Assembly: GCF_008831285.2 (NCBI RefSeq)
Contig: NC_045138.2
Coordinates: 26,755,934-26,819,933, forward strand
Direction: 5' to 3'
DNA length: 64,000 nt
DNA from: Nymphaea colorata
Taxonomy: Eukaryota > Streptophyta > Magnoliopsida > Nymphaeales > Nymphaeaceae
Below the pieces are notes generated by a model. It ran no database searches, had not been told where the DNA came from, and saw only the letters and a list, made by a program, of their open reading frames with translations. Position 1 is the first letter of the stretch. Each line of letters starts with the position of its first letter. Positions 1 through 64,000 of this stretch are shown here, piece after piece. The translations under genes were made by a program, and so were the position numbers.

Positions 1-1100
1 GCTTAATTACGTCTTAAATAATTCTGCATACTCTAGTTTCCTTGCTGCTTAGCCGCACTAAATAATGACTTCCATCAAACAAAAAAACAAAAAAATAATA
101 AAGCAATGCTTTCTGCTATATTTCTGAACCAGAGATGAAGATCTGTCCTAAAAATTTGAGTCCAGGAAGGTAGTGATTTTTCCTTGACCTGAACATTTCT
201 TCATCTGCTCTTTTCCCTAAATCAACCTGCAGAATTGAAAGCAGACAGTTTGGTCACATTGCAAATGTTCAGCAAGGACGAATAGCTGGGACCAAAGATG
301 AGCAGACAGAAAACTGCTGACATACATCCGCCAAAAGAGTAAGATACCTCCATAATGCTTCCCGGACTGTGCTGTGTTCCTGCCTTGGGCATCTATGTGT
401 TCTACCCATCAAAAGAGCTCAGTCACCCATGATCTTCTTTTGCTTAATTGGTAGGAAATTGTTCATTTTCTATTTAGTTTTACATGGTCGATGGTAACCC
501 AATATTGAGTGCTACAGTATTTGATGAGACCCATAACATATTCCTCTATTGTGATCAGAAAAAATTGTAGTCGAACTACTTGATTGGAGCAATGCCATCT
601 CTTTAAAAACATATAATCTAACCTTCTTCACTCATGCACTTGTTGTACCTAGATACTAATGATAGGAAAGAAAATACCCTTTCCCCAATGGAGATCTCAT
701 TTAGCTGACAGCTTTCATTTTATGGTGCTCTCGAATGAACAATTTTGCTCAGAATGAAATAAAGGTGCTGAAGTGAGACAACATTCTCCGTATTCTTGGG
801 CTGTATATAGAAGTATTTTTGTCCTTTGGCTTCCGAGATGTTGTGGAACTCCTACCATCGAGGTAGATGGGCTCTTTCTCAGCTTTTTCTGAACTTTGTA
901 TCACCTGTTTTTTTAGCAAGAAAAGGGGCCTTCTCCCAACAGGGCTGCAGCGGAAAGTATATATCCAGCAAGGACGGTGGGATTTCATATATCTGCAGGA
1001 CCTTACAAACTTAGAATGACATGAGTTTCAATGTTTCTATGGTTTAATAAGTTAATAAATTATTCAAGTAGCGATCTGGCACTAACATAGGTCGAGCCGA

Positions 1101-1216
<116 letters not shown>

Positions 1217-3212
1217 AAAATGTACAAGCATTAAAAAAAGGTTGCATGCATATTTGATAAAGGACGAATATGAGTCAGAGCCAGGTCATATACTTGCACA
1301 GGTGAACAGGACAAGACCGTTTCAGTACTGTATTCTTCGACAGTCCAAAGAATAGAATAATGGGATAAGATCACATCAACAGGGATGAAGTAAACCCAGC
1401 CATTCACTTGTCCAACGGGGACGTTGTAAATGATAAGAACTAAAACATTCCCCTTACAAGTGATGATATCGTTTTTATTCACCAAATATATACATGAAGC
1501 CGCAAGGGATCTGAACTAAAATATGATTTCTATTGAACTTATAAAAAAAACTGGTCAAAGCTAAGATCTGCATTTGATATCTTCATTTTGCTATTTAACA
1601 TCCTCAAACTGTCATGTGACTTGAGATAAGGGAGGAGAGGGTCTGATTTCAAGTCCATGAATTTCAGAATCTCATCTAAAATCAGATCAGACCTAAGATA
1701 ATCAAGCACCACCATGAAAAGCTATAAGTACCAATCATGAGAATTTTTCTGATAGGCTATAAGTATTTAAGATATGAATGTTCTATGAGCCTCAAAGATT
1801 GAGGCAGATTCATGAAACACTATAACATGTGTTCAATGAATCTACCCTACTATTTAAGTTAGATTCATTGAACACTCACAAAGTATTCATACTGCCAACT
1901 TCAGTGCTGAACTCAAGAATGGCTCATGGTGTGTGCCAAATTTCCATTCACATGTCTATGTAAGATTGCAGTTGGTTTTGGATTCCAGGAACTTTTTTCA
2001 TTTTCTGCTAAGTAGGATCCGCTTCTGATCTTACCGACCATGCATTTTGCTATCGAAGATATGGTTATTTCGCAACCCCAAATCTCTCACTAAATCTATA
2101 AAACTTGATTTAGATTATGTTTTTCTTTGTAATAAGTAACTAAAAATAGACTTAGAAGGAGTTGCCAACTTGGTATTGAAGGGCAAGCTGTGGTCATGGT
2201 TTGGCTCGTCTAGGTGTCAGTCCTTGCAGGAGAGATTGATGTACTCCATGTCTAAGTTTTATCTCTCGAATGTGCATGAATGTAGCACGGATCTGAGATC
2301 CATGATGCTGAGATTCCCCATTATTTGAACAGTGGATCTCACGCAGCATGAGTTTTATGCCTCGAATCTGAGACTACCAAACACCACTTTAATTTAAGGT
2401 ATGTGATCTAAATGCTTGAAAACCTATGCGTACTTTGATAAACTTACTTGTAACTTATAAAATTAAGATTCTATGGCTTTCAGCTGGTTTACATGTTACT
2501 CATATCAATTTAACGTACTTATAACATTTTGGAAGTCATTCACTTAAGTTTGCCAAAACAAGCTGGACAAAAGATCTGTTTTGAAATTCTCAGTAAAATA
2601 ACAGGAAGGGAAGCTGCCCAAATTCAAAATTTCTGTCAACATACTGTGCTACCATGAAAGGAGCTGAAGCATTCATCATTTTTTTTATGAGAAAACACTG
2701 GAAAGGACCTACCAAGATATCCCCTTGCATGGCTGGCTTAGATTTGGATGACTGCCAAAGAAGAGAGAGAGACAGGTGTTATAATTGTGAGGAAATCTTT
2801 ATAGATACAGTGACAAAATGTCGACTTCTTGCCCATAAATGGATTTGTGACGATGCGCATGGTCCCTTCTACGCCATCGAGCGTCCACATTCCCTAACGG
2901 GTCCATACGATGAGTGTGGAGAGATCTTTGAGCTGCTCCTTGGTGAATTTGTCTAGTGACGATCTGATTTGATTTGATCTCATCTGATCTGACCTGCCAT
3001 CGCTTTAATGTTCTTCCTCAAAAAGAGCCTCTCTCTCTCTCTCTCTCTATCTCTTCACCATCCATCTCACTGGCACGGGATTCTCAAGAGACCATCAATT
3101 CTTGCCATGGGCTCCCTACTCTTTTCAGATTCCAACTTCACATGAGAGCGTGCTGCGCACGCGCCCACGCACAGTCGATCGAATATCCATAAATAATAAT
3201 TGCTACACAAAC

Positions 3213-3240
3213 ATTATTATTATTATTATTATTATTATTA
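3213..3240. repeat. (ATT)n trinucleotide microsatellite
   Basis: About nine perfect ATT units are followed by an interrupted unit. It lies in intergenic DNA. Confidence 0.95.
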
Positions 3241-3669
3241 TCATTATTTTGTATGAAGAAAAGAAAAAAGGTGAACCAGAAGAATCTCTCCAAATGACTA
3301 ATTTTATTTATATATATACACAATTAAACATATATAATGATTTGATTTATAGATTTTTTTGTCCAGGTTTGGAGAGACAAATCCTTCAGTCTTTCACAAC
3401 ACAATACTTCACGGGTAAAGTTGAGAGGTCCCTCTCGTTCAACGAATGGGCGTAGGAAGACAAAAGTTAGTTCATGCTTCTGCCCACGAAGTTGGTGCAG
3501 GTTTAGTTTCCCTTTCATGCAACTTTGGTCACATCCCGATACTGACTTACCCCCCTTCCTTTCTCATTGGAATAGCCTTCGATAGGTTCGTATCTACGGT
3601 GAATTCCGGTGGAACATGGACAGATTTTATGTTGGTTTTAAGTCCACGGATTTAGATTGCTTTAAATTT

Positions 3670-3764
3670 ATCAATAAATTAATGAGCAGTTATAAACTTC
3701 AATGATATCAATAAATTAATGAGCAATTATAAACTTCTATCATATCAATAAATTAATGAGCAAT
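3670..3764. repeat. 37-bp tandem repeat, about 2.6 copies
   Basis: The word 'atcaataaattaatgagca' begins at about 3670, 3707 and 3744, a 37-bp period, with one or two substitutions between units. It is AT-rich and has no coding content. Confidence 0.9.
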
Positions 3765-5040
3765 TGAATTTGGAAATTTTTCTTTCTAGACCTGTAAATT
3801 TGAATATTTCGCCCTTTGTACAGTGAGATATAGAAAAAAAAAATTAAAGCAGCCGCAATACGGCCAAACAGACCAGACAACATATCTATGCTCAGCTATG
3901 GTAAAATCATGTGAGTTCCAGGACCACCACCAACTTCTTCGCACCGAGACTAAAATCCAAACAAAGTTCGATTCACTGTGTTTGTTGATTCAGAAGCATA
4001 ATCATGACGGCAATGCCAATGTATAATGCTTCCAGATCATTCGACCAAGGCTCGGATCACTGGGCCTGGTTATGATAATTTCTGGCTTTCTTTTCTTTTT
4101 TATTTTTTTTTTAAACCCAGTTTGGAACCGGGCCACAGAGTAAAATGAATCAACTTTGGTTGACTTGCTGCATCTTTAAACATTGGTTCTAATGTTCTAT
4201 GAATCTACTTCAATCTTTTAAATCAATCTTTTAAATCAAATTAATCAAGAATCATGGTTCTTGTTTGCCAAACACCCTCCTAAGAACCAAATATGATCAC
4301 TACACACTAGTTCACATGTCGCCTAAAAAAAAAACTTGCAGATTGAATCGTCAGTTTTGACATCCATCAGATAAGTACTTTTTGATGTGGCAGCGGTTGT
4401 CCTATTAAATGGCTTTATCGTTGGTTTTATTCGAGTCGTATATCCATCATAGTTTGCACCATGCATACGATTGGGCCATGCGCTCTTTTTCTTGGTCAGA
4501 TATGATGTCTCTAATGCCCATCCACAATAATACTCATTTGGAAAAGGGCAAAAAATTTAATAGATACTATACTTTTTCCGGCCTCCGGCTGCACCTCTTT
4601 TGGCTTTTATAACAGTTAAGATATATTTAATGCTTCTACCATCCATACCTGCAAAATGGAAATTTTTAAAAGGTTAATATGTTAGAGAATGAAAACTATA
4701 AAAAATATCATGTGTGGATGAATAGCATCCTTGGGAATCGAATTGAGGACACATCGTTAGCACAACACTTAGGCCGGCCGACCAGTAATGCCATCACGTC
4801 CCTTGGGGCTGACCCCATTTTGAGTGAGGACAGACCAACTAGATAAACAAAGCTGAGTAGCAAGCAATCTTCCCTCTTATGAAACACCAAGAGGACAGAA
4901 ATTTTGTTCCGGCGAGACATGTTGGTGCAGATTTCCTCCGCCTTTAGAGCTAGCAGGTTATCTTTGGAGATAATTAAGTTTATATGATAACCAGGTGTCA
5001 ATTTGAACCATCAAAGTTAAGGCTTGTCTCTAGCCAACGA

Positions 5041-5150
5041 AATCTCTGTAAAAAAAAACCCTACTTGTCTTGGATTTTGAACTCGAGGACCTTCAACTTG
5101 AAGGAGTTGCCATTAGTTTGATACCTAGAGGTATTGCGGCTACGGCCCAA
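5041..5150 (-). repeat. possible tRNA-derived SINE-like fragment
   Basis: On the minus strand a B-box-like word ('gagttcaaaatcc', revcomp of about 5072-5084) follows a short stem-like 'cttcaagttgaag', and a T-run closes the segment at about 5050-5058. This resembles a degenerate tRNA-derived SINE head and tail. No target-site duplication is visible and the A box is not clear, so this is a weak call. Confidence 0.25.
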
Positions 5151-6493
5151 CACAGACGAGTGCCAATCTGTAAGGTCACACTCAGTTAGCTTTTGAATAC
5201 CTAGAACTAAATACTCGGCCTTAAGAACTGCTGGGTATTTAGTATCAGTTGGTGAAATTTTTGTTCTACCTTCCATTTATCCCGTTCATTTGATTTCATG
5301 GAACTTTTGTTCCGCACTCAAGCTCAATGTTTATCTGGAGCCAGAACTTTCCACGGAATTTGACCTAAAGTTTCATCTCTACAGTGAAGTTCCGTGTATT
5401 CAAATGGGTGCTCATTGAATTGCCAGAAAAATGTGAGGGAATGTCAGCGTCAGGGAAAAAAACAAAATAATGCCGTTAATATCAATAAAATTACCGCGTC
5501 GGTCTGAGTTCTGATCTACACGACCTCTCCGGCGGGCTGCAGATTCATGTTAGTTTCCTCGGAAAAGTTCCCGCCAAAGCAAAAGCACATCGTTTCTTTC
5601 CTCGGGAAAGCTTTCAGATCCTGATCAATGCCGCTGAGCAGATTGCCAGTTAACGTGCATTCATTAATGGCACCACTTGTGAGGAAGGAAATTGGTCCCA
5701 TGGGCCCATAGAGACAGCACTAGTACGGCTTCTTCTGGCGCAGAGAGGCCAATTGGTGACATGATCAAAATGCGGGGATATTACGAAAAATGTACCCACC
5801 GACACCTCCTAGTCCAATAAAAAAAAAGAGAGTTGTGCCGACAGTGAACATGCGGGCTTCCTGCTTCTTTTTTTCCCATTTGCCATAAAAAGTATATCAC
5901 CTTTTGAGTGTCTAGACACCACTTTTACAGATCTAGTCGGGCACAGGGCGCTCTCTCTCTCAAATTGATCGAAATCAAGATCTAATTCCCCATACATACT
6001 GTAAGCAGGTATGCAGATAAAGGTTCCTGTGGTTACTGACATCTTCTGGTGTACATGAAACATGATGGCGAGCAGAGATGGCCATATAATGATAGAAAAG
6101 TGGCTGTAGTGCACAGAGTTGTACTAGCGCACAAGCTTGTGCCAAAGAACTATGAGCAACTTTCAAGATTTCAGAACAGATTCCAAAGGAAAAGTTTAAC
6201 AGAGATGACGAGTTACAGGCAGATATGGCCCAAATTAATTTTGTCGTCATTTGATTCTTAGATTAACCACTAGAATGGAAAATTTGAATATTGGAAGATC
6301 CGAAAGGAAGAAAGTAAGAATAAATTGATGATGTGATCAATGAGAAATGACGTCACCCAGGTTACAGCAGTAACCGGGCTGAATGTAATCAACAGGAAAA
6401 TGCTGATAAAATACCATAATCAATAGAAGCTAGCAGAATGTTTATGTACAAGATAGCATGAGTTCCATGAAATGTCTATTTAACAAATCAAGC

Positions 6494-9400
6494 TCATGCA
6501 GCAGCAGCCTGTTCTTCATCAACCTGGGATGCAGGAAGAAGGGTGCAGATAAGGTTTCGATCACCATATACATTGTCCACACGCCCTGATTGAAAAAGAC
6601 AGAACGAAACCAGTTAGAAATTTTGAAACGAAATGTAAACTTTCTTTCAATGATTCACAAGCAGGAGGAGAGCTCTCAGCATATTGCGATTTAAAATATG
6701 TTTTATTAAGCATCATATTTCTCATCTTCCAGTTGAAAACTAAAACTAGCAAGCCATATAATAAGGTGTTAACTACCACTTGAAATTGCATCAATTCAGA
6801 TATGAAAAAATAGTAGGCATTCACTTGCTAGTCATATTCAAAAACATATTTACAATGAGAAAAGAATTCTACAGACCTACTTGCATCAATGCATCTGAGA
6901 ACATGACATCCACAGTTTGATCTGATTAGATTGTTCTTAAGCAGAACGACAAAAAGCTTTTTACCTGTTGTTGGCCAGAACTTGGCAGTCCGAAGCCAAG
7001 CTGCCGGGAATGCAGCATACTCCCTCGAGTATGGTTTTGTCCACTCGTCTGCCATAACCAAAGAAGGTGGATGAGGAGCACCCTGCATAGATATAAACAG
7101 TGAGATTTGTGACTGCTATAAACATGGTTCCAGTTTTCACAGGTGTGGGAGATCAAACTCATTCATCATACATGGAAGTTCAACAGCCTAGCTGGAAAAG
7201 AAGGCCACATTCTTCTCAGTGTAGTTAACTTATCATCCTTACCTTAAGCACATTGTTATGGATATCTGCTTTCCCATTTTCAATCAGTGCTATTTCTTGC
7301 CTGATTGATATAAGAGTATCACAGAACCTGTCTAGCTCAGCCTGGAAAAGAGAATCTTATTCAGAAAAGCAGAAAAAGTTTTCAAGACAAATAGGAGGTA
7401 AGGTACTGTCGGAAACATAGAATACCTTGCTCTCACTCTCTGTGGGTTCAATCATCAGTGTTCCTGGAACAGGCCATGACATTGTGGGTGCATGGAATCC
7501 ATAGTCCATAAGACGCTTTGCAACATCTTCAGGTTCAATCCCAGCGGTGTTCTGTACATGATGTGCAGATCCAATTAGTGACTGGCCCAAAAGAAATGAG
7601 AATGTACGAATGTTTATAGTCTGAAAACCTTGAAGCCCCTCAGGTCAATAATAAATTCATGAGCACATGTGCCATTCACACCCCAGAAAAGTACTGGATA
7701 ATGATTCTGCACATGATAACACTATCAGGAAGTTCAATTGATAAACAGAGGTTGAATCACAAAAATGTCAAAAAAAAAATCCAAACCTCCAAACGCTTAG
7801 CCATGTAGTTTGCATTCAAAATAGCAAGTTTTGAAGCTTCAGTAAGTCCCTTGGATCCCATCATTGCAATGTATGTATAGGAAATGGGTAATATCAGGGC
7901 TGATCCCCATGGTGCTGCAGAGATGGTACCAAGAGGCTGAGATTGTTCAGGAGCTGGTATTCCACCAGTAGAAACCTGGAATCCAAAAAAGTGAAGGTTT
8001 CACATGCCACAGAAATTAAGCGCTCTAGACCCTTATGATGGTAAGAGGTTAAACACAATTGGCAGTTAAGGGATGCGTAAATGCATAATGTATGAGTTCA
8101 TCATGCCTCAGACAGCATCTAAGTTGTGCCCCATGATATTCAAGTGCGAGATGCAGAATTAATGACTCTAGTGCAAGCAAATTCTTTGTTTTCATATTGC
8201 TGGAAAAGGATGATCTGCAAACTTCACCATCACTATTCAAACACATTCAAGTAACAGCAGAAAAATCAGCTCAAGAATTTAAGTATCAGAGAAGGTTAGG
8301 CACCATGAACTGAAAACAAAGCAGTAATGCAAAAAGCACGTGATTGATTACAGAAGTGTAGAATCATTTTTGGGTTATTAAGAACAACTTGAAACAATAG
8401 ATAGTGAAATTGAAAAATCACATGCAACTTTTTCTCATTTTTTTCAACTAAGCACTAATCTGACTATCCATCTTTTATGATTGTCCACAAATTTACGATA
8501 TGTCAGTTGGATATGCCAGTATATATATACATACTGGCATATCCAACTGACATATCATAAGTTTGTGGACAATCATAAAAGATACCGAGTGCTACGCAGA
8601 GATTACACAAGGATTAATTATCAAAGTTAAATAGGAAGTAGAAAGTCTTTAGGACAAATTTAAAGTCTCTCATTAGGTGCCACTCACAGTGAAAAAGGCT
8701 CTACAAGTTTTCATGTCTCATTTAACCACAACTATAACTTAAGACTCCAGGTGAGTCCTTTCATCAGCAGAACAGAATTGAGTGTGAGTCCTTTCATCAG
8801 CAGAACAGAATTGAGTGAACGCTATTTATGCTCATGTCCTCTCCTGCACTTGAGAATGAAGCTCCAAAATCTGAACGTTTTAAGGGTATAGTTACTGTTA
8901 CAGGTATTGTTGAAAAATGTTGATCTGTGAACCCTGTTTGTCATAGTTTCCTTTCTTATCACTTCCATTCATCTATAGCTTCAGTACTTCTACATGAAGA
9001 ACAGTATACTGGATTGATGCAGATATAATTATTTAACATCATTCATGTAGCCATTGGCGGGTGTGCCAACAAAATAAATGTGCTTGATATGACGAGGGAC
9101 TCTTTCTAAACTAAGATGCACATGTGCATGGTAAAAGGCAACATAACTACCAGAAAACAATCTTACCACTGGATGTGATGGAAGAAATGGTGCCAAGTGC
9201 TTCTTCACACCGATCGGGCCCATTCCAGGACCACCTCCTCCGTGTGGGATACAAAAGGTTTTGTGTAGATTAAGATGGCATACATCAGCTCCTATAAACC
9301 CTGGACTTGTTAGACCAACCTGCATAAAGAAATTTAACACGACAAAGTCAATAGGATCATTAATCACAACTCAACCTCAATCCAGGTTTAACAAAAAAAT

Positions 9401-12400
9401 TTGCCATCAATCATGATTCATACACCACAAAAAAAAAAATAACTTTTCCAATAAACCACCAAATTAAAGAATATTAATAAAGCTCTAAAGAAAGTAATAC
9501 CTAAAGGAAATATAAAAAAATACAATGAAAAAGGGGAACTTCTAATGGAAGATAATTCTCACATTTAAGGTGAGGTGTTTAGATGGAGTGTTTTTGATAT
9601 TCACAAATATCGTTCCTGGGAAAATATCAGCAAGGTTTTTCTCTTATATTTTTTAGCGATTCTTCTCAAGAAAATCTTGACAATTTTTGAAAAACTAAAA
9701 AAAAAATTAAAAAAACCTTAAAATGATAAAAAAAATAAAAAATATTAAAATCCCTGTACAAAATCACAAGAAAATGATAAAATCACAAGATTTTCTATTG
9801 GGTGAGATTTTCAAAATCTTGCAACCTTTCCCAATTTGTTTGTTTTATTTGATTTATTCATAAATATCGCGAGATTTTTAAAAATCTCGTGATATCTGTG
9901 ACACACTGTTTCTGTTCTCTGTCCAGATTTCCTACTTCAGGTTTCCAAAAGGCGATGATTTCCAAGAGTGACTAGTTTTGTAGGAAACAGATGTCAAAGT
10001 GAAGCTAGTTATGAAATGTAGAAAATTACAAAATTGGAAGATGATATAGACCTTACTAGTGAAATATATGCCACTTGTCATATTAACTTATTTTCTTTCC
10101 TTGGAAATTATGAACAAGCATCTTATTAGTAATGACTAGACTGGAAGAAGCTCTCCACCAAAAGGGAAAAACATGCATGAAATTACAAAATATATACACA
10201 AGAAGGAGCTAAGCTCCACCTCCACCTATCACTTTTAGGGTAGTATATTTTGCCTAATACAAGCAACTCTTCTCACTTAACATGTCCTCTCCTCATGTGC
10301 ATTATCCGCACTCTGCACCATTACAATCTCCCTAGTACCCTGAGTGCCTATGCTGGAAGGGGAGATGCCTTGTACAAAATCTCCAAGTTCTTTATTATGT
10401 AAAGCTTTTTCACTATATTAATCTACATTTATATAGTCAGAAAGTTGTGAAACTTTCCAACTGGTTATATTTGCATGGCATGATATTCATGCTTTCAGTT
10501 TATGCAATGTGGAACATAATTAGAACCATAAGATTCATGAAGAGCTTCTATAAGTCGGCCATTAAGACACAAGTATAATATAGGGAGGTTGATATTTCTA
10601 GTGTGACAGTATATTCATAATTCACAACAATAAAAGGCAGCTACCGTCACCAGTCCAGTAATAAAAAATTATAGAGAAAGTGTACCTGAGCATTCATGTT
10701 AGCACCATCCATGTAAACTTGACCCCCATTTTCATGAATTATTCTGCAAATCTCATCAATGCCCTCTTCATAGACTCCATGAGTTGAAGGATATGTAACC
10801 TGTTTCATATATACAAACTGAGTTATGAGACCTTTATTTCATAATTCATTCACAGTAATCAGCGAATGGAAATATATCTTAGACTTCAGCAAATGAACCA
10901 TATCTCTGGATACCAAAAGATAAATCTGTCGAGCTCTAGATATGGTGGTTAGACAAAAAAGAAGATGCATAGCATGTACCATTAGAGCAGAGAGGTTGTC
11001 CCGGTTGGCTTCAGCAGCTTTTCTCAACTCCTCTATGTTAATATTCCCCTTTGCATCAGTGCCAACTGCAACAATTTTCATCCCACACATGGCTGCACTA
11101 GCTGGATTTGTCCCATGAGCAGAAACAGGTATGATGCAGACATTTCTGTGGTGATCACCTCTTGCCTACAGAATAAATTTTGATTGGAGTGAACTATCAG
11201 AAAGCCTCCAAATACTTGGTTTACATGTCGAGATTTGGAATACATACTTTATGATAAGCACGGATAACCATAAGTCCAGCATACTCTCCAGCAGCACCAG
11301 CATTTGGTTGCAATGAGAAGGAGTCAAAGCCAGTGATGGTGCACAATAAGTTACCCAAATCATCGAACATTTCCTACAGTATTTATATTTAAGAAAAAAT
11401 CAGTTCCTAGTTCCTAAGAATTAGAAGCAAACTTGCGAACTGAAGATAGGCCCAAAAAGAAGATTGCTAAACAATTACTTGGTAACCAGCCACTTGGTCC
11501 AAAGGAGCAAATGGATGAATATCTGCAAAGCTGGGCCAAGTAACAGGCATCATCTCCACTGTTGCATTCAGTTTCATTGTACAAGATCCCAACGGAATCA
11601 TGCTGTGACATAATGAAAGATCTTTTGATTGGAGCCTGTGAAGGTAGCGAAGAAGTTCATGTTCTGTGTGGTACCTGAAAGAGTAACACATATTCAAGAG
11701 TTAGACGCACATATTTATGATACTAATAGGAATATATAAGAACAGAAATATACTATACATGTTAAAAATTGGATGGGTCAAGTAGGCACTCTTGCGCACT
11801 AGCCCATGCGGAATACTGGCCTGCACCTCTGCTGCAAGAGATTCAGCTGTGAATGGTACCTAATGATCAACCACATCATTTGAACAGCCATAATCAGAAT
11901 TTAAAGCAAGGCCTTTAGAGAGAATTACAAGCTTATACTCACAGGTTTACCACCAGCAAACACTTCAAAAAGCTTGTCAACATCCTCCAAAGTAGTAGTT
12001 TCGTCAAACGATACGGTTATCTGAAACAACAAATTTACATCCCTCGTAAATCCAGACCACCAGTTTTGGAGTGAGGACATCGCTTTCTTATGGCTTGGAA
12101 AATAAAGGCAAGGTCTAGAACTGCTTACAGTGTTCTTGTCAACCACCCTTAAATTCATCTCATGCTTGATGGCAGCTTCTGAGATTGCATGCGAATCAGC
12201 ACATTTGACCTTGACAGTGTCAAAGAATGGGAGCTCAGGAGGAGTCACAGTTCCAAGTTTCTTTAGACCAAACGCAAAAGTCCCAGCAAGGCCATGGACA
12301 CGCTCAGCAATGGCTTTTAGCCCTTCAGGTCCATGATAAACTGCATACATTGCAGCCATATTTGCAAGTAATGCCTGGGGAAAAAGAGGAAAATTAAGAA

Positions 12401-14331
12401 GGATTCTCCAATATATAAAACACTCCAGATAGCATTGTTTAGGCTCACAGACTGATAGGATATACCAACTTACGTTGGAACCAGGGTAACTTTTTAAATT
12501 AGATTATGGATCGCAAGCTAATACTACAGGATCTCAAGCTTTGGATATTTAATGTCTCCAAATAACTAAACCTGACTCCAACTTCAAATTTAATATGGAA
12601 AAAGATCTATCAAGTAAACAGACTCAGAACAAAAACGTTCTGTAAGAATGGTCATTTTGTGGCCTGATGCGAGATGCGGTTAATCGCTTACTACACTATT
12701 TTTGAGTATCAAGCAACAATAATTGGTGATCATAAGCCTAGGAGAAAAGATCCATAAACCAAAGCAGCAGCAGCAGCAGCAGATTGAGAACATCACCCTT
12801 CACATAAGTCGTTTGAGAATTACAAAAGCCTATGGAATAATTTATCCATCAAAGATCTAAACTAGATTACGTCCATACCCGAATCCAAGTTATGAGAAAT
12901 CCAAAGAATTCGGGAATAAACTCATTGATCGAAGATCTAAACTATAGCCAAATTTTAGGCAGACCGGAACCCCTGTGATGAGAAACACACAGATTTCTGG
13001 AGTATACATACCCGTCGAAGATCTAAACTGCAACCAAGTTCCATGCACGCATGAATCCGAGTTATGAAAGATCAAAAATTTCTAGACAAAAGCTAAAGAT
13101 CTAAGCTATAATAACCAAATTAGGAAGAAACCTGAGCGGTGCAAATATTGCTTGTGGCCTTGTCGCGCCTAATATGTTGCTCCCTTGTCTGCATTGCCAT
13201 CCGCAGGGCCTGCTTCCCCGTCGAATCAACACTCACTCCGATGATCCTCCCAGGCATCATCCGCTTGTACTCTTGTGACGTTGCCAAGAACGCAGCATGA
13301 GGACCACCATAGCCCATGGGAACACCAAATCTTTGAGCCGATCCGACGACGATGTCGGCCCCCAGCTCGCCTGGAGGCGTAAGCATTGTCAAGGCCAGCA
13401 GATCCGACGCCATGACCACCTTCACGCCACTGGCGTGCGCCTTCTCGATGAAAGCTGAGTAATCGATGATCTCTCCCTCTGTTCCAGGGTACTGAACCAG
13501 CACCCCGCAGACATCCCCAGATGCATAACTGATATCCTTGAGATCGGAAACGACCACCTCGAGATCGAAGCCGCCGGCTCGGGTCTTGCAGATGTCGATG
13601 GTCTGCGGGTGGCAATTCGAAGCGATGACGAACGTCTTTTTCTTCCCCTTCTGGATGCTGTTGCACATGGACATGGCTTCCGCCGCGGCGGTGCCCTCGT
13701 CGAGGAGGGAGGCGTTCGACATGGGGAGCCCGGTGAGATCGGTAATCATGGTCTGGAAATTCAGCAAGGACTCAAGCCTCCCTTGCGCGATTTCGGCCTG
13801 GTAAGGAGTGTACTGCGTGTACCACCCTGGATTTTCCATGATATTCCTCAGAATCACGGCCGGCACAAAGGTGTTGTAGTATCCCATCCCGATGAACGAC
13901 TTGAAGATCTTGTTCTTGGAGGCGAGCTCCTGCATGTGGGCGATCATCTGGCTCTCCGTGAGCCCCTCGTCGAACTTGGAGAACTTCATAGGCTCGATCC
14001 GAATCGATTTCGGGACGGTGGCGTCGATGAGGGCGTCGACGGAGTCGAAGCCGACGGAAGAGGCCATCTTCGACTGCTCGTCCAGCGTGGCGGAGTTGTG
14101 ACGGCGGGGGAAGGTGTCGGACGGCTTCAGAGCCTCGACGGAGACGGAGCGGCGACCAGAGAAGGAAGAGCACGGGGAGTTTGTGGTGTAGTTGGGATTG
14201 AAGAGGCGGGTAGAGGGTGAGGTGAAGGAGGAGAGGTACCTAGCTTGGTGGTGTTGGGTTGCATGATGTTGGCGGTTGGCCAGGAGGCGCCGGAGGATTG
14301 CCCGGTGGGCGAGCTTCCTGGCACGTTCCAT
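6494..14331 (-). CDS. GLDP: glycine dehydrogenase (decarboxylating), P-protein of the mitochondrial glycine cleavage system
   Basis: The P-protein binds pyridoxal phosphate, decarboxylates glycine and passes the aminomethyl group to lipoylated H-protein in the mitochondrial matrix, the photorespiratory step shared with T and L proteins. Fifteen exons in transcript order: 14331-13132, 12374-12129, 12020-11943, 11859-11759, 11674-11479, 11373-11248, 11165-10980, 10799-10686, 9319-9167, 7975-7787, 7706-7629, 7551-7426, 7341-7243, 7082-6965, 6585-6494. They sum to 3,102 nt in frame, giving 1,033 aa, the usual plant length. The start [17 protein letters not shown] is a typical arginine-rich mitochondrial presequence. 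The PLP lysine is K769 in [18 protein letters not shown], encoded in the 9319-9167 exon. The C-terminus is [12 protein letters not shown] followed by an Ala-rich tail. Exon 1 is GC-rich and intron-free for 1.2 kb; the largest introns (9320-10685, 7976-9166) hold repeats. All junctions are GT/AG, and no break is seen. Confidence 0.97.
8470..8583. repeat. 53-bp-arm inverted repeat (hairpin) in a glycine decarboxylase intron
   Basis: The left arm 8470-8522 pairs with the right arm 8531-8583. There are only two non-matching positions across 53 bp, one of which would be a G:U wobble in RNA, and an 8-nt loop (atatatac). It lies inside the intron 7976-9166. It could be a small fold-back MITE or a young MIRNA-like hairpin; no target duplication is obvious and no known miRNA sequence was recognised. 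Confidence 0.9.
8751..8816. repeat. perfect 33-bp tandem duplication
   Basis: A 33-bp unit starting gtgagtcctttcatcagcag occurs twice back to back (8751-8783, 8784-8816) without mismatch, in the same glycine decarboxylase intron as the hairpin at 8470. Perfect identity suggests a recent slippage-type duplication. Confidence 0.97.
9864..9895. repeat. 32-bp palindrome in an AT-rich dispersed repeat
   Basis: 'atatcgcgagattttt' is followed immediately by its complement with one mismatch. The palindrome ends an AT-rich segment (about 9540-9900) containing 'aaaatctcg' and 'gagattttc' words in an intron of the glycine decarboxylase gene. Similar words recur at 19.9-20.1 kb and 26.15-26.3 kb, suggesting one degraded dispersed repeat family. 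Confidence 0.7.
12763..12782. repeat. (AGC)n trinucleotide microsatellite
   Basis: About six perfect AGC units in the first intron of the glycine decarboxylase gene (12375-13131). Non-coding. Confidence 0.9.
12849..13090. repeat. degenerate tandem repeat of about 80-86 bp, 3 copies
   Basis: The word 'tc(a/g)aagatctaaact' starts units at 12849, 12929 and 13015. Later shared words are 'gaatccaagttatgagaaa' and 'gaatccgagttatgaaaga'. The copies are diverged, so the duplication is old. It fills most of intron 1 of the glycine decarboxylase gene. Confidence 0.7.
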
Positions 14332-14852
14332 GGTGGCCGGTGGTGGGTGTCGGGGAGGGGAGGAGGAGGGAGGGGAGCTCCTCCAAGATGGGAGAGCTGA
14401 TGGTGGTGGTGATCTGGGAGTTTGGAAATGGTGGGGAGGGAACGGAGAGTTTTAAAATAACCCCATCGAAAACTTGTGCCCATCGTTAGCTCGCAGATTT
14501 GGTGGTGATGGAGAGAGGGAGAGAGGGAGATTGAGATTTGATGGTCTGTATTCCATCGCGGAAGAGAATCACCGTTTTGGCCTCCGCCATTGTCTCGTCT
14601 TTCTTTTCTGCACTTCCCCTTTCCATTTTTCTCATTATTAATTTCTATAATGGAATCTTGCGTCGGACCGTGATCGGATGCTCGCGTTCCATGGACAGGA
14701 CGACAAGAACGTCTTGTTCTCTGCGCCTCTAAACAATTGTGCCAAGTGTCCATCGTTTGATGAAGCTAAGCACAGACAACGTGTTTGTTAACGACCAGAC
14801 ATGTTAGATAAAGGAATAGAATAGCTAAAATCTATATCATTTTTTTTCTCAT

Positions 14853-14875
14853 TATATATATATATATATATATAT
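14853..14875. repeat. (TA)n microsatellite
   Basis: A short perfect TA dinucleotide tract about 0.5 kb upstream of the GLDP start. Confidence 0.9.
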
Positions 14876-15221
14876 GTCACGTGCATATGGACATTTATTT
14901 TTGTGCAATTGGGTTGAATTATTAAATAAAAGTTTTTTTTCAATAAAAAAAAACAGAGCCCACGTGGATCTTTTTGTCCGAATGTGACGCAAATGCGTCA
15001 AGCAAAAACACAATAAATAACTATTTTTTTTCGGGTCGAAAAATTTGTTGTGGCCGGTGAGCTTCGTATCTCCTGTTCAACCGGACTATTTTTCTTTCTT
15101 TTTTTTTTAATATCTTTGTCCGAATCTAAACCGATTTTGAATCCAAATATTTAATAGAAAAAAAAAACAATTTGAAATGGATTTGTGGTAGAATTTGGTC
15201 TGACTGAGGACTTGATTTTTT

Positions 15222-15405
15222 CAAGAGGCGGAGTCAAGGGGGGCTTGCATGGATCCGGCCTTACCTCAAATTTTTTTAAATAAAAAAATTTACATGAAAA
15301 TCTTAGATTTTATTTATTTTATATAAAATTTTTTAAAAATGATATTTTAGCCTTTATCAAAATTTAAAATTTTTTTTACTCTATCCTTAAATCAAACCCC
15401 TTTGA
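15222..15405. repeat. dispersed transposon fragment ('gcggagtcaagggggg' type)
   Basis: It starts with 'gaggcggagtcaaggggggc' and passes into T/A-rich sequence with 'tttagcctttatcaaaattt'. The same kind of opening followed by AT-rich sequence appears at about 31.78, 49.6 and 55.3 kb in this window. Such 'gcggagc' ends are common in plant transposon debris, but I cannot assign the superfamily. Confidence 0.45.
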
Positions 15406-16325
15406 ATGTACATAAACTTTTACATATTAACTATTGAATGAACTGCGAATATGAAAAGGACGTCGGCTGCCTACATTCTGCCATGGTTTGTCGCATTCCG
15501 GTTGGTAGGTTGGGGAAAATTTTATTGATCCACGGCATATTCTTATCCAGGTTTTTTACATAAAAATAAGATAAAATAAGATAAAAGTGAAAAATTATTG
15601 AAGAAAAGTAAAAAATATTCTCCCTCGAAGGACGCCAAAATTAAGCACAACAACTATGAAAATCAAACCGACAACTAAGCTTTATTGTCCGACCACCCAC
15701 CAACTGTTCTGCGCCCTTTAAATTATTAGCTAGTGTTGGCGAAATTGGTCCAAAGTTGCCCCATTTTTTTAGTCACTCATGCATACGGTAGCTATTTTGT
15801 AATTATAATTAATTTATTTTTTATAATGTTTAATACATTTTCTAACTTTATTCCCATTTTTTTAAAAAAAATCAAGCTTTGAAACTTTTGAGATTCACAA
15901 ACGGGTCAGATTCTCCCGGCTTTCTTTGTAGATGTGATGTTTCTGGACACATTTAAATCGATATTTTTCAATGGTTTATAATAAAGTCGAGTTGGCACAA
16001 GTCCTTGGAGTGAGGCACATTTTTAAAAGCGACCTCACATTGGGGCATTAAATATGAGTAAATAGCAAGAAAACAATTTTATTAGGTGCAAAAGGGTAAA
16101 TAAGCGAGTCTTTGAAGGGCACTAGCCAAAACAAGACAAGGGGGGAAGAGGGAAGTGCAGAATTATAAGGTTGGGTCAGAGTCCCAACAATGAGATGACT
16201 AAGCAAAAGAGAAAATTATGTGAAGCCATAAATATTGGGCAAATTTCTTTGAACCCCAGCTGGCCAATAAAGAAAGAGCATGTGGATGTGGGGGAGGGAA
16301 GATAAGACTCTTGGGTGGTCACAAG

Positions 16326-16470
16326 CATCTTCTTCTTCTCTTTCTATCTCTAGATAGAATTTTCTCATGGCACAAATTTTTTTAGAAGGATTTTTTTTTT
16401 TTTGGGGACATCTTCTTCTTCTCTTTCTATCTCTAGATAGAATTTTCTCATGGCACAAATTTTTTCAGAA
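16326..16470. repeat. 83-bp-period tandem duplication
   Basis: A block beginning catcttcttcttctctttct and running through 'tctcatggcacaaatttttt' is present at 16326-16387 and again at 16409-16470, nearly identical, separated by a T-run and 'gggga'. Intergenic. Confidence 0.9.
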
Positions 16471-16970
16471 AGAATATAGTTTTTTTTTGAGGGAATGCTG
16501 GTGGATGAGGAAAATGCTTTGGTTAGCTCCCAAGAAGGAAGGGGTTGGCTGCATTCCCATTCACACCCAGCTTATCCCCAATTTCACCCCTTCTTCTTGC
16601 CTCACAACCTTACATACCAAATCTAGAGAGAGAAAGCAACCAAGTCACTTGTTTTGTCAGGATCTCCCACTGTTGGTGCCTTATCATTTTTTTCTTACAA
16701 ATGCAATGGATCCTTTCATGTACCTACTTGTCACTTCAGATCTTAACAGTTCACAAACTCAACAAGTGATCTCTCTCTCTCTAAGTGATGGGTAGCGAAA
16801 ATGGTTTGGTTGGGTGACATGTTGTAGCCATGTTCTCAATTCGACTCGAAAAAGTGCTATTCTGCTATTCTGACAATATTAAAGATTACTATTGATCTTG
16901 AGATTATATGTCATATTATGAGGCCAAGTGAACCGGTTCATGTCTATATTATTTCTCTTTTTCTCTCTCT

Positions 16971-16973
<3 letters not shown>

Positions 16974-17023
<50 letters not shown>
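16974..17023. repeat. (TA)n microsatellite
   Basis: About 50 bases of perfect alternating TA, preceded by a short (CT)n run. Confidence 0.96.
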
Positions 17024-17026
<3 letters not shown>

Positions 17027-18091
17027 TATGAGTAAACTCATTTAAGTCACTCAAACCTGGTTTGGCTAAACAAAATTTGATGATTAAACGTTCTTTTGAC
17101 GTTAATGCTTTCTTTTTTGTTATATTCTGATTTTTTATTGACATGTCGATACAGAATGTTCAAGTGTGCAATTTTTTAAAGTTTTCCTGTCATGAGCACA
17201 CATATAACTATATGTACAGTTGCAATTATATTATAAGATTTCCAAAACTCATATAATATTTTGGGACATTCATTAGGTAACCCTGATGACCAAATAAGCC
17301 TCTTTTCTTTGGATGGCATGCTGCTGTGACTTGGAACTTTTCTAACTTTGAAAATCTGTATGTCAAATTCTGCTTAGTTCAATAAAAACCAATAGAGCAA
17401 AAACCAGTTTTTAGCAAAATCCAGTTTTGATGTAATCTAGAAATGCTTGAAATTGTGTTTTGCCGAAAAAATCTCCATCCAAGTCACTCCCGATTTTTTT
17501 TTTTCACATTCGCAAATTATTCTCTTATATATGCAGGTTGCAAAGTGTAAGATAAAAATGACAAAATATCTCGAGATTTTCGCTCGCAAAAATCTCTTTT
17601 CCCGATAAAGAGATTTGTGACTATAGTTCGAACAGACTAACCATTCTCCAGTCACTAACTTTCAAGGGCTACGAAAAATCTAGCATTCTAGTGTTTTCTG
17701 CGGAAAGATATATCCAACGTTTGCTTGCTTCCTGTAGTTACATATGTTAAGAACATGTCCAGAATAAAAGAAAAAAAGTTTATATCATGACATATATTCG
17801 AATGAGACCCGTCTAAAATTTTGATAATAATAATAATAACAATACAAGTTTCACTCTTTTTATGGATCCAGATCCACACTTTATATATATATATACAAAT
17901 GAAACATTAGATCTCCAACATTGGTTTGTGAGATATACATATTACATATTCTTCAAGAACAAGCGAATAATAGCATTGAAATGGTATTCTAACAATATAG
18001 AATATACTTGAGATTTGAATAATTTTATAGGAAGCTTTGACACAATCTTGGAAAACATATATTATTTTTGCTTTTATTTAATCAATAATTA

Positions 18092-18127
18092 GATATCTGC
18101 CGATACGAGGCTGTATCGGCCGATATC
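18092..18127. repeat. 36-bp imperfect palindrome, 'ccgatac...gtatcggc' repeat
   Basis: Arms 'gatatctgccgatac' and 'gtatcggccgatatc' differ at one position and flank a 6-nt loop. A third 'cgatacg' word follows at about 18141, and the segment ends with 'gacaaccat'. This looks like a remnant of a widespread plant repeat rich in 'cgatac/gtatcg' words. Confidence 0.6.
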
Positions 18128-19904
18128 TAAAAGGCATCCCGATACGATCTTGACAACCATAGTCCTAACCCCCCTCATGAGTCATGACTTGTCCTTGACC
18201 CATGTTTTTATTTTTCCAATTGACTGAAGTGACATTTTTGTTTTTTCTTTTCACCCCCTCTGATGAATCAGAGGCAAATAATAAAAAAAAAGGCACATGG
18301 TTTCATGTAATAATTTAAACTTTTTTTTTTTGGCACCTTTCGAATTCCTACCAACCCCAATCCCCAAAAGGTGTTTGCGGGCGCATGAGTGAAGTGACTC
18401 CAAAGGCAAAAAAGGCCACACTTTTCAAAGTGTTCCAAGGAATCTATGCGCTCTCTTTTTTTCAAAAAAGTTGTCGACCAAACTATCCGAAGTTTTTTTT
18501 TTATTTAAATAAATAATTTAAGTACTTTAAATTAATTTTAAAAATCAATTATTTTACATTTAGTAATTTAACTAGTTGAATGAGTGGAAAGAAACTGTCT
18601 AGAGTTACATTAGGATTTGAATGAACTTATATTTATTTTTTTTAACTTGAAAATAACGGTTATATCTTTATTTTACAGTTCAAAAAAAATAACAACAATC
18701 AAAGTGAATGACCAAACAAAAACAAATATAGTTGTTTTGTTTGGTTTTCTTTTGGTTTTAGGTCCAGCGTTAGGCCACTTGTTTGTACTGAAGCGGCGGC
18801 TACTCTAAATCAGGCGGTTCTGTTCTGGCTTTTCTGCGGCCGCCGGCGTTCTGATTTAACTTTTTACTTTACTGTGGGTGTCAAGTTTCAACAGATGGGT
18901 GAAGCATTATTGGGGACCGTCGCATGTGGTCTCTTTCATCCATCATCCCTACGCGTTGGGGAAATCTGATCGTTCCCCAAATCAGGATGTAACATCAATC
19001 ACCGTAGGTTAATCTCGTCTTCTCATTTTCAATTCGAGCAGGAAAGGCGTACACGACGATCAATGCTGATGTTGGTCATCATCCATCACAAACCAGGCAC
19101 TGGAGATTTCAGTTTTATCTAAGATTTATGAGTTTTAACGAAGCATATGATGTGCCTATGTTTACTGAAAAGACAGTGAAAGCCTGCTTCCCTTGATTTA
19201 ATTGTCCATGTTCATAGCGGCATCCCCAACAGTGTTTACCCTGAAGAGATCGCCCTTTTAAGTATATTGATCGATCCTTGGGGTTGAGGATGCACTTTCT
19301 GATTGTTGCAGTCTCTTCATTCTACAGTTTCTTTCTGGGCAGACCCTTTTCTTTTGGTCTTATGGAGTGGAGTATTCTGCAACTGCCCAAATTGATGCAT
19401 TATCTGCAGAGACGAATATGCTTTGCATCAGATTTACAAGGCTTGTTGGGTAGCAGAATTTGATACTTGTGCCCCCACTTTTTTTATACATATGTTGATA
19501 TTCTCCGCTTCATGGAAACCCAATTGCAGAGCAGGACATGGTTAATTATTTGTCTGACTGTTGATTACAATGAACCATTAAAGAGAAAAACTTCGGTCAA
19601 CATCATGTGAAAACTCAGATTGCAGAAAATCAAGGCCATTTTATCGTATAAAGATTTTTTTTTTTTGAGTAGGGCGGTACCATTTTCTTTTATGCTACCA
19701 AAGTTTTTCCCGAATGTTGTTTATGCTCATATAGTAAATGCTTGTTTCAATATGTTTTATTTTGGGTCCTCATTCATGACAAACTCTGTTGGTTTGTAAG
19801 ATATAAGGAAGTGAATAGATCATATCTGTATGGGATGTATACCGCAACTAAGTTTGATCCATTGTTACATATATTGTGTATGAGTATTATACGGTAAGGA
19901 ATTT

Positions 19905-20165
19905 CTCGAGTATGATATGACAAAATTGTATATCTCGAGAATATCTCGGGAAAATCTCGACAAATTTTTAAAAATTTTAAAATATTTAATAAATCTTAAA
20001 AATTATAAAAAAACAAAAATTAATAAAAATATGAAAAAACGCAAAAAATGTGTATTATACATGTTTTTTTCACGTTTTTTTTTTATTTTGTGGATTTTTT
20101 TTAAAAAAAACGCATCTAATTACTGTTTTATACGACTGACTAAATTTTCGTGTATTTAACGCATT
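19905..20165. repeat. AT-rich dispersed repeat with 'ctcgaga' words
   Basis: Several 'tctcgag', 'atctcggg' and 'aatctcgac' words within 80 bp are followed by a long A-rich then T-rich tract. It resembles the segment around 9540-9900 in the GLDP intron. Probably a degraded element; no coding capacity. Confidence 0.45.
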
Positions 20166-21427
20166 GTTTTTAAATAAAATGTGTTTTTTGTGACAATGAT
20201 TAACTTTGATCAATCAAACAATTGCATATTTAGCTTCAAATTTGAATGAAGAAAAGCAAGAGCATATGTAAATCCAATTCTTAAAAGTCCAACAGAGTCC
20301 AAAAGTCATTGATGATAGATCCGATGCTTCCAAATCCCATCCCACATTTAATGATGAAGTTATAATCTGATCTACAATGATGAATTAGATATGGATAATC
20401 AAAAATTTAACTGGGCATATTACATTAGTTATGATATCCATGTCCAGGTCTGGCTATAATTCTTACAATAGCGGCCTTAGTTTTCAATATATATATATAT
20501 ATTGATATATAAACCTAAGTTTCAAAAGAAATTTATATAACAGTAATAAGTCCCTAAACTTCCAAGACATTAGCTGTAATTAGAAAAATGATATTTGCAG
20601 ATTGGCATTCAATAAGTTAATTGGGTCATTTGATATCACTTGCATGCTTTTGCTTAGGCATACAAGTTGGCAAGTCAAACTCTATATGGATCTGAATTTT
20701 CAAAATGCCTATGTTAGGACTGAACATGTCCAACTCAAAAGACTAAGTTTTCCAAATATTCATTTCCTTCATGGGCACTTAATCATCTCTGGCGGATTTT
20801 CTTCACCGGCGGCAATCTTCCCCGCCTGAACCTACTTGACTGATTGATTATGACTGTACTGGAACTTCACTTACTGATCTGATAACAGGAAATGCATACA
20901 GAATCACAGATTGGACATAGTAGAGCTAAAAGAGGCAGAACATCAACCTTGGTCCAACGTATATTGCATCACTATGCTGTTCATGAAAGCTTTTGTTCAT
21001 TATCCGGATCAACTAATTGTTCATTTTCTCGGATCTCTAGCTCTAATCTGGTAGCTCGTTATTTGTCTGTATATATAAGCTCAACCTTCTTCACTGAGGC
21101 TATGTTGGATGCCTAGCCTGGGATTTGAAATCTGCATTAGGTGAGATCCACTACTGAAGTAAACAGTGGATTTCACAGCTGTGGATTTAATTAAGAGCCA
21201 CATTACCTTATAAAAAACATGGATCTGTACGGGTTTAAGATATCTGTGGATCTGGGTACCCTTGGATCCTCAGATCTAAGGTCCACTAGTCATTAAGTGA
21301 ACAAAGGTACTGTGGTTAGCAATATTAGTTTAACCTTAGTTGATACCACAAAAAGAAGGTTGCCCTCTTCTCAAAATGCAAAAATTTAGTTCATGTTCTA
21401 TAAAGCACAATTAAGTTGAAGCTCGGA

Positions 21428-21500
21428 TCACCTGCATGTCTAAGGGGTTAGACTTAAGAACTAGATCAAAAGCTCAAATCCCAAGAACGTGAACTACTGG
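21428..21500 (+). repeat. possible tRNA-like or SINE relic
   Basis: 'aggggttagacttaagaact' followed 15 bases later by 'gctcaaatccc' resembles the anticodon arm and T-loop/B-box spacing of a leucine tRNA, but the acceptor and D stems do not pair. It is at most a decayed tRNA-derived fragment, not a functional tRNA gene. Confidence 0.2.
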
Positions 21501-22686
21501 GAATTTCTGCCAACTTTGCTAAACATGTTTGGTTTCTACTTTTAGCTAATTGTGTGAAAGGAATCGCAACAAATATCTGTTTTTTCCTTTTTTCTCAGCT
21601 TCATGAAAGTCCTGATTCCAATATATTTAATGCTTCATTTGTACAATAATTTGATCAGCACGGCTGTCAGTGTAAAGAATCCTAATCAATAACTCGATTC
21701 TATATACATATTCTCAAGAAGCACTATATGTCTGACAGTCCAAGCCTGCCTTACCACACTAACCCGATTGAGTGTAGTTTTAGTTTTAAACTAATTGCTG
21801 GATAGAAATGTTGAAGCGCTTCTTAATTCAGAGAGAGGGAGAGAGAGAGAATAAGGCACATAACATGTCCGGCAGATACCTACCTGGCTGAAGAAGGTGA
21901 AGAGTAAAACAGTAATATGAAGAAATGTCTGTCAGGAACTAACTTTCACAGAAGAAGAAGAAGAAGAAGAAGGAAGAAGCAGGGAGGGGGGTGGAACTTG
22001 CTTGGAAGGAGAGGATTTAGGCAGAAAGTACATCTACGGTTGGGAATTCATTTTTCAACGTCGACATCCAAAATAAATGTGCTTGGCATAATGTGGTATG
22101 ACCACAACTTTCTGTGGTCAATATTATAGATTTGGCAATAAAGAACCTTAAAGCCTAGGGTGGGGTTATAAAGAGCTAGGGCTCTAGTTGGAACAGAAAA
22201 TGAGGTCCTAGCTAGCTAGTGACCTAAACCAACTTGGATCTGAATCTGCCTGCAACCAATTCAATCCCATTCACGAGAGCTAAGCTACACATATGAACCA
22301 ATCAATGGCGAGGCTGATGCAAGTTTTTAAGTGGGCATTGTCAAGTTTCACACATGAATGATCCTATCAAAAGGATTGCAATACGAAAACAGCGTATTTT
22401 TGGTTTAGATCCACAGAAAATTTTTCTCCTACTTGATGGGATCTTATCGATTTAAGGAGCCAAATCTTGAACAGTTAAAAGGCCACTAATGATTTCTTGA
22501 ACAATCAGGCTGGACTACCCTAGAGTTGCTAACTCATAGACACACAAGGACTAAACCAAAGCGGTTTAATTTTTACTGCAACTAAGAGAAGATCTAGTGC
22601 CACAAAACCACATATTTCTGGTTACTGTAGCATGAATATTTGGCATGCAAGCTTGTCAAGAATGTATATACGATTACTGATAAACG

Positions 22687-22915
22687 TTGCTTCAAATACT
22701 GAGAAAACACCGGAACTATTTTCATGTCGTTCATACTTCACACTGTAAAAGTATCACAAATCTACATTGCTTCAAATACTGAGAAAACACCGGAACTATT
22801 TTCATGTCGTTCGTACTTCACACTGTAAAAGTATCACAAGCCTACATTGCTTCAAATATTGAGAAAACACCGGAACTATTTTCATGTCGTTTCATACTTC
22901 ACACTGTAAAAGTAT
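22687..22915. repeat. 80-bp minisatellite, about 2.9 copies
   Basis: Units start at 22687, 22767 and 22847 with 'ttgcttcaaatactgagaaa' and share 'accggaactattttcatgtcgtt'. Copies differ at only a few positions. The array is followed within 20 bp by a (TA)n tract, 1.1 kb upstream of the MADS start. There are no CRISPR-like variable spacers. Confidence 0.96.
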
Positions 22916-22927
22916 ACACTTTTCTGC

Positions 22928-22930
<3 letters not shown>

Positions 22931-22972
<42 letters not shown>
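22931..22972. repeat. (TA)n microsatellite
   Basis: A perfect 42-base TA tract immediately after the 80-bp minisatellite. Confidence 0.96.
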
Positions 22973-22975
<3 letters not shown>

Positions 22976-23721
22976 ATGCATTTTCATAATTTACTGTAAG
23001 AAATGTGCTCTTGAAAGGGGAAAAAAAGAGATTTTCCTGCAAAATTTGGAGATATTTGTCCTCCCCGACAAGTTGCCTCTTGAATGAAGCGGATTTGATA
23101 TGGGTATGATCAATAATAGATAAACCGATGAAGGGAAGGAGAAGTTGTGGGGGACAAGGCGGTAGTGGTGTACCAGAAGAAGCAAAGAGCCCGTTTTACG
23201 TCACCCTCCAGCATTCCCTAAACTGATACGCACTCCTCTGCTACACGTCGCCAGTGCCATGCACCAAACAAGGCAACCTCCTCCATTTCTCCTTCCCCAA
23301 ATGGAATGGTACAGCGTTCCTCCAACTGGGAACCTCATCAACACACCCTCCACCTCCATTCAGATGTCTCCCCACATCCTCATTCTCATTTAAACAATCC
23401 AATTCCTGCTCTTCTTTTCAAGAAAAAGCTTCAGTAGGCTTCTTTTTGACAAATGAGAGAGCGAGAGAGAGAGAGCACATTGCTGGGGTCTAATTGAATT
23501 CTTTTTGAGAGTGGTAGGTTTGAACCAGAGATATGGACGATCTGTCTGTTGCCGAAAGGGTCATTGCAGCCCAGTGGTTCCTTGCAGGGCTCTCCATTCT
23601 CCCCCACCCAAAAATGGCACCAGAGGGCAGTTACCCATCCACACCACCTTTTCCTTTTTCCTTTCTTGGGGCAATACCACATGGCAGACCTCATTCATGA
23701 CTGAGAGCACCTCCCCTCCCC

Positions 23722-23724
<3 letters not shown>

Positions 23725-23752
<28 letters not shown>
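23725..23752 (+). promoter_or_regulatory. (CT)n tract upstream of the MADS-box gene
   Basis: Fourteen perfect TC units lie about 345 bp upstream of the MADS ATG. CT/GA tracts are common in plant core promoters and 5' UTRs, so this may mark the transcription-start region. That role is inferred from position only; a TATA box could not be fixed with confidence. Confidence 0.4.
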
Positions 23753-23755
<3 letters not shown>

Positions 23756-24095
23756 TCTGTTCATCACCGCGTTTCTTCTCCTTATCAGAATTTCCATTTC
23801 TGATGACAGTTCTTTATGCTAGGTAATCTTGATATAAGGCAAACCCAATTATGTTTCGCACACACTAAAACATCTTTCATGTTATTGCACACACTGGCCC
23901 TCTTTCTCTTTCCCTTTCTGCCTGCGAGTCTCCTTTTAACTCAAAGAAGGAGGAGGCACTCTTAAGATCTTTTGAGAGACAAACCCACTAAACCAGTTTT
24001 GGCTCCACCTTTCTTCTACAAGAAAGAAAGCAAGAGGGGGAAGAAAGCTATTATTGTTAACAGCCTGAGAGTGTGGAGATCATATTTAAGCGAGC

Positions 24096-27000
24096 ATGGG
24101 ACGTGGGAAAATCGAGATCAAGCGGATTGAGAACGCCACCAACCGGCAAGTGACGTTCTCCAAGCGGCGGGGCGGGTTGCTGAAGAAGGCGCATGAGCTC
24201 GCCGTCCTCTGCGATGCCCAGATCGGACTCATCATCTTCTCCAGCAGTGGGAAGATGTTCGAGTACTGCAGTCCCCACTCCAGGTTCCTCCATATCTGTC
24301 GCAGCAATGCTGTTTTATAATTGTTTTCTCTTGCCTAGGATTTTGGTCTAGAAAATTTGATCAAGTGAAGCCATTCTTCAGATTATATATATTTTGGTAA
24401 GATGTGACAAGTTTTCTTCGTTAAGTGCGTGATTTTCTGCTTACTTTCATGAAAGATTTAGCAGTGCAGTTCTATATTAACTTGACTATGAAGCGATTCC
24501 AGGTTTCATAATTATAAGATCCTGAAATCTTTGACCGGATTGACAATAAAGACTTTGCTTTAATTATTGCTAGATATTTAGGTTCTTTCCTTTTCCTTCA
24601 GATGGTTTTATAGACGCTGGGGTAAATCTTGACATGAAAATGACATTGCTTTCTTTCTATTTAATTTGAACATATTGTCACAGCTTCTGAGTCCTTGTTC
24701 TTCTCCAATGAAACATTTTGACTAAAAAATCGAAGGCGTCTATCAAATAATTTGGTTCTGATATGCTTGTTATGAAGCAGCTGAAGTAAAGACACATGCG
24801 ATACGATGATCATGAACCATAATTATTTGACAGACAGCTGTTAATCAAAAGGATTATATAATCGAATCACGATAGTCGAACTAAATCAACTAAGTCTTGT
24901 GATTAATGAGCAGCAGCACAAGACATTAAAAGAGATAAAGTTCTTCATATGAAATTTTCTGAATCTTTATATTCTTTCGTTATTATAAGGAATTCAGCTT
25001 TCACAAATGACACAACAAGGGAAGAAATTAAGAAACACAGAAAGATGTGAGGAAAAACGAAAATAAAAAAGCTGATGCGTTTCTAGACATACACTTATTT
25101 TTGGTTCAGATTAACAAAACTTAATTATAGGTTCCAATTACTTTCTCTACAATCCGGTCGTTATGAGGTGAAGGAACTGCTATGTAAGACGCTGGATTGC
25201 ATTACATGGAACAGTCTTTATCTGCTGTTCTTTGGTTTTATAACGTAAAACATATTCAGACATGCAAAAACAGCCTGCCATTAGTAGAAAAACTCAAATT
25301 CGGAAGAGTGGTACTGCAGGATATAATGATTAACTTCACTCTATGCCATCAAGCATATAAATCGCCTCTCAGTCACCTCGTAGTCAATAAATACTATGCT
25401 TAACGATAGTACAGAACTTCTTTTCATGTATCATCTCGACTACAGATTCTCAAGCAGTCAAACTGGCCTTTACCAGATTCTCGTCATAGATTGATGAAAC
25501 GTCATTTGAAGAACACTATTGTTTAACTATAATAAGATTCTGCCTTTCATGCTATACACACGCGCGCATGCACATATCTGTTTCCAAGCGTATTAATTCC
25601 TAAAGCACGTATCATTCGCCTGCTAAGGAACTGATCCGATAGTTCATCGACTAAGAGAGAAAATATCCCGGTGGTGTTCTCGATACTTGTTTCTACATTC
25701 ACTCCGTTCAGATCACGTCCATTGATCTTCAGATGAAAAGAATGTTGACGAATGCATCTTTTGTCTTCACAGTGCATAGGCAATATCCTCACAGGCAGAC
25801 CATTTTCTGTAGCACGTTGGTGAGCATGTTTTGGGAAAAAGGGAACAGTTTTTGGCAGTCAGAAACTTGGCTTATTCAAACCAAATTGGCAATATCCTTC
25901 ACTTTAAGCAACAGATTTGCAAGATGAAATCAGTATCATCAAGTAGAGGATATGGCGGTGCTGGGTTTGCCATGTGGGTCTGCAGGTCATCTGAACAGGC
26001 ATAAGTCTGTAGTAGGACCACCCTGCACACTGTGAAATGGTGCAGAGTCTCAATGAAAGCTCATCATTTCCGGGCTTGTTTAGCCTTTACTAGACATTAG
26101 TTCACGAGTGTATAATCACAAGCATCGGGATATGTTTCTACTGTGTCACCAACTTATAGGATATTTCGTGATATTTGCAACTTATTTTTACATGTTTGCG
26201 TTTCAAGATTTCTTCTCGACTTTTTAATTTTTCTTGAGTAATTTTGTGGTTTAAATTTTCCAAGATTCATCTTGAGAAAAAACGATGAAGTTAAGGAAAG
26301 GAAGTAGATGACTCTATTCATGAAATGTGCAGGAGGAGCTGGTAATTTGTATGGTACAAGAACGACGTGCATAAGAACTTTTGCTGCTATGTGTAGCTTA
26401 GATGAGTCGAGATGCTAAGATTTCAATCCAACTGCTACTAGTGACCCTGTAGGACATGTAAACGGGAATTCCAGATCTAGGAACTTTAAAGATTATGAAG
26501 GGAGCGCTACCCAATTAAATACCACATTTTGTTGGTCGATAATATGCCAGATCTTTAGAATTTTACACTTTTTCTCTTCTAAAATATAATTTTCGACATC
26601 AATGTCATATACTTTGTTTTTGTGTTTACACGTTCTTAGTCATGTTATAGAATATTTTTTTCATCCTTGTGAGCGCATAGTAGCTATTACCATGTATCAA
26701 ATGATGAAATAGAAAGTGGTCACTCTTGCAGCATGCGCCAGATTATTGATAGATTCAAGAAAGCATCAGGCACTCGAATTCAGGAATACGATGATAAACA
26801 GGTTGGTCAGCACCAACAGATCTTCGCATTTTTTTTCCTTTTATGTAAATTATTGCAATATACAATATCGTACAGATGATTGACTATCGCAATTGAGTTC
26901 GATAAGATTACCTGACCATTGCCAGCAGATATACTGTGAGATGACAAAAATGAAGAATGAGAATGACAAGCTGCAAGCAACCATGCGACACTTAACTGGG

Positions 27001-28075
27001 GAGGATCTCACCACTCTCACCATGAACGATTTGCATCACCTTGAACAGCAACTTGAAGTTTCTGTAGATCGAGTTCGCGCAAGGAAGGTACAATTACAAC
27101 GACAACTCCTCATGCTCTTCTCTCTCATTCTCGCTCTCCCTATCTGTATATGGGGTGCACTAACACATGGATGCTTACCCAGAACCAGTTGATCAACCAA
27201 CAGCTTGACAACTTGCGTCGGAAGGTACCATTTGTACTTAAATGCATTGTTTCTTCATTTAGTTCAAGCCATAAAGTTACAAGAATCAAGATCACGTTGA
27301 GAGCTGAACTTTCTTCTCTTGTGAATAGGAGCGCCTTTTGGAAGAACACAACAATGAATTATCGAGAGCGGTAATCTGTACTTTCCAAGTTTCAACTTAG
27401 TTCTTTTTCTTGTTTCCCATTTTTGCAGCTCTATAATTGTTCTTTTTGTGTTGGATAGACTTTGGCTTCGTCCTTAGGTTCATATTTATGATAGTGGTTG
27501 AAATTTCAGCCTGAAAATCTGGAACTTATAGAAGTTAAGTCTAGCTTGGTGTATCTGCTTCTGAGTCAAATACGTCTTCTTTCTTATTCATTTTACAACG
27601 GCATACAGGAAAGGCGCTACTAGGAGAAATTTAAGTAGAAGCTAAGAATATCCCACAATGATTCGGTTAATGTGAATCTTAGAAGAAACCACACCTTCCA
27701 TACCTACCAAAATTGAATTGGTGATTCATTCTTGTTTTTTTCGTTCTGATTCCATCTTCCTCTTCGGCCATGTAACGAGTTCTCTTCCATGTTCTAGAGA
27801 GGGAAAGAAACAGAGAAAAGGGAAGAATATATTATTATATTACGCTTTCAATTTTACCTTGCTTGTTTCTTTCGCAGCTAATTGAACGCCAAGTGGCAAT
27901 GGAGCCCAAGGTGATCGATGCCCCAGCGCTGCTCGACCACTTTGGCACCTTCTATCAAGATGAGCAATCCAGAGACCTGCTTCAGCTTTCTCCTCCTTTC
28001 TCCTACCGGCTTCAGCCCACTCAGCCCAACCTGCAGGATCCAAACCTCCATCACCATGGCCTGCAGCTCTGGTAA
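24096..28075 (+). CDS. B-sister (GGM13/TT16/AGL32-like) MIKC-type MADS-box transcription factor
   Basis: A nuclear DNA-binding factor of the B-sister clade, whose members act in ovule, integument and seed-coat development. Six coding exons: 24096-24283, 26732-26801, 26929-27087, 27183-27224, 27329-27370, 27878-28075; 699 nt in frame, 232 aa. The MADS domain (residues 1-60) begins [20 protein letters not shown] and includes [19 protein letters not shown]. The I region holds [14 protein letters not shown], and the K domain runs from about residue 87 to 175 with heptad leucines and the B-sister-like [18 protein letters not shown]. The short C-terminal end LHHHGLQLW resembles the terminal motif of B/B-sister proteins. 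Exon sizes 188, 42 and 42 are canonical for MIKC genes, but the usual exons 3 and 4 are a single 159-nt exon. Intron 1 is 2.4 kb, as is common for regulatory first introns in this family. No frameshift is seen. Confidence 0.93.
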
Positions 28076-28541
28076 TCTGAAAAACCTGAAAGAAATAAAG
28101 GAACACCTTCACGCCGTCCATTCTGTATCGTACTTCTGTCAGCTGAATCATATATATTTCACTACTTTGATCACTATCTGATTATCTGCAGACTGTCCTG
28201 CTGATGATGAAAAGACTGGAACGATGCTGTGAACGTATTAACTAGTGAAGAAAGAACTTTAAAGTCGGGGCAGAGAAATGAAACCAAACAACGAAGACAT
28301 CTATTTAGTTATGTTTTAATTTCTTTTTCCATGCTAACTAGAAGAGCAGACTGTGAGCTGACTACTCTATTTGGGTTCATATATGGATGCCATGAACATA
28401 TTTATGTGACAGAAGACTAAGTGATTATGCCTCAATATTTGATTAGTACAGTTAGCGTAATTAAGCTCATAAAATCGTCAACATAGTAGAACCATGCATT
28501 ATTTCATAAGAGAACGTATCATAGACAATTTAAAATATCTT

Positions 28542-28666
28542 AAGCATTATATATAAAAATGCGAATGAGCGACTGGAAAACACTGGATCTATTTGTTTTC
28601 GAGTCAGTGCTGATTGGTTGATCACTGGATCTATTTGTTTTCGAGGCATTTTTATATATAATGCTT
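28542..28666. repeat. snap-back relic: 21-bp inverted repeats enclosing 23-bp direct repeats
   Basis: 'aagcattatatataaaaatgc' (28542-28562, here split as aagcattata + tataaaaatgc) is perfectly inverted at 28646-28666. Between them the 23-bp word beginning cactggatctatttgttttc occurs at 28581-28603 and 28623-28645. A nested arrangement of this kind suggests a small non-autonomous transposon or a fold-back duplication. Confidence 0.85.
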
Positions 28667-30289
28667 AGTTTGAGATTCTGTATTTCTTAACTAATTATGG
28701 GTTCATTTGTTAAGCTGTCCTCCAAACATGACGAGAAGTTTACTTATCAAACTTGAATCTTTTGAAATTCTATGATGTCCTCTTGAGTGGTCTCTAAATA
28801 TATTACGTGAATGTTTATGTATCCATGCCATTAATCTATCTATGCATCTGGGCGAGCGGTTTGGGCAATGTACAAGGCATGCATCAAACAATATTGAACG
28901 GTTCATCAACTCTGACTCATTCTACTTCTTATGGCAGTTCTTGGAAGAGATGATCTACAATAATTGGAAGGATCTAAATAGTCATGGTCCCCTTTAAGTT
29001 CCATCTACTGAAGCCAAAACCTTTCATCACCTAAGATGAAAATTGCAAAAGAACTGAGCTTGTCACTCAAAGTTAAAGAATCAGCAGTTTCGTTTGCGTA
29101 TAATTTCCTGTCTTTTCCGGTCTATGAGATGATCTTTGACTTTGAGGGTTTAAGGGGAAGCTAGCCATGTCCACCGTCGTAGATAATTAATATACTATTT
29201 TCAAGTGAATAGGAGGTTCACAATCTACTGCCCATAAGAGGCTCAACCCCATTCCCCCTTCTTATAGTGTCCATGGCTGCATTGAAGCCTAGATAAGCAG
29301 CGGACCACCTTCAAATCAACTCGATTTGGAATTCTATTTTTATGGTTCTAGCACCCATAAGAATACACGATCTACATGTACCATGTACCAACCAGCCATC
29401 CTACGGCCTTTGAAGCTAAAGAATGTATTATTTGAGATAAATTTTCAGTACTTATGTGTTTTTTTAACTGGTAAATTAATTCGAGGACTACTCTTAAGGC
29501 TGTCATTTTGACTGATTCTAAGAGAGTGGCATTAGAAAAATTGTGAAAACAAGTTCACATCAAAATGTCAGCTCATATTAGATCAAAAAGAAAAAAATCA
29601 TGAAGATCGATCCATATCAAACCGCCGACATTGTCATGATGATGAGTAAGACGTAAGCCAGTATTCTCATGACAAACAGCAAGGTTATTCATTAGGATAT
29701 GAATGAGCAGCACGACAGAAAGTTGACTAGAAAGTAAGTCTTTCGTTCACGATCTCTTTCAAGTGCAGTTTCAATTCCATATAAAATTCACTCCACGCAT
29801 GTGCATGAGCTGGATCCTTTATTTGTGCCATCAGTTTTACTCCAGCTACATTATCAGTGTAAAACACATATTGAAATTAAAGATATGCCTTTCCATTTTA
29901 GTAACATAACATAGAATAGAAGATTATATGTAAATAAGTAGTATATACGAGTCTGTGGAGACAATTGACCACATAAGTCTACATGTGTCTTCACCACCAC
30001 CGTTGTATGCATGTATAAAGGCAGCTGCCCCCCAGACAGGCAAGCCCGTATTCAACAGTGGGGCCAGGTCCTGGTACATGGGAGCGTTGAACCTGGCCTA
30101 AAACTCTTTGAATGCTAGCTCTTTTATGATTTGGAGTCATGGTCAAAGATATTTAGTGTCACTTAGCTAAAAAATAATTTCTGGTTTGGATGTTGTACTT
30201 TGGACATGTCAACCTAATTAGGAAGAAAAATAGACATTATTTCCTGGAAACTGGATTTTGCAAACAAATGTTTAGATAGAAAACTAAAC

Positions 30290-30313
30290 GAGAGAGAGAG
30301 AGAGAGAGAGAGA
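30290..30313. repeat. (GA)n microsatellite
   Basis: A perfect GA dinucleotide tract of about 24 bases. Confidence 0.92.
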
Positions 30314-30915
30314 AGAAGAACGTTAACACAAGTCCAACAAAACGTTGAACCTCAGAAAAAGGTTACATCTAAGACTAACTTTTAATTCTTGTAAGAAGTT
30401 GAAGATACTAACATTCCTATATAAATTATGAAAAATTAGCTAGGCATCATACAAAGTGGAGGATGTCATGCGCTGAACTGTGACAACCTCATTCTTACAA
30501 ATAATATCATTTTTAAAGTTCCAAATGACCTACCAAAACATAAACAACCAAATCTCTAAATGGTACACCATTTATTTTTGTCTCTCATTCTAATTGGTCC
30601 ATGATTAGGTCCCGAATTGGAGATATATTAGTGACTTCAATAAGGGGTATAAACTACGTAAATACATAAAGATCTTAATACACTCGACAAAACCAAAACA
30701 AGTGGAGTGATAGTTTTTTTAGCACAACAACATAATAGACATTGCTCACAAGGTAAAAATCAGACCTTCTGAGGTTACTTTGAATCTGAATGTAGTCCAA
30801 CATAACAAGTTAGGCAGAAGTTTTGGATCTCCGAGTAGGACCCCTAGTCCAAAGGAAATGATGAGGGAAGCTGTAAGCACTATGTACAAAGAAGTGCCTT
30901 TTTTCTCGTGCCCAT

Positions 30916-30917
<2 letters not shown>

Positions 30918-30957
<40 letters not shown>
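30918..30957. repeat. (GA)n microsatellite
   Basis: A perfect GA dinucleotide tract of about 40 bases. Confidence 0.95.
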
Positions 30958-30959
<2 letters not shown>

Positions 30960-31779
30960 TTGGAATCAGTCTCAAAACAAAAGGACCAAGAGATGAGGTG
31001 ATTCGGTTGTCGAAAAATTAGAAAAAGGTCGTCGGAGTTTGCTTCTTCTTACTTGACATGCTACTTGCTGGGCAGCGTCGGTGGCTTCCTCTGCCGGTAT
31101 CCATATTGTCGTTGACTTGCTGCAGGCTGCCGGAAAAGGTGTTGGAGTCATCTGCTTTCCTGACCGTCACGAGGGAGAAGCCGAGGGTGGCCCCTACATT
31201 CCGCGGAGGAGATCTGCTTGGCAAATAATTGGAAGGATGTGAGGTCTGAGCTACAAGTGTCAATCTGAACACAAGTGGACCTCTGTTTGAAGTTGCTTCA
31301 TCCCCTCTACGTTGAGACTCTTAGTGGAGAGAGAGATGAGATGCAGATTTGTATCTGAATTTAATTACATCCAAACAAAAGAAAAATGTTGATGCAACTT
31401 CAAGCTTATTAAATTTCAAATACGACTATAAGGATATACAATATATCCTTATAATATATATAGTAGTTAGAACAAGGGGCATGGATCTATGGAGAAAAGA
31501 AATAATCATGCCAAACGGAGTTAAGACCCAGACTGGCTATAAATTGAGCTATGATGGTGTTTGTGGAAGTCAAGATAATCTGATTCCATAGAAACGTGAA
31601 CTGAGCCAGACCGAGCTAAAACGCGGTGTTAATTAATTAACCTTCGGCCTGGTTAGGGCACATGACCCACCTGTATAGCTCAGTTCGCTGACTGATTTAA
31701 TGATTCTAAAAGAACTTTACCTAAAAGAGGTTGATCGGATCCTTTCCGAGTACTGCGTGCAGGATGAAGTTAGAAATTT

Positions 31780-31945
31780 TTCATAAGGGAGGCCGAACCA
31801 TATTTCCAAAATTTTGACATGATCTGAAATATAGCTTCCCAAAATTTTACATAGTTTAAACGATTTTTTTTTTCAAAATTACATATAGAATTTTCAAGAA
31901 AAGTTATATTAAGGGGGCCATGGCCCCTGTCAGCAGCCCCTGTTT
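31780..31945. repeat. dispersed transposon fragment with 'gggggccatggcccc'
   Basis: 'gttagaaatttttcataagggaggcc' type sequence (split here as gttagaaatttttcataa, gggaggcc) leads into AT-rich DNA and ends 'aagggggccatggcccctgt', with a short GC palindrome 'ggggccatggcccc'. It shares its layout with fragments at 15.2, 49.6 and 55.3 kb. Superfamily not assigned. Confidence 0.4.
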
Positions 31946-34221
31946 CCGCGTGCACCTTGAATCTAACTAATCCGAACACCAATGGACTGAAACTCGACCA
32001 CACATGGATAAGTTTGTCTCCGATTATTTTGAAAGTCTCAAAATATGGAGGCATGCATGTTTGTAGAGTGAATTGGAATCGTACAGGCATGTTTATGGTG
32101 AGACAAGTTATCTGGCCTCAAGAGTTATGAACAGTACTGGGTTGCCTTTGAGGGAAAAAAATTTTCCAACACCCATGTGCACCCGACAATCCAAAGACAA
32201 GCGAGGCAGCTAAAATTGCTCTTTATTTGAAAATAAAACACCATACTTAATAATTTTGTAGTTTTATTTGAGCTCAAAAAAGTACATTTTTTCAAGTAGT
32301 CTCATGCAACCAGGGAGGCAAAGTGGCTCACAAAGTTTGAATCCCGTGGTCAGCTTGCTACTCTTTTAGGCTGCAAACAATGACAAGTGGGACACCAAAG
32401 TTGAAGAATGTATCGTAAGCCTACCCAGACTCCAAAGCAAGCAAGAACTTTAAAGACATAAGGGTTTGACCTTTGAGTTCTACACGGAAGATGGTTTCCC
32501 TTAAGTAAACACAAAAAATTACATTCTTCAAATTGAAAACACAAATTTTAACCATTCACTCGTCTCTGCATGAACGTATTATGTCACATTTGAATTTATG
32601 TAAAATCATAAAGGCAAACACATGATCGATGGAGACTAGTTTTGGGAAGTATGAATTAAAAAAATTTATTGCTGAAGATGGAGGCTAGCTTTGGGAAGAG
32701 GCCTAATTAAGAAGAGTGGAGAAAAGCAGTTTTTTTCTGGTGGGCTGGAAGCCTTACATCCACGAGAGACCATGGACAGTTGTCCGAACGAATGCGCCCA
32801 TGCCGATGGTCCCGTTCTATTTATGAAAAGAGGAGGAAAAGAAAGAACACTTGGACGCAAAAGGTGGTAGACTATGAAGTGAGACTGTGATGAAAAGGTT
32901 GGGACCTCTGTTATTAACTTCGCCAACTAAGTAGAAACTCAACTTCATAATTGTCTTCCTATCTTATAAATATCTCATATACACGAAGAATGTGTGTGTG
33001 CGTTTAAGTTTAAGAGAGAGAGGCTGACTGAGTGAGAGTCCATAGGACTAATCCTCGTTATATTTTGGTATCTTTCATTAAATTAATTTTTATTCAAAAC
33101 CGAAAAGTATGTCTATACATTATAAACTTATATTTTATATATTTTTGTACACTTTTTATTTTAAATATAATATTTTTTTATAGTAAATAACTTTATTTAT
33201 TTTTCTTTAAAATCAGGTGGGACCGGGTTGGGCCGAGCCTAGGTCTTGCTAATAGAAAGATGCATCAATTTCTCGCCTGCGACTCGCTGAAGTAAGAGTA
33301 ATCAGTGAGCTACATTTAGGGAATGGAAGATTCTTTTTCTTAATCAAACGCATCTATGATTTCTTAACTCTATATTACCGAAGGTCATGAGGCAATTATA
33401 TCTTTCACCAAGGCTACATAAGGTCAGACCAGTTTATGCCATTATCAAGGCTTTAAAAGCTCTTCTTGACTCTTGCATGTGAGATTCAAAAAATTAAAGG
33501 CCGTGTACTTCTGGTAGTTGTGTAAGTTGGGGTCTTCTGTGGTTGTGACTAAGGAGAAGTTGGTGCATGCGCCGCTTGGCACACGCAACACATATACACC
33601 ATAAGAAAAATGAGATATTTTTTAAATTATCAAAAAATAAATGTTCTTTTGAGTCTTTTCACGGTTTTCAATTTTTTTTTACAAAAAGTTTTCTTTTTCT
33701 ATTCACCACAAGCATTTTTGTCACAAACCACACGAAGTTTTCATGCACAGTAAAACGTATATAACCGGCTTCGGTGACCAAGAACTGCTGAATTGAACGC
33801 AGACTGTGTTCAGTTACTCTCAACAAGGTAATATTTACAAGATAGTCAGTGTTCCACGGTAGTTTGTGTTTAATTTCTTTTGATTGCACCATTAGTTTAC
33901 TTTTCTTTGAATTGGGTGCCCCTGCTTCCCTCTCACCCTCAGAGTCCAAGGCTGTTTTGGAACCTAAGTGAATAGCACGATAGTACATCCAGAGTTTGTT
34001 GTCAACAGGAGTAGTACCTACGAAAATTAAACTGGTGACCTAGCTTTTACCAATATATATAAATTAAACTAGCAACAATTAAACATGAGAAAATTTGATA
34101 AAGCAAAAGATGATAATAATCAAACAATAAATTCACATAATTATAGGTGTTTTATTAGTTTAAACCCCATGTTTATATTGTTTTAAGTGTTGTTAGAAGT
34201 TTCGTCAAACCGATTTGGAGT

Positions 34222-34258
<37 letters not shown>
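34222..34258. repeat. compound (AC)n-(AT)n microsatellite
   Basis: About six AC units run directly into about twelve AT units, 470 bp upstream of the histone deacetylase start. Confidence 0.95.
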
Positions 34259-34728
34259 ATGTGTAAAGTGATTCCTAACTGTATTGTTTTGTTACTGTGG
34301 GGGCAAAACGTTATTTTCCACATAAGTGCTCGTAATGTAACCGGCATTGCTTGCGATGGCGACTCTCGACAACCAGAGCGGAGGGCCAAGATATTGAAGT
34401 ATTTTAGGGATCTGATTTGGCAGATGATATGATGTTATCCTGTGCTTCTCATAGTTGGCTACCTTTCACGTGAAGAGTTAGTTCACAATTTCCTTAGAAA
34501 CACTTTTGTAGCTTCAGTATATATTAAACTCCACCATCCAGTACCGTCCACAATCAATGTTCTTGCACTGTGAAATGTACCATAACGCTATCAATCTTAG
34601 CTCAGCACCATTATTATCATTACTACCCCAAGATCATCAACTTCACAGACACATATATATAAATTCATCTCCTATATTGAGGCAGAATTCCCATCCTTTT
34701 TTCTCTTCTCCTCCTCCTCCTCCCTGCG

Positions 34729-37728
34729 ATGGCAATGGCTAACCATTCCTCTTCCTCTTCGTCGTCTTCGTCCAGGGTCGAAAGTCTTCGCAGCGAGCGC
34801 ATCTATTCATCCAAACTATACTTTGATGTCCCACCCACCAAGGTATAAGATCGTTCAGCTGTCCTCATTTGTTAGTTTGTTGTTTTGGAAGTGAAGAGTC
34901 TCATAGTAAAAGTATTAGTCTTGCTAGTCTATATTTCCTAAAGGGTGCACTGTGGACAGCCCTCGGTGCATGACATGTGTTCCCTTTGGCCACATGAGCA
35001 TGTGTATGATACACAGGTGAAAAAGCCTGTGTACATAGTGCAACTTTGCTCAATTTGGCCAATTTGGCATTTCAGTAAGATCTTGGATGTAGTTCATCTG
35101 TCTAAAACTAGTTTACCTCTCTTGCAATCTTTTTGCTCGTAAGTTTTATATATCTTGCATGATACACAGCAAAGTAGTTGACTATATTGACCATGTGTTG
35201 TGCACATTATTTTTTCAGCATGATATGTTTAATCACGTGTTCTCCTTGAGCTTTGAAGTTGTGAAGTAAATCTTCTCAAGAAATGTATTATTTTCCCACG
35301 AACTTATGCTCCATATGCGCCTCACTCATAGATTGTTATGTGCGATCCCATTAGAGGACACATTTTCCTTAGAATCCCTTCAATAATTGTTTCATAACAG
35401 CAGTTGTGCGTTGCATGTTGCTCTTTTGGGCTGGATGGTTCTAGAAAAGTTGCACCATCAAAATGCCTCTTCTCTAGAACTTCATCATTCTTCTCTTTTC
35501 GACAAGGCAATTAGCTAGAAATTGCGTAGATTATGTTAAAAAAGATAACATAATTAAACCATCTTATAATGGTCATTATGTCCCCCATTATTGTTCTAAA
35601 TCCTTTTTAACATTCATCTCCTTTTCTATCTATATATCTAGCAATCTTGATGTGTATTAATGTTTGACATAATATGTTGTGAGCGCAGGTTCCCATCATC
35701 TACTCCAAATCCTACCGTATCTCGCTCTTGGGTTTCGAAAGAATGTAAGTGGACGGCTGCTCCACTTACCCCACCGCGTTTGATTCTCAAGTTTGTTAAT
35801 CCTTCATTAATTAACGCATTTAATCTAGGGAAGTGAATTAAGTTTTGCTTAAGTTATATTTGACAAGTTTCTAGGATTGTATTTGAAAGGTCACTCTTGA
35901 ATCTAAACAAATGAAAAAAAAGGGATAAATTTGTTCTTTTACCTGCTTTGGCATTTTAACCCGTTATAAACGCTTTTAATTAGGCGGTTTTGCATTCTGT
36001 GAGAAGGAAAAGTCACATCTTTCAATTTCAATGTCATTTTTAAAGAGTTTTATGTTTGTAAATAAATTGAAACTGAATGAGACTGTTGAATGGGTACGTT
36101 GCGCCATGAAAATGAGCGGTTGGTCCTGCCTTTACATCACACGGGATTCATCTCCTTTTCGACAAAGTAAAAAAAATTTGTTTCATCTTTTTCTTCTTTC
36201 ATAATAAATGACATGCAATACGTTTTCATAGTAGTCCCCATCTTCCTTGCCACTTTCCAAAGTTTACGTTTCTCCTTTTAACCTTTTATTTTATGTAATT
36301 TTTTTATGTTTACTATACACAAAATGTAAACATGTTTGTGAATATATTTTTACAAGTACCAAACTTGCTTCGACTTTCATTTCATGAAAATAATAAAACA
36401 TTGGAATCTTTATTATCAAAATCTAGTGGTAATAAGAGCAATTAGCTTCTTAATGATTGATAAAGGGCCGGGAACCTATCTATAATTATTCGAAATTTAA
36501 TTTTCTATAAATTTATTCTAAAAATCACTTTCATAATTTATTGAAAGAAATTTGGTTTTTGTTCCGAGATGTGATCTGATTGCTTTCTGATTTTGGTCAA
36601 CAGCTCTGGGATCAAGATCCAATTTTGTTGTGGTCCAGATTCAGAATTAAATGCCAACAGATTTAGATCTGAAGAACCTTGATCCATATCTTGTTCAAGA
36701 AAAAAAATGCCAGAAAGTGAATAGTTAACTGGACTAATTTTTTTTTGCTTAATTAATCTTAATCACCTACGGGCAGTGAAACTATACCAATCACCTTATA
36801 AGAGTAATATGTGGGTTAAGTTAATAACTTCACAGATGTTACTACTTTCATTAATTAAGTTCATTTTTTAAAAAATTTTTCTTGAAGATTTTCATCTTAT
36901 TGTTTCTTTTATTCCACATTAAGTCGCTCTCCTGAGCCCTTTTTTCTTCATCTTAATTCCGCCATTCTTCTTCAATTGATCAAGGCACCTGTTCGATTGT
37001 TGCAAAGGAGCCCGTATATGCCGATTCCTCATTGAAGAAGGGATTCTGAGCAAAACCCAAATCGTAAAGCCGGTTTCGGCTTCCAAAGATGATCTTCTTG
37101 TGGTAAAGTTCATTTGCCCATGATTCATGAATCAATGTCAGTCTTTTTTTTTGTTTTTCTCTCTTGATCGTTCTTTGAAATAGTCATAAGAAGATCTCTG
37201 CTTTTTTACTATCCCTTCATTCAATTATTGATCGGTTATGAATTTGGTTATCTGATCAAGGTGCATTCGAATGCATATCTCAAGAGCCTGAAGAAGAGTG
37301 CGAATGTGTCTGAAATAATTAAGGTAAGGTTTGAGTCACATTGCTGCTTGAATATGTTCTGATGTTGGTCATAATCTGAATTAGGATGCTTAATTTGATG
37401 GCTTATGAATGTTAGCATGGATCTAATTTCACCACATTGGTAAAAAAATTGTCATATCATACTTAGATTTAATGACAATTGATTGGTAACCTACTGTTTG
37501 CACATCAGATTTCAGCAGTTTCTCTTCTTCCAAACTACATTGTTCAACAGCGGATCCTACGCCCACTGCGCAAGCAGGTACAATATTTTCAAAAGCCACA
37601 TCATGCGATCATAGTTACTTCTGGAGAAAAAAATAATTCACCACATAATACAATGTTATGTGAATCTGCTGCCAGCAATCTTTAGGGCAGATGCATAAAA
37701 CAGTATGTTACTGTTTCCATTGCCAGTA

Positions 37729-37762
<34 letters not shown>

Positions 37763-40446
37763 TGACCAAAAATTTGAAAGAACATTAATATGTAAAAGCA
37801 AACCTTTTGTAGGGCTGTGTGGGCAACTGCCCCCACGAGCCTGCATGTGGTTCGGCCACTGCCTTAGTGTTGGAAGATGCCGTGAGCTAGAATTGGTCGT
37901 AGATTGTTGAACATGAGTTATCACAGGTGGGTGGTACGGTTCTGGCAGGGAAGCTGGCGAAGGAGCGAGGTTGGGCCATCAACGTTGGCGGTGGTTTTCA
38001 CCACGGCTGCGCAGAGAAAGGCGGTGGATTCTGTGCATACGCAGACATCACACTTTGCATCCGTTATGCATTTCAATGCCTAAATATTACCAGGTAGAAC
38101 CCCCTTCAATATTTCACAATTTCATGTATTTAATTACTCAAACAAAATTTTTGATCCAATGTTTTAAAAAAAGAATACAAAAAAAGTATACCTGATGAAA
38201 TTATTTATTCACTTAATTGGATTTATGGAACTGGATTTGGACTTGAATTCATTGAGGCCTATAAGATCTGACATTTCCATGCAATTGAGTCAAATCTTTG
38301 TGGAATCCCAGTTGGGTATTGGACCTGGATTCATGATTGGTTGTGAAACTGCATGCTCGATCCAAATCTCAGTTGCCAATCGGATCTGGATTTTTTTTTA
38401 CCAAATCCAACAAAACATATTTGAAATCGAATCAGTAATAAGATGCATTTAAATCCCTCGTTGAAAGACAGGAAAAAATGTTATTCAATATCGACCCCAA
38501 TATTTATAACTCATTTTTAAACGTTTTATTTGTCTTTGATATTTTGAAGGGCGATGATTATAGATCTTGATGCCCATCAAGGGAATGGTCATGCAACAGA
38601 TTTTGCAGATGACGGTATTCCCTGACCCTCTTAAATTAAGTTACTAAATATATAATGTCTCTTATCTTTGTTTCTAACATAAATTGATCTTTCTGCTTTG
38701 TACAGGAAGAGTTTACATACTTGACGTGTATAATAAAAACATATATCCACGAGTAAGCTCTCGAGTTCAATGCCGTAATTCCGTTCTTTTCCTTTTGAAG
38801 TTTGGGTTTTTTCTTCTTTTCCTGTTTGTAATTTACAGAATATAACTTTTTTTGTGATCTAATTTGTTTTAGGATTATGAAGCAAGAAAGCTTATTAATC
38901 AAAAGGTTGAGCTGGTGGTAAGCCTTCTCTCTCATGGCCAAGTCTTTAGAACAAATGCGTTGAAAATAATTCTTTAGTTCAATTCGATGGATTATGCATG
39001 TCATTTTAAACAGTCTCTGAGATATTATTATCCGTAATCAGAATATGTTACGCTTCTTCTTTTTATTCCATGAAAATGTTTGGCAAATTTTATATTCTTT
39101 GAATTAGCACTTGAAGGACCAATATTTACGATACTGAAAGTATTCCCCTGCTTTGATCTTGGAACTTTCAACATCTTATCACAAGCTCTGTGGCAAATAA
39201 AAAAAACATTCATAAAGAAAAAAGATTTAAAATTCAGCATGTTGTGCATTTTTAGCATTATTATTGCCATGTAATTGCATGTTATGAGCGTTTCATTGTA
39301 TACGTTAAATATACATGGATTTTATTGAAAATTGCAGAGCGGAACAACAACCGAGAAATATCTTGAATGTCTTGAAAATGCACTTCAGGTATGCTTGTTT
39401 TTATCTTTTGTTTCTTTCAATCAACAATATTGTCTTTCTTCTTCTACAATATTATTATTATTATACACAAGCATACACGCAGAAGCATTTTTTGTGTGGA
39501 TTATAAAATATGATTTCCTTTAGGCCGCAGAAAGGGCATTTCATCCGGAGCTAGTGGTCTACAATGCTGGAACGGATATCTTGGATGGCGATCCCTTGGG
39601 AAGACTAAAGGTGAGCATTTTTCTGTATGTTATTTGAATTTAATATGATTTATAACTAAGAAAAATTTCTTTCTTTGGGATTTCAGCCATAAACTTATAT
39701 CTATTTTAACATTCACCAAATTTAAGATAATTTTTTTTTTTTAACCGTTGTTTTATTGTAGAAAGTGGAGAACAGAGATTCAATTTGTAGAAATTCTGAC
39801 ATCAAGGTGTGTTTGGATGACACCCTCATAAAAACTTGTTTTCAAAAATTGGTTTTGTGAAAAAATAAAAACAATTTTTTAGCCATTTTTTAAAGATTAG
39901 TTTGTGCTGTTTAGGCCTTTCATTTATTTAACTGTAGTTTATTTAATGAGTTTACCTTGTAATTACCTTTATAGAGATTCATTGTAATTGCAAGTACATA
40001 ACGATACGAACAAGATTTACATTTGTAGATAACATCACGAGACATTTTTGGCTTGTATCATTTTGCAAGTAATCTGCCCTTAATATTTTGGATTTTAGAT
40101 CCAGATTTCTAAGCGCAAGCTCAAATTTGATCCTTTTAAACCTGTTCGTGCAGGTCACCCCGAACGGGATCATTGCTAGAGATGAGAAGGTGTTTAAATT
40201 TGCAAGACGAAGAAACATACCACTTGTGATGCTTACCTCAGGTTACCCTTTTTTTTCTTTGGTTCCTTTACATTTTATTTGATGAAATAAAAAAACGCAT
40301 TAAAGTTGTTCCTTTTTTTTTATGGTGCAGGTGGTTACTTGAAGTCAAGTGCTCGAGTTATAGCAAATTCTATAAAAAATCTAAAAGCAAAAAATTTGAT
40401 TGATCTGGAGATGTCTGAAAGCAAAGTGTCTGGTCAGTTTGTGTAA
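34729..40446 (+). CDS. HDA2: class IV histone deacetylase (HDAC11/HDA2-type)
   Basis: A zinc-dependent lysine deacylase of the HDAC11-like class. Thirteen exons: 34729-34842, 35689-35744, 36985-37102, 37261-37323, 37509-37577, 37927-38093, 38550-38614, 38706-38752, 38873-38917, 39338-39388, 39524-39610, 40154-40241, 40331-40446; 1,086 nt in frame, 361 aa. The active site is intact: paired histidines H165-H166 in VGGGFHHGCAEKGGGF, zinc ligands D203 and H205 in DLDAHQGNGH, D283 in NAGTDILDGDPLG, and catalytic tyrosine Y326 in TSGGYLKSSARV. The N-terminus is a short serine run before RIYSSKLYFDVPPTKVP. One oddity is residues 58-67, HLFDCCKGAR, where the family usually has HPFDSSKWGR, so the Trp is lost. 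Introns contain AT-rich repeats and a (TA)n tract. Exons 2 and 13 are duplicated as relics downstream near 44.4 and 45.0 kb. The start is the first ATG of the long frame; a second ATG lies two codons on. Confidence 0.93.
37731..37761. repeat. (TA)n microsatellite in a histone deacetylase intron
   Basis: A perfect 31-base TA tract in the intron 37578-37926. It is followed by a fragment with 'gggcaactgcccccacgagc', which resembles common plant transposon debris. Confidence 0.93.
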
Positions 40447-42083
40447 CTTACAATCTCAGGCACTACTTGCATTTTGTGTAATTCTTGTTTTAGATTTAAG
40501 AGGAAGGAGTTCCTTAAAAGTTCGAGGACTTCTTCTGGAATATTATCTCGTAAGAGAGCATTGTGGAGCACCTTCTTTGGGTGATCTTTATAAACCAATT
40601 CAATGTTCAAATAAATCCTCATATTCTACACTTCATCTTGTATTCTCTTGTTTATGTATCTTGGACATAATCTGTCCATGAGTTAATGGCATGGTTCCAT
40701 CAATGACATGTTGTGTTTCTTTTCTCAAATAGCTTTTCCCAAGAGAAGAAAGAGTGGCTGACCCATGAAATAATTTTCCAGATTGGTCTACAACCTGATT
40801 GTATTGACTAGAAAGCGAGTTCAAGCAGAAGGGCTATGTCAATATGAGATTGGTATCAGTGAGGATTTTTCATGATGAACTGTTCAGTCTAATCTCTTAT
40901 TCTTCCTCATTTGTTTAAATTTGGCTGCTGTGTCAAGCTGGATCACTTGCAATTGCAGATAAGAAGAATGAAATTGAACAGAGAAGTGTTGTCTAGAAGC
41001 AGGAAATAATAGAACTGTTATGCTCAAAATTTCTGTTGGATCCAAACAGATGACAGCAGTAGCCATTCATAATGTTCATCACAGAGGAACCTAACTAGGG
41101 GTGCATCACGTCAGGGAAAGAAATAACAATAACTAGCTTCCAAAAGATATCAAATCAACAAGGTTGAGCAATGCCAATTAAACAACTTTACCTGTGGATT
41201 TCAAACTTCAGATTTGCCAAACTGCTGATAGTGATTCTTCCTTGAAATCCAGGTGCCCACCTAGACGGCTATTCTATAGCCTAACTTCAGACCATCACAC
41301 ACATTTGTCATGTGCATGACTAAACTCGTCCTCTAACATGCAGGACTCCATATTTAGTACATTTCCAATATACTTCTTTCTCAAATTATTAGGAAAAGTT
41401 TTTCATTCAGAAACCCAGCACTTGATCATAATCCCAAAAATGGACCTCATATTCTGAATTCGGCCTCTGTTTTTGCTTTTATCTCATGCCTTTAGTGCAG
41501 TTATCAGCAAAAGTTGAGCCCGTATTAGAAGAGCACTGAAATGAGATGCCTGTCTTCAGGTTTACAACCAAAAGTTGGGACCTGCAAACCGGGAAGTTCC
41601 AATTTTTAATTGTAAGCTCTTCCCAGCAGTCACCCAGTACAGATCCTTATGCCATGTCCTCCTGTACCAATACATCTGTGAATGGTCTTATCATTCCCCC
41701 TCAAGTTGATTTTGGTGTCAAAAGGAACAAGCTTAATCTTGTTGACACCAAGAAATGGTAGTTGTCAGGAAGAAGATACCGTAGCCTACCTAAATCCTCA
41801 AACAGAAATGACCCAAGCACCCGTATATTAAGGTATTCTAGCCACCAAAATTCGTCGGAATCGTGGGGTACTTCAGTCATGTTCAAGATCAAGAACTTGC
41901 TGGGTGCCTGACCACTAGCCAAATGCAGAGGGATCCGATCATTTCGATATAGATAAGAAAGCTCCAACGCTCTCAGATTGCTTGTCCAGTTGATGCCTGT
42001 TATAAGATTTCTAGCTCTGTATATCAAGATCAATTAGTCCTCATCTCTTTTGAGTATTATGTGAATTTTGCAGTTGGAGAATA
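40447..42083. other. spacer between histone deacetylase and PRA1 copy A, with a possible decayed antisense LRR-like fragment
   Basis: The minus-strand frame 42033-41701 (110 codons) includes NLRALELSYLYRNDRIPLHL and LEYLNIRVLGSF..LGRLRYLLP, loosely spaced like leucine-rich repeats. The matching stretch in block B is broken by stops. It may be a relic of an LRR gene or chance. A conserved 'gaattttgcagttggaga' just before both PRA1 starts looks like the acceptor of a 5'-UTR intron, so much of this spacer may be PRA1 promoter and leader. Confidence 0.3.
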
Positions 42084-42093
42084 ATGACAAACT

Positions 42094-42630
42094 ATGGTGC
42101 CATTCCAACATCTTCTGGTGAGAGCAGTGGGCTTGATTTCATCTCAGGTCAAAAAGAGCAACAAATCAATCTTACCTACACGTCGGCCATGGAGAGAAAT
42201 GGTACATCTGCACGCTTTTAGCAGTCCATCAGGCTTCAGGGATTCGCTGGCCAGGTTCGTGACAAATCTGGGCTACTTTCGCGTTAATTATGCAATCATC
42301 GTCTTGATCATAGTCTTCCTGAGCTTGCTATGGCATCCGATTTCCTTGATTGTGTTCGTGGTCATGATTGTGGCTTGGTTTTGCATCTACTTCTTACGTG
42401 GTGAGCCTCTTGTGATCTTCGGACGCATGATTGATGATCGAAGCATCTTTATCACGCTGTCTATCACAACAATCATCGTTCTGCTTCTTACCGACGTCAC
42501 TCGGAATCTTGTGGTTTCTCATGCCATTGGCCGTGCAACTATTGTTCTTCATGCTCTTCTCCGGAAGACGGACGACCTGTTTGTGGATGAAGAAGAAACT
42601 GCTTCTCTAAGACCTCAGCCTGTCGATTAG
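42094..42630 (+). CDS. PRA1-family protein, copy A (probably decaying duplicate)
   Basis: PRA1 proteins are small multi-pass membrane proteins of the ER/Golgi that interact with prenylated Rab GTPases. The frame encodes 178 aa. From residue 25 (SILPTRRPWREMVHLHA) it matches copy B closely, including the identical run NLGYFRVNYAIIVLIIVFLS. Compared with copy B, a 2-nt deletion between about 42137 and 42170 shifts the frame: translation from the ancestral ATG at 42084 (MTNYGAIPTSS) ends at a TAG at 42219-42221 after 45 residues. The long frame must use a new ATG at 42094, which replaces the first ~24 residues. The second hydrophobic hairpin has gained polar or charged residues (TRNLVVSHAIGRATIV versus LNVVVSLAIGLAIIV). 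Either it is expressed with a new N-terminus or it is an early pseudogene. Confidence 0.65.
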   Translation: MVPFQHLLVRAVGLISSQVKKSNKSILPTRRPWREMVHLHAFSSPSGFRDSLARFVTNLGYFRVNYAIIVLIIVFLSLLWHPISLIVFVVMIVAWFCIYFLRGEPLVIFGRMIDDRSIFITLSITTIIVLLLTDVTRNLVVSHAIGRATIVLHALLRKTDDLFVDEEETASLRPQPVD

Positions 42631-43738
42631 GCTGTTCCTTGCATCTCTGCATCGTGGATTTGATCTTGCGTTTACTATTTGCTTTCTCTGTATGGTGTTT
42701 GTGTTTTCTTCGTCTCTTCTTTCCTCTTGCTTCACTATTTCATGAGTTGGCTGCCTCCTCTAAGATAGCAGGCTGCTCTATAGAAATTTTCCTGCATGCA
42801 TCGCCATTTTTTGAATTTTGACGTCTTGGGTTCCTCTCTTTTCTTCCTACGAAAGCATTTTTCCTTCTGGGGAGAATGTAGCTGAGCGGAAATAGTTCCT
42901 CACAAGAACCAAACAGGGAGAAAGTGTAAACGATTGTTTACATAACTCAAAAAGCTAGTGTGTGGAAGATGAAAGAAGAAAAAGGTAAGGAGCTGGAGAA
43001 AAGTCTTCCAAAAATACAGCCAGCCCAAGATGGCGTCGGTTCAAGCTATTCAAAAGAAAATGAGAGATTTAAGAGAACAAATCTCAATGTTTGTAAACTG
43101 TGATGGAATATGACAAAGATATGGAAAAGGAGCCTGATTTGATTTTGAATTTGAATTTTCTTGACCAATGTATATAAAATTAACTAAGGAAACCAGTCAT
43201 CGTGGAGTTGATGATTGAGATCGTGTGGTAGGAAGAAATTTATGAACCCCTGTTTATGTTTTATCTTCCCTTTTTATGGTAGTAGAGCCTGAAAGCTCTC
43301 ACCGGCAGATCTATTGATCCTAGTTGTTGCACCTTTTCTTATCAGGGCGACATCATGACATTGTCAGCAGCTAAGTATCCATATCCCTTTACTGTGAACG
43401 TGGCCAACTTTATTTCTATTAAACTGTCCCACAAGAACTACTTCTTGTGGAAGACAAATTCTTGGAGTCATAGAGAGTCAAAGAGCTCCAATACCTTTTG
43501 CCTGCTACAACGACTCTGATTCTCAGTCACCAAGGCACATGATGCAGGTCTGACCTATGGAGTTCTAATGTAATTTGTTGTAATTATACTCAGTGACCAA
43601 TTCGAGGGGGCCACGTGTCATATTTCAATTATTGGGTTTTCTTTGCATTAAATTTTTGAGACATTAAAGCCTCATTTGGATTTGGATAATATCTAGAATT
43701 CGTATCAAAGTTTATCCAGGTCTAGTATTTTTCCTATA

Positions 43739-44275
43739 ATTGGTATCAGAGTAAGTTTAGTGTAAGAGTGATCTAGAACCAGCTGCAAGTTCATCCGACT
43801 TATACACTGAACTTGTTAAGTGTAATAGTACGTGTTATTCCATAAAGATGCTTTGATATCATATTCAGGCAAAGTGGGTTTATTAGCAGTTACAATGAAA
43901 TGTTTAACCTTAGTAATTATGGATATTGGAAAGTCTGCACTAAGTCATATTTTTAGAACGAGAGCTGCGGGACGTTCGATTGGGATTAAATATAAAAATC
44001 CCTACTGATGAAGATGCCAACAAAAAATGGCTGCTAAAAGCAAAAAGAGTCTTATTTATTACTATGAAGGCATCAATTGAACATGAACTACTAGAGCATA
44101 TCCTGAGCGAGCATCAGGTTGACAACCCAAAAGAGGTCTCCCTTAGTCCCCCTGCCTTTGGGATCCTATCTTGCATCGGCATCAATGATGGTTTTAGCTT
44201 GAATGTCATACATTACCACTTAAGACGCAGAGAACTAGAGACCTGTCTTTTCAGGTGCTAGATCATGTTACAAAA
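43739..44275 (+). mobile_element. Ty1/copia retrotransposon remnant (primer-binding site and partial gag)
   Basis: 'ttggtatcagagtaagttta' at about 43739 matches the usual copia primer-binding site for initiator Met-tRNA (tggtatcagagc). After about 150 bp, interrupted frames give NLSNYGYWKVCTKSYF and then, at 43980-44261, LNIKIPTDEDANKKWLLKAK and ASIEHELLEHI, which fit the UBN2-type gag of plant copia elements. Stops and frameshifts break it and no pol or second LTR follows. It sits exactly between the two copies of the duplicated block. The upstream 43.66-43.74 kb may be the end of a 5' LTR. Confidence 0.72.
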
Positions 44276-44309
44276 GATATATACTCAGAACATCTTATGA
44301 TCATCATTA

Positions 44310-45005
44310 TTACCTCCATTCTTGTTCTTTTCTATCTATATATCTAGCGATCTTGATGTGTATTGATCTTGACGTATGTTGTGGAAGCAGATTCCCATCA
44401 TCTACTCCAAATCCTACCGCATCTCGCTATTGGCTTTCGAAAGAATGCAAGTGAACGGCTTCTCCTCCCTCCCCACATCTTCATTTGATTCTCAAGTTTC
44501 TTAATCTTTCATTAATGCATTTAATCTAGGAAGTGAATTAACTTTTGCTTAAATCATATTTAACAAGTTTTTAAGATTGTTTGGAAGATTACTCGTGTTT
44601 AAAAAATAAAAAAAGACAAATTTGTTCTTTTACCTGCTTTGACATTTTAACCCGTTATAAATGATTTTTGTGAAAAAATATTTTTTTTATCTTTTTTTTA
44701 AAATTAATTCGTGACCTAAAACTCATCTTCTTGTGAATAACCTAGGGACCAGGTTATTCGATCTCTTTTGGAAACCAGGTTTTGTCGAAGAAATTTTTGA
44801 AAAAACCTGGTTTTAGTGTTCTACAAACACTACAAAAAAACTGTTTTGGCTTTAAAATTCTGTTTCATGTTGTCATCCAAACACTAACCAAATAGCCGAC
44901 CCTTATCAGGAAATGGCTAATCACACTGCCCGAGTGAAGGCTGAAAAAATTGATTGATCTGGACATGTCTTAATTGAAGCAAAGTGTCTGATCAATTTGT
45001 ATAAC
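44310..45005 (+). pseudogene. histone deacetylase relic (exon 2 and exon 13 fragments only)
   Basis: 44391-44446 is a 56-nt copy of deacetylase exon 2 with its acceptor AG. It reads IPIIYSKSYRISLLAFER, with two conservative changes from the parent (V to I, G to A). Its donor has changed from GT to GC. The parent's following intron continues to about 44660. After about 280 bp of other DNA, 44943-45005 matches the end of parent exon 13 (LIDLDMS) but with an in-frame TAA. Exons 3-12 are missing, so this is a deleted duplicate that cannot encode an enzyme. Confidence 0.88.
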
Positions 45006-45303
45006 TTAGAAAAATGAAATAAACTGAGAAATGTTATCTTGCAGCAGGAAATAATACTACATATCTGTAACATGAATACTGAACTGTCCCAAGTGCATCA
45101 GTTAAGGGATCTCATTTTGATTTCCTAGAAGTGATATGCTCAAAATTTCTGTTGGATCCAAACAGGTGATAGCAGTATTCATTCATGATCTTCATCGCAG
45201 AGGATTCTAACTAAAGGTGCATCACAACAAAGAAAGAAATAACAACAATTAGCTTCCAAAAAGTATCAAATCAACAAGGTTGAGCAATGCCAATCAAACT
45301 TCT

Positions 45304-45839
45304 TTACCTGTGGACTTCAAACTGCAGATTTGCTTGACTGCTGATGCTGATGCTGATGCTTCCTTGAGGTCCAGATGACCCCATGCTTTGCATGTGGGAT
45401 GGTGCCCACCATTCTATAGGCTCCCCACCATTTGGAATATTAAAAAACTGAGGCCTGACCAGAAAGGAGCAGTGCCTAAGCTGGACATATCCACTAAAAG
45501 AACTCAAAGAGCCAGAGACGGACCATCACACACCTTTATCATATGCATGATTGAGCCCACATGACCAGGGTTTCTCTTACATGTAGTCCCCCATTGAGTA
45601 CATTTTCACTAAACTTTTCTCAAATTATTAGGAAAAGATTTTCATTCAGAAACCCAACTCTTGATCATAAGCCCAAAAAGGGACCCCCTATTCTGAATAC
45701 GGCCTCTGTTTTTGCTTAATCTCGGGTCTTTGTTGCAGTTTTCAGCAAAAGTTGGGCCTGTATTAGAAGAACTCTGGAATGTGAGGTCTGTCTTCAGGTT
45801 TACAGCCAAAAGTTGGACCTGCAGAATGGGAATTTCCAA
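45304..45839 (-). other. minus-strand open segments in block B, possible decayed gene
   Basis: Two minus-strand frames (45507-45304 and 45839-45642) have balanced, protein-like composition, for example FNIPNGGEPIEWWAPSHMQS followed by a GT donor-like site, and LLAVNLKTDLTFQSSSNTGP. Parts are recognisable in block A (41.2-41.6 kb) but with stops. I do not recognise the family. They could be exons of a dead gene carried in the duplication or simply leader sequence of PRA1 read backwards. Confidence 0.22.
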
Positions 45840-46242
45840 TTTTTAATGGAGAGCCCTTCCCAGCAATCACCCAGCACACAGCCTTATGCCATGTGCTCCT
45901 GGACCAATGTATCTGTGACTATGAATGGTAGTTGTGAGGTTTGCCTACCTAAATCATTAAACAGAAATTACCCAAGTGCCCATATGTTAAGCTATTGTAG
46001 CTACCAAACTTCATGAAATCAAGGGGTACTTCAGTCATGTTCAAGGTCAAGATCAAGATCTTGGTGGGTGCTTAACCACTAGCCAAATGCAGAGAGAACC
46101 CAATTGGATATATATAAGAGATTTTATGCACCCAGATTCTTTGTCCAGTTGATGCCTATGATAAGATCTCTAGCTCTCTATATCAAGATCAAGTAGTCCT
46201 CATCCCTTTTGGGTATTATCTGAATTTTGCAGTTGGAGAGTC

Positions 46243-46791
46243 ATGTCAAACTATGGTGCCATTCCTACATCTTCTAGTGAGAGCAGCGGGCTTGGTTTCC
46301 TCTCTCGGGCCAAGGAACGAGGCAGATCAATCTTGGCTACACGTCGGCCATGGCGAGAAATGGTACATCTGCACGCTTTAGGCATTCCATCGGGCTTCAG
46401 GGATGCTCTGGCCAGATTCAGGAGAAATCTGGGCTACTTTCGCGTTAATTATGCAATCATCGTCTTGATCATAGTCTTCCTGAGCTTGCTATGGCATCCA
46501 ATTTCCTTGATAGTGTTCTTGGTCATGTTTGTGCTTTGGTTTTTCCTCTACTTCTTTCGTGATGAGCCTCTTGTGATCTTCGGACGCACGATTGATGATC
46601 GAATCATTTTGATCACGCTTTCTATCATAACGATCATCGTTCTGCTTCTTACCCATGTCACGCTGAATGTTGTGGTTTCTCTCGCCATTGGCCTTGCAAT
46701 TATTGTACTTCATGGTGTTTTCCGCAAGACGGATGACCTGTTTGTGCATGAAGAGGAAACTGCTTCTCTAAGCCCCCAGCCTGTCGTTTAG
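46243..46791 (+). CDS. PRA1-family protein, copy B (intact)
   Basis: A single-exon gene for a 182-aa PRA1 protein, the normal plant size. The start MSNYGAIPTSSSESSGLGFL and RAKERGRSILATRRPWREM match the usual N-terminal layout of the family. Two hydrophobic hairpins follow, roughly residues 69-105 (NYAIIVLIIVFLSLLWHPIS onward) and 120-157, separated by the short charged loop RDEPLVIFGRTIDDR. The tail is RKTDDLFVHEEE, an acidic C-terminus as in other PRA1 proteins. Such proteins help Rab GTPases and cargo leave the ER and Golgi. An AG acceptor just before the ATG (tgaattttgcag) suggests a 5'-UTR intron. It lies in block B of the duplication and is the better preserved copy, so it is likely the functional one. 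Confidence 0.92.
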   Translation: MSNYGAIPTSSSESSGLGFLSRAKERGRSILATRRPWREMVHLHALGIPSGFRDALARFRRNLGYFRVNYAIIVLIIVFLSLLWHPISLIVFLVMFVLWFFLYFFRDEPLVIFGRTIDDRIILITLSIITIIVLLLTHVTLNVVVSLAIGLAIIVLHGVFRKTDDLFVHEEETASLSPQPVV

Positions 46792-49122
46792 GCTTTTCCT
46801 TGTATCTCTGCATCTTGGATCTGATCTTGCGTTTTCTGTTTGTTTTCTCTGTTTGGTGTTTGTATTTTCTTCGTCCCTTCGTTCCTCTGGTTTCACTATT
46901 CATGAGTTGGCTGCTTCTTCTAAGATTGCAGGCTGTTCTATAGAATTTTCCTGCCTTCACTCCCAACTTTTGAGTTTTGATGTTTTGGGTTCTTCTCTTT
47001 TCTTTCTACGGGATCATTTTTCCTTCTGGGGAGGATGTAGCTGAGCGGAAATAGATCCCACAAGAACCAGACGGAGAAAAAGTGTAAATGATTGTTCTCA
47101 TAACTCCAAAGGCTAGTATGTGGAAGATGAAAGAAGAGAGATATTGCAAAAATGAAAAAAAGCTAGAGAAAAGTTTTCGATTTCGGACACGCAACCGGCT
47201 CAACCAGTTCCGAAAATATGCAATTGGGTGCTGCTGATGCCTCTGTTAGTTGTCTAAGTTTGTACATCAATGGATCTGAATCCTGGCTTTCTTTTGAGAT
47301 CGAACGCTGGCGCTGCCTCCATTACCACTTAACAAGGTACGACTGAGTATCTACAGGATGCTGTTCGTGGAAATAAACTAGAGCGTTACTGTTGTGCTTT
47401 TACTCTGTTCCTGTGAAAGTGTTGTCGATTCAGTTCTCCAGATCGGAACGGTGATGAACAGCATTACAGTTTCACCCTTCATTGTAGTTAAATTTGATGT
47501 GTAAGATTTAGAATTTCTCTGAAATGGACAGAATGCTGCTTCATCTTTCCCAAGTAATCGTGTGTAAGAGAGCTTATCAGATTTGCTGTTCATGGGGCAT
47601 CGGCCAATGTTCTTCAATTCTTGTGATTTTTCTTTATTCTTCCTTTGTAAGATGATCTCAGCTTCACTGTTCCGGGGTAACTAGACGAAGTTTCATCTAA
47701 TATTTCCCTGAAGCGGAATGTTGTTTCATTTCTTTCTTTTCATATCAACAGCATCTTTAAGGGCACATCAGCTTTCTTGTTCATGGTTGTCTGATGTACT
47801 TGGTTTTTGTATATTTCTATCTGTTGAAAAAAATGGAAGATGGTTCTTGTCCACTTCTGCTGGCTTTGCATGCTTTTTAAGCAAATTTTGACAGTGCTAT
47901 GATCCTCAAGACATGTGCCTACTTATCAGTAAGTATGTGATGTCAATTTTCTCTATCGAACTCGGCATTCCATGATTTACTCTGTTGGATAGTGGCCACC
48001 ACTTCAATTGCTCTAACATACTCATCATAGGACTCGATATTTGTCCCTGTTGTCAAACATCAACATACACATATATACATTGATTGAACTCAGTGATATC
48101 TGAATTACATTGGTAGGGTAGATCCCAGTCTCAAAGCCCTACCTCTCGAATGTCAAACCCATTTCAGGTACGAAGTCAAGTTGTAAGCCTTGGTTTTCAG
48201 AATAATTTCACCTTTGGCACCCAAATGAGTAAGAAATATGGATTTGATTTTCGCGGAGCAAGCAATAGAGAATTCCCTAGTTTTTGGTGCATAAATTCAG
48301 ATCTTCAGTTATTGAAAAATCCTAACACTGGACGGCAAGAAGTTGGGAGGAAAATTTGACACTTGATTTTTGCCAAAGGAACTTGTTCATTGTGTGGATA
48401 GGTGAGGAACGTTGAATGGTAGTTGGAGAAAGCTAACATCGTAGTAGCTTTGTCATCAGAATCAGACTACCTCGTTTTTTAACAGATGACCTCCTTTTCC
48501 TTCTCAAACCAAGATAACCTTGTTTGATTCAGCTACGCCCAAAATCCCAAGATTTTCAATCATTTTTGCCTGCTACAACGACCCTGATTCTTAGCTACCA
48601 AGGCACATGATGCAGGCCTCACTCATCCAGTTGCCAATTCCAGGGTGCCACGTGTTACGTTTCAGCTACTTTTTATTATTATTCTTTTTTTTTTTGTTTT
48701 AGTTATCTTTATATATTTTTTCCAATTATGTCTTCATAAGGTATTTTTGTTAGTACTTTTAAACGTGAGCCGATTGTCGGTTGCACTGCTTTAGGACTCG
48801 GAGTCACTTCACAAAAAGCAAAAAATAAAAAATACAAAGGTTATATTGTAGAAGGTGGTTGAGACTTGAGACTTCCACCACGAGCTTTTTCTCTCTACAA
48901 AAAGAGGTAAAGGCTACTGTCATGTGTATCAATTGTATGTTGCTAAGGGCTGCGGATGTGAAGGGGCAAGCAGCTCAAGCTCACTACGCGAGCTGATGTG
49001 GTTTGTAAGTTTCTAAGGGAATCTCTTGTTATTAGTATTAATAGTTTTTATATAGTGATCACCTTTGTGACCTTGTTTTGTTTGGTTATCGAGATTTCGT
49101 ATTTGATCTAAGGGGCATAGGG

Positions 49123-49340
49123 CATAGTATAGCTGGTTAAACTCACACACGATCGTGTAAAAGGTGCATTGTTAGCTTCCATTCATATGAGTGCTATTCT
49201 CCTGAAATGTAAATGATCGGATCACCAAGAGACATAGTATAGCTGGTCAAACACACGTTTGTGTAAAAGGTGCATTGTTAGTTTTCATTCGTATGAGTGC
49301 TACTCTCCTAAACTATAAATGGTCAGATTGCCGACAAGTA
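49123..49340. repeat. 110-bp tandem duplication
   Basis: Copies begin at 49123 and 49233 with 'catagtatagctggt(t/c)aaac' and share 'gtgtaaaaggtgcattgtta' and 'catatgagtgctattctcct' (second copy slightly changed). Identity is high but not perfect. It may lie within a decayed retroelement. Confidence 0.9.
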
Positions 49341-49593
49341 TACCATAGCCCACACAAGTATTGGGTACTACTCAAAAACCCGAAGTAGGGGGAATGAGGA
49401 GTTTTCAAGCCTCTTTTTCTTTGCAGTGTACATAAGAGCATTTTATATTTGTTTTAGTGCTCAAAAAATTGGGCAAATTCATAAAAAAGACTAAGGTAGA
49501 TTTAGTGTTCTTGTTGCCAAACAACATCTTATAGTCACTTAACCAGTTGTACTATATGGTCTATTATACTTAAAAATATTGCACTGCGTGCCA

Positions 49594-49755
49594 TCAGTAG
49601 CGGAGCTACCATGTGACTGGAGCGGACAACTGCCTACCCCATCTTGTGTAAACCTTTATAAAAGTTTTATTATTATGTGTTGGACTCAGATTTAACCATA
49701 CCCAATCATGAATTGGTGCCCCTCAACGAAAACTTTCTACCTCTGCCACTGCATG
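49594..49755. repeat. dispersed transposon fragment
   Basis: Opens 'agtagcggagctaccatgtg' and closes 'ctacctctgccactgc'. The two ends are roughly inverted to one another ('gtagcggagct' against 'cctctgccactg'), with 'caactgcctacccc' inside. It resembles the fragments at 37.8 and 55.3 kb. Class not assigned. Confidence 0.45.
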
Positions 49756-50826
49756 CCATGTAAATAAATCAAGCTTGGGGGCATTTCATGCACCTTGATG
49801 TAAAAGACTCTCTAACTTGATCTCCACCTGTATAATATTAATCCTAAGATGCTTCTTGTCGAGCGGTCATCCAAATGGATGACCTTATGAGTTCTTCAAA
49901 TTTATGCTATCTTTGTTTACTCCTTTTTTGCTTCCCAAGAACTTCAAAAGGTAATTTTTTTTTTAATTCTAAGTGCCACGTTTGAATATATCGTAGTGAA
50001 TAATATTGCAGTATACTTCGTAAATACTACGAGGACATCATAACCACCACGCGAAAACTAAGAATAGCCCTATATCGATGCGCGGCCGCACCAGCACTCT
50101 GGGGAAACTTGAAGTTAAATGTTTGGGAGCATATATCTGCTTTAAGTGTTTTACTGCAATTTCTCTCTTGAAAATTTCAATAAAAGATGTTATACAAAAG
50201 TGTGATATTTTCAAAATATCGCCTATAATTGATGGAGGATGCCAGTAAATGTGTTGTTGCTTTCTATATCTGAGACCTTGGTCAGGTTTAATAAAGGGGA
50301 TATCGTCTAAAGCCCACTGCAGAAGTAGCATTGCTTTCTTTCCTTTCATATAACAACCAAATCATGATTTTTGCATAAGGCAATTTGTTACCATCAAGTC
50401 GAAAGATATCGCATACATCGAACCAAATGAAATATCTCGAATGAAGGCATTCAATTGGGCAATCTGAAGTCTGTATTGTGTGTGTGTGTCTCTCTCTCTC
50501 TAGCTCAAGTTAAAGAAAATAACCAGAGGCGCAAACAAGGAAGGTAATTAAAGGTGAGCATTGCTTGCTTTCTCCTTTTGCCGCTTGGTTTCACTACATA
50601 ACAGCGCGCTCTGTTTTGTTGCTTCAGCTCATGAAGAAAATGTGTTGCAGGGAGTCTTCTTGTATTCTTGGCTCCGCCATGAACACCCGCCATGCTCCTC
50701 AGCGACTGCCCTATTCAGAATCTTCACTCCTTCAGGCGGATCTTCGTAATTATAAGCGCAGGAGAAGAAACCATGGTTCTACTGCTTTGTGGTTGTCAGG
50801 AACGAAGCTTGGTGCTATCCCAATTG

Positions 50827-50828
<2 letters not shown>

Positions 50829-50897
<69 letters not shown>
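50829..50897. repeat. compound (CT)n-(GT)n microsatellite
   Basis: About 40 bases of CT followed by about 30 bases of GT, perfect. Confidence 0.97.
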
Positions 50898-50899
<2 letters not shown>

Positions 50900-53585
50900 G
50901 GATCATGTAGCAGGTGGGGATCGTGGTGGAACTGACATACTGTAGCGCATGATGTGTTCCCCCCATCTCAGGGATGGACATGGTTTCCCTTGCAGAGGCC
51001 TTCCTTACTGCAGGTGGAAGTTCCTATCCGCTTTTCTTCGCCTCCTCCATTTCCTTTTCTCCTTTTCTCTTGTCTGCTATTCCTCCTGAGCTTCTATTTG
51101 TCGTCAGAACTGTGAACTGTTCTAAGCCAAATTATCAATGAAAGCTTGAATCCTTTTTTTCTCCTTGTTTAGCGACTTTTGAACAATTAATCTTTGTTTC
51201 TCTGGGCAATTTATTTGTGTTCATATGATGACAGTCTCTTCGAAGGGATAGAATAGATTAATCAATTGATGGTGGTAGGGCCTCATCCGACTTGAGATCA
51301 TCCGTTTATTGTTTCGAATGGAAAAGAGAAAGTTGTGCTAAATTAAACGCTAGCTGTTGCTTTCTCATCTGTGCAATGAAACTGACATTTTGGTCGCTCA
51401 ATCTTTTCTTCTCTGGAAAAAAAAATGACAACGTATAGGAAGGAAATTTGTATATGAATGGTGAGCAAGGAATCACCTGATGAAAGAATGAACAAGAAAA
51501 AAATTGAACAAAAAACAGAACCCAAGAAACTGTTCTAATTATTTGTAGAAGTCAATGGATCCTGTTTGCTGCCGGCCAATATATGTAAGCACATGAATCG
51601 CTAGCTAGAAGCCAAGGCTAGGCAGATAGAGATCAGCCAACCAAACCTTCTTCAACCTGAACGTCATTATTCCAACTGTCTTATTGGCCTAGCGATCCTT
51701 GAAGTGGAAAACGTTTTCCTGCAAAATGAATCAAACAGTGATGTAGCCTATTCAGGAATACGCATCAAGGCTACCTCTGAGCAGTTGTTCGATTTCTTCT
51801 GTTTCAAGTATAATTGTAAGCTTCTCATATAATTCAGTGAAGCTATAATCATAAAGTGGCAGATGTCAAATCTAGATTCGAATTCAGACTTTGATTTCTG
51901 AAACCAAATTCAAGTCTGACTAGCATCAATCTGATATTTATGGGTGATCAGGTCAAATCATTATCAGATTTTAGTGGGATATCTGATTTGGATACGGAAT
52001 CCAAATCTGCAGATTGCTAATCAAATCGAGATTCCTCTATCAAATTCAATTAAATAGATTCAAAATCGGATTCACAAATACGATATATTCAATCTACTTG
52101 CATACCTAGGTTTACCACTTTCTGAAAGTGATTTGTCAGATTATATAATCTGCTATTAGGGGTGGGGCTTCTCTTCTACGCCTTTTCGTCATATTCCTTT
52201 TCGTACCTTGTAAAAGTCCCCAGTTCGTTAGGAAGAGTGAAATCACGTCAGAAAACAAATCTTCAATTCTTAAATATTAAGGTGTACAATCTTCATTTCC
52301 TAGTCCTTTGAACTGCAAATGGTGGATGTGCAACATTCTAGTTGATCGAAAGTAATTTGAGATTTTAGTTGATGGAAAGTGATTTGAGATCATGAGATCA
52401 AAGGTCATAAGACTTTAAATCATAATTTCTTAGCCGCGACTTTGAATTTCTTCTTAAAAAAAAGTACTATTGGGAATCGTACGTCAGTCACCGGAAGATG
52501 ATGAAGCTGTTAATGGGGACAGCAAAAACTTCAAGTTAACTATCACGAGAATCTCAACCCCAACTTAAATCTTCTTTTTTCATCTTTCAACTTTCAAGGA
52601 GGATCTCACAATTTTAAAGCAGAAAACAACATTGACTGAGTAGCTGTGCCACTAGAAACACCTCCAATTTTGGGGACAAGGAAAACTTCAAGAAAACATA
52701 CTCATTTTTTTAAATGAAGGCAAAGATATGGTCAAGTTGTTACATTTAAACACTAAAGCGCATATAAAAAAGGGGTAATTAAAAGAAAATCAAATTTAGG
52801 CATGTTTTTGCTACGACAAGGCTGTTGAGGCAAAATTTTCATTTACAAGGAAAATGGGCTGGACTTGGAACTCTTGGCATGGCAGCTCACCTTTAGATAA
52901 AAAATGTAAGAATAAATAAATTTGATACCACTAAATGCATTAGAAATAGGACCAAAGTCAGATCGTAGCAGCCAATAGTGACGAAAATTTGCTAGTAACG
53001 GACTCCTTTCTACCCATGTACATCAATTTTTTTCTGTGGACTCAAGGTTCTGTCAAGGCAGAAAAAGGACGAGGCATCAAAGTTAAACTTCATCAACTGC
53101 TTCCAACTTATTTTCCACGTCCTGTCCCTTATATGTTGAATATTTTAACCGGACCAGCACTAAAATAGTGCGTCCGACTATTGCTTTATTGTATTCTTGT
53201 AGTAGGATTGAGACAAGTAACAAATCACAATCACCATAATCTTTTTTTCCGTTTTTTTATTATGAGAAGGTAGGATTAAGCATATAAGAGACGCACCCAA
53301 GTATCAAAATCTGTTTGATGACTTTCAATTTAACGATCTTTTAAGTCCAATCACAAAGCAATGTAGGAAATGACAGAGATCATGAAAGTCTTCGACCAAC
53401 TGGGGTTAAGGAAGGCATTAGGCATGGCGAGAGGCTGAACATGACGTCGGTCGTTGGCCTCGTGGCTCATGGCCCCTCGATGTGGGGCAGTGGTAGCCAC
53501 CGCTTAAACTCTTGCTACGTGTCCGGCTGAACGCGAGATGATGATTTTTATCTATCCCTATCGACAAACGTGGGAAAACCCATTG

Positions 53586-53587
<2 letters not shown>

Positions 53588-53616
<29 letters not shown>
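53588..53616 (+). promoter_or_regulatory. (CT)n tract just upstream of the ACHT start
   Basis: Fourteen perfect CT units end 99 bp before the ATG at 53716 and are followed by more pyrimidine-rich sequence (ttctctctctgtcttc). This is likely 5' UTR or core-promoter pyrimidine tract; the role is inferred from position. Confidence 0.45.
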
Positions 53617-53620
<4 letters not shown>

Positions 53621-53715
53621 TCGGTGGATCGTGAGAAAGATGTGGCTCCGGATGGATGGTAGTTTCCTTTGACGGCTGAACGACCAACCTTGGCTTCTCT
53701 CTCTGTCTTCAATCT

Positions 53716-56700
53716 ATGGCGGATGTTGTTCACCGATCAGTCTTCTGCCTTCACTATTCCCCTCTTGTGTTGCCTTTCCCCTCCGCTAGCTCCAGCAAGC
53801 TGTCGTTGCCCTCCAAGATACTGAGCAGGAATTTGCGTTTGGAGCACGAAGAATCGAGCCAGAGATTTCTGTGGGTGACCGAGTTTTCGAGTTTCTTAAG
53901 GAGTAGGAGTGCCTCTCACGTCAAGGTGAGTCGTTTTCTGGTGAAATATTATTTGCTGCCTTTCAATTATCTTTCATTCGAAGGTGGCTTTCGTGGGGCT
54001 TCGTCGAATTTTGCAAGTTCGAGAAGTTTAAATGGCTTCGTTCGTTACTGCTTCATAAATTGCGTACACGCTGTGTGTTTATTTCCGTTTTCTAGTTTGT
54101 TCAGTTTTCTTGATTAAGGGATGTAGTATATTTCTTGGTTTCATATCTAGAGGAGAATATTATCTCTTAATATTATATGATATTGAAACTGTCAAGAGTT
54201 TAAATTGAGTGGATGTTTTCTGCTACGGAAGAATTTCCTCTCTAGTTGTAATCGGTTTCATATTGAGCTTGGATTGCAACTACGTGGAATTGTTTTGAAA
54301 GAATCGTGTTTGTAACCAAACTTTCTCTTTCTAAGAATTGTAATGGATTTGTTTGTTTCAAGTGCAATCTGTTGCTTATTGGAAGTGCCATTGTCCAACT
54401 TAATACTTCTATATTGCATTAGTGGTCTAGCCATTTCTGGGGGTCTTCGCCTGCTTTACTTTTAACGAGAGTACTGTAATTTCTCTGTTCTTTGGTACTT
54501 CTACATCATTATTGTTCTGAGAGATGGCTGCATATGGCGTGCTTCTTTTTTCTTTATTACATTTGGCTCTTGGAAACTTTTATTCTTCAGGCTCGTGACT
54601 CTGTTGCCGAGGGTGATGAGCAGAAGTGGTGGGAGAAGAATGCTGGTCCAAACATGGTCGACATTCACTCTGCTCAAGAGTTCCTTGATGCATTGCGAGA
54701 TGCCGGTGATAGGCTTGTAATTGTGGAATTTTATGGCACTTGGTGTGGCTCTTGCAGAGCACTTTTTCCCAAGGTGATTCTGATTTAATTAGCCTTCTTG
54801 TGATATTATTCTTTTGTAATTTTCATATGGTGATCCTGCAGAGATATGTGATAGGATGTCAACTGCAGTCTTCTCAGGATAGATGTATGTGAAAGAACAT
54901 TTTAATCAATTACACCTGAGAATAAGTTCTACAGAATAAAAGGAACTTGGTGTGCAGATGGGACATATCAGTTGCATCTTTAAATTAGAAGGATTCATTT
55001 AGTACAGGAGATAATACTGCTGCTATTTTCTCAGTTCAGTAGTTAAAGAACTCTGAGATGCAACTGTTTCACTCTGTTAATGGTCTACATCATTTAAAAA
55101 ACACCTTTCCAGCAACATGTATGCTATTTTTTGTCAAGGATTTTCTTCTTGTCATGGATGTCAGTTGCCTTAAGATAACTCCAAGAGAGATTTCTTTTCA
55201 GTTGTTTGGATAAATATAACTCATATTTGAAAAGACGAAAAGCTCATCATTTACTGGGAAATGGACCATATATTCTACCCAATGGCGTAGCCAGAAATTT
55301 CTGACTGGGGGCACTAATACATTAAATTTTAACTTTTAAGGGGTAACCAATATGCAAATAACTAAATGGCCATGATATGGTGAGGGAAATTGCCCACACC
55401 AGCTCACATGTGTCTCTGCCATTACTGATCAAGTTCTTCCTGTATTCCTCCATTTGAGGAGTTCACAGTCCTAACAATTGGTAACTCTTCCCAACCAATA
55501 CAATTGATTTAATGTGTTCATAATTATCATCAAACTCCCATAGGAGCCAATTCAATTTCCCCTTTGTGATAATGCTTTAGTTTCTCCCACAAGTTTCAGA
55601 ATCCTGTAGTATTTTATGCTGCCTTCTTCCGTCTTCTACTCTTTTAAGTTTTCATTATGTTGCATTTCCTGTCCAATAGGTGTCAAATCGTACATATCAC
55701 CTGTGTCTTCTGTTAGTGAAGTTAGCTCTTTCTTTTAACAAATCATTCTCTATGACTTTGGTTGCGACATTTGTCCGTTTAAATCATGTGTTTCACATTG
55801 TTTCCAGACATCTTTCGGGCCTTTAGCCTTCACTTCTGTAAATGTTTCTCCAACCGATAGCTCCATATGTTAGATGAGTAATGCCACTGCTGGCATCCTC
55901 AGGTCCCAGCCTGGGGGTTACAGTCTGATAGAAGAAGAAGAGGCGTTTTGATCAAAGATATGCTGTGACACTTGCTTCTGACGACATATACAAGTGCTCG
56001 TTCGAAGTGGAGTCACTCCTGATTCCATATTCCAATTTCATAAACAAGAAATGTGACATTCCCAGCCAAACAATTGGATCCTCTTCATTTGGTCGATGTA
56101 CACCATATTTATGCATCCGATCTTTCTTCTTGCTTTTATTGTTGTAGAAGTAGCCTTAATCTTTTCCATTTGCATTGATTGGAAACTAAAGGCATCAATT
56201 TGGATGGCCATGAATATGGAGGTCTTAGTCCAGTCACGGTTCTTGCTTTAGAATGTTGGGTACTTCGTCAGGTAGCCATAACCATTCAGCTAGGCTACTA
56301 CAGATTAGTTTCCAATTGTCATACCAATTCAATAGCTCCAGCAAGTGGTTGTATCACATCCCTGTAGGGCTTTGCTCCACATGATCACAAGCCTAATGTC
56401 ATTCACTCCTGCTAGATGTTGAAAAAGGTCATTACATGCTATTGCCAGCATCGGTGTGCTCCAAATTCAGTTACTCTTGTACCACTTCTGATTATTTTAC
56501 ACTCTCGGTCTTATTGTGATGGACTCCACTTCTATGGGAAGCAAATGGGTCAGATCTAGGACCATATACTTCAGGTGAGTTTGTATTCCATTCCAGAATC
56601 ATGAAAATTTCTAGACCCCCGAACAAGGTCCAACCTGTTTGCAAATCCTACAGCCATCTAATCCAAGACTCAGACACGTTTGAACAAAAAAATAAGAATA

Positions 56701-59464
56701 TTGAAAAGTAACTGAAGAGCTGTTTTAAGTAGAATTTGCAGACACTATTTACATAAACATGCTGAAAAGTCAGTGTCCCTGATGAATACGAGGAAAAACG
56801 GATACAAGAAAAAGAAAAGTAGAGGAAGGATGAAGGAATAGTTGAAAAAAGAATGGCCCAGATTGAGCCCAACCTCTTTAGTTTCAGATAACACATTCTT
56901 TGATAAAAAACTTATAATGCTTATATTGTACAGCATTCTGCCATCATTGACAGAGAATGACCTCCTTACCAAATAGGCACTGGGGTTTTTATGGGACTTT
57001 ATTCTATAGTAGCATGAGTCTTATTTCCTCTCCGCTGCTTTCAACAGATATACTGTTTATTATTAGTTTCATTCTTTCTGAATGCATTCAAATCCTCAGT
57101 ATTTTTTATAGGTACTTCTTTGTTTTTTGTGGGTCTGTGGTCCTTCATGGAAATGCTTTTATTTATTGATAAACTTGCATTTGGATTCTGATGAGACAAA
57201 GACTTGATTTGCTTAGATACTTCCTTTTCTATTGCTTTTATTATAACCTACTTTGGAAGCTACTAACAGCCCATGGCCGCTGCAGCTATGCAAGACTGCT
57301 GAAGAGCATCCTGAAATCCTTTTCTTGAAAGTGAACTTTGATGCGAATAAACCCATGTGCAAGCGGCTGAATGTTAGAGTGCTCCCATATTTTCATTTCT
57401 ATCGGGGTACTGATGGACAATTGGAGTCCTTTTCTTGTTCACTAGTAAAGGTTAGTGGTCTGACATATTAAATTCTGGTTTTTATTGTAAAAGTTTAGGT
57501 TAATCAACCTTAACACCGAAAGGATCTGTTGACCTTCTTAGGATCTATAAAATTTGTTGATGTCATACACTTTTTTCTGTTTGATTGCCTCCTTTTTTTG
57601 TGTGCTGAAGATGGTTATGGCATCTATAAATAAATGACTAGAGGATCATTGGAACAAAAATTTCTCACCGACTGCACAAGCAAACAGTCGTTCATCCAAG
57701 TTTCTGTGTGACATGGTCACTTTTAATAGCATAACTGTCCCATTTGATACAACATGATTTTCTGATACATGATCACATTTCCAGGACACTACCTGGCCAA
57801 TCAACTTTTGTGTTTAACTAGTCTGTTTTTTTTCTAATGACCTTGATCTCATTTTGTTATCATCCATTCTTTTTTATTTAGAATTTTTGTCGAGCCCATT
57901 ATAGTTTAATCTTGGTTTTATTGTTGCTTTTATTCATAATGGGTTGGAACTGTTTGGTTTTTCAAGTGTTTGCTCTTAAGGTAATGGCCATTATGTATTG
58001 CTTAGAGACTTAAAAGTTGAAGATAAATCTGATCATGTACAGGCAAGGGCATACTACCTGCATGACAGCCTTCTTAACTGGTCTTGCAAAGGCAAAACTA
58101 AATCATTCAATGCTTTCATCCAGTGGCTCAGGTCTCCATTTCCTTTTAAAAGAGGAAAATGATAGTGGGTGATTATCATCTATAGTGACTGCATTTTTTC
58201 TAAAAAAAAAGTGGAGATTTGAACCATTTGATCGTAGATGACTTCATCCTGTTGTCTAGATTGACACTTGTAGGATCAGTTAAAAAGTTTGACTGTGTAT
58301 GTATGAAAAGAGAGAGAGGGAGAGAGAGAGAGAGATTGATTGGTATGCCTCAAGTGTTATGCGCCCGATGTTCCCTGCCTTAAAGCCATCTGGCTAAATG
58401 GATAGACAATCAAAATAATTTGAAGATGTGAACTACGTAGTTCATTTAACAAATGAAGACTTTTAAATGACATAATTTTTATGTAAGAACAAAAATCAAG
58501 GGCATCAAAAATGAAATGGGTAACAGTGCATCAAAATTTGGCAGGTTAGAGAATGATCATCTTATTTCCTTTGAATATAAACCAGAGTATGGTTTTAAAC
58601 CTCTGCCGATATGATTATATTATGTCAAATTAAGGGCACTTCTGGTGTGTGTACATATATATGTGCATCCGAAGTACTCATGGATGACATACCTTGCACA
58701 AGCCGATGCTATGGGTGAACAACCCTAGTCCAGAAGGCACACAGAAGGGATTTGACTGCAGGTTCGGGCCTGGGTTTACCTTCAATGCACGCCTTGTCGT
58801 AGTCGTGTATTTCCTTTCTAAATTTCTGCACATTGTTCTGTTGAACCAAGCGTACCTCCGTTGTGTCCCATACCTTTGTTTCTTCATGGCAACTAGACTC
58901 GATAACATCTGACATTGCTTGCAAAAGAATACTCATTACGTGCACGCAGACATGTAAACCCTTCTTTTCCAAAATGAGTCTTTTCCATGTGTGAAGACTT
59001 ACGGTGTAGCTTTCCTTTTTCGATCATTGAGTATGGCTTTCCTCTGAAACTGCATTCACACTCTCAGGTCCTAGCCTTTGTTTCTTTAAACAAGTAGGGA
59101 TGCCAATCTTTGCACCTTTGATTGTGTGAGATCAATAATGATCTTATGGTTCTGTACACACACGGCTGTAATACCACTCTCATATGAAAATATTTGTCTC
59201 TTATATCAGCAGAAACGCAGTATAGTTCTTCTGATAATTGTTGTTTCTCATTTGTATTATGTCACTTCTCCATAAACTATTTCTTGCTCGTCTGATCAAT
59301 GCCAGTGCAAATCTTTTTCCCTGCAGTTCCAGAAGATAAAAGACTGCATTGCAATGCACAACACTGCTCGATGTAGCATCGGTCAGCCTACAGGCATCGG
59401 CAACATAGACCTTCTTGCATCTCCAGATGCAAAAGACAAGCCAGCAGAAGCCAACTCTCGGTAG
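53716..59464 (+). CDS. ACHT: chloroplast thioredoxin-like 2 (ACHT1/2-type atypical Cys-His-rich thioredoxin)
   Basis: A plastid thiol-disulfide exchange protein of the atypical ACHT group, which couples redox state (including oxidation through peroxiredoxin) to target enzymes. Four exons: 53716-53925, 54591-54773, 57286-57450, 59327-59464; 696 nt in frame, 231 aa. Residues 1-70 are serine-rich and fit a chloroplast transit peptide. The thioredoxin fold follows: [19 protein letters not shown] with the atypical site WCGSC (C122, C125), [19 protein letters not shown], a further cysteine in KPMCKRLNV, and the cis-proline P165 in [11 protein letters not shown]. The segment [10 protein letters not shown], conserved in ACHT proteins, ends exon 3; the tail contains [15 protein letters not shown]. 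Introns 2 (2.5 kb) and 3 (1.9 kb) are long and include a transposon fragment. Junctions are GT/AG and no defect is seen. The start is the first ATG downstream of the pyrimidine tract. Confidence 0.94.
55285..55430. repeat. dispersed transposon fragment in an ACHT intron
   Basis: 'atggcgtagccagaaatttc' then 'tgactgggggcac', AT-rich sequence with 'aaggggtaaccaatatgcaa', and an end 'attgcccacaccagctcaca' followed by 'tctctgccatta'. Same layout as the 15.2, 31.8 and 49.6 kb fragments. It lies in intron 2 and should be spliced out. Confidence 0.45.
58308..58334. repeat. (GA)n microsatellite in ACHT intron 3
   Basis: A GA tract with a short GG interruption. Non-coding. Confidence 0.88.
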
Positions 59465-59796
59465 CTGTTGTAGAGGTTACGCGGTTTGGTATATATTTGA
59501 TCTGTAATGTTTCCGTATTTGGAAAGGTTTATTTCTTCCAATGTAACATCCTCGTTAAATATGTTCTATTTAATGCAAAATTGAATGAAAATCCTCTCCA
59601 TTGTTTCTGTTTCGTTTGTTTTATCCTCTTTCTTGTTCGCTTTCGCTCCAGTTATGGTGCGCTTGTGTTGTTGCTTCGAAAGCTTCAGAATCCCTTTCCA
59701 TCAGTAACGCTGCTAACAGCCACAAAGGACAAGTTCAGGAATTTTTAGTATGTGTGGGTGGCGCTGTTTTCTCAACGTCAGGAAGCAACACTTTCA

Positions 59797-59910
59797 TATA
59801 TATATATATATATATATAGATATATATACATATAAAGAGAGAGAGAAAAAAATTGAATGGTTATATATATATATATAAAGAGAGAGAGAGAGGGAAAAAT
59901 TGAATGGTCA
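59797..59910. repeat. (TA)n-(GA)n unit, duplicated
   Basis: 'tatatataaagagagagaga...aaattgaatggt' occurs twice in a row, about 50 bp per unit (ending near 59862 and 59909). The second copy's tail leads into the flank of the large palindrome. Confidence 0.85.
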
Positions 59911-59967
59911 TTTAATCTGCACTGTTCAATCTAAAATCTAATATAATCAATGGTTAAAAAATAAGAA

Positions 59968-60474
59968 AAAAATAAAAATAAGTGATAGGCATTTTTGTTA
60001 TTTAATATTAATTTACATTTTTTTGTTTTTATTTTTTTCTCAATCAAATATATGAACCGTCTCGTTAAATGGTTGGATGACTTTAAATTGAGTTATCATT
60101 TATATATATATATATATATATGAGAAAGCAATAAAATTCACATTCTTTAATTTTTATTAAAAAAAATTTAAATAAAATATAAACATCTTAATATATTTAT
60201 AAAAACTATTATATATATATATATATATATAATAGTTTTTATAAATATATTAAGATGTTTATATTTTATTTAAATTTTTTTTTAATAAAAATTAAAGAAT
60301 GTGAATTTTATTGCTTTCTCATATATATATATATATATATAAATGATAACTCAATTTAAAGTCATCCAACCATTTAACGAGACGGTTCATATATTTGATT
60401 GAGAAAAAAATAAAAACAAAAAAATGTAAATTAATATTAAATAACAAAAATGCCTATCACTTATTTTTATTTTT
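59968..60474. repeat. 507-bp near-perfect palindrome
   Basis: The left arm 59968-60220 is the reverse complement of the right arm 60221-60474. By eye the only difference is one base in an A-run (8 versus 9). The centre is a 20-base AT dinucleotide tract with no unique spacer, and each arm also holds a matching (TA)10 block (60101-60120, 60321-60340). No coding content. It may be a fold-back element, a recent inverted duplication, or an assembly fold-back. Confidence 0.96.
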
Positions 60475-60479
60475 AGAGA

Positions 60480-60565
60480 GCAATAAAATCCAAACTCTTT
60501 AATGTTTATTAAAAAAATATTTTAAATAAAACATAAACATCTTAATATATTTATAAAAAACTATT
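60480..60565. repeat. third, diverged copy of the palindrome's inner segment
   Basis: 'gcaataaaatccaaactctt' through 'cataaacatcttaatatatt' matches 60128-60210 in direct orientation, with several substitutions and small indels. It is thus an older copy of the inner half-arm, lying 5 bp beyond the palindrome. Confidence 0.9.
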
Positions 60566-61920
60566 TTGATATAAACATGCTTTGATTTAAGTTGTTTTTA
60601 TGAAAAATATAGATTTTTTATTAATAAAAAATGTTGATGTTATGGGAGCTATTATTTTTTATTATAAAAACAATATTAAAATCTACCAAATGATCAACTT
60701 CCTATATGTTTTGCATCAACAGTAATGAATTGCAAAACATCGAAATTATTATGAACAACTATATTTCGTTTGTTTTATCCTCTCTCACGACGCTGCCGAT
60801 TCCCCTGCCCCTCCCACCTTTCTTTCCTCTGCTGCCGGCCGCAAATAAGTGATTTAACTAATTCAGTAGACATGTGATGACCTTGAAGATTCAGCCAAAA
60901 GAAAAAAAAAACATTAAAAACACAAAAATAAGTCAGCTGAAAAAAAAAGGAAAAATTGCGGTTTTATCGTTGTCGGGTTTAAACAGTAACATTTTTCTTA
61001 GATATAATATGACGAGTTTGAAAAAATAAGAAAAATATGATAATACGAGAACATCAAAAAATAACTAGATATTTAAAAAAGTAAAAATTAAAAAATAAAA
61101 ACAAGCAGTTTGACATTAAAAATTATAAAAAAAACACCTAAAATGAAAAAAAAAACACGTTTTTTCCAGTTTTTTGAACCTCAAAGAGTCTTGACATCAA
61201 TGCAGTTCAAATCGAGTGGTTCAGGCTTTTTATTTATTTTATTTTATTTATTTTTTTGAAAGAGATTTGAAATTTTTATTTATTTTTTTGAAAGAGATTT
61301 GAAAACCCCCACTATTCCACCTACCTCCAAGGTTGTGGGCGGCATTGGAATGACAGAAAATGCATTCTTCAACTTAAATACTGTGTCCCACCATTTAAAA
61401 CACAGAAATATAATGCCCACGGTTAAAGACCTATCTTTCCATGTCGACGCTATGCCTTTTAAGGCAGTTTAGGGTGACTTTGACAACATAAATTTATATT
61501 CCATAGAACATAAACTTAAGAAAAACTCACTCTGGATAGAACAACAATGGAGTATCTGAATCAGTGAGTTGAAAACTCTTTCTTGTCCGGTTGAATACCA
61601 TGCAACGCAATTTTATGATTTTTCCGAGAGCTCGTCGCTTTCGAGAAGGCGTGTGAACAAGAGACGAGTTGGATCTTCCCTAAAAGGTTGGAGAAAGGGT
61701 CAGAGGGAGCGTGTACATTGAAAAGTATGAAAGTTTCCAACCCATTACATTACTTCTAGAATGTGAAGAAGTCGAGGCGAGGCTCCGATGACTGCCCGTC
61801 CTTTTCCCTTCAAATATAAGAGAAAAAATCATTTGCTAGGTTGCCCTAAGAGTAAGATTTTCACTCGTAATTGTTGCTAATCTAAGTTAGTGGGTAATTC
61901 TAACAATACATATGGAGAGC

Positions 61921-61949
61921 ATTATTGTTATTATTATTATTATTATGTC
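61921..61949. repeat. (ATT)n trinucleotide microsatellite
   Basis: About eight ATT units with one early interruption. Intergenic. Confidence 0.92.
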
Positions 61950-63538
61950 ATTTACCTTTCTTTCTTTCTTTCTGGATAGAGATTATTAATATGTTTGATT
62001 TGAATTGGATACTCAACCGAACCGTTTTGAAAATCGAATGTGGAAAGAAATTTAAAATCGGATTATATTTGGATTTAAGAAATAACATTAAATATCTCAC
62101 TCAATTTATATTTGAATTCAGACCAGATTTAGCTTTAAATAAATATCATACATCCAATGCTTGTACTATTTGAAGATAGACCACCCAATTCAAAATTCAG
62201 ATTAGAATTGTGAAATTTGATTTCAAATTCAAAATTTGCATTCAAATCTGAATTCAAATATATATAAATATATATCTAAAAAACCAAATATAATTAAGGA
62301 TATATCCGATTCAAATTGAATTCATTGACATCGATTAGCTTCTCTCTCTCGTTGTCACCCTCCTATCCATTATTCCATTGCTTGTCTTCTACTTCCTCCT
62401 GTTCCTTTTGTTAAATTTTATGAAATTGGTTGTCGCACCAATTTTTTTATTCAATGCATCTTCAATTTGATCAGCGAAAGCTTCGTTTAAAAAAAAAAAT
62501 AAAAACAATAAGGCCAGCTATACTTTCGCTCGGCTAGCTTTCTTTGAATTTATGTGGTTGGAAAAGGGCATCCCGTCCTTACATGTTGGTACCGTTGACC
62601 AACGTGTGGTCGGAGTGCAGCCAGACCTGGTTCTCATTGACCAGGACGTTGACGGGACCAGTTTAGTTAAGCACGGTCCATCAGCCTGTCCTGTCAAGCC
62701 TAGCTCGAGCTGTCGTCAGCCAGGTTTGAATAGGCCAGGCCGAGAGCGCTATCAGAGCTAGAAATTTTTAGCTGAGGAACACACGAGTCGCATTGACATA
62801 TAATCGTAATGTCATTTTTGAATTCTTTTAGCAGACATCCTTTATCTCCGCCACCAAATGGGAAACAAATTAACCAAATGGGAAACAAATTAAAGGGACT
62901 CGAAACAGTTCAACTCCAGAGAGATTCGAACTTAGAATTTCAACCCATTAAATTTGACTATTTGGTGTGTATGCATGTATATTTAGCATGAAACATTCTT
63001 GTCACGCTTTGTTGAATTCAAGGCAACGATTTTTACTTACTCAAAGGCAATAAATGTCATCACTGCCATCATCACGTTCATCTATCTCAGATCTTGGTCA
63101 ACATATATGATCTTGAGGATCTTTTGGTAATGAAATATTTTCTTCCTTCTTTTGCTCAGTTACATCTCTTCATGTAAAACTGAGTATATAATTCAAACTC
63201 TACATAATTTATATTTTGGTGACCCCGAGGCTATCCTACCATTCAAACAAAGAGTAGAGTTACATATGTGTGGGCCCCTGTGGACAATAGGCTCGAAGTA
63301 GAGCCACATGCCCCTCAAAGTTTTTTTTTTTTTTTTTCAAAGAAATATTTTTATATATTTGTTATGTTATGTATATGAGCGTCCCTTTAACATTAAAATC
63401 CATAAATAATGTCTCTTGTAGAAAGTTTTTCTCTCTTTGCTAGTTTTGAGCAAAGAGTGGGTCCAACAAATTATTTGGCTCGGGCTCGACCCGTTGCGCA
63501 GCCCTAGCTTTCTACTAACATGTGTAATACCATTTAGC

Positions 63539-63969
63539 AATAGGGGTGAACGAGTTCGAGCCGAATCATTCGCTTAACGAGTCGAGCTTAAGTTCATGAG
63601 TCGACTCGTTCAAATAATCGAGTTGAGTTCCAGCTCAACACATAATTGTCGTCAAGTTCGAGCTTTAATCGAGTTTGTCGAGCTTTAATCAAGTTTGTCG
63701 AGCCTTAATTAAGTTGATATATTCAAACAAGTTTACGAGCCTTAATCGAGTCAAGCTCGAGCTCAACACGTAACGATGAATATCAATTCTATTGAAACGA
63801 GTTTGTCGAGCCTTAATCAAGTCTATCTCGAGCTCAACACGTAACTGTGGAATCAAGCTTGAGCTGCTTCCGTCGAGTATTTTTGAGCTCAAGCCGAGTC
63901 AAGCTCAAGGTTTCATTAGTCGAGCCGAGGTCAAGCTGAAGGTGGACTCGGCTCCTGTTCATCCCTATT
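63539..63969. mobile_element. MITE-like element with short terminal inverted repeats
   Basis: It begins 'aataggggtgaacgag' and ends 'cctgttcatccctatt', whose complement is 'aatagggatgaacagg'. The inverted ends match at 13 of the first 14 bases. The ~431-bp interior is made of repeated 'gtcgagctttaatc', 'gagctcaacacgtaac' and 'gccgag' words, with no coding frame. Such 'taggggtgaacgag/ctcgagct' sequences are widespread in plants and resemble non-autonomous hAT-type elements; flanking 8-bp duplications are not evident here. Confidence 0.65.
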
Positions 63970-64000
63970 CAGTGGACCCACTTTCAAGGCCTACTATGTT

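Follow-up and report, generated by a model that had tools for sequence, protein, structure and literature searches.

A tandem segmental duplication covering part of a putative class IV deacetylase gene and a PRA1 gene in Nymphaea colorata

Genes at the locus

We analysed a 64,000-nucleotide stretch of Nymphaea colorata DNA (the window), in which a deacetylase gene and two copies of a PRA1 gene, a gene of membrane trafficking, are associated with two neighboring blocks, A and B (Table 1). For the deacetylase of block A a gene model was assembled, with exon boundaries set by eye from the sequence. The first-pass annotation had rightly described this gene as retained in block A but gave it 12 exons, where our model has 13. 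All 12 introns of the predicted model are of the GT...AG type, and its frame contains no stop. The predicted product matched the Pfam family Hist_deacetyl (E 3.9e-55) and no NCBIfam entry; among solved deacetylases the best match reached E 1.9e-38, the others being weaker. The active-site motifs His-His, Asp-x-His, Asp, and Gly-Gly-Tyr align with those of the solved enzymes, so that both the domain and the motifs of a zinc-dependent histone deacetylase are present. We take the protein to be a putative class IV enzyme (HDAC11/HDA2 group), following the earlier label.

Both PRA1 copies carry the Pfam PRA1 domain and hence belong to the PRA1 family, presumably to subfamily F. As originally described, PRA1-B is intact (173.8 bits, E 2e-51) and PRA1-A is frameshifted near its start, where it is a net 2 nt shorter than PRA1-B. 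The remaining frame of PRA1-A still scored 139.4 bits, compared to 153.3 bits for PRA1-B over the same 142 residues. Of 143 residues, 29 are not the same in the two copies, a pairwise count that assigns no change to either copy. Three leucines in a hydrophobic stretch of PRA1-B, at residues 102, 108, and 112, correspond to arginine, histidine, and arginine in PRA1-A; over the differing sites of the hydrophobic part as a whole, PRA1-A is less hydrophobic at 11 and more hydrophobic at 6, which is no clear bias. A TATA-box-like site was predicted upstream of PRA1-B by a pattern scan covering ∼190 bp per copy, but the motif TATA[AT]A was not found in the aligned stretch upstream of PRA1-A. No PRA1 relative was found in the PDB, and none of the pattern matches to PRA1-B (5 in viral contigs, 30 in prokaryote genomes) could be confirmed.

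Table 1. Coordinates of the features discussed, as positions within the window
Feature	Position	Strand	Remarks
Block A	35527..43657	+	8131 bp; collinear BLAST chain to block B
Block B	44259..48691	+	4433 bp; collinear BLAST chain to block A
Chain link	35527-35977 = 44259-44668		BLAST
Chain link, weak	39846-39906 = 44659-44713		73.8%, E 2e-4
Chain link	40390-40453 = 44944-45011		BLAST
Chain link	40962-41011 = 45008-45056		BLAST
Chain link	41010-41258 = 45126-45380		BLAST
Chain link	41290-43008 = 45521-47178		BLAST
Chain link	43481-43564 = 48549-48632		BLAST
Chain link, weak	43597-43657 = 48634-48691		70.5%, E 0.001
Deacetylase gene, block A	34729..40446	+	13-exon model, open 361-aa frame
Deacetylase exons 1-5	34729-34842, 35689-35744, 36985-37102, 37261-37323, 37509-37577	+	
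Deacetylase exons 6-9	37927-38093, 38550-38614, 38706-38752, 38873-38917	+	
Deacetylase exons 10-13	39338-39388, 39524-39610, 40154-40241, 40331-40446	+	
14-mer GTGTTTGGATGACA	39809..39822	+	deacetylase intron 11, block A; perhaps the left-hand terminal repeat of a small transposon
PRA1-A, 5' coding part	42084..42221	+	stop after 45 codons; frame differs from that of the remainder
PRA1-A, remaining frame	42199..42630	+	143 aa, read from an internal ATG to the stop; contains most of the PRA1 domain
Identical run, PRA1 copies	42270-42350 (A), 46431-46511 (B)		75 nt, approximate coordinates
Inter-block stretch	43658..44258	.	601 bp; possible retroelement relic or filler
Deacetylase exon 2 remnant, block B	44391..44446	+	4/56 sites differ from block A
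14-mer GTGTTTGGATGACA, inverted	44871..44884	-	block B; perhaps the right-hand terminal repeat of that element
Deacetylase exon 13 remnant, block B	44944..45004	+	last 57 nt; 83.6% identity, E 1.5e-11
TATA-box-like site, PRA1-B	46109..46118	+	predicted by pattern scan
PRA1-B	46243..46791	+	single exon, open 182-aa frame

Collinearity of the two blocks

Blocks A and B were joined in a single collinear chain on the same strand, both in a self-BLAST of the window and when 34.5-44.3 kb was compared with 43.6-49.5 kb at high sensitivity. The chain passes through intron 1, exon 2, intron 2, and the end of the last exon of the deacetylase gene, and then through intergenic DNA, PRA1, the PRA1 3' flank, and a segment at the right end. 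Similarity confined to the PRA1 coding regions would have spoken against a segmental duplication; instead, introns, intergenic DNA, and flanks match as well. As a control, block B was reversed without complementing and compared with the A region. No match was obtained at E 0.01, which rules out chance similarity of the blocks. The two copies are adjacent, in the same orientation, and collinear over both coding and non-coding DNA, as in a direct tandem duplication. Blocks A and B are thus a genuine duplication, and the original proposal of a tandem segmental duplication with order and orientation kept is confirmed; its block ends (35.6-43.65 and 44.3-48.7 kb) were roughly right, the true ends lying slightly further out.

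Divergence between the blocks

Over seven aligned non-coding segments, picked for alignability, 264 of 1818 sites differ between the blocks (∼86% identity, ∼14% divergence). Most of 35978-40389 and 43009-43480 in block A, as well as 44714-44943, 45381-45520, and 47179-48548 in block B, were left out of this count as unalignable. Kimura two-parameter distances ranged from 0.141 to 0.181 in six segments and reached 0.271 at the right end, where 32 of 143 sites (22%) differ. Equal divergence among segments was compatible with a chi-square test both with the right end (p = 0.17) and without it (p = 0.91). Divergence is therefore comparable along the unit, if higher at its right end, and this evenness fits a single event.

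For PRA1 past the frameshift, Ks between the copies is 0.167 (bootstrap 0.088-0.273) and Ka 0.103. The comparison of synonymous and non-coding divergence that had been proposed as a check thus gives similar values, as one event would produce. The Ka/Ks ratio of 0.61 is what would be expected with one copy neutral and the other constrained; its bootstrap interval (0.32-1.24) spans 1, but also includes values at which PRA1-A could be under some constraint. The longest identical run between the PRA1 copies, 75 nt, was matched or exceeded in 12 of 5000 shuffles and is possibly a gene conversion tract or the result of strong or shared constraint in both copies.

Deacetylase remnants in block B

When the 13 deacetylase exons were searched singly against the window, only exons 2 and 13 gave a second match at E 0.05; block B has no match to the other 11. 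The absence of exons 3-12 from block B, as first described, was borne out, but exon 1 is missing too and only the end of exon 13 is left. Exon 1 with its upstream flank has no copy within the window, and the 685 bp of intron 1 that follow it left no trace in block B, simple-repeat matches aside in both cases. The homology between the blocks begins inside intron 1, 685 bp beyond the end of exon 1. It is thus possible that the deacetylase of block B was incomplete from the outset: if the breakpoint fell in intron 1, this copy would have been dead on arrival, and only PRA1 would have been duplicated in full.

The 14-mer GTGTTTGGATGACA, a motif chosen after it had been seen, occurs exactly twice in the window, once on each strand. 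On the simplest reading, a single small element with inverted repeats sat in the ancestral intron 11, and its left end would now be preserved in block A and its right end in block B. The split, facing 14-mers and the weak chain link 39846-39906 = 44659-44713 suggest that block B once contained intron 11. If so, exons 3-11 would have been removed by a deletion reaching from intron 2 into the element. Exons 3-12 were thus probably copied into block B and then lost. The 14-mers may instead mark two elements of a single family that inserted independently.

The stretch between the blocks

No convincing second copy of the 601-bp inter-block stretch was found in the window; its sole hit was weak and inverted (43723-43771 to 676-628, E 0.041). 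Four pieces of the stretch gave no accepted match in Pfam, DUF6030 (E 0.11) falling under the cut-off. The sequence TGGTATCAGAGT at 43741-43752 is one mismatch away from the initiator-tRNA primer-binding site, a motif known from retroelements in general, and a similar site was also present in 13 of 100 shuffles. Given this site and a gag-like look, the stretch is possibly a relic of an LTR retroelement. It could have replaced the missing 5' part of the block B deacetylase.

Origin of the blocks and fates of the genes

At the sequence level, an intact-looking deacetylase is now found only in block A and an intact-looking PRA1 only in block B. A different gene is disabled in each block: PRA1-A runs into a stop after 45 residues, and the block B deacetylase retains matches to 2 of 13 exons. 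PRA1 is present at full length in both blocks and is the only gene clearly duplicated whole. As an example of duplicated genes that decayed, the locus is ordinary, and we consider it very probable that one direct tandem duplication was followed by such decay until one working copy of each gene was left. The duplicated unit would have begun in deacetylase intron 1 (35527) or further upstream, contained PRA1, and extended to ∼43657 or beyond. Lacking its promoter and exon 1 from the start or from an early point on, the block B deacetylase would have been free of selection, and its exons 3-12 would then have been deleted. With two PRA1 copies present, one would have been redundant; PRA1-A presumably lost its frame and drifted, while PRA1-B stayed constrained. 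The outcome would be one working copy of each gene through ordinary non-functionalization.

The original proposal went further and described complementary loss from two complete gene pairs. In such a true reciprocal loss, the promoter and first exon of the deacetylase would have belonged to the duplicated unit, both gene pairs would have been complete, each block would have lost a different gene, and exon 1 of block B would have been removed when the 601-bp junction stretch arrived. The unmatched stretch does lie exactly where exon 1 would be expected, to the left of block B. Moreover, the exon 2 remnant has slightly fewer differences than expected under neutrality, as if it had been constrained for a time, but this signal is not significant (P = 0.095). 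Its splice donor is GC instead of the GT found in block A, and GC donors can sometimes be used in plants. Against this stands the lack of exon 1, its 5' flank, and the adjoining part of intron 1 in block B, and we regard this course of events as rather unlikely. Complementary loss as such holds for PRA1-A and for exons 3-12 of the block B deacetylase, but the evidence does not establish that both gene pairs were complete before the losses, since that deacetylase was possibly born without exon 1 and promoter. Similarly, one intact-looking copy of each gene does remain, but the claim that the losses restored this state implies a dosage effect, which lies outside the sequence evidence.

An improbable alternative is that PRA1-A is alive and produces the 143-aa protein from the internal ATG at 42199, the two copies differing in role. 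Its remaining frame is open, aligns to PRA1-B without gaps, and retains a good PRA1 score, and the lower bound of the Ka/Ks interval permits constraint. However, the upstream frame of 45 codons overlaps this ATG, 14 bits to the PRA1 family have been lost over the same residues, basic residues lie within the hydrophobic stretch, and the TATA[AT]A motif present upstream of PRA1-B is missing. That PRA1-A yields an N-terminally shortened PRA1, so that one tandem event created a changed, regulatory form beside an intact one, seems more improbable still. Draft assemblies can also generate tandem near-copies artificially, for example by setting two haplotypes in tandem. Here, the non-coding divergence, the differing gene contents, and the large insertions and deletions far exceed the usual allelic difference, making an artefact scarcely credible.

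Comparison with known duplications

In classical cases of reciprocal gene loss, or divergent resolution, different copies are lost in different populations or species. The locus resembles them in that different genes were lost from the two copies, but here both losses are found in one tandem pair on one sequence, and the block B deacetylase may never have been complete. A review by Katju (PMC3449122) describes partial tandem duplicates with breakpoints within introns, many of which were taken for pseudogenes. The locus shares with them a breakpoint inside a gene, here in intron 1, and one incomplete copy; it differs in that the unit also carried a second gene, PRA1, at full length and that the partial deacetylase later lost most of its remaining exons.

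Like the plant class IV (HDA2 group) deacetylases covered in PMC2671507, the protein of block A, whose class label is putative, contains a Hist_deacetyl domain. That paper gives one class IV gene for each flowering plant listed and two for Physcomitrella; a single working copy would accordingly be the usual state among the flowering plants listed. The PRA1 genes of cotton (PMC9141244) are mostly single-exon genes, several of them derived from segmental duplication. PRA1 is a single-exon gene here as well; unlike in that comparison, one tandem copy is frameshifted.

The locus changes no general understanding, but it offers a readable worked example of a two-gene tandem duplication returning to one copy of each gene, in which surviving intron and flank sequence allows some deletion ends to be placed. 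Its value would rise only if relatives had resolved the duplication differently, as lineage-specific losses can cause hybrid problems.

Other features of the window

Directly to the right of block B, at 49123-49349, lies a 106-bp unit in about two tandem copies that are 84% alike. Self-BLAST also revealed near-identical direct repeats (95%) at 22684-22915, with offsets of about 80 bp and 160 bp. A gene for the P-protein of the glycine cleavage system is located on the minus strand at 11928-14451, in two open frames that match Pfam GDC-P with E 4.7e-153 and 6.7e-19.
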